Assembly: GCA_018242565.1 (NCBI GenBank)
Contig: JAFEBR010000305.1
Span: forward strand, 1 to 33,836
Origin: Planctomycetota bacterium
GTDB lineage: Bacteria > Planctomycetota > Planctomycetia > Planctomycetales > Planctomycetaceae
Reading direction: 5' to 3'
Length of the DNA: 33,836 bases
Shown: positions 1 to 33,836 of the stretch, piece by piece
How the letters are laid out: every line of letters begins with the position of its first letter
Position numbering within the stretch: the stretch's first letter is position 1
Made by a program: the position numbers and the translations under genes
Notes under the pieces: model-generated
The model's database searches: none
Told to the model about the DNA's origin: nothing
Seen by the model: the letters and a program-made list of their open reading frames with translations, nothing else

Positions 1-272
1 ATCTGCGAACCACCGATGACAGCCGTCAGCATCTGCACGGCTTCGATGTCGGCGACCTGACTGCGGACCGTTTGCGTTCCCGCACGCCAGAGTGTCAAGG
101 GGGTCGAGGGAGTTGCAGCAGGCGCGTTTTTCGCCGACGGCGGGGAAGGCTTGCCCGGCCGGGCCCCCTGGGCCGCGGCCCAGCGGGGCACCATCGCCAA
201 AGTCGCCGCCACCAGCCAGGCCAGTGCCGCGCGCTTTTCGACGGTTGTCTGCAATCGTAGAGGTCGATTCAT
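1..272 (-). CDS. exported protein of unknown function, N-terminal part (runs off the window)
   Basis: Reading leftward from an ATG at 272, the frame is open to the window edge (90 codons seen). The product starts with a basic stretch (MNRPLRLQ) followed by a hydrophobic, Ala-rich segment ending in A-A-A-Q, which looks like a Sec signal peptide cleaved near residue 35. A Pro/Ala/Lys/Ser-rich linker follows and then the start of a folded part. The start codon overlaps the stop codon of the upstream selenoprotein candidate (ATGA at 269-272), so translation is probably coupled and the two products may work in the same extracytoplasmic process. I do not recognise a family from this fragment. Confidence 0.7.
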   Translation of the reverse strand, partial: MNRPLRLQTTVEKRAALAWLVAATLAMVPRWAAAQGARPGKPSPPSAKNAPAATPSTPLTLWRAGTQTVRSQVADIEAVQMLTAVIGGSQ

Positions 273-1693
273 GAACCAGACTCCTGTTTGGGTGCAGGGG
301 GATTGTTCGCCGGGGGCGCCGGCGGAGATTGAAAGACGTTGTCGCGTTCCAGCGGAATCTGGAATCCATCCGCAACACGGGTCATGAAGTGACAACGGCA
401 CGACCACCACACGACATCGAGGGCCCGTTCGTGACCGAAGACATGCACCAGTTTCTGAACGTCGGCTTGACCGACTTCCCACGGTGTCAGTGCCTGTTTG
501 CGGGCAAATAAGAAGGCAGCCCGCTCGGCAGCCGGGAAGTCCGACCAGTCATCACCAGCCAGTTTTTCGCAGCGTTCCGCAATTTTCTGGGTATCGAGGC
601 CCGCGACCGCGAGCAGCATTTCGGTATGACCCATTCAGTAGAAACATTGCAGGCTGCGAGTAATCACCCAGAAGAGAGTTTCTTCAAACACCCGATCCTG
701 GTTGGCTTCCCGCCCGAACGTGCGCAGGCATTTGATCCAGGCCGAGCCTAACTGCGGCTGATGCCCCAGGACGACCAGACTCCACTTGATGCGGACCGGG
801 CGATCGGGGGGATAGACCTGCGGGTCGAGTCCCTGCCGAGCCACTTCCCAATCGGGGACACTGACTCGCGATGTTCGCGATCGCTGCGCTTCCATGCGAT
901 CCTGCAACTGGCCGAAGCTTAACGACAACCAGTCGGTATCGGCGATTTTCGCCGGGGCCGCCTCGTCGGCTGCTGCCGGTCGTTCGGGCCTGACGGCCGG
1001 TTCGGGCTTCTGACCGGCGGGCGGCGCCGCGAACTGCACCGGCAAGGGAGGCAACGGGCCAACAGGTTCAATCTCGGTTCCCAAGGCGAGCAACAGGCGG
1101 TCCTGGAAGTTGGCATAGGCCAGTTGGAGAACCATGGCCACGACGGCCGGTTCTCCAAATTCTTCGATCAGGTATTGCACCTCGGCATCAGTCACTGACG
1201 AGGCCTGCTCGGTCATCTTGCGGGCAAAGGTCAGCACCGCGCGCTCGCGGGGTGGCAGATCCCGGGCCCCCGCCTCGAGTTGCTCGACATCGCGTTTCGC
1301 CCCACCGGCCCGCAGCAGGTCCGCCTCGGCGTAGCGTCTGGCATAATCACAGCAATTCGAACGGGCCGCCACCCAGCGCAGTTTGGCGCGCAACCGAGGG
1401 TCAAACGCTTCACTCGTGCGGTAGAGTCGGTCGAGTTCGAGCATGGCGGCCGTGGTTCGGGGCAGCGATGCCACCAGGGCCCGGGCCCAACCGGGCAATG
1501 GACCGTGAACCGAATCCGTCGTTTCGGGCAACCGCGACCAGGCCGCATCGTCAGCGAGCAGAGGAACACGAGACCTGGCCGAGTTGGGCGCGGGAGACGG
1601 TGTATCCGGCTCGGCCGACTGCAATGGCGAGAAACTCGCGACGGCCAGGAAGAATGCCAGACCAAAGGCACCATTCCCGGGAATGCGCAGCAT
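269..1693 (-). CDS. candidate selenoprotein: exported protein with two AhpD-like (carboxymuconolactone decarboxylase fold) domains, CxxU motif, in-frame UGA
   Basis: Read through the TGA at 635-637, this frame gives 474 residues, almost the length of its 476-residue neighbour at 1958-3388. An N-terminal signal peptide (M-L-R-I-P-G then a hydrophobic run to Q-S-A-E) supports the ATG at 1693, with GGAG seven bases upstream; an in-frame ATG at 1732 is the alternative. Domain 1 (about residues 75-210) has a degenerate active site, C-D-Y-A. Domain 2 (about 320-460) reads R-S-L-Q-C-F-Y-[TGA]-M-G-H, aligning residue for residue with R-T-N-N-C-Q-Y-C-L-G-H of the paralogue, so the TGA (codon 353) replaces the second cysteine. 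AhpD-like proteins reduce peroxide-linked thiol partners through CxxC, and CxxU forms are known among bacterial selenoproteins. A conventional caller would report two genes (635-1732 and 269-634). The downstream half has no ribosome-binding site of its own. The alternative is a recent nonsense mutation of TGC/TGT, since one base separates TGA from Cys. Confidence 0.75.
591..637 (-). promoter_or_regulatory. candidate bacterial SECIS element following the in-frame UGA
   Basis: Starting from the UGA at 637-635 on the minus strand, a 6-bp hairpin forms 26 nt further on. GCUCGC (614-609) pairs with GCGGGC (604-599), one pair being G-U, around the four-base loop GGUC (608-605). Below it, two more pairs and an internal loop can extend the helix toward 622/591. 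Bacterial SECIS elements are short hairpins inside the coding region just after the UGA, with a G-U-containing loop bound by SelB. As I recall, the E. coli fdhF element also has a GGUC loop. The fit is by eye; no folding energy was computed. Confidence 0.55.
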
Positions 1694-1957
1694 GAGAAAT
1701 CTCCACTCAAAGGGAATCCTGAAAATGGTCACAGTGAGTTGTCCCTGCGATGTGATTGAACACGATCTGCTCCGGGTTGTCGAAAACCGGTCGGCAAGCG
1801 CGTCGTCTGTCGACTACTATTGTGGGTGGCACATCACAGGCCGTTCGCTCGGCCTGAGGAACACGGAACATCGTCTTCGCTCAGCAAGGTTGCTCTCCGG
1901 TCGGGCGTCCGCGAAACCTCGGCCCGTGGGGCCGAGGTGCGCGAACAAAGTGGCGAG

Positions 1958-3388
1958 TTATTGTTCCAGCGGCAAACCGGCGGCTTCGGTGATGCGATCG
2001 AACGCCGCACGACCAGTCACCAACGTGATCAGTTGCACGACCGAACGTGGTCCCGTTTTCTGCAGAGCGTCGCTAACATCGTCATCGGTGAGTACGACGG
2101 GAGTCGCTGCCAGCTTTTTCGCCAGCGTAAAGAGTGACTTTTCGGCAGGCGTGAAACCGTGCCAATCACCATCGAGGGCAAATATCTGGTCGTCGGTTTG
2201 ACCGAGATCCTTGAGTTTCTGATACGCGCCACCCGTCGCGTACCAGGCGCGGTCCTGGCGGGCAATGATCCAGCTCACCTGGGCTTTCAGCACGGGGGTC
2301 AAATCGGTCAACTCGTCCGCCGTCTTCAACGTCTGCGCCAACCGGCGGGCTTCGTTGGGAAACACCGCCAGCAGCCTCAGCACATGGGGTATCGCGCCTG
2401 CGGGCGCCGCTTCGGCCAACGCGGCCCGCGCTTCCCCCTCGCTCGCCAGCGGCAATCGAGACGAACGCTTTCGGGCAGCTTCCAAGGCGAGTTCCACGCT
2501 GTCACGCGACTCAAGTGCCGGACGCGAACAGACGGCCAGGCGACTGGGTTGGCCCTGGCCATCGGCCTGCAGCGGCGCCACGGTCGTCAGCGCCTTTTCG
2601 AATTTGGCTGGCGTGGCCGTGACGAACGACTCGGGGTGCGGGCGCTCGTTCGCGGTGCCTGCGGTGTCGCGCCGACGGAAATTGTTACCGGAACTTTGCG
2701 GGACCCCAACCCCTTCTTTCCAGCGATTGATCGAATTATTCCACGCCACCGAAAGGGTCATCTCGAGGATCTGAGGTTCCGAATAGAATTTACGCAGTGC
2801 GGCGATGTCACTGTCACCCATCTTGTGTGGTTCATAGGTGATCTTCCGGGCGTACGCGAATGCCGCCTGCTGGGCCGGCGTGTATTGCAACCAGTCTGAA
2901 TCGAGAGCCGCAATCTGCTCTTCAGTCAGTCCCGCGGCAGCCAGTTTCCATTCCTGGTGTCCCAGGCAGTATTGGCAGTTATTGGTTCGCGAGACGATCC
3001 AGAACAGCATCGTCTTGAACGGATAATCGAGCGTCATGGCCGGGTCGGAATTGCGGGTGAAATCTCCCGCGGGACGGCTGCCGCTGGCGGCGCCTCGGGC
3101 TCCCCCTCCACCAAATCCGCCGGCACTCCCGGCGGGCAAGTAATGATATCGCAGCCGGCCTTCATACCCCGAACCGCGTTCGCCAAGCTTGTCTTTTTCT
3201 TCGTCCGTGAGCTCGGGCAATGGAATCCGCGGCGGGCGCTGCTTCATGTCTTCGAGCAACTCCTTCATTTCCGGACGTGTCAGCGGGACCGGACGGGGCG
3301 TTGTCTTCGATGAAACGGGTTCGCCAGCGGAGGCGGTGCAGCCCGCCGCGGCGATCGCGGTGGCAATTAAACGAGTGAATTTTCGCAT
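1958..3388 (-). CDS. exported two-domain AhpD-like (carboxymuconolactone decarboxylase family) protein, CxxC form
   Basis: 476 residues. The N-terminus (M-R-K-F-T-R-L then a hydrophobic stretch with A-A-A-G-C) is a signal peptide, possibly a lipobox with Cys17. A Gly-rich linker (about 89-100) leads to AhpD-like domain 1 (about 120-235) with an intact redox motif C138-Q-Y-C141-L-G-H; its helices continue through the family pattern of A-A-F-A-Y-A-R-K. Domain 2 (about 350-475) keeps the fold, but its motif has become A-W-Y-A, so it should be redox-inactive. Proteins of this family use the cysteine pair to handle peroxides or reduce a partner. The gene lies 225 bp upstream of the selenoprotein candidate on the same strand and is its clear paralogue. 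The exact substrate is unknown. Confidence 0.85.
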   Translation of the reverse strand: MRKFTRLIATAIAAAGCTASAGEPVSSKTTPRPVPLTRPEMKELLEDMKQRPPRIPLPELTDEEKDKLGERGSGYEGRLRYHYLPAGSAGGFGGGGARGAASGSRPAGDFTRNSDPAMTLDYPFKTMLFWIVSRTNNCQYCLGHQEWKLAAAGLTEEQIAALDSDWLQYTPAQQAAFAYARKITYEPHKMGDSDIAALRKFYSEPQILEMTLSVAWNNSINRWKEGVGVPQSSGNNFRRRDTAGTANERPHPESFVTATPAKFEKALTTVAPLQADGQGQPSRLAVCSRPALESRDSVELALEAARKRSSRLPLASEGEARAALAEAAPAGAIPHVLRLLAVFPNEARRLAQTLKTADELTDLTPVLKAQVSWIIARQDRAWYATGGAYQKLKDLGQTDDQIFALDGDWHGFTPAEKSLFTLAKKLAATPVVLTDDDVSDALQKTGPRSVVQLITLVTGRAAFDRITEAAGLPLEQ

Positions 3389-3796
3389 GTTCGACAGACC
3401 TGTAAGTGAAATTTGATGCGGAATGAATGTAAAAAATCACAACCCGACGGACCCCTTGCGTCGCTGGTCACGTGAGTCGGCAGATGAGACAAGGATGCTT
3501 CCAGGTGCCAAGGCGACGGCACGCCGTCGATTGCCCCGGCGGCGCTGAAATTGCCACACGATGTGGCAGTACGCTCTGCCGCCGGGTCCATAGGAACGCC
3601 CGCCGCTCCACCCGGAAACCTGTAGCAACACAGGCCACCCAGAGCACGGAACATCCCGAAACCGACGATGGTCAGCCGCTGTCGCCATGGCGCCACCCAG
3701 GGACGCGGGCCACACCGTTCGAGCGACGGGAGGAGGAGAATGCCACCTGAACGGCGCACTGCCACCCCGCGATCGACGCAGAACTCGCCACGAGGA
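3389..3796. other. intergenic stretch without a supported gene
   Basis: Several overlapping open frames exist on both strands, as expected at this GC content, but none has a convincing start, a ribosome-binding site or recognisable protein features. A perfect inverted repeat (CCACGA / TCGTGG, 3788-3805) spans the stop codon of the minus-strand gene at 3797 but has no U-run after it, so it is not a clear terminator. Confidence 0.4.
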
Positions 3797-4198
3797 CTAT
3801 CGTGGTGGTCGCAGAATGCCCAACCCGACGCCGTCGCACGTCACGGCGAGCGTTTCGGGAGCACGTGCATGACCAAGCGGCGGTGCCGACCAGGCCGCAT
3901 CACCAATCAGCGCCCAGTGCTCCACGACGAATTCCAATCGAGGAGCGGGTGAAGCCGGTGGAAAAGAATGATTGGAGCACAAGGGGCCCCGACAATTGGG
4001 GCTGCGGCGCTGGTCCGAGGTGGGCACATCGGGAGTCACCGCGTGTGAGGCGCCCACCAGCGATTGCGGCCGACCGAGCGTCACATAATCACCGCAACTG
4101 GCCTGGGCTGTCGCCGGGGTGCACAACCAACCCGCGACGACGACCAGTGTCATCGTCGTGAGGCCGCGCACCGAGTGCCGCACAAACCCCGAGATCAT
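3797..4198 (-). CDS. small secreted planctomycete-type protein of unknown function
   Basis: 133 residues from the ATG at 4198, chosen because it places a signal peptide (basic start, then M-T-L-V-V-V-A-G-W-L ending A-T-A-Q-A) at the N-terminus; longer starts at 4270 and 4336 are possible. The mature part begins with A-S-C-G-D-Y-V, has C-R-G-P-L-C-S in the middle followed by a Pro-rich stretch, and ends with G-I-L-R-P-P-R. From memory, this combination (C-G-D-Y near the mature start, a C-x-G-P-x-C motif and a terminal R-P-P-R) recurs in small exported planctomycete proteins. No function is known. It is preceded by a possible terminator/antiterminator leader at 4279-4319. Confidence 0.6.
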   Translation of the reverse strand: MISGFVRHSVRGLTTMTLVVVAGWLCTPATAQASCGDYVTLGRPQSLVGASHAVTPDVPTSDQRRSPNCRGPLCSNHSFPPASPAPRLEFVVEHWALIGDAAWSAPPLGHARAPETLAVTCDGVGLGILRPPR

Positions 4199-4297
4199 GA
4201 AGCCATCCGACGGGAATTCAGAAAGTGCAGCGAACCTGCTGCAGTCGTCACCGAACATGACAATGCCCATTAGACCATCGGCGATTTTCAAGTCAAG

Positions 4298-4318
4298 AAA
4301 AAAAGGCGAAAAATCGCC
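4298..4318 (-). terminator. rho-independent terminator, minus strand (possible attenuator)
   Basis: On the minus strand GGCGA-UUUU-UCGCC (4318-4305) is followed directly by seven U (4304-4298), a textbook intrinsic terminator. It lies about 100 bases upstream of the minus-strand gene starting at 4198, inside what would be its leader. The bases CGGCGATTTT (4319-4310) can instead pair perfectly over 10 bp with AAAATCGCCG (4288-4279), which would break the terminator. Confidence 0.6.
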
Positions 4319-4319
4319 G

Positions 4320-5169
4320 CGTCTGACACATGTCACCCAGCGCTCACCTAATACCGCATGTCAGCGCAGCACTGTGACTCAAAAATTGGACACAACGGCC
4401 CACAAGGCAACAGGCTCACCTGAATCGGCACGACAAAAATCACGACCCCTCTGGCGCCACACTACGGTTCCGTTGCGGGCGGCCCGGACGACTACTGTTA
4501 TCGTGGCCCTTGGCCCCTGCCGGTCAAACGATCATCGAGCGTTGCCCCCGCGCACAGGATCAGCGACTCGTTTCCATGCCACGGCAGTGCGGCAGGACGC
4601 GAAGCGCCTCTCCCCGTTGAACATCGCACCGCATGGGAGATCTGACAGACAGCCCCGTCGACATTCCGTAACTCGGCACCCGTTTCGCCGACTGACGCGT
4701 GTGTGCAACGAAACGTCGTTAAGTTGCCATCACTTTTGCCGGTTCTTACTGTTCCCGAAAGTTGATCGGTGACCGCGCCCCGGCCGTCGGCTGGCGACTC
4801 CTCGTCCAACAATGGATGATTTCCAGTTCGCTGCGCGGAATGTTCTGATCGTTATCCCAGGGCTTCGCTTCGCTCTCCCCGGGCATTCGAATCTCACCTC
4901 TTCGGGGCTGGCACTGCCTGAGAAATTTGCCGCTGCGAAAGCAACTCCTGAAGATCTGAGGCTCGCTGATCCACCGCTCTGAAAGGCAATCCGAATTTCC
5001 CTCGTTCGCGTGAGCCATCCGTTGGCAACAAAGATTCCACCCACTTTTTAGACGCACACACGACTGACGACCAGGTCGCGTGTGGTGCTATACCGAAACG
5101 GACGAATCTGATAAGAACAAGAGGATCAGCAATGCGGACCGGGCGACCGAGTGACTCAAGGAGAATTCC
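4320..5169. other. long intergenic stretch without a supported gene
   Basis: About 850 bases between a minus-strand gene and the plus-strand gene at 5170. Open frames of about 90-220 codons occur on both strands, but their translations are rich in Arg, Pro and Ser with no signal peptide, hydrophobic core or motif, and they look like by-products of base composition. Since a minus-strand terminator sits at its left edge, an unrecognised minus-strand transcript cannot be excluded. Confidence 0.4.
5064..5094 (+). promoter_or_regulatory. weak candidate sigma-70 promoter for the 5170 gene
   Basis: CTGACG (5064-5069) and TATACC (5089-5094) are separated by 19 bases, which is longer than ideal. The site lies about 75 bases before the start at 5170. 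An inverted repeat CGACC-A-GGTCG overlaps the spacer. Confidence 0.3.
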
Positions 5170-5529
5170 ATGTCTGAACACGAACCACAGCCGACGAATG
5201 CGTCATCAAAATCCTGGATCATGATGTTGATGCTCGGGGCGCTCGTCGGAGGGGGCTGCCTGCTGACGTGTGTGGGCGCGATCGGCTTTGGATTTTATTT
5301 GCCCATGCTGCAGCAGCGGCGGGCCATCGAACAGGAGATGAAGGCGGCCATGGCCAAGGAGGAATTGGCCCGCCAATTGGAAGAAGCCACCCGCAAACAG
5401 GCCGAAGCGGCCAGCGAACAGGCCGACACATCGGGCACAGAGCCGACGCCGACTGAGCAGGAACCCGCGACCGATCAGCCTCGGGACAGCGTGCCGGACC
5501 AGAGCGCACCAGAAACGGAACCGAAATAA
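5170..5529 (+). CDS. single-pass membrane protein of unknown function
   Basis: 119 residues with a strong ribosome-binding site (AAGGAGA) eight bases before the ATG. A short polar N-terminus precedes one long hydrophobic segment (about residues 15-46: W-I-M-M-L-M-L then a Gly-rich run and F-G-F-Y-L-P). A charged, probably coiled-coil stretch (about 48-85, rich in Glu, Lys, Gln and Ala) follows, and the tail is a disordered Thr/Pro/Glu/Asp-rich region. This is the layout of small planctomycete membrane proteins of unknown role. The gene stands alone; the next plus-strand gene begins about 220 bases later. Confidence 0.75.
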   Translation: MSEHEPQPTNASSKSWIMMLMLGALVGGGCLLTCVGAIGFGFYLPMLQQRRAIEQEMKAAMAKEELARQLEEATRKQAEAASEQADTSGTEPTPTEQEPATDQPRDSVPDQSAPETEPK

Positions 5530-5746
5530 ACGGGTCGGTTCGCAAAGCGTCGGCAGCCTGTGCGTCCCTCAGGTCGGACGCGGGAAGGCCGTCTCTGATG
5601 TGTTCGTCGTGAACATTGAATCGGCGCGCCGGGGCCGGGGCAATCTGTACGCCGGCCGGGGCGCGGGCAGTCCCACGGCGGGTGACGAACTGGTGACCGA
5701 CAATTGTTGTTGCAGTGCGACGATTCGTCTGGGTAAGCTGAAAGTC

Positions 5747-6664
5747 ATGAATCAGACCCTATTTCACCGAACGGGCAACGAACTTTCTCGCGGCGGTTGG
5801 ATCGTGGCGCTCGCGACTCTGATCCTCTGGCTGCTGCCACCCAGCCTGAGTGCGGACGATCTGGTCCCTGCCAGCGAGCGACTGGCCAGATTCAAACAGC
5901 GCTGGAACCTGGAACTGTTGCCAGACAAGCTGCCCCCCTATTTCCTGTATCCAGAACAGCAACTGCCAGGGAAGACCTGGCGCGGCGGCGGACCGCGGAC
6001 GGTGACAGGCCGGGGAATCGAGTGGTTCTTCACAATTTCCCCCGCCACGGATCCGCCAGCTGACCACGAGATTGCGATTCGTACCGTCCGCCATCCGGGG
6101 GTGGAATCGAAAGTCGGCCCCGAGGAAACGCGTGACGCGTATCCCCTGACTCTCGCGGGCCCGTTTCTGGAATATGACGACCAGATTCACACGTATTACA
6201 TGCACGAGGACAAACGACAGACTGTCCCCGATGTGCTGTTGCGGGTCGGGCCGCGCCAGTGGTATCGCGTCACGTCGTGGAAAGAGTCTCAGGCGGCAGA
6301 TCCTGCCAAGTCAGGAGAGATCCACGTTGCCGAGTACCTCATCGAGTTCCAGGATGACCCGCTGCGACAAAACTCAGGCCAGGTCACCATTCACGGTCGG
6401 AGCGGCCTCCGGGTCGAAGCTTCGCGGAAAACCCGGACGCTGGTAACGAAATACACGTCGTCCTTTCAGAACAGCCCGCCGACGTATCATGAGGTGCAAT
6501 TCCCGCTTCCCAACCAGACGGATTTCGGAGGAGGCTTTGGTGGCCCCACCTTGCGCGCGATCTTCTTCGGCGATCAGAATTACGCGCTCGATGGCTCGCG
6601 GGGTCCGGGCCTGCGGAGTGCGGATCCGCGCGGTCTGAAACTGGTTGAGAACCAACAGAAATAA
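5747..6664 (+). CDS. exported protein of unknown function
   Basis: 305 residues from the ATG at 5747, chosen because it gives a signal peptide (M-N-Q-T-L-F-H-R, then W-I-V-A-L-A-T-L-I-L-W-L-L, cleaved near S-L-S-A-D-D). The frame is open back to 5600, but that extension (about 50 residues) looks like leader. The mature part is rich in Asp, Arg, Pro and aromatic residues, with no repeat or catalytic motif that I recognise, and ends in a Gly-rich segment (D-F-G-G-G-F-G-G) and a polar tail. It is probably periplasmic or surface-located. Family unknown. Confidence 0.75.
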   Translation: MNQTLFHRTGNELSRGGWIVALATLILWLLPPSLSADDLVPASERLARFKQRWNLELLPDKLPPYFLYPEQQLPGKTWRGGGPRTVTGRGIEWFFTISPATDPPADHEIAIRTVRHPGVESKVGPEETRDAYPLTLAGPFLEYDDQIHTYYMHEDKRQTVPDVLLRVGPRQWYRVTSWKESQAADPAKSGEIHVAEYLIEFQDDPLRQNSGQVTIHGRSGLRVEASRKTRTLVTKYTSSFQNSPPTYHEVQFPLPNQTDFGGGFGGPTLRAIFFGDQNYALDGSRGPGLRSADPRGLKLVENQQK

Positions 6665-7025
6665 TCGCAGGCCAGTCGATTCCGCAGAATTCTTTGTCGC
6701 CTTGGGCCGTTCCCAGGTATCAACCAGCGGGTTCATTGAGCATCCCCCCGTCACTGTTCGTATCGAGGTCACGAAACGAGCCAACAGCTCCCAGTAGACC
6801 GTGGGGTAATTCGTGTGGCACTCCAGTTGCCAGGGAACACTCAGGCGAGTGAAATCGTCGCCCGCAGGGGACACGGCACGCCATCCCCCAGACCGGAACT
6901 TTTCCGCCTGCGGCCCCGAAGACTCTGAAAACCCGGGCAGGTCACGGGCCGAATGGTCGACGCAGACTGTTCGATCAGTATAATCGGATGATCTTGTGTT
7001 GATTCATGTTCAAGGAGAATTCACG
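6665..7025. other. intergenic stretch with a promoter near its right end
   Basis: No gene is supported here. The stretch holds the 3' untranslated region of the preceding gene and the promoter and leader of the leucine-rich-repeat gene that starts at 7026. Confidence 0.5.
6957..6984 (+). promoter_or_regulatory. candidate sigma-70 promoter of the LRR gene
   Basis: A perfect -10 box TATAAT (6979-6984) lies 16 bases after TCGACG (6957-6962), which matches four of six -35 positions. Transcription would start near 6991, leaving a leader of about 35 bases that contains AAGGAGA before the ATG at 7026. Confidence 0.55.
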
Positions 7026-7562
7026 ATGCGCACACTGTTATTCTCGCTGGCACTCGGAGTTTCATTGGTGTCTTCGGCTCAGGCCCAAGACGCGGAGGCC
7101 GAGAAAAAGGCGATCGCCAAAATTCGCGAATCCGGGGCGCTGGTCCTGGAGATCGCCCAGAACGATAACCGGCTGGATGTCAGTTACATCACGGCGTCAC
7201 CGAAACTCACCGCCGAGCAACTCGCTCCGCTTAAAGACCTGACTCGACTTGCCAAGCTGAATCTGGGACGCCTGGAAATCGGTGACGACGCTTTGGCAGC
7301 CATCGCCAATCAGAAGACACTCGTCCGCCTGCACCTGGAAAAGACCAAGGTCACTGATAAAGGGCTGGAACAGCTCAAGGCACTCGAAAATCTCGAATAC
7401 CTGAACCTGTACGGCACGGAAATCGGCGACGCCGGTCTGGCCCAGCTTGAAGGGCTGAAGAAGCTCAAGAACCTGTACCTGTGGCAAACCAAGGTGACCG
7501 ACGAGGGGGTCAAAAAACTGCAGGCCGCTGTCCCGGGTCTCAAAATCGACCGCGGCACCTAA
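7026..7562 (+). CDS. exported leucine-rich-repeat protein
   Basis: 178 residues from the ATG at 7026, which has AAGGAGA seven bases upstream and gives a signal peptide (M-R-T-L-L-F-S-L-A-L then S-S-A-Q-A-Q). After a short charged helix come about four consecutive repeats of roughly 24 residues with the pattern L-x-x-L-x-x-L-x-L-x-x-T-x-I/V-x-D-x-G-L (for example L-E-Y-L-N-L-Y-G-T-E-I-G-D-A-G-L). This is the T/D-x-G-L type of leucine-rich repeat common in planctomycete exported proteins, normally a protein-binding scaffold. It ends with a short cap (A-A-V-P-G-L-K-I). The binding partner is unknown and the neighbours do not suggest one. Confidence 0.88.
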   Translation: MRTLLFSLALGVSLVSSAQAQDAEAEKKAIAKIRESGALVLEIAQNDNRLDVSYITASPKLTAEQLAPLKDLTRLAKLNLGRLEIGDDALAAIANQKTLVRLHLEKTKVTDKGLEQLKALENLEYLNLYGTEIGDAGLAQLEGLKKLKNLYLWQTKVTDEGVKKLQAAVPGLKIDRGT

Positions 7563-7592
7563 GGCTGCCTGAACAATTCGCAGCCCCCCATC

Positions 7593-7622
7593 TTGATCCC
7601 CAAATCGCCACGACGGTAGAAT
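7593..7622 (+). promoter_or_regulatory. candidate sigma-70 promoter of the 7681 gene
   Basis: TTGATC (7593-7598) and TAGAAT (7617-7622) are 18 bases apart, matching four and five of six consensus positions. The start codon at 7681 follows about 60 bases later, with AGGGGG as ribosome-binding site. Confidence 0.45.
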
Positions 7623-7680
7623 CTGGGTACACAGGCACGAACGCTCGCGCCTCGATTTCGACTCAGGGCAGGGGGCTGCG

Positions 7681-8328
7681 ATGATGAGAACCAGTCAGCG
7701 GGTGACGATCCTGGTGGCCGCCCTGTTGGGGACGAACGCCTTGCAGGCAACCGAAGTCGAGTTAATTACCCGCTTCTCGATTGCCAAATCCTCTCGCCGG
7801 GTCGAACGGATCTATCCCGAAGAGCCTCGCCCCCATCCTCCGGAAGACACTCCCTCGGGCCCCACGCCCGGTCTGCGTGAAGAGACCCGCGAGGTCGACA
7901 TGCAAGACCTGGGATTGCAGTCGCGGGTGGCAACCTGGCAGAACAGCCGAGGATTCCAAGGCGAGACTGCGGCACGGTTTGGTCGCGATGCACGATCGCC
8001 CGGCTATGGGTGGAACTGGCAGCGCCCCGGGCAGTGGGCCAACTCACCTCGCCTGATGAGCCGGGGTTCGGGTGTTGGCATTCGAAACACACCGACAGCC
8101 GTCGTGATTCCACGCTCAGATTTTCGGCCTGCTTTCCAACGATTCGGCGACTATGGTCGCGGCGCCTGGGGCATGCCGCGGCCAGGTTATGCCGGTTGGC
8201 GGCCCGGTTATTCGCCGATGCTTTCTCGGAATGGATTGCACGGTTTTGCCACCGGAGCTTATCCGGTTTCGGTCGGCTCGTATGGTTACCCCGGTTGGGC
8301 ATACCCCGCCTACGGCGTCTATCCGTAA
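7681..8328 (+). CDS. exported Gly/Tyr/Pro-rich protein of unknown function
   Basis: 215 residues. The start (ATGATG, either Met possible) is preceded by AGGGGG. A signal peptide (M-M-R-T-S-Q-R then V-T-I-L-V-A-A-L-L and A-L-Q-A-T) is followed by a charged, Pro-rich part (E-E-P-R-P-H-P-P-E-D) and a long low-complexity C-terminal half rich in Gly, Tyr, Arg, Trp and Pro, ending in repeated G-Y-P-G-W-A-Y-P-A-Y-G-V-Y-P-like units. Such tails occur in structural cell-surface proteins, but no specific role can be given. It converges on the kinase gene (stops 21 bases apart). Confidence 0.75.
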   Translation: MMRTSQRVTILVAALLGTNALQATEVELITRFSIAKSSRRVERIYPEEPRPHPPEDTPSGPTPGLREETREVDMQDLGLQSRVATWQNSRGFQGETAARFGRDARSPGYGWNWQRPGQWANSPRLMSRGSGVGIRNTPTAVVIPRSDFRPAFQRFGDYGRGAWGMPRPGYAGWRPGYSPMLSRNGLHGFATGAYPVSVGSYGYPGWAYPAYGVYP

Positions 8329-8349
8329 CGACCCGGTATGCGAACGGGG

Positions 8350-9690
8350 TTACGGCCGCCGCGAGAACCAGCGCACGGTTCGATTGACCAGACTGGGGCG
8401 TCGATCTTCAATCGGCAGGTTTTTCAGATACCCTGCCAGGTCGACCGCCATGGCTTCCGCGGACGGGTAGCGGTCCCCCGGGTCGGGGAGCATGGCGTTC
8501 AGAATGATCGTCTCCAGACCGCGAGGAATCTGGGGGACCAGTTGTCGCGGCGTGCGGAATTGGGAATTCAAAATGAGTTCCATCACGCGTCGGCGGTCAT
8601 CTGCCACAAAGGCGGGGGTCTGTGTCACCAGTTCGTACAGGGTGACACCCAGCGCGTAAACATCACTGCGAATGTCACGGCGGCCGAGCAGTCGTTCGGG
8701 CGCCATGTAACGCAGAGTTCCGATCTGCTGCTCTGACACGGCGCTGTCGGACGACGGCTCGGCAATCGCTCCTGTCGTGAACGCCGATGACATCGGCGCT
8801 CCCCGGAGACTTTTTTCGTCAGGCTGAACACGACGGCCGATTCCGAAATCGGTGACGACGACCTTGCCATTGATATCCAGCAGCAGATTGGCCGGCTTGA
8901 TATCGTTGTGCAACACGCCCGCCTCATGTGCATGCGAGAGTGCCTGGGCAACCGGTAGCGCAATCCGCGCAAAGTCGGTCCAGGAATCACGGCGTAATCC
9001 CCGTCGGCGGCCTTTGACGGCAGAGACGGGAGATTCCGTCACGTCCGTCAAGTCATCCCGCCCGGCACGCTGAATCTCATCCGCGTACACCACGTCGGTC
9101 GTTTCCCGCAGTCGGTGAATCAGGCAGTCGAGGCTTACCCCCGGAATGAGATCCATGACGTAATAACAGTACCCCTCGCAAGTCCCAAACGCATAGACGC
9201 GGACAATATTGGGGTGCCTCAAACCGGCGATGGTGCGCGCTTCGCGCTGGAACTGGTCTTGCCACTGGGCCATATCAGTCGCGTAGCGCCAGGGAAGCAA
9301 TTTGATCGCCCGCCGCCGGCCCGTGGATTCATCGAGCGCCTCGAAGACAATGCCCATGCCTCCCCGGCCCAATTCATGCACCAGCCGATAAGTACCCAAC
9401 TGGCGGATCGGAAACTCCTGCGGCACACTGCGCCGCAGACACTCCATTTCCTTATTCGACTTCCAGCTTTCGAGGGTCTCGATCAGCGGGAAGAGTTCCC
9501 GAATCTGATCGGCCCATTCGGCGTAACGCCGGGCGTAATCTTCAATGGACGGATTCAGACCTCGCCGGGATTCCTCTGAGAATCGGCTGACCAGGACTTC
9601 GAGAGGCTCACGGGCCCGCAGATTTTCCGGATCCGCCGACATGGGCAGGCCGTGCAGTCCGGCATCTTCGGGGTTCGCGGCGCTGGTCAT
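8350..9690 (-). CDS. Hanks-type serine/threonine protein kinase, cytoplasmic
   Basis: 446 residues. The first 95 form a planctomycete-type helical extension (L-N-P-S-I-E-D-Y-A, then I-R-E-L-F-P-L-I). The kinase domain follows with all key elements: Gly-loop G108-R-G-G-M-G, catalytic Lys130 (A-I-K), catalytic loop H261-N-D-I-K-P-A-N (the usual Arg of HRD is Asn), D281-F-G, and activation-segment end A330-P-E. About 40 extra residues, rich in Asp and Arg, sit between the N- and C-lobe landmarks (about 195-235). There is no transmembrane segment or sensor domain after the kinase. The start codon overlaps the stop of the upstream sigma factor (ATGA at 9687-9690), so the two are translated together. 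Loss of the HRD Arg suggests activation without the usual activation-loop phosphorylation. Confidence 0.95.
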   Translation of the reverse strand: MTSAANPEDAGLHGLPMSADPENLRAREPLEVLVSRFSEESRRGLNPSIEDYARRYAEWADQIRELFPLIETLESWKSNKEMECLRRSVPQEFPIRQLGTYRLVHELGRGGMGIVFEALDESTGRRRAIKLLPWRYATDMAQWQDQFQREARTIAGLRHPNIVRVYAFGTCEGYCYYVMDLIPGVSLDCLIHRLRETTDVVYADEIQRAGRDDLTDVTESPVSAVKGRRRGLRRDSWTDFARIALPVAQALSHAHEAGVLHNDIKPANLLLDINGKVVVTDFGIGRRVQPDEKSLRGAPMSSAFTTGAIAEPSSDSAVSEQQIGTLRYMAPERLLGRRDIRSDVYALGVTLYELVTQTPAFVADDRRRVMELILNSQFRTPRQLVPQIPRGLETIILNAMLPDPGDRYPSAEAMAVDLAGYLKNLPIEDRRPSLVNRTVRWFSRRP

Positions 9691-10466
9691 CGTCCCGGTC
9701 TCATGACATCTGAGCCTTCGGCCCCCCTCCGCAGACGGGCGGCGGCGGCCTGTTTGTCATCCAGAAAGCCGGGAACAATTTCCAGAATCTGTTTGAGGCG
9801 TCCCAGCGCGCGAATATAACGGCCGCTGGCGGCCTGTTCGGACATATTCAAGACTCGAGCCGTCTCACTGTTCGAAAGCTCTTCGAAATGCCTCAATGCC
9901 AGAACTTCGCGATCAATCTCGTTCATTCCCTGCAGGATCGTGTCGAGTTGCTGGGCCAGTTCGGCACGGTTCACCGCGCTGCTGGGCGAGGTCAGATTAC
10001 CCGACAGGTGAAACGCCATCGACGATGAAGTCGAGTCGGATGCCCAGGCGCTGTTGACCGAGACATCGCGGGCCGCGTTTCGCTTCTCGGCTCCCAGGTG
10101 ATGGCGATGCAAGTCGATCAGCGTCTGATTCACAATCATGCGAAACCAGATGAAACTCGAGTGCGTAGCGTCGCGCAGGAAATAGGAAATGCGGTTGACC
10201 GCCATGATCCAGGCGTCCTGCAGGACATCATCGGGATCAACCCGGCCCTGCAACCGCGGATGCAGCCGAAAGTTGACCATCCGCCACAGGCGGGGCCGGT
10301 AGATCGAAAAGAGTTCCGCCAGTGCCGACTTGTCCCCGTCGATGATGCGCTGCGACAACGCGGCGACACGTGCATCTCCCCGCTCGATCTCGGCCTCACG
10401 ACCGGCCTTCGGCTTGTCTATGCCTCCGTCAGACGGATTGGCAGATTCACGGTTCGAATTGCTCAT
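9687..10466 (-). CDS. ECF-family RNA polymerase sigma factor coupled to a Ser/Thr kinase
   Basis: 259 residues from the ATG at 10466, which has AGGTGG five bases upstream; a GTG at 10475 is the alternative. A polar tail of about 35 residues precedes sigma region 2 (about 40-115: A-L-A-E-L-F-S-I-Y-R-P-R-L-W then D-P-D-D-V-L-Q-D-A-W). A Ser/Ala-rich linker follows, then region 4 with its helix-turn-helix (L-R-H-F-E-E-L-S-N-S-E-T-A-R-V-L). The spacing fits ECF factors of the planctomycete type that sit beside kinases and are thought to be controlled by phosphorylation, not by an anti-sigma factor. No anti-sigma gene is seen here. Target promoters are unknown. Confidence 0.93.
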   Translation of the reverse strand: MSNSNRESANPSDGGIDKPKAGREAEIERGDARVAALSQRIIDGDKSALAELFSIYRPRLWRMVNFRLHPRLQGRVDPDDVLQDAWIMAVNRISYFLRDATHSSFIWFRMIVNQTLIDLHRHHLGAEKRNAARDVSVNSAWASDSTSSSMAFHLSGNLTSPSSAVNRAELAQQLDTILQGMNEIDREVLALRHFEELSNSETARVLNMSEQAASGRYIRALGRLKQILEIVPGFLDDKQAAAARLRRGAEGSDVMRPGR

Positions 10467-10727
10467 GCAGGCCACCTGAATCGATTATATGAGTGTCGAG
10501 AAATGAAACCAATAGCCGCCCGAGAATCCGCCCTGCGCCCCGATTTCTACCGTAAATCTCGCGAAAACAGCCGCATCCGGCGTTCAGTGCGTACCAGATC
10601 GGCCCATGGCCACATCGATTCTTCATCGAAAGCGTTGACAGCGAGCCAATGACGGGCGATGTTCACCACCACAGGCAAGGTCGCCGACATCCAGGCGACA
10701 GGACTGTGGTGTCTCTGAATTGGTGGA

Positions 10728-11831
10728 ATGGAGTTTTCCAGAAAGATGACAGCAATCACAAAATGGGGCAGGGTCCTGGCGGTGGTCCTCATCGTCCTGA
10801 CGCCGCTGCAGGCACAGGCCTGGCACAACCGCGGACACCACGCCATTGCCCGCATCGCCTGGCTCAGGCTGATCGAATTGGGACTCGACCGTCAGGCCAC
10901 CGACCTCCTGAACAGCCACCCACATCGCGATCTCTACTTGGCGGCAATGCCTCCGGAAGGAGTCGAGCGCGATGAATGGATGTTCGTGCAGTCGGCCACT
11001 TGGGCCGACTGGGTTCGTAAACCAATGGCACCGACTCTCGACGAGCAACAGGCTCGCGCCCTTTCCGACGAGTTCAACAAACCGGTCTGGCACTATGTCA
11101 ACCTGCCCTATGTCCACCCGACAGAGACAGACAAATTCGCAGCGGACAAAATCCGCCAGACAACCTTGGAACCCGAACTCGACGAGCAGGGGCGCCCCCG
11201 GCACGTGATCGCCGCGCTGAAGTACAACCTGCAAGTGCTGAAGAATGTGAACGCGCCGTCGGCCGACCGGGCCGTGGCCCTGTCATGGCTCATGCACTTG
11301 ACCGGCGACCTGCATCAACCCCTGCATGCGGTAGGCCTGATCGCGACCAAGGACGCGGTCGAACATGAGGATCTCAACCCACCGTCGGGTGATCAGGGTG
11401 GCAATCGTCTTGCGGTTCGCTCGATCGCGTCGCAACCCGGGGCCGTGTCGCTGCACTTCTACTGGGACGCACTGGTTCTAGGGGATCAACCGTATGCCGC
11501 CGTGCAGGGCCGGGTCGGGGCATGGCTGAATGACCCCAAATTTCAGCGGCGCGAATTCACCGAAGCACTCGGCAAAACCGAGTTCCGCGACTGGGCTGAG
11601 GAGAGTTGGAAACTGGCCCAATCGGTGGTCTATGCAGATGGGGACCAGTTTCTGAAATTCCAGACCCTGCCTGATCGGTATTCCCGGACGAGTCTGGAAA
11701 CACTGCAGGCCCCCGTACTCTCGGCCGATTACCAGCGGCGAGCAGACGAAGCAGCCCAAAAGCGAATGGTCCTGGCGGGCTACCGCCTAGGGGACCTCAT
11801 TGCGAAATCGTTCCAGGAGACGTCCAAATAG
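10728..11831 (+). CDS. S1/P1-type zinc-dependent nuclease, exported
   Basis: 367 residues. A signal peptide (hydrophobic L-A-V-V-L-I-V-L then Q-A-Q-A) ends exactly before Trp32, which should become the N-terminal zinc ligand as in P1 nuclease. All nine ligands of the trinuclear zinc site can be placed: Trp32, His37 (W-x4-G-H spacing kept), Asp93 (T-W-A-D-W), His121 (W-H-Y-V-N), His189, Asp193 and His199 (M-H-L-T-G-D-L-H-Q-P-L-H), His242 and Asp246 (H-F-Y-W-D). The family cleaves single-stranded nucleic acids and removes 3'-phosphates, so a role in scavenging phosphate or nucleotides from external nucleic acid is likely. The start may be the second Met (10746), because the ribosome-binding site is weak for both. 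Transcribed away from the sigma factor gene. Confidence 0.93.
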   Translation: MEFSRKMTAITKWGRVLAVVLIVLTPLQAQAWHNRGHHAIARIAWLRLIELGLDRQATDLLNSHPHRDLYLAAMPPEGVERDEWMFVQSATWADWVRKPMAPTLDEQQARALSDEFNKPVWHYVNLPYVHPTETDKFAADKIRQTTLEPELDEQGRPRHVIAALKYNLQVLKNVNAPSADRAVALSWLMHLTGDLHQPLHAVGLIATKDAVEHEDLNPPSGDQGGNRLAVRSIASQPGAVSLHFYWDALVLGDQPYAAVQGRVGAWLNDPKFQRREFTEALGKTEFRDWAEESWKLAQSVVYADGDQFLKFQTLPDRYSRTSLETLQAPVLSADYQRRADEAAQKRMVLAGYRLGDLIAKSFQETSK

Positions 11832-12238
<407 letters not shown>

Positions 12239-12342
12239 CGGGACGCGGCCGAAGCCGATGCGAGTCATGTGCCCCCCTGCTGACTTAAGTTTAGAAAATA
12301 CATTGCTTTGTGGCGCGGTAACCGAGCCCACACAGCAACTCG

Positions 12343-12424
12343 GGGGGAATTCCAGAGTGGTCAAATGGACCAGACTGTAAATCTGGCGGCTCAGCCTTCG
12401 CAGGTTCGAATCCTGCTTCCCCCA
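12343..12424 (+). tRNA. tRNA-Tyr (anticodon GUA)
   Basis: Acceptor GGGGGAA pairs with TTCCCCC, discriminator A. The anticodon stem CCAGA/TCTGG encloses CTGTAAA with anticodon GTA. An extended variable arm (class II) makes it 82 bases. CCA is not encoded. Confidence 0.96.
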
Positions 12425-12480
12425 TTTTCAAATTGAAATCGGTTTGTTAATTTAAGGAGTCGAGAGTTTCGTAGCGTCAC

Positions 12481-12551
12481 GCGGGCGTAGCTCAATGGTA
12501 GAGTTCCAGCCTTCCAAGCTGGCCACGTGGGTTCGATTCCCATCGCCCGCT
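12481..12551 (+). tRNA. tRNA-Gly (anticodon UCC)
   Basis: Acceptor GCGGGCG pairs with CGCCCGC, discriminator T. The anticodon stem CCAGC/GCTGG encloses CTTCCAA with anticodon TCC. CCA is not encoded. Confidence 0.96.
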
Positions 12552-12744
12552 CTGTGTGTTGACAACCCTGCCGATACTGAACGCGACGAGAGTCACCTCT
12601 CGCCTCGGGGAACTTTTTTAAAAAAAATATCGACAGAGTGAGTCGCACGCTGGCAAATTGGGCTTCTGCAGACTATCCTGCTGGGCTTCCTCTGGCTGTG
12701 CGCAGCGCTCAGTCGGTTGAGTGCGGCGTGTGGTAACAACTGCT

Positions 12745-12817
12745 GCTGCTGTAGCTCAGCTGGTAGAGCACGTCCTTGGTAAGGACGAGGTCAAGGGTCC
12801 GAGTCCCTTCAGCAGCT
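12745..12817 (+). tRNA. tRNA-Thr (anticodon GGU)
   Basis: Acceptor GCTGCTG pairs with CAGCAGC, discriminator T. The anticodon stem CGTCC/GGACG encloses TTGGTAA with anticodon GGT. CCA is not encoded. It lies 128 bases before tuf, in the position of thrT before tufB in E. coli. Confidence 0.96.
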
Positions 12818-12945
12818 TTTGGTTTTGTCGTTTACTTTAATTTACGTTGCATTCCGCAACGCGCGTGAATCGGTCCGGTGGAAGACCGACTCGTGTCGTC
12901 CGCGAACGCAAGATTTCACTCGATTTTTGATTTGAGGGAAGCACG

Positions 12946-14145
<1,200 letters not shown>

Positions 14146-14190
14146 TCCACAGCGGACGACACGGTCGTAAGGATAAATTGTCGATCACCT

Positions 14191-14230
14191 CTCCCGGACC
14201 GTCAACTGATGGTCCGGGAGGCTGGTTTTT
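14191..14230 (+). terminator. rho-independent terminator after tuf
   Basis: A perfect 10-bp stem CTCCCGGACC/GGTCCGGGAG (14191-14220) with a 10-base loop is followed by GCTGGTTTTT. It separates tuf from rpmG and probably gives partial termination, because rpmG starts only 17 bases later. Confidence 0.8.
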
Positions 14231-14246
14231 AGATAGAGGTCGTGAT

Positions 14247-14402
14247 ATGGTACGCGAATACGTCTGGCTGGAATGCAGCGAGTCGGGGGACCGGAACTAC
14301 CGCACTCCGAAAGAAACTCGGGGCACTGAGCGACTGGAAATCAAGAAATACTGCAAAAAGCTGCGTCGGCACACCATTCACAAAGAGTCGCGCAAGAAAT
14401 AG
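14247..14402 (+). CDS. rpmG: 50S ribosomal protein L33
   Basis: 51 residues from the ATG at 14247, with GAGGT six bases upstream; longer in-frame starts run into the terminator and are rejected. The sequence has the L33 pattern (R-N-Y-R-T, then R-L-E-I-K-K-Y-C and R-R-H-T-I-H-K-E). The zinc-ribbon CxxC pairs are reduced to one Cys each (C-S-E-S near residue 9; Y-C-K-K-L near 36), so this is a zinc-independent or half-converted form. It lies between tuf and tRNA-Trp, as in several other bacterial lineages. Confidence 0.95.
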   Translation: MVREYVWLECSESGDRNYRTPKETRGTERLEIKKYCKKLRRHTIHKESRKK

Positions 14403-14524
14403 CCGCTGCGAGCCTGGCCGTGAGATCTGGGTGAGCCTGAAGCTCGCCGGTGGATGATCAACACGTGACCCAACGTGGTCGGAAATCTGCTAATTTTCAG
14501 CCAAGTTTGCCACGCTTGCTCTCT

Positions 14525-14596
14525 ACGGGCGTAGCTCAATGGCAGAGCATCGGATTCCAAATCCGACGGTTGGGGGTTCGAGTCCCTCCGCCCGTG
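14525..14596 (+). tRNA. tRNA-Trp (anticodon CCA)
   Basis: Acceptor ACGGGCG pairs with CGCCCGT, discriminator G. The anticodon stem TCGGA/TCCGA encloses TTCCAAA with anticodon CCA. The 3' CCA is not encoded. It sits between rpmG and secE. Confidence 0.96.
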
Positions 14597-14653
14597 TTTT
14601 GAAACAAAGATTACGGACAATCGGGCGTCGTCGAACATCGGAAAATATACGAG

Positions 14654-15088
14654 ATGGCCAAACAGGAAACGAGTACGTTCTGGAGCGAGTTGCTGACCGC
14701 CGGGTTGTATAAGCCCAGCCAGGGTCGGCTCGCCCGGCAATTGACTGCCGCCGCACTGGCCATCATGGTCGTGTCGGGCGCCTACGTGCTGATGGTCGGA
14801 CCGCTGCAGGCATCGACCAAAGCGATTCAGGTCGCCGTCCCGATGACGATTGTGGCCCTGGGTGGCTGGGTGGCGTTCCGACTGGTGAACTATCCCCGCT
14901 TCGCTGAGTTTCTGATCTCTGTCGAAGCCGAGATGGCGAAGGTGTCCTGGGCACCCAAGCAGGAACTCGTGCGGGCGACCATTGTCGTGTTGAGCACAAT
15001 GTTTTTTCTGGCTGTGGTGCTGTTTGCCTATGACTTCATCTGGCAGACGCTGTTTCGGTGGATTGGCGTGCTGCCCTCGGGGGATTGA
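14654..15088 (+). CDS. secE: preprotein translocase subunit SecE
   Basis: 144 residues with three hydrophobic segments (about 30-50, 58-79 and 108-133). The conserved SecE core lies before the last one: F-L-I-S-V-E-A-E-M-A-K-V-S-W-A-P-K-Q-E-L. SecE clamps SecY in the Sec translocon. Most bacteria have a one-helix SecE of about 60-70 residues; the three-helix form recalls enterobacteria and occurs in planctomycetes. It starts 57 bases after tRNA-Trp and precedes nusG by 43 bases, the classic secE-nusG pair. Confidence 0.95.
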   Translation: MAKQETSTFWSELLTAGLYKPSQGRLARQLTAAALAIMVVSGAYVLMVGPLQASTKAIQVAVPMTIVALGGWVAFRLVNYPRFAEFLISVEAEMAKVSWAPKQELVRATIVVLSTMFFLAVVLFAYDFIWQTLFRWIGVLPSGD

Positions 15089-15131
15089 AGCACACGACAT
15101 TGCGTCCGCAGCGTGATGCCGGTGACGTGAA

Positions 15132-15740
15132 ATGGGTAGCCTAATGGCAGGAACTGCCGCGATGAATTCAGATGCCGGTGCAAACGCCTCAAACGAAGGC
15201 GAGAACGAACTTAAATGGTATGTCCTGAAGGTTCAGAGTAACCGCGAGAAGTCAATCCGCGAAAACATTCTGCGACGCGTGCACCGGGAAGGACTGGAAC
15301 GGTTTTTCGGCGAGATCATTATCCCCACCGAAAAGGTGGCGGAAACCAAGGGAGGTAAGAAGCGGGTCGTTGAACGGAAGCTGTATCCTGGCTACATCAT
15401 GATTCGGATGATTCTGAATGATGAAAGCTGGTTCCTGATCCGTGAGACGTCAGGCGTGGGGGACTTCACCGGTGCTGCCGGCAAGCCCCTGCCCATGCCC
15501 GAGCATGAGATTCAGCGGATGCTGGGTCAGGAAACCGCGAAAGAGGAAACGGCCCAACCGAAGATTAAGATCGACTTTGCACCGGGCGACCGGGTGAAGA
15601 TCAAGGAAGGGGCGTTCGAGAGTTTTGAGGGGACGGTGGATACCGTCGACGAGGCCAGCGGCCGGGTGAGCGTCCTGATCGAAATCTTTGGACGTTCCAC
15701 ACCTGCGGAATTGGAATACTGGCAGATTGAGTCGGTGTAA
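15132..15740 (+). CDS. nusG: transcription termination/antitermination factor NusG
   Basis: 202 residues. After a polar extension of about 27 residues the NGN domain starts at [10 protein letters not shown], with the polymerase-binding part L-Y-P-G-Y-I-M-I and the region around F-L-I-R-E-T. The C-terminal KOW domain is [19 protein letters not shown]. NusG binds RNA polymerase and links it to the ribosome or Rho. Starts at 15144 or 15162 would shorten only the polar extension. It stands in the secE-nusG-rplK order. Confidence 0.97.
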
Positions 15741-15821
15741 ACGATCGGTAGCGGCGTCGGGCGAGGCCCGCGGCGACCCTGAATCGATGGAATTCACAGC
15801 GTTTGGCGACAGGCAGATACG

Positions 15822-16250
15822 ATGGCGAAGAAGACGGTTACAGCACAGGTCAAAATTCAGGTCACAGGCGGTCAGGCCACACCGGCACCCCCGGTCTGTA
15901 CCGCTCTGGGTCCCCACGGCGTGAACATTCGTCAGTTCTTTATGCAGTTCAACGAACGCACCAAGGAAATGAAGGGGACCACGATCCCCGTCGTGGTGAC
16001 GATTTATAACGACCGTTCATTCGAATTCATCACCAAGAGCCCGCCGGCTTCGGTGTTGCTGAAACAGGCTGCCCAGGTCGCGAAAGGGGCTGCGAACCCC
16101 AAGGCTGACAAGGTCGGCAAAGTGACCAAGGCCCAGGTTCTGGAAATCGCCAAGGTCAAATTCAGCGACATGAATTCATCGAGTTTTGAAATGGCGGCCC
16201 GGGTCATCGCTGGCACGGCCCGCAGCATGGGAATCGAAGTCACCGACTGA
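15822..16250 (+). CDS. rplK: 50S ribosomal protein L11
   Basis: 142 residues, the usual L11 length. The N-terminal domain has the Pro-rich helix (A-T-P-A-P-P-V-C-T-A-L-G-P-H-G-V-N) and the C-terminal 23S-RNA-binding domain has S-P-P-A-S-V-L-L-K and G-T-A-R-S-M-G. L11 forms the base of the GTPase-associated stalk with L10 and L7/L12, encoded just downstream. Confidence 0.99.
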   Translation: MAKKTVTAQVKIQVTGGQATPAPPVCTALGPHGVNIRQFFMQFNERTKEMKGTTIPVVVTIYNDRSFEFITKSPPASVLLKQAAQVAKGAANPKADKVGKVTKAQVLEIAKVKFSDMNSSSFEMAARVIAGTARSMGIEVTD

Positions 16251-16381
16251 CGCCAGTCAGATCTGGGTGGCACCAAGCACAGCGACAAGAACGGATTCAC
16301 CAGGAATCATCAGGCTGACAATTGCCAGGTGGGCGATCAGCCAGTCGTAATACTGTAAGGCAAGACGAGAGAGAATTTGCT

Positions 16382-17086
16382 ATGGCGCGGCAGTCGAAAA
16401 GATTTAAGTTCCTGTCTGAACAGGTCGCCAACTTGCAGCCCCTGAATGTGCAGGCGGCCGTCGCGAAGTTGAAGACGCTCGAAACGTCCCTGCCCAAGGG
16501 CGTCAAGGCGTGCAAGTTCGACCAGTCGGTTGAATTGGCCGTGCGCCTGGGTGTCGACACCAAGCAGGCTGACCAGATGGTTCGCGGCTCGATCGTATTG
16601 CCGCACGGGATCGGAAAATCGAAGCGCGTGCTGGTGTTCGCCCAGGGCGACAACGCGGCGATTGCCCAGAAGGCGGGAGCCGACTTCGTGGGTGGCGCCG
16701 AACTGGCCGACAAGGTCAAGGCGGGCTGGACGGACTTCGACGTGGCCATTGCCACGCCGGACATGATGGGTGTCGTCGGCCCGCTGGGTCGCGTCCTCGG
16801 GCCGCGAGGGTTGATGCCTTCGCCGCGCGCCGGCACCGTGACGATGGATGTCACGAACGCTGTTCGCGAATATAAGGCCGGTAAAGTCGAATTTCGCGCC
16901 GAAGCGGCCGGAATTGTGCACTGTGTGGTGGGCAAGCTGTCGTTCACGGAAGCGCAACTTGCTGAAAATATCGAGGCCCTGCTCAAGTACATCAACACCC
17001 TGAAGCCTGCTTCATCGAAGGGTGTCTACGTGCGGAGCATTACGGTCTCGGCGACGATGTCTCCGGGCATCGTGATTGCGGCCTAG
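16382..17086 (+). CDS. rplA: 50S ribosomal protein L1
   Basis: 234 residues from the ATG at 16382 (M-A-R-Q-S-K-R-F), with GAGAGA upstream; the open frame extends further back, but L1 proteins start here. Conserved L1 features include [25 protein letters not shown] and the C-terminal S-S-K-G-V-Y-V. L1 binds 23S rRNA at the E-site stalk and in many bacteria represses its own operon through an rRNA-like site; no such site was identified here. Confidence 0.99.
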
Positions 17087-17170
17087 TTGAACCCGTTGCG
17101 TGAATTCCGCACTGCGGACCGTTCCGGCGGTGGCAGACGCTGCCTGCAGACCGGTAGAGGAAGATCATAA

Positions 17171-17710
17171 ATGAGCAAGAGAATCAAGAACATGCTGTCC
17201 GAGGCCGTGAAGGCCAAGGTCGGCGAGCACCGCGACTTTGTGGTCGTGGACAATTCGAAGCTGGATGGCGTGACGATTAACAATCTGCGTCTGAAGCTGC
17301 TGAAAAGCAACATCCGTATGTTGTGGGTCAAGAATTCGCTGGCCTGCAAAGTGCTGGGCGATTTGGGTCTGAACGGCCTCGAATCGTGCCTGGCTGGTCC
17401 GTCGACGCTGGTTTATGGCGGTCCCGATATCGTCGCCCTCTCGAAAGAGATCACGAAATGGGCGAAAGACATCGAGGCCCTGCAAATCAAGGGAGGGGTC
17501 GTCGAGGGGAATCTGGTTGACGCAAACCAAGTTGTGGCCTTGAGCAAGAGCCCGTCGCGCGAAGAGCTGCTGGGTCGTGTGGTCACACTGATGCTGTCGC
17601 CGGGTGCGACTCTGGCGGGCGCGCTGCTGGGCAGCGGCGGGACCGTCGTCGGACAGATCAAGGCGATCGCCGACAAAGAGCCGGAGGCCGCACCGGCCGC
17701 CGCGTCTTAA
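17171..17710 (+). CDS. rplJ: 50S ribosomal protein L10
   Basis: 179 residues, GAGGAAG before the ATG. The N-terminal RNA-binding domain (V-V-V-D-N-S-K-L-D-G then L-R-L-K-L-L-K-S-N-I-R-M) is followed by the L7/L12-binding helix and an Ala/Glu-rich end. L10 anchors L7/L12 dimers to the ribosome. Only 84 bases separate it from rplA, so a full-length L10 autoregulatory leader as in E. coli has little room. Confidence 0.98.
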   Translation: MSKRIKNMLSEAVKAKVGEHRDFVVVDNSKLDGVTINNLRLKLLKSNIRMLWVKNSLACKVLGDLGLNGLESCLAGPSTLVYGGPDIVALSKEITKWAKDIEALQIKGGVVEGNLVDANQVVALSKSPSREELLGRVVTLMLSPGATLAGALLGSGGTVVGQIKAIADKEPEAAPAAAS

Positions 17711-17786
17711 TTGTTCAATTTGTTTCAAGCCCATTACCACCGTTCAATTTTTGTAGACCTCACGTAAACGCAGGGAGATTAGAGTC

Positions 17787-18194
17787 ATGTCCGAAGCAGC
17801 CACCACATTTGACGAAGCGACGAAGGAACTGGGCGACAAGATCGTTAAGTTGACCATCCTCCAGGCCAAGGCTCTGGCCGATTACCTGGAAAACGTTCAC
17901 GGCATTAAGCCGGCTGGTGGCGGTGTGGTCGTCGCGGCTGGTGCTGCGGCTCCGGGTGCTCCGGCCGCTGCGGCCGAAGAAAAGACCGAATTCGACGTCA
18001 TCCTGGCCGCCTTCGGCGAGAACAAGATCGGCGTGATCAAGGTCGTCCGCGGTGCCACCGGTCTGGGTCTGAAAGAAGCCAAGGACCTCGTCGAAGCCGC
18101 TCCGAAGCCGGTCAAGACGGGCCTGTCGAAGGCCGACGCCGACAAGCTCAAAGCCGAGCTCGAAGGTGCTGGCGCCAAAGTCGAAATCAAGTAA
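17787..18194 (+). CDS. rplL: 50S ribosomal protein L7/L12
   Basis: 135 residues, with CAGGGAGA before the ATG. It consists of an N-terminal dimerisation domain ([13 protein letters not shown]), an Ala/Gly-rich hinge (about 46-67) and the factor-binding C-terminal domain ([25 protein letters not shown]). It forms the stalk that recruits EF-Tu and EF-G, both also encoded in this window. Confidence 0.99.
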
Positions 18195-18534
18195 TCGGAA
18201 TTTTCCGATGGTTGAGGGACCAGGGCGGTTTCGCCCTGGTCGCTACGACGTTTGGCTCTGCCCCGCAGTTTGAGAGTTGCCCGCGGTCTAGAATGACGGA
18301 TCGGATGAGCTCATCTGGCGTGTGTTTAGTCGCGCAAGAGACTTTGGCGCTCGGCGTGCGCACACGCCTGCGCTCATTTCTGCACCGCGCTGAGCCGACG
18401 CCGGCAGTGTGCCACGTCACTGAATGCATGGATTGCAGTGCGGCCACCCTCCGACCCGCAGCCCCGTAGTTCTGCGGCTGCCCCCCGGATCGAGTGCAGT
18501 TCCTGTCACGCTTCTGTACAATAGAGAGCACATT
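18195..18534. other. rplL-rpoB intercistronic region
   Basis: 340 bases with no gene. A strong hairpin lies at 18218-18241. Near the rpoB start, TACAAT (18517-18522) resembles a -10 box, but no good -35 partner is visible, so an internal promoter for rpoB is possible but unproven. Confidence 0.45.
18218..18241 (+). terminator. hairpin between rplL and rpoB, possible partial terminator/attenuator
   Basis: GACCAGGGCG pairs perfectly over 10 bp with CGCCCTGGTC around a GTTT loop, starting 23 bases after the rplL stop. No U-run follows, so full intrinsic termination is unlikely. In E. coli an attenuator at the same place lowers rpoBC expression relative to the ribosomal genes. Confidence 0.5.
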
Positions 18535-21500
18535 ATGGCGACACCTGCCGTACACAGCCTGAAATTTGAAAAGATCCGCAATTTTGGCACACTCTCAAAC
18601 GAGTTTGCCCTGTCGGACCTGACGCAGATCCAGACTGAGTCGTACGCGCGGTTTCTGCAGCTCGACGCGGATCCGAAGCATCGCAAATTGCACGGGCTGG
18701 AAGAGATCCTGCGGGAAATCTTTCCGATCAAGAGCTACGACGGCCAGCACACCCTCGATTTCGTCAAATACGAACTGGGCAAACCGCGCTACACCCCGGT
18801 CGAATGCCGTCAGTTGCGTCTGACCTACGGCCGCCCCTTCCGCATCTGGCTGCGTCTGTTGAAAGAACAGCCGATTGAAGAGGAAGTGTACCTGGGTGAC
18901 ATGCCCATCATGCTGGGCGGTGGCGAATTCATCATCAATGGTGCCGAGCGCGTCGTCGTCAGCCAGTTGCACCGCTCGCCCGGCGTCGACTTTGTGTCGA
19001 GCTCCGAACCTGGCGAACGTAAGACCTACTCGTGCCGCATCATTCCCGAACGGGGCAGCTGGATCGAACTGAACATCGGCAAGCGCGAAACGCTTGGCGT
19101 CCGCATCGATCAAAGCGGCAAATTCTCGGCGATCACGCTGCTCCGCGCCATGAGCCAGGAGAACTCGACCGACGCCGCGATCATCCGCTGCTTCCACCCG
19201 ACGAAGGTACTGAAGACCAATGAAGCCGACCTCGTCAAAAAACTGACGGGCAAGTATGCCGCCGACGATGTGATCTACCCCGTCAAGAGCGAACGCTCGG
19301 GTGAAATCATCGTCGAAGCGGGTCACATGATCTCCGCCGAGCAGGCCCAGGAGATCGTCGATTCGCCGATCAAGAACATCGAGATCATCGACGCGATCAC
19401 CGATCCGCTGATCCTGAACAGCATTCAGGAAGATACAACCACCAGCCACCAGGAAGCGCTGCTGAAGATTTACCAGCGGTTGCGTCCGGGCAACCCGCCG
19501 CAGTTGGAAAAGGCGATCGAACTTTTCCACGAGAAATTCTTCGACGTCAACCGTTACCGGCTGGGTCGCGTCGGTCGTTTCCGCATCAATCGCAAGTTCA
19601 ACCAGGACGTGCCTGACGATGTGATGACCCTGCGGTCCGAAGACTTCATCAACGCGATCCGCTACATCCTCAAGTTGCGTTCGGGCGATCCCAGCGTGAA
19701 CGTCGACGACATCGATAACCTCGGTAATCGTCGTTTGCGCACGATCGACGAACTGGCATCCGACGAAATCCGCAAGGGCTTCCTGAAACTGCGCCGCACG
19801 GTGCAGGAACGCATGAGCCTGAAGGACGTCCAGGAAATGTCGCCGCGCACCCTGGTGAATCCCAAGAGCGTGTCGGCGGCGATCGAATACTTCTTCGGAC
19901 GGGGTGAACTGTCGCAGGTGGTCGACCAGACCAACCCGCTTTCGACCCTGACCCATGAGCGTCGGTTGAGTGCCCTCGGGCCTGGTGGTTTGAACCGGAA
20001 ACGCGCCGGCTTCGAAGTCCGCGACGTGCACATTTCGCACTACGGTCGAATCTGCCCGATTGAAACGCCTGAAGGTACGAACATCGGCCTGATTTCCAGC
20101 TTGAGCATGTTCGCCAAGGTGGATGACTACGGGTTCCTGATTACCCCGTACCAGGTGATCAAGAACGGCAAGGTCACCGAAGAATTCCGCTGGCTGCGTG
20201 CTGACGAAGAAACCAATGCGTTCCTGGCACCCGCCGATACACCCGTCGAAGCGGGCAAGCTGCGCGACGATCGCGTGCTCGTTCGCCACCGCGGCGACTT
20301 CGTGCATGTCGATGCGAAGCAGGTTGAATTCATGGACGTGGCTCCCTGCCAGATGGTGGGGGTCTCGGCCGGTCTGATTCCGTTCCTCGAACACGACGAC
20401 GCCAACCGGGCGTTGATGGGTTCGAACATGCAACGGCAAGCCGTGCCGCTGTTGATCACCGAACCCCCGATCGTGGGGACCGGCCTCGAAAAGGCGGTCG
20501 CCGAGAACTCGGGCATGTTGATTCGTGCCGAGCGCGCCGGAACCGTGAATTACGTCGATGGCAACCGGATCGAAGTCGACGGCAAAATCTATCCGCTGCA
20601 GAAGTTCACTGGATTGAACGAACGGACCTGTATGAATCAGCGTCCGATCGTGAAACTGGGACAGCGCGTCAAACGCGGCCAGGTGATGTGCGACAGCGCC
20701 GCCACCCGCGACGCCGAACTCGCTCTGGGACGCAACGTGGTCGTGGCCTTCATGTCGTGGGAAGGTTACAACTTCGAAGACGCGATCATCCTGTCCGAAC
20801 GTCTCGTGAAAGAAGACGTCTACACCTCGATTCACATCGACGAATTCGATGTCGAAATCCGCGAAACGAAACTGGGACGCGAAGAATTCACCCGCGACAT
20901 CCCCAACGTCAGCGAAAAGGCCCTGCGACATCTGGGCGAAGACGGCATCGTGCAGATCGGCACGCGGGTTTCTCCGGGTGACATCCTTGTCGGTAAGGTC
21001 TCGCCCAAAGCGAAGGCCGAACTGACCCCCGAAGAAAAACTGTTGCATGCCATCTTCGGTCGCGCCGGCGAAGACGTGAAGAACGAATCGCTGGAAGTTC
21101 CCTCGGGTGTCGAAGGCATCGTGATCGACACCCAGAAATTCTCGCGGCGAATGAGCCTGACCGAATCGGAACGGCGGAAGTTCGAAGCCGAATTGAAGAC
21201 CAAGGAAGACGAAGGCAACAAGAACATTGCCGAGGCGTTCCGCAAGTTCCTGGGCGAGATCGAAAAGGTCCTCGACCGCAAACTGCAGGACGACGACGGA
21301 CACGTGCTGCGTGACGCGGAAGACAAAATTGTCTCGGCGTACGCCCAGAACTTCAAAGATCACTTCGACAAACTCGACATTCGCTCGCCTCAGAAACGGG
21401 CCGATTGCCAGGAAATCATCAAGACCCACTGGTCGAACGTGGAACTGGCGATCGACAATCGCGACCGCATCGTTAACACAATGAAGCGCGGCGACGAATT

Positions 21501-22248
21501 GCCCAGCGGCGTGTTGCAGATGGTCAAAGTCTACGTCGCTTCGAAGCGAGTGATTTCGGTCGGTGACAAGATGGCCGGCCGCCACGGGAACAAGGGTGTG
21601 ATTTCGAAGGTCTTGCCGGTCGAAGACATGCCGTTCCTCGAAGACGGAACGCCGGTCGACATCATCCTGAATCCGCTGGGCGTGCCCAGTCGTATGAACG
21701 TCGGCCAGATTCTGGAAACCCACCTGGGCTGGGCCGCGTCGAAACATGGTTACCAGGCGATCTGCCCCGTATTCGACGGTGCCTCGGAAGATGAGATTCA
21801 CACGGCCTTGAAAGAAGCCGGGCAGTCGCCCGACGGGAAGTCGGTGCTGTATGACGGACGAACGGGTGACCGGTTTGAACAGCGAGTGACGGTCGGTGTG
21901 ATTTACATGCTGAAACTGCACCACCTGGTCGATGACAAGGTTCACGCCCGGGCGACCGGTCCGTACTCGCTGATCACGCAACAGCCTCTGGGTGGTAAAG
22001 CCCGGTTCGGCGGTCAACGGTTCGGGGAAATGGAAGTCTGGGCATTGGAAGCTTACGGCGCCGCTTACATCCTGCAGGAACTGCTGACGGTCAAGAGCGA
22101 CGACGTGGAAGGCCGTACCAAGATTTACGAGTCGATGGTCAAGGGAGAGAACACGCTGGAAGCGGGAACGCCCGCCAGTTTCGACGTGCTCAACAACGAG
22201 ATCCGCGGGTTGGCATTGAATCTGCAACTCGAAAAGAAGCACAGTTAA
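18535..22248 (+). CDS. rpoB: DNA-directed RNA polymerase subunit beta
   Basis: 1237 residues from the ATG at 18535 ([11 protein letters not shown]), preceded by AGAGAG; an earlier in-frame Met at 18424 lies in the leader. Beta forms one jaw and part of the active site of RNA polymerase. Landmarks are the rifampicin region (about residues 452-490: [24 protein letters not shown]), the [13 protein letters not shown] motif, and [13 protein letters not shown] (about 1010). The residues matching E. coli D516, S522, H526 and S531 are wild type, so no resistance change is seen; F514-M515 are Val-Val. A long antisense open frame covers it but is a shadow. Confidence 0.99.
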
Positions 22249-22282
22249 TCCACTACGAACGACTCAAATTTTCAATGTCACA

Positions 22283-22348
22283 GGAAATTCCCGCGGTGTA
22301 CCGCGGTGGCGACAATCCAGCCGACAGTTTCTGAACCGCGGAATTTCC
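22283..22348 (+). repeat. large inverted repeat between rpoB and rpoC
   Basis: GGAAATTCCCGCGGT (22283-22297) pairs with ACCGCGGAATTTCC (22335-22348) over 14 bp with one bulged C. A third copy of the core, ACCGCGGT (22300-22307), can pair with the left arm instead to make a small hairpin, so two exclusive RNA structures are possible. No U-run follows at once. Possible roles are an RNase processing site or control of the beta/beta-prime ratio. Confidence 0.6.
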
Positions 22349-22400
22349 ACGACATTCGATTTTCTGGTTTCAATTTTTTCCCGTCCTGGGGGAGTGAAAC

Positions 22401-26714
<4,314 letters not shown>

Positions 26715-26725
26715 GAACTCCTGTG

Positions 26726-26760
26726 AGGTGTCCCGCCACTCCCTGCGGCGGGACACACCT
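26726..26760 (+). terminator. strong hairpin after rpoC, terminator-like without U-run
   Basis: GTGTCCCGCC (26728-26737) pairs perfectly with GGCGGGACAC (26747-26756); flanking AGGT/ACCT can extend it around a two-base bulge. It starts 12 bases after the rpoC stop. The lack of a U-run suggests a 3'-end stabilising stem or Rho-aided termination. Confidence 0.55.
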
Positions 26761-26978
26761 CCCGGGAACGCCGGTGTCCGCGGCGTCCTGGCAGAATCTC
26801 GCGGAAATTTGCGTGGACAAGTCGAACAAGTGTGTACAGAACGTGTTGAACGGACGGCACTTCTGAAATCGCTACGGAGAGCACGAACGCCGGCCTGGCC
26901 GACGCAGGTGGACAGGTCTCACTCCAGGCGGGAAATGCCTGGACAGGAAAACCGGAAGGAAATTCCCCGCCGCGCGAC

Positions 26979-27007
26979 TTGACCATTTATCAGCGTGCGG
27001 TTACATT
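26979..27007 (+). promoter_or_regulatory. candidate sigma-70 promoter of rpsL-rpsG-fusA
   Basis: TTGACC (26979-26984) and TACATT (27002-27007) are spaced by 17 bases, matching five and four of six consensus positions. Transcription would start near 27014, giving a leader of about 120 bases. Confidence 0.55.
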
Positions 27008-27095
27008 GGCTGTTTCGTTTGATCTCACGCCGCAGAATTGGTTCCGGGGAACCCTTGGCTCGAAGTTTCGAGCATCTGCGGTGAAGTCATTTAGA

Positions 27096-27114
27096 GAGGA
27101 GCCAGCGGCTCCTC
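27096..27114 (+). promoter_or_regulatory. hairpin in the rpsL leader hiding a GAGGAG sequence
   Basis: GAGGAGCC (27096-27103) pairs perfectly with GGCTCCTC (27107-27114) around the loop AGC, ending 18 bases before the rpsL ATG. The left arm contains a Shine-Dalgarno-like GAGGAG. A weaker AGG (27120-27122) lies outside the stem, ten bases from the start codon. Confidence 0.5.
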
Positions 27115-27132
27115 GGCCCAGGTTTGGTCTCA

Positions 27133-27534
<402 letters not shown>

Positions 27535-27673
27535 TTTGGCAAGTGCCGCCTTTCCCGGCGACAGGTGGGCCATTTGCAGCCTGTCACCCATTGGGCGGTA
27601 TCACTGTCGGCAATACACGTTTTAAGAATTCAATCGACTCAGTCGCAGCGAGATTTTTGAGAGGCTTTGGTTT

Positions 27674-28147
27674 ATGGCTCAGCGTATGACGGCGAGTGCT
27701 TCCCAGTTGAAGCCTGATCCCAAGTATCATTCGATTCTGGCCTCGAAATTCATCAATTGCCTGATGACCGATGGCAAGAAAACGACTGCGCAGCGGGTCT
27801 TCTACGATGCCATCGAAATGATCGCCGAGAAGGTCACCGATCAGCCGGCCATCGAAGTTTTTCATGCCGCAGTCGACAACGTGAAGCCTTCGATCGAAGT
27901 GCGTTCACGACGCGTGGGTGGTGCCAACTACCAGGTTCCCACACAGGTCAACTCGCGACGTCAGCAGGCTCTGGCCATCCGCTGGATCCTGGAAGCCTGT
28001 CGCGAAAAGAAGGGTCGGCCGATGCACCAGTTGCTGGCCGAAGAACTGGTCTCGGCGTACAAGCGCGAAGGCGCCGCAATGACCAAGCGCGATAACGTGC
28101 ACCGTATGGCCGACGCCAACAAGGCGTTTGCCCACTTTGCGTGGTAA
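27674..28147 (+). CDS. rpsG: 30S ribosomal protein S7
   Basis: 157 residues, the normal S7 length. Typical segments are [24 protein letters not shown] and [16 protein letters not shown]7 nucleates the 30S head and in E. coli represses its operon through the rpsL-rpsG spacer; here that spacer is 139 bases. The second Met (codon 5) is an alternative start. GAGAGG lies ahead of the chosen start. Confidence 0.99.
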
Positions 28148-28323
28148 TCTGACTCCGGTACCGACCCACAGCGCCAGCGAGGGCGGGTCCGCGAGTTTTC
28201 GATTCGACAGGATTTCGCCACGGCCCGAATTCGGGTTGCGGCGAAATCCCTCCGGCACGGCGACGACGCAGTCTCGGGCAGGCGCTTCGGGTTGGTCAGC
28301 AACACTCCTGCGAGCGCGATCTC

Positions 28324-30426
28324 ATGGCCACCGAACCTGCAGCCACAGTCGTCGAGAAAATCCGTAACATCGGCATCATTGCCCACATCGATGCGGGCAA
28401 GACGACCACCACCGAGCGGATTCTGTTTTACGCCGGCGCGTCCCACCGCATGGGAAACGTCGACGACGGCACCACGCAGACCGACTTCGACCCCGAAGAG
28501 CAGGAACGCGGCATCACGATCTACTCCGCGGCTGTCACCTGCCGCTGGCGTGATTGGCAGATCAACATCATCGACACTCCGGGCCACGTCGATTTCACCG
28601 CGGAAGTCGAGCGCTCGCTGCGCGTGCTCGACGGCGGCATCGTTGTGTTTTCCGCTCGTGAAGGAGTCGAAGCCCAGAGCGAAACGGTCTGGCGCCAGGC
28701 CAACAAATACGGAGTGCCGCGAATCTGCTTCATCAACAAGATGGATCGGATTGGTGCGGGATTCGAACGCACTTTCCAGCAGATCACCGAGCGCCTGGCT
28801 GCGAACCCCGTCGCGATCATGATTCCGATCGGCGCCGGCCCCCAGCCGAATGCCACCGCGTTTCGGGGCTTGATCGATCTCATTGAAATGCGGGCCATCT
28901 ACTTCGACGAAAACTCCCAGGGTTCAAAATTCGAGTTCGCCGAGATCCCCGAAGACTGCCGCGAGATGGCTGACGAATGGCGCTCGAAACTGGTCGAACA
29001 AGTCGCACTGCTCGACGACACGGTGTTTGCGAAGTTCGTTGAAGAGCAACCAATTGAAGCCGATGAAATTCGTCGGCTGTTGCGCGTCGGAACGCTGTCG
29101 CGCGCACTGCAGCCGGTGCTGTGCGGGTCATCACTGAAGTACATTGGAGTCCAGCCGCTGCTGGACGCCGTGGGGCAGTTCCTCCCCAGCCCGATCGACC
29201 GCCCCCCCGTGCAGGGACTCAACCCCAACGCGAAAAAAGAAACTGTCGAAGTCCGGAAGCCCACCACGAAGGATCCGTTCTGTGGACTGGTCTTCAAGAT
29301 CGTCGCGGACCCGCATGGCGATCTGTGTTTCGTCCGGGTCTATTCGGGCGTCTTGAAAGCGCGATCGCGGCCGCTCAATCCGCGACTGGGTAAGAAAGAA
29401 ATGGTCAGCCAGCTCTGGCATATCCAGGCTGACCGCCGTGAGAAACTGGAGACCGAATCGGTCGACGCTGGCGAAATCATCGGTATCACGGGCATCAAGG
29501 ACTCCGCCACCGGCGACACGCTGTGCGAAGCCAATCATCCGATCGCGCTCGAGAGCATTGCCTTTCCTGAGCCGGTCATTTCGATGGCCGTCGAACCTGA
29601 ATCCAGCGCCGACCGCCGTAAACTGGCGGAAACATTGCAAATGCTCTCGCGCCAAGATCCGACGTTTCGCGCCGTGGTCAACGAAGAGACCGGCCAGACC
29701 TTGATCAGCGGGATGGGTGAACTGCACCTGGAAGTGATTCGGCACCGGATGGAGCGCGATTTCAAGCTCAACGTCCGTGTGCATCGCCCGCGCGTCAGTT
29801 ACCGCGAAACAGTCAAGAAGACGCAGGTTTCGACCGGCGAATTCTCGCGACATGCCGCCGGGGTCACGCAGTTTGCACGGGTGAATCTGAAACTCGAGCC
29901 CCAGCCCGAGAACGATTCGGTCACGGTCAAAAACGAGGTGAAGCCCGGTTCGCTGTCGCCTGAACTCCTCGCACTGGTCGAGCAGGCGGTGCGTGAAACC
30001 GCGCAAGGGTCAGGGATGCTCGGCTACCCGTTGATTCAGGTCAAATTCACCATTCTGTCGATCGAACACTCGGAACTGGAAAACCCCGAAGCCTCGTTTC
30101 TGGCCGCCGCCAGCGATGCCGTGTTGCGCGGCGTCAATGACGCGGGCGTCGTCCTGCTGGAACCGATCATGAAACTCGAAGTTGTGACTCCCGATGAATT
30201 TCTCGGGAATATCCACTCGGATCTCATGGCCCGCCGGGCGATCATCGTCGGCACCGACCAGCGCGGCGACCTGCAGGCGATTGCAGCCGAGGTGCCACTG
30301 GCCACGATGTTCGGCTACTCCACCCAGGTCCGCAGCCTGTCCCAGGGGCGGGCATCGTACTCCATGGAGCCGTTGAAGTACGCCGACGCTCCGCCGGAAG
30401 TTTTGAAGGAAATGCTCGGCGAATAG
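28324..30426 (+). CDS. fusA: elongation factor G (spd-type)
   Basis: 700 residues with the five EF-G domains: P-loop A-H-I-D-A-G-K-T (about 20-27), switch I E-R-G-I-T-I-Y-S-A-A-V, switch II D-T-P-G-H, N-K-M-D; domain II and III motifs (G-M-G-E-L-H-L-E-V); domain IV (G-V-N-D-A-G-V) and domain V (Q-G-R-A-S-Y-S-M). Domain IV pulls tRNA and mRNA during translocation. D-G-T-T-Q-T-D-F-D and T-I-Y-S-A-A-V differ from the classic A-T-M-D-W-M and T-I-T-S-A-A-T of EF-G I and resemble the spdEFG group known from spirochaetes and planctomycetes. Position after rpsG suggests it is a main translocase, but a second EF-G elsewhere is likely. No tuf follows. Confidence 0.93.
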   Translation: MATEPAATVVEKIRNIGIIAHIDAGKTTTTERILFYAGASHRMGNVDDGTTQTDFDPEEQERGITIYSAAVTCRWRDWQINIIDTPGHVDFTAEVERSLRVLDGGIVVFSAREGVEAQSETVWRQANKYGVPRICFINKMDRIGAGFERTFQQITERLAANPVAIMIPIGAGPQPNATAFRGLIDLIEMRAIYFDENSQGSKFEFAEIPEDCREMADEWRSKLVEQVALLDDTVFAKFVEEQPIEADEIRRLLRVGTLSRALQPVLCGSSLKYIGVQPLLDAVGQFLPSPIDRPPVQGLNPNAKKETVEVRKPTTKDPFCGLVFKIVADPHGDLCFVRVYSGVLKARSRPLNPRLGKKEMVSQLWHIQADRREKLETESVDAGEIIGITGIKDSATGDTLCEANHPIALESIAFPEPVISMAVEPESSADRRKLAETLQMLSRQDPTFRAVVNEETGQTLISGMGELHLEVIRHRMERDFKLNVRVHRPRVSYRETVKKTQVSTGEFSRHAAGVTQFARVNLKLEPQPENDSVTVKNEVKPGSLSPELLALVEQAVRETAQGSGMLGYPLIQVKFTILSIEHSELENPEASFLAAASDAVLRGVNDAGVVLLEPIMKLEVVTPDEFLGNIHSDLMARRAIIVGTDQRGDLQAIAAEVPLATMFGYSTQVRSLSQGRASYSMEPLKYADAPPEVLKEMLGE

Positions 30427-30610
30427 CAGTCAGCATAATCCACCCCGGACGTCTGGCTTCCCGACATCCTGGTGGGCCCGGTGGTTCGACTTCGCCCATT
30501 CACAAATCGCGCCCCGGTTCTTGCCTTCAACAGTCGCTTCGCAGGCACCGGTGTCCATTTTTTCTGTACACCCAGATGTAACGACCGCGTGTTTCGCGAA
30601 TCAGGCCGGT

Positions 30611-31960
30611 TCAGCGATCGCGAAACGGCTGCAGGCAGTCGTGGAAGTCATCGGAAACCTGACCAAACTGCGAGAGCACGTTGAACTGGTCCCAGCGGTC
30701 ATGGGGTTTTTCAAATAAAACGGCCGCTGAAAGGTCGGTTTCGGTTCCCTGATCTCCCGGCTCAGCGTAGAAGAACTCGTCGGTCCGCAGTCCCCATTCT
30801 GTCCGCCCCGATCCCATCCAGAGCACGTCACGAATTTCGTCGACGGTATTTCGGACGAGGGGCAGCAAGCTCTTCCCGGCCAGATCGAGGTCGTTCTCTG
30901 CGAGTGGTGGTGTTTCACAGGGCACCGCCAACCAGTCGAGCAGTGTCGGCCCGATGTCGGTCGTCTGCACGAGGGCCGAACGGCGGGTTCCCGCCTGATC
31001 CCGTTCCGGCAGGCGAACCCAGAGCGGCGCATGCACGCTCTCGGCCCGTAACGGTGCCTGGGCTTCGTCCAAACGGCCGTGTTCACCCAATGCTTCACCG
31101 GCTCCCGCAGTCACGATCAACAGGGCACCGCGCCATTCAGGAGACGCATCAATAGCCTGCAGAAGTTTTCCCAGCCAGCGATCGACCAATGTTGCATAGG
31201 CGGCATACATCGCACCGGCATAGCGCCAGTCGAGCGATTCGTCTACCGTACTGCGCTGAGCCTCACTCGCGTCTTCAGATTCCTCGGCGGCCGATTCGAC
31301 AGTTTCTCTCTCGTGGGAGTCTTCGTGATCCTCAGTTTCGTTTTCGTCATCGGCAGCGTCGGCGGTTTCGTCGTCCTCCGGCTGGGTCGAATCGACAGTA
31401 CGCTCATCTCCCTGTGCTGCCAGGCCAAACTCTTCGAGATACAGATCACTGAAAACTTCGGGCGGAATCCAGGGTGTGGGAATCCCCCGCGATTTGACCC
31501 ACAACACAGCGGGCCCCGATCCAGTCGGCGAGCCGGTTAACCACCGACTGACTTCTTGTACCGTGCAGGCAAACGGGGTTTCCTGTTCGGGGACTTCAAA
31601 ACCATCGCGGCCTGCGACGCTTTGAACGTGACCAAAGGGGGGTGCGATGCTGATGTCGTCTTTGCCATCCGACTCGATGAACAACCGCGTCTGAACTCCA
31701 GCGGCGTGCAGTACATCGCACCAACTTGGGCAGGCCCGCTGCTCGTCGTGATCGAGCGGAAACTGCACGCGGCCAGTCCACCACGCATGGTTCGCCGCGG
31801 CGGGGTCAATGTTGTCGCTGAAATGGCGATCAAAGGTAATCCCCTGCGCGGCCAGGCGATCGAGATGCGGCGTCTCAATCCAATCGTTGCCGTAACTGCC
31901 GAGATACCCCAGGTGCCAATGGTCGAAACTGATAACGATGGCCCGTGGCGCAACAGACAT
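30611..31960 (-). CDS. sulfatase-fold protein with lost catalytic residues (pseudo-sulfatase)
   Basis: 449 residues from the ATG at 31960 (M-S-V-A-P-R-A-I-V-I-S-F-D), chosen because the fold starts at once; the frame is open to 32011. It has the alkaline phosphatase/sulfatase layout: L-G-Y-L-G-S-Y-G, T-P-H-L-D-R-L-A-A-Q-G, W-W-T-G-R, L-G-E-H-G and T-D-I-G-P-T-L-L-D-W. The C-x-P-S-R motif that makes formylglycine is replaced (D-P-A-A-A-N-H-A before W-W-T-G). The usual D-D is D-H, and the S-D-H-G metal motif is A-G-A-G. A run of about 58 mostly acidic residues (185-242) interrupts the middle. There is no signal peptide, unlike most planctomycete sulfatases. It is likely non-catalytic, perhaps a binding protein. 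Confidence 0.85.
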   Translation of the reverse strand: MSVAPRAIVISFDHWHLGYLGSYGNDWIETPHLDRLAAQGITFDRHFSDNIDPAAANHAWWTGRVQFPLDHDEQRACPSWCDVLHAAGVQTRLFIESDGKDDISIAPPFGHVQSVAGRDGFEVPEQETPFACTVQEVSRWLTGSPTGSGPAVLWVKSRGIPTPWIPPEVFSDLYLEEFGLAAQGDERTVDSTQPEDDETADAADDENETEDHEDSHERETVESAAEESEDASEAQRSTVDESLDWRYAGAMYAAYATLVDRWLGKLLQAIDASPEWRGALLIVTAGAGEALGEHGRLDEAQAPLRAESVHAPLWVRLPERDQAGTRRSALVQTTDIGPTLLDWLAVPCETPPLAENDLDLAGKSLLPLVRNTVDEIRDVLWMGSGRTEWGLRTDEFFYAEPGDQGTETDLSAAVLFEKPHDRWDQFNVLSQFGQVSDDFHDCLQPFRDR

Positions 31961-32108
31961 GTTCAGACGGCTCTCAGAGTTCCAGCAGACCTTCGTCAAC
32001 GGCGGGCACATCGGCTCCGGCCAGGTTGCCGATGGCGCTCAGGAACCGAGCCGATGCCCACAGCGGAATTATAGCAATTCGCACTGATCGAGTAGGTCGT
32101 ACGTCTGG

Positions 32109-32840
32109 CTATTTGGCCGGCTTCTCAGCTTCTTTTTCGCCACCGCTCAACTGAATCTTGCCCGGATCGGCAGCTGATTTCTGTGGCTCGGAAATCGCCA
32201 CGACCGTGGGAATTTCCTGCACATGCTGGCCCGGTTTGGTGCCGACCGAGTTCATGATTTCGTATTGCAGCGTGCCCGACTGTTTGGGTCCCACGCCAAA
32301 ATAAAAGGAATTGGTGTCGTCGGCCCGTGACAGCGAGACGCCCCCTTCCCCCAGTTGTCGGCGTGATTTGGCGTCGTACACGACAATACCGATCTTGGCG
32401 ATCGCCTTCTGACTGTCGTGCGTGATCAGCTTGATGTCAGGAATTCCAATCATTCCGGGGGCCGTGAACCCGGGCACACCGATATACGAACTGTTGACGT
32501 CGGTTCCGACCGAACCACTGCGCAATTCCATGACACAGTCAGCATCTTCGATCTTGGTGGCCAATGCCGCTCCCGCCTGCAGCAATTTGTGGCGCACCGA
32601 ACCGATGACGTAGCCTTTGTCGATGCAGTCGACGTATTTCTCTTCGACGAACACGTTCGCCCCGGCCAGGGGAGTGAAGTCAATTTTGTTCAACGACTGA
32701 TCGACGGCATTGGAGATTAGCAACTGCTCGGTCGCCGTGCGCGCCGTGTTCGATTGCTTGCTCGACGAGCAGCCGACGACACCCGTCCCGAGAGACAATA
32801 GACACAAGACGGACAGTAATCGCAGGCGATAAAACAGCAT
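32109..32840 (-). CDS. lipoprotein, DUF6655-like
   Basis: 243 residues from the ATG at 32840, with AAGGA seven bases upstream; a GTG six bases earlier is too close to that site. The N-terminus (L-L-S-V-L-C-L-L-S-L-G-T-G-V-V-G-C) ends in a lipobox Cys followed by S-S-S-K, so it is exported and lipidated. The start of the mature part (T-A-R-T-A-T-E-Q-L-L-I-S-N-A-V-D), the I-G-V-P-G-F stretch and the F-G-V-G-P-x-Q-S-G-T end match my memory of the planctomycete DUF6655 family. The role is unknown. It has a clear promoter and may be co-transcribed with the downstream pseudo-sulfatase, 148 bases away. Confidence 0.85.
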   Translation of the reverse strand: MLFYRLRLLSVLCLLSLGTGVVGCSSSKQSNTARTATEQLLISNAVDQSLNKIDFTPLAGANVFVEEKYVDCIDKGYVIGSVRHKLLQAGAALATKIEDADCVMELRSGSVGTDVNSSYIGVPGFTAPGMIGIPDIKLITHDSQKAIAKIGIVVYDAKSRRQLGEGGVSLSRADDTNSFYFGVGPKQSGTLQYEIMNSVGTKPGQHVQEIPTVVAISEPQKSAADPGKIQLSGGEKEAEKPAK

Positions 32841-33247
32841 GGCCACGTCCTTGGGGCGCTCAAATTGTTCGCAGGGGGAATGAGAGAGGCCGAGTTTCTA
32901 AACCAAACCTCAGATTCGGTCAATCGCATTTTCACGGCGAAATGACCGAACTGCTTCCATTTCCCCACGAAATGAGGGCCCGATCTGGGGAATGGCAGAT
33001 GCTTGAGACTGCTGAAATAACACAGCTGAGCGGGTCAAGGCACAGGCAGCCAAAGGATGCCGCTGGCGAGCAGCCAGCTTACGCACATCAACCCGGCATG
33101 TCGCAACTTTCGATCACGCGAACTTTCAAACGTTCGCGCCATGCCGTTGCGCCCATGTGACATGGCAAGACAATCGGCTGCAGGCACAGATCAGGACGTT
33201 CTGTCCGCAGCCGTCTCCCGGATCGCGATCGTAGAAATCGCGGCGGC
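32841..33247. other. intergenic stretch with the lipoprotein promoter
   Basis: No gene is supported. It carries the promoter at 32895-32923 and, near 33224-33242, an inverted repeat CGCGAT/ATCGCG just past the stop of the minus-strand gene at 33248, without a U-run. Confidence 0.45.
32895..32923 (-). promoter_or_regulatory. sigma-70-type promoter of the lipoprotein gene
   Basis: On the minus strand TTGACC (32923-32918) and TAGAAA (32900-32895) are spaced by 17 bases, matching five and four of six positions. The transcript would start near 32888, about 50 bases before the ATG. Confidence 0.6.
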
Positions 33248-33505
33248 CTATTCCGCCTTCTTTTTCGGCAGGGCAATGGAATACAGCATGGTCACAGAGC
33301 CCACCGAAAGCAGGCTGAAGGCGGCCCATTCGGGAGGATCGATCACCCGCTTCTTGGCCTTTTCCGTGCTCTGGAAGAAGCCACGGAAACCGGTCTTTTC
33401 CTGAACCTCGGCGTCAGTGGTCAGCACAATCTTGTCGACGACCAACAATGCTCCGCCCCACATGGTCACAAACATTCCAATGGCGAAAAACATGGATCGT
33501 AACAT
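33248..33505 (-). CDS. small two-helix membrane protein of unknown function
   Basis: 85 residues from the ATG at 33505 (M-L-R-S-M-F-F-A-I), with GAGAGGG upstream; an earlier in-frame start at 33535 would precede that site. Two hydrophobic segments (about residues 5-25, with Gly and Met, and 60-77) flank a charged loop of about 35 residues (T-G-F-R-G-F-F-Q-S-T-E-K-A-K-K-R). It ends in P-K-K-K-A-E. It is the first gene on the minus strand, divergent from leuB. I recognise no family. Confidence 0.75.
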   Translation of the reverse strand: MLRSMFFAIGMFVTMWGGALLVVDKIVLTTDAEVQEKTGFRGFFQSTEKAKKRVIDPPEWAAFSLLSVGSVTMLYSIALPKKKAE

Positions 33506-33721
33506 GGCTGCACACCCTCTCTGTGAATTCCTCAACCGCGCGGTATTGCGCGATCATCCACTCACTCATATCGGAAGGGCACAGGCCACACTTGATCATC
33601 ACCCCGGCTGGCCGGGCGGAATTCTCCTGTGGGGCAACTCGAATTCTGGATTTACGTATTGTACGATGGACGGTCTTTGCGGAATTTGACGGTTTCAATT
33701 GTTTGACTGGAGGGTTGCGAC

Positions 33722-33836
33722 GTGGAAGCGAGTCTGGTGCTGTTGCCCGGTGATGGAATTGGTCCGGAAGTGGTCGCGGAAGCGAAACGCGTGCTGGACG
33801 TCATCGCCACCCGATTCGGTCACAAATTCCATACGG
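33722..33836 (+). CDS. leuB: 3-isopropylmalate dehydrogenase, N-terminal part (runs off the window)
   Basis: The frame opens with a GTG at 33722 preceded by GGAGG eight bases away and continues to the window end (38 codons). It reads L-V-L-L-P-G-D-G-I-G-P-E-V-V-A-E-A, the typical start of the isocitrate/isopropylmalate dehydrogenase family; the short N-terminus and the P-G-D-G-I-G-P-E-V pattern favour the leucine-pathway enzyme (NAD-dependent oxidative decarboxylation of 3-isopropylmalate) over isocitrate dehydrogenase. No other leu gene is visible upstream. Confidence 0.85.
   Translation, partial: MEASLVLLPGDGIGPEVVAEAKRVLDVIATRFGHKFHT

Follow-up and report, generated by a model that had tools for sequence, protein, structure and literature searches.

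The window analysed here, a 33,836-nucleotide stretch of planctomycete DNA, carries near its first base an AhpD-like gene with an in-frame UGA, positioned between the start of a deiodinase-family gene and a cysteine-containing paralogue. The features are as follows.

1..272, minus strand: 5′ part of a deiodinase-family gene; its ATG (272-270) overlaps the stop codon of the AhpD-like gene as ATGA, and the gene is cut by the contig end at base 1
269..1693, minus strand: coding sequence of the putative AhpD-like selenoprotein, 474 aa if UGA353 is decoded as selenocysteine (Sec)
599..614, minus strand: putative SECIS hairpin GCUCGC-GGUC-GCGGGC, 6 bp with apical loop GGUC
635..637, minus strand: in-frame UGA, putative Sec codon 353, at the second position of CxxU
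1701..1704, minus strand: likely ribosome-binding site by sequence, GGAG, 7 nt 5′ of the ATG at 1693
1958..3388, minus strand: Cys paralogue, 476 aa, with C138-Q-Y-C141-L-G-H in domain 1

The minus-strand frame from 1693 to 269 has the TGA at 635-637 (codon 353) as its sole internal stop. A preliminary description of this DNA had proposed that this triplet joins two open frames, that it sits on a Cys position of a CxxC motif, and that the second half lacks a ribosome-binding site. On re-reading, the joined frame indeed encodes 474 residues, the site is exactly as described (C350-F-Y-TGA-M-G-H356 compared to C-Q-Y-C141-L-G-H in the paralogue), with the TGA standing at the second Cys position in a CxxC..H active site, and no ribosome-binding site was found ahead of the ATG past the TGA. 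The N-terminus carries a hydrophobic signal, and the protein is probably exported. Its domain 1 (residues ~45-215) has lost the second active-site Cys (N-C-C-D-Y-A), and domain 2 (~255-447) holds C350-F-Y-U353-M-G-H356. One argument of the preliminary description, the match in length between the joined frame (474) and the paralogue (476), was rejected: both proteins comprise two AhpD-fold domains, but the active sites are not collinear, being located in domain 2 here and in domain 1 of the paralogue, and with the domains out of register equal lengths are not evidence. The paralogue has Cys in the window genome, and its orthologues in seven other genomes have TGA at codon 141. The genome UBA6894 possesses UGA in both AhpD-like paralogues, ~2 kb apart (L175:3494 and 5545); the Sec paralogue of G105 (L067; G105:C552:16238-17635) has an extra TAA beside the TGA in the aligned frame, possibly produced by the alignment or the assembly. 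Elsewhere in the window, a tRNA-tuf type cluster (12164-14597) comprises four tRNA genes (Thr, Tyr, Gly, Thr), an elongation-factor-like frame to which the selB model matches (12946-14145), and tRNA-Trp. Judging by size only, the long frames at 18424-26714 may encode RNA polymerase subunits; a 1215-aa frame (18595-22242, minus strand) antisense to a 1274-aa frame (18424-22248) among them is probably a composition effect.

An AlphaFold model (44 relatives; mean pLDDT 85.8) of the AhpD-like protein consists of two all-helical AhpD domains, and the whole-chain fold match is human Sestrin2 (Z 26.3 over 290 residues, rmsd 3.2 Å, 12% identity), with single-domain AhpD-like folds reaching only Z 14-18. 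In sequence profiles, the first half is nearest to PA0269-type AhpD, and the best solved-structure match of the CxxU half is the debrominase Bmp8 (6ohi, E ~7e-6). Membership of the AhpD fold, in terms of the two-helix motif, Cys-x-x-Cys/Sec, relay Glu, Tyr/His and His, is met with the His offset by one. Specifically, E338, C350, Y352 and U353 are in register with PA0269 Glu36, Cys48, Tyr50 and Cys51, and the relay His occurs one residue early, at +3 from Sec instead of +4. The protein falls below the cut-offs of TIGR01926 (42.9 versus 81.8 bits) and PF02627 CMD (16.3 versus 23 bits). Although it has the C-F-Y-U motif in common with NF041238 (AhpD_rel_CFYUT; AhpD-related CFYU(T), hypothetical protein 1 of the Sargasso Sea, model length 357 aa), it is not a member of that family, with 20.7 bits against a cut-off of 175.

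The window genome (G000; 9.3 Mb, 96.7% complete, 1252 contigs) possesses selA, selB, selC and selD. The tRNA-Sec scores 71.1 bits with a TCA anticodon, and selA (493 bits), selB and selD cluster within 4.5 kb on contig C873. A Sec formate dehydrogenase was considered as the reason for this machinery, with no family match above cut-off. Among 170 genomes of the order, a full-length orthologue with TGA at the same codon was identified in the congener G057 (L113:4931; protein 73% identical), and Cys orthologues occur elsewhere. The active-site codon at 110 CxxX..H sites of the order is TGC in 76 cases, TGT in 25 and TGA in nine; TAA, TAG or any other codon was found at none of the 110. All nine TGA genomes of the order have selA above cut-off, compared to 14 with and 34 without selA in the remainder (Fisher 9e-5, uncorrected for shared descent). 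A single-sequence scan of genome contigs gave no match, and a profile scan of named genomes found members, with more TGA cases in Isosphaeraceae, Singulisphaera, Gemmataceae and others.

The putative SECIS hairpin begins 20 nt past UGA353 and its GGUC loop 26 nt past it, which fits the published bSECIS model of G in the first loop positions at 16-37 nt from the UGA (PMC13188914). For a sequence this GC-rich, the stability of the hairpin is unremarkable (z -0.47), and because energy alone is not significant, the evidence for it rests on the contrast between Sec and Cys genes. All six pairs and the GGUC loop occur at one fixed distance in 15/15 distinct Sec genes from both paralogous subfamilies, and the six-pair hairpin in 0/160 Cys genes; a 13-nt core is the same in the two subfamilies. 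The outermost pair varies among Sec genes (G-C, U-A or C-G), and the inner pairs show no covariation because the inner part of the hairpin is invariant. Between G000 and G057, only one of nine fourfold sites differs in codons 354-366, compared to 63% after the hairpin. The hairpin was also sought in other genes: the 9.3 Mb genome contains a single exact copy of its 14-nt core, and a scan of 392 phylum-wide genomes for a UGA with the hairpin returned nine matches, three of them AhpD-like and the rest apparently due to chance.

These data bear on readings of the UGA that do not involve Sec. A sequencing error or pseudogene could be suspected of one fragmented assembly in 1252 contigs; however, the TGA is present at the same codon in the congener and in at least 15 distinct genes over two paralogous subfamilies, and because of this recurrence at a homologous codon in many genomes it is not a sequencing error hiding TGC or TGT at 635-637. 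Substitutions past the UGA are distributed 13/8/50 by codon position over 102 codons, and protein identity is 81% past the UGA versus 73% before it; by this measure, strong purifying selection acts on the part of the protein past the UGA. Recurrence and post-UGA selection rule out error and decay, which we regard as negligible, and also a reading of UGA as another amino acid through a code change or suppressor, an idea scarcely more credible, for which there is nothing beyond the open frame and against which stand the restriction of this position to Cys or UGA, the presence of Sec machinery and SECIS, and the normal CCA anticodon of the window tRNA-Trp. Alternatively, the UGA could be a true stop that ends the protein at 352 residues, whether or not the second half is then made by reinitiation, the full-length Sec form being minor or absent. 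Bacterial Sec insertion is established to compete with termination, and domain 1 folds alone in the model. However, the 352-residue product would be without the only CxxC/U centre, no ribosome-binding site precedes the second half, and the hairpin is tied to the UGA (15/15 versus 0/160), and we consider a true stop very improbable. The earlier proposal of an AhpD-like selenoprotein is supported by the Sec machinery, by the recurrent TGA, and by relatives with Cys or TGA at this codon and an intact downstream frame under selection; none of the three conditions that it named as refuting holds. It did not include the SECIS, the deiodinase-like selenoprotein next door or the link between the two genes.

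The adjoining deiodinase-like gene provides a second line of comparison. The window end at base 1 overlaps the reverse strand of contig C939 by exactly 53 nt, and C939 carries the frame on (C939:4524-5564, minus strand), with a translation that contains an in-frame UGA of its own (FGSFTUGPF). The G057 orthologue, to which the G000 copy is 75% identical, meets the membership cut-off of NF038285 (468.5 bits versus 250) and bears EF-hands; a second, Cys deiodinase-like gene is located upstream in G057, slightly farther away. The partner domain matches PF00837 deiodinase with 100 bits and AhpC-TSA (PF00578) with 34.3 bits. Past its UGA lies a hairpin unlike that of the AhpD-like genes; all seven of its pairs are present in 15/15 Sec genes and 0/52 Cys genes, and the Watson-Crick pair varies at several positions. 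Adjacent AhpD-like/deiodinase-like pairs, counted on the same strand within 4 kb with the nearest partner and uncorrected for shared descent, are Sec/Sec in seven cases, Cys/Cys in 91 and mixed in none. In ~20 relatives (L021, L037, L114, L128, L171 and others, including the cultured Zavarzinella formosa) the two domains are fused in one open frame; the L171 frame contains both UGA codons, is otherwise open, and would encode a fusion with two Sec residues. No deiodinase-like gene was found beside the Sec AhpD-like gene in G103, G058 and G114, and in G069, G104 and G112 a Sec deiodinase-like gene is present with no Sec AhpD-like gene detected. The window genome also has a second AhpD-like/deiodinase-like pair, both Cys (L237; G000:C684:23919-26592).

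The family trees differ in what they suggest for the history of Sec. In the tree of the window protein, an 11-row clade (support 100/99) groups all seven Sec rows with four Cys rows that cluster together, and a single loss of Sec is the simplest reading of this topology. In the paralogue family, Sec was probably gained, because the main Sec clade is nested inside Cys relatives; one distant Sec row is separate. The sequence immediately 5′ of the hairpin in Sec paralogues matches their own Cys relatives, and any transferred tract would therefore be short. A convergent origin of the hairpin in the two subfamilies is plausible, since the codons of LxxAG already provide part of the stem, by inference.

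Taken as a whole, we think it likely that the gene encodes a selenoprotein with SelB/SECIS-directed Sec, forming an extracytoplasmic selenol/thiol redox couple with the deiodinase-like partner. The evidence available from the genomes comprises the UGA, SECIS, Sec machinery, post-UGA selection, conserved pairing, coupled Sec/Cys state and fusions; that Sec is in fact inserted, that the proteins are exported, that electrons flow between them and in which direction, and what the substrate is, are inferences made in the absence of protein or RNA data. SelB bound to the hairpin 20 nt past UGA353 would deliver Sec-tRNA, and the ribosome would yield a 474-residue exported protein whose second AhpD domain holds a single C-F-Y-U..H selenol/thiol centre. 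The ATGA-overlapping gene would supply an exported, EF-hand-bearing deiodinase-like selenoprotein, whose thioredoxin-fold Sec may perform reductive chemistry on a substrate. The AhpD-like CxxU centre may then re-reduce this Sec via a selenenyl-sulfide, as AhpD does for AhpC, although the direction of electron flow within the pair is assigned by analogy only, and the substrate class, peroxide or organohalogen, remains open.

Two more specific functions may be weighed against this background. In a peroxide defence pair, the deiodinase-like protein would act as a peroxidase of the peroxiredoxin type and be reduced by the AhpD-like protein. The AhpC-TSA match of the partner domain favours this, as do the tandem fold of Sestrin and the precedent of AhpD, which is the reductant of AhpC and has weak peroxidase activity itself (PMC3141380); however, the best family of the partner is deiodinase rather than AhpC, no upstream reductant gene is evident in the operon, and we consider this function possible but somewhat short of even. 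In dehalogenation, the deiodinase-like Sec and a Bmp8-like CxxU would together strip halogen from an extracytoplasmic organohalogen. The neighbouring PF00837 deiodinase and the top rank of Bmp8 among solved-structure sequence matches of the CxxU half are compatible with this role; however, Bmp8 is one among several AhpD-fold matches, and structural alignment ranks AhpD-like proteins equally high. In addition, the substrate-bound Bmp8 mutant is C82A, presumably a change at the first CxxC cysteine, whereas Sec here occupies the second position. Without evidence for a substrate, dehalogenation seems unlikely. Equally doubtful is the broader proposal of a widespread planctomycete relay, in split and fused forms, in which deiodinase-like and sestrin/Bmp8-like AhpD Sec centres carry out extracytoplasmic dehalogenation and Sec is gained and lost jointly.

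The redox couple that we favour can be placed among known systems. Bmp8 has an AhpD fold with CxxC, but is single-domain and Cys only, and the likeness is limited to sequence and fold. Animal sestrins have the tandem AhpD fold over their full length, but identity is low (see above), and the present protein is bacterial, probably exported, and has its active centre in domain 2 with a putative Sec; leucine sensing and GATOR2 binding, to our knowledge, are not to be expected of it in bacteria. As the preliminary description stated, AhpD-like CxxU selenoproteins are known in other bacteria. Those of the Sargasso Sea and of the Global Ocean Sampling data (COG2128/TIGR01926 and the CMD-like PF02627; PMC1088965, PMC2398784) have the same AhpD fold with Sec at the second CxxU position, whereas here there are two AhpD domains per probably exported chain, a deiodinase-like partner, and scores below the TIGR01926 and PF02627 cut-offs. 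Selenoprotein genes co-located with an AhpD-like one (Prx-like/AhpD-like neighbours) have likewise been described (PMC2398784, PMC13188914), but neither a deiodinase-like/AhpD-like pair nor a fusion of the two appears in those lists. The partner belongs to the known NF038285/PF00837 deiodinase-like selenoproteins, for which adjacency to, or fusion with, an AhpD-like protein and a common Sec/Cys state were not found described. A published study of planctomycete selenoproteins deals with fdhA and fmdB, with AhpD unnamed in its main text, and the deep-Sep paper mentions neither AhpD nor planctomycetes. The further suggestion that the tandem-domain, exported form is undescribed holds as far as the open-access literature goes, as it does for the near-invariant SECIS in two paralogues and the coupling or fusion with a deiodinase-like selenoprotein; this scope is no proof of absence.

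In the papers considered, AhpD-like CxxU selenoproteins have so far merely been catalogued, with no function tested. Here, the partner is conserved, fused in ~20 relatives, and matched in Sec/Cys state in every adjacent pair, and the function of the AhpD-like Sec form therefore becomes testable. The same UGA and hairpin core in two subfamilies, one nested in Cys relatives, provide a natural test of the route by which a Sec site and the accompanying SECIS arise. Finally, the link between deiodinase-like and sestrin-like proteins in bacteria may be relevant to how the two protein families of animals originated.
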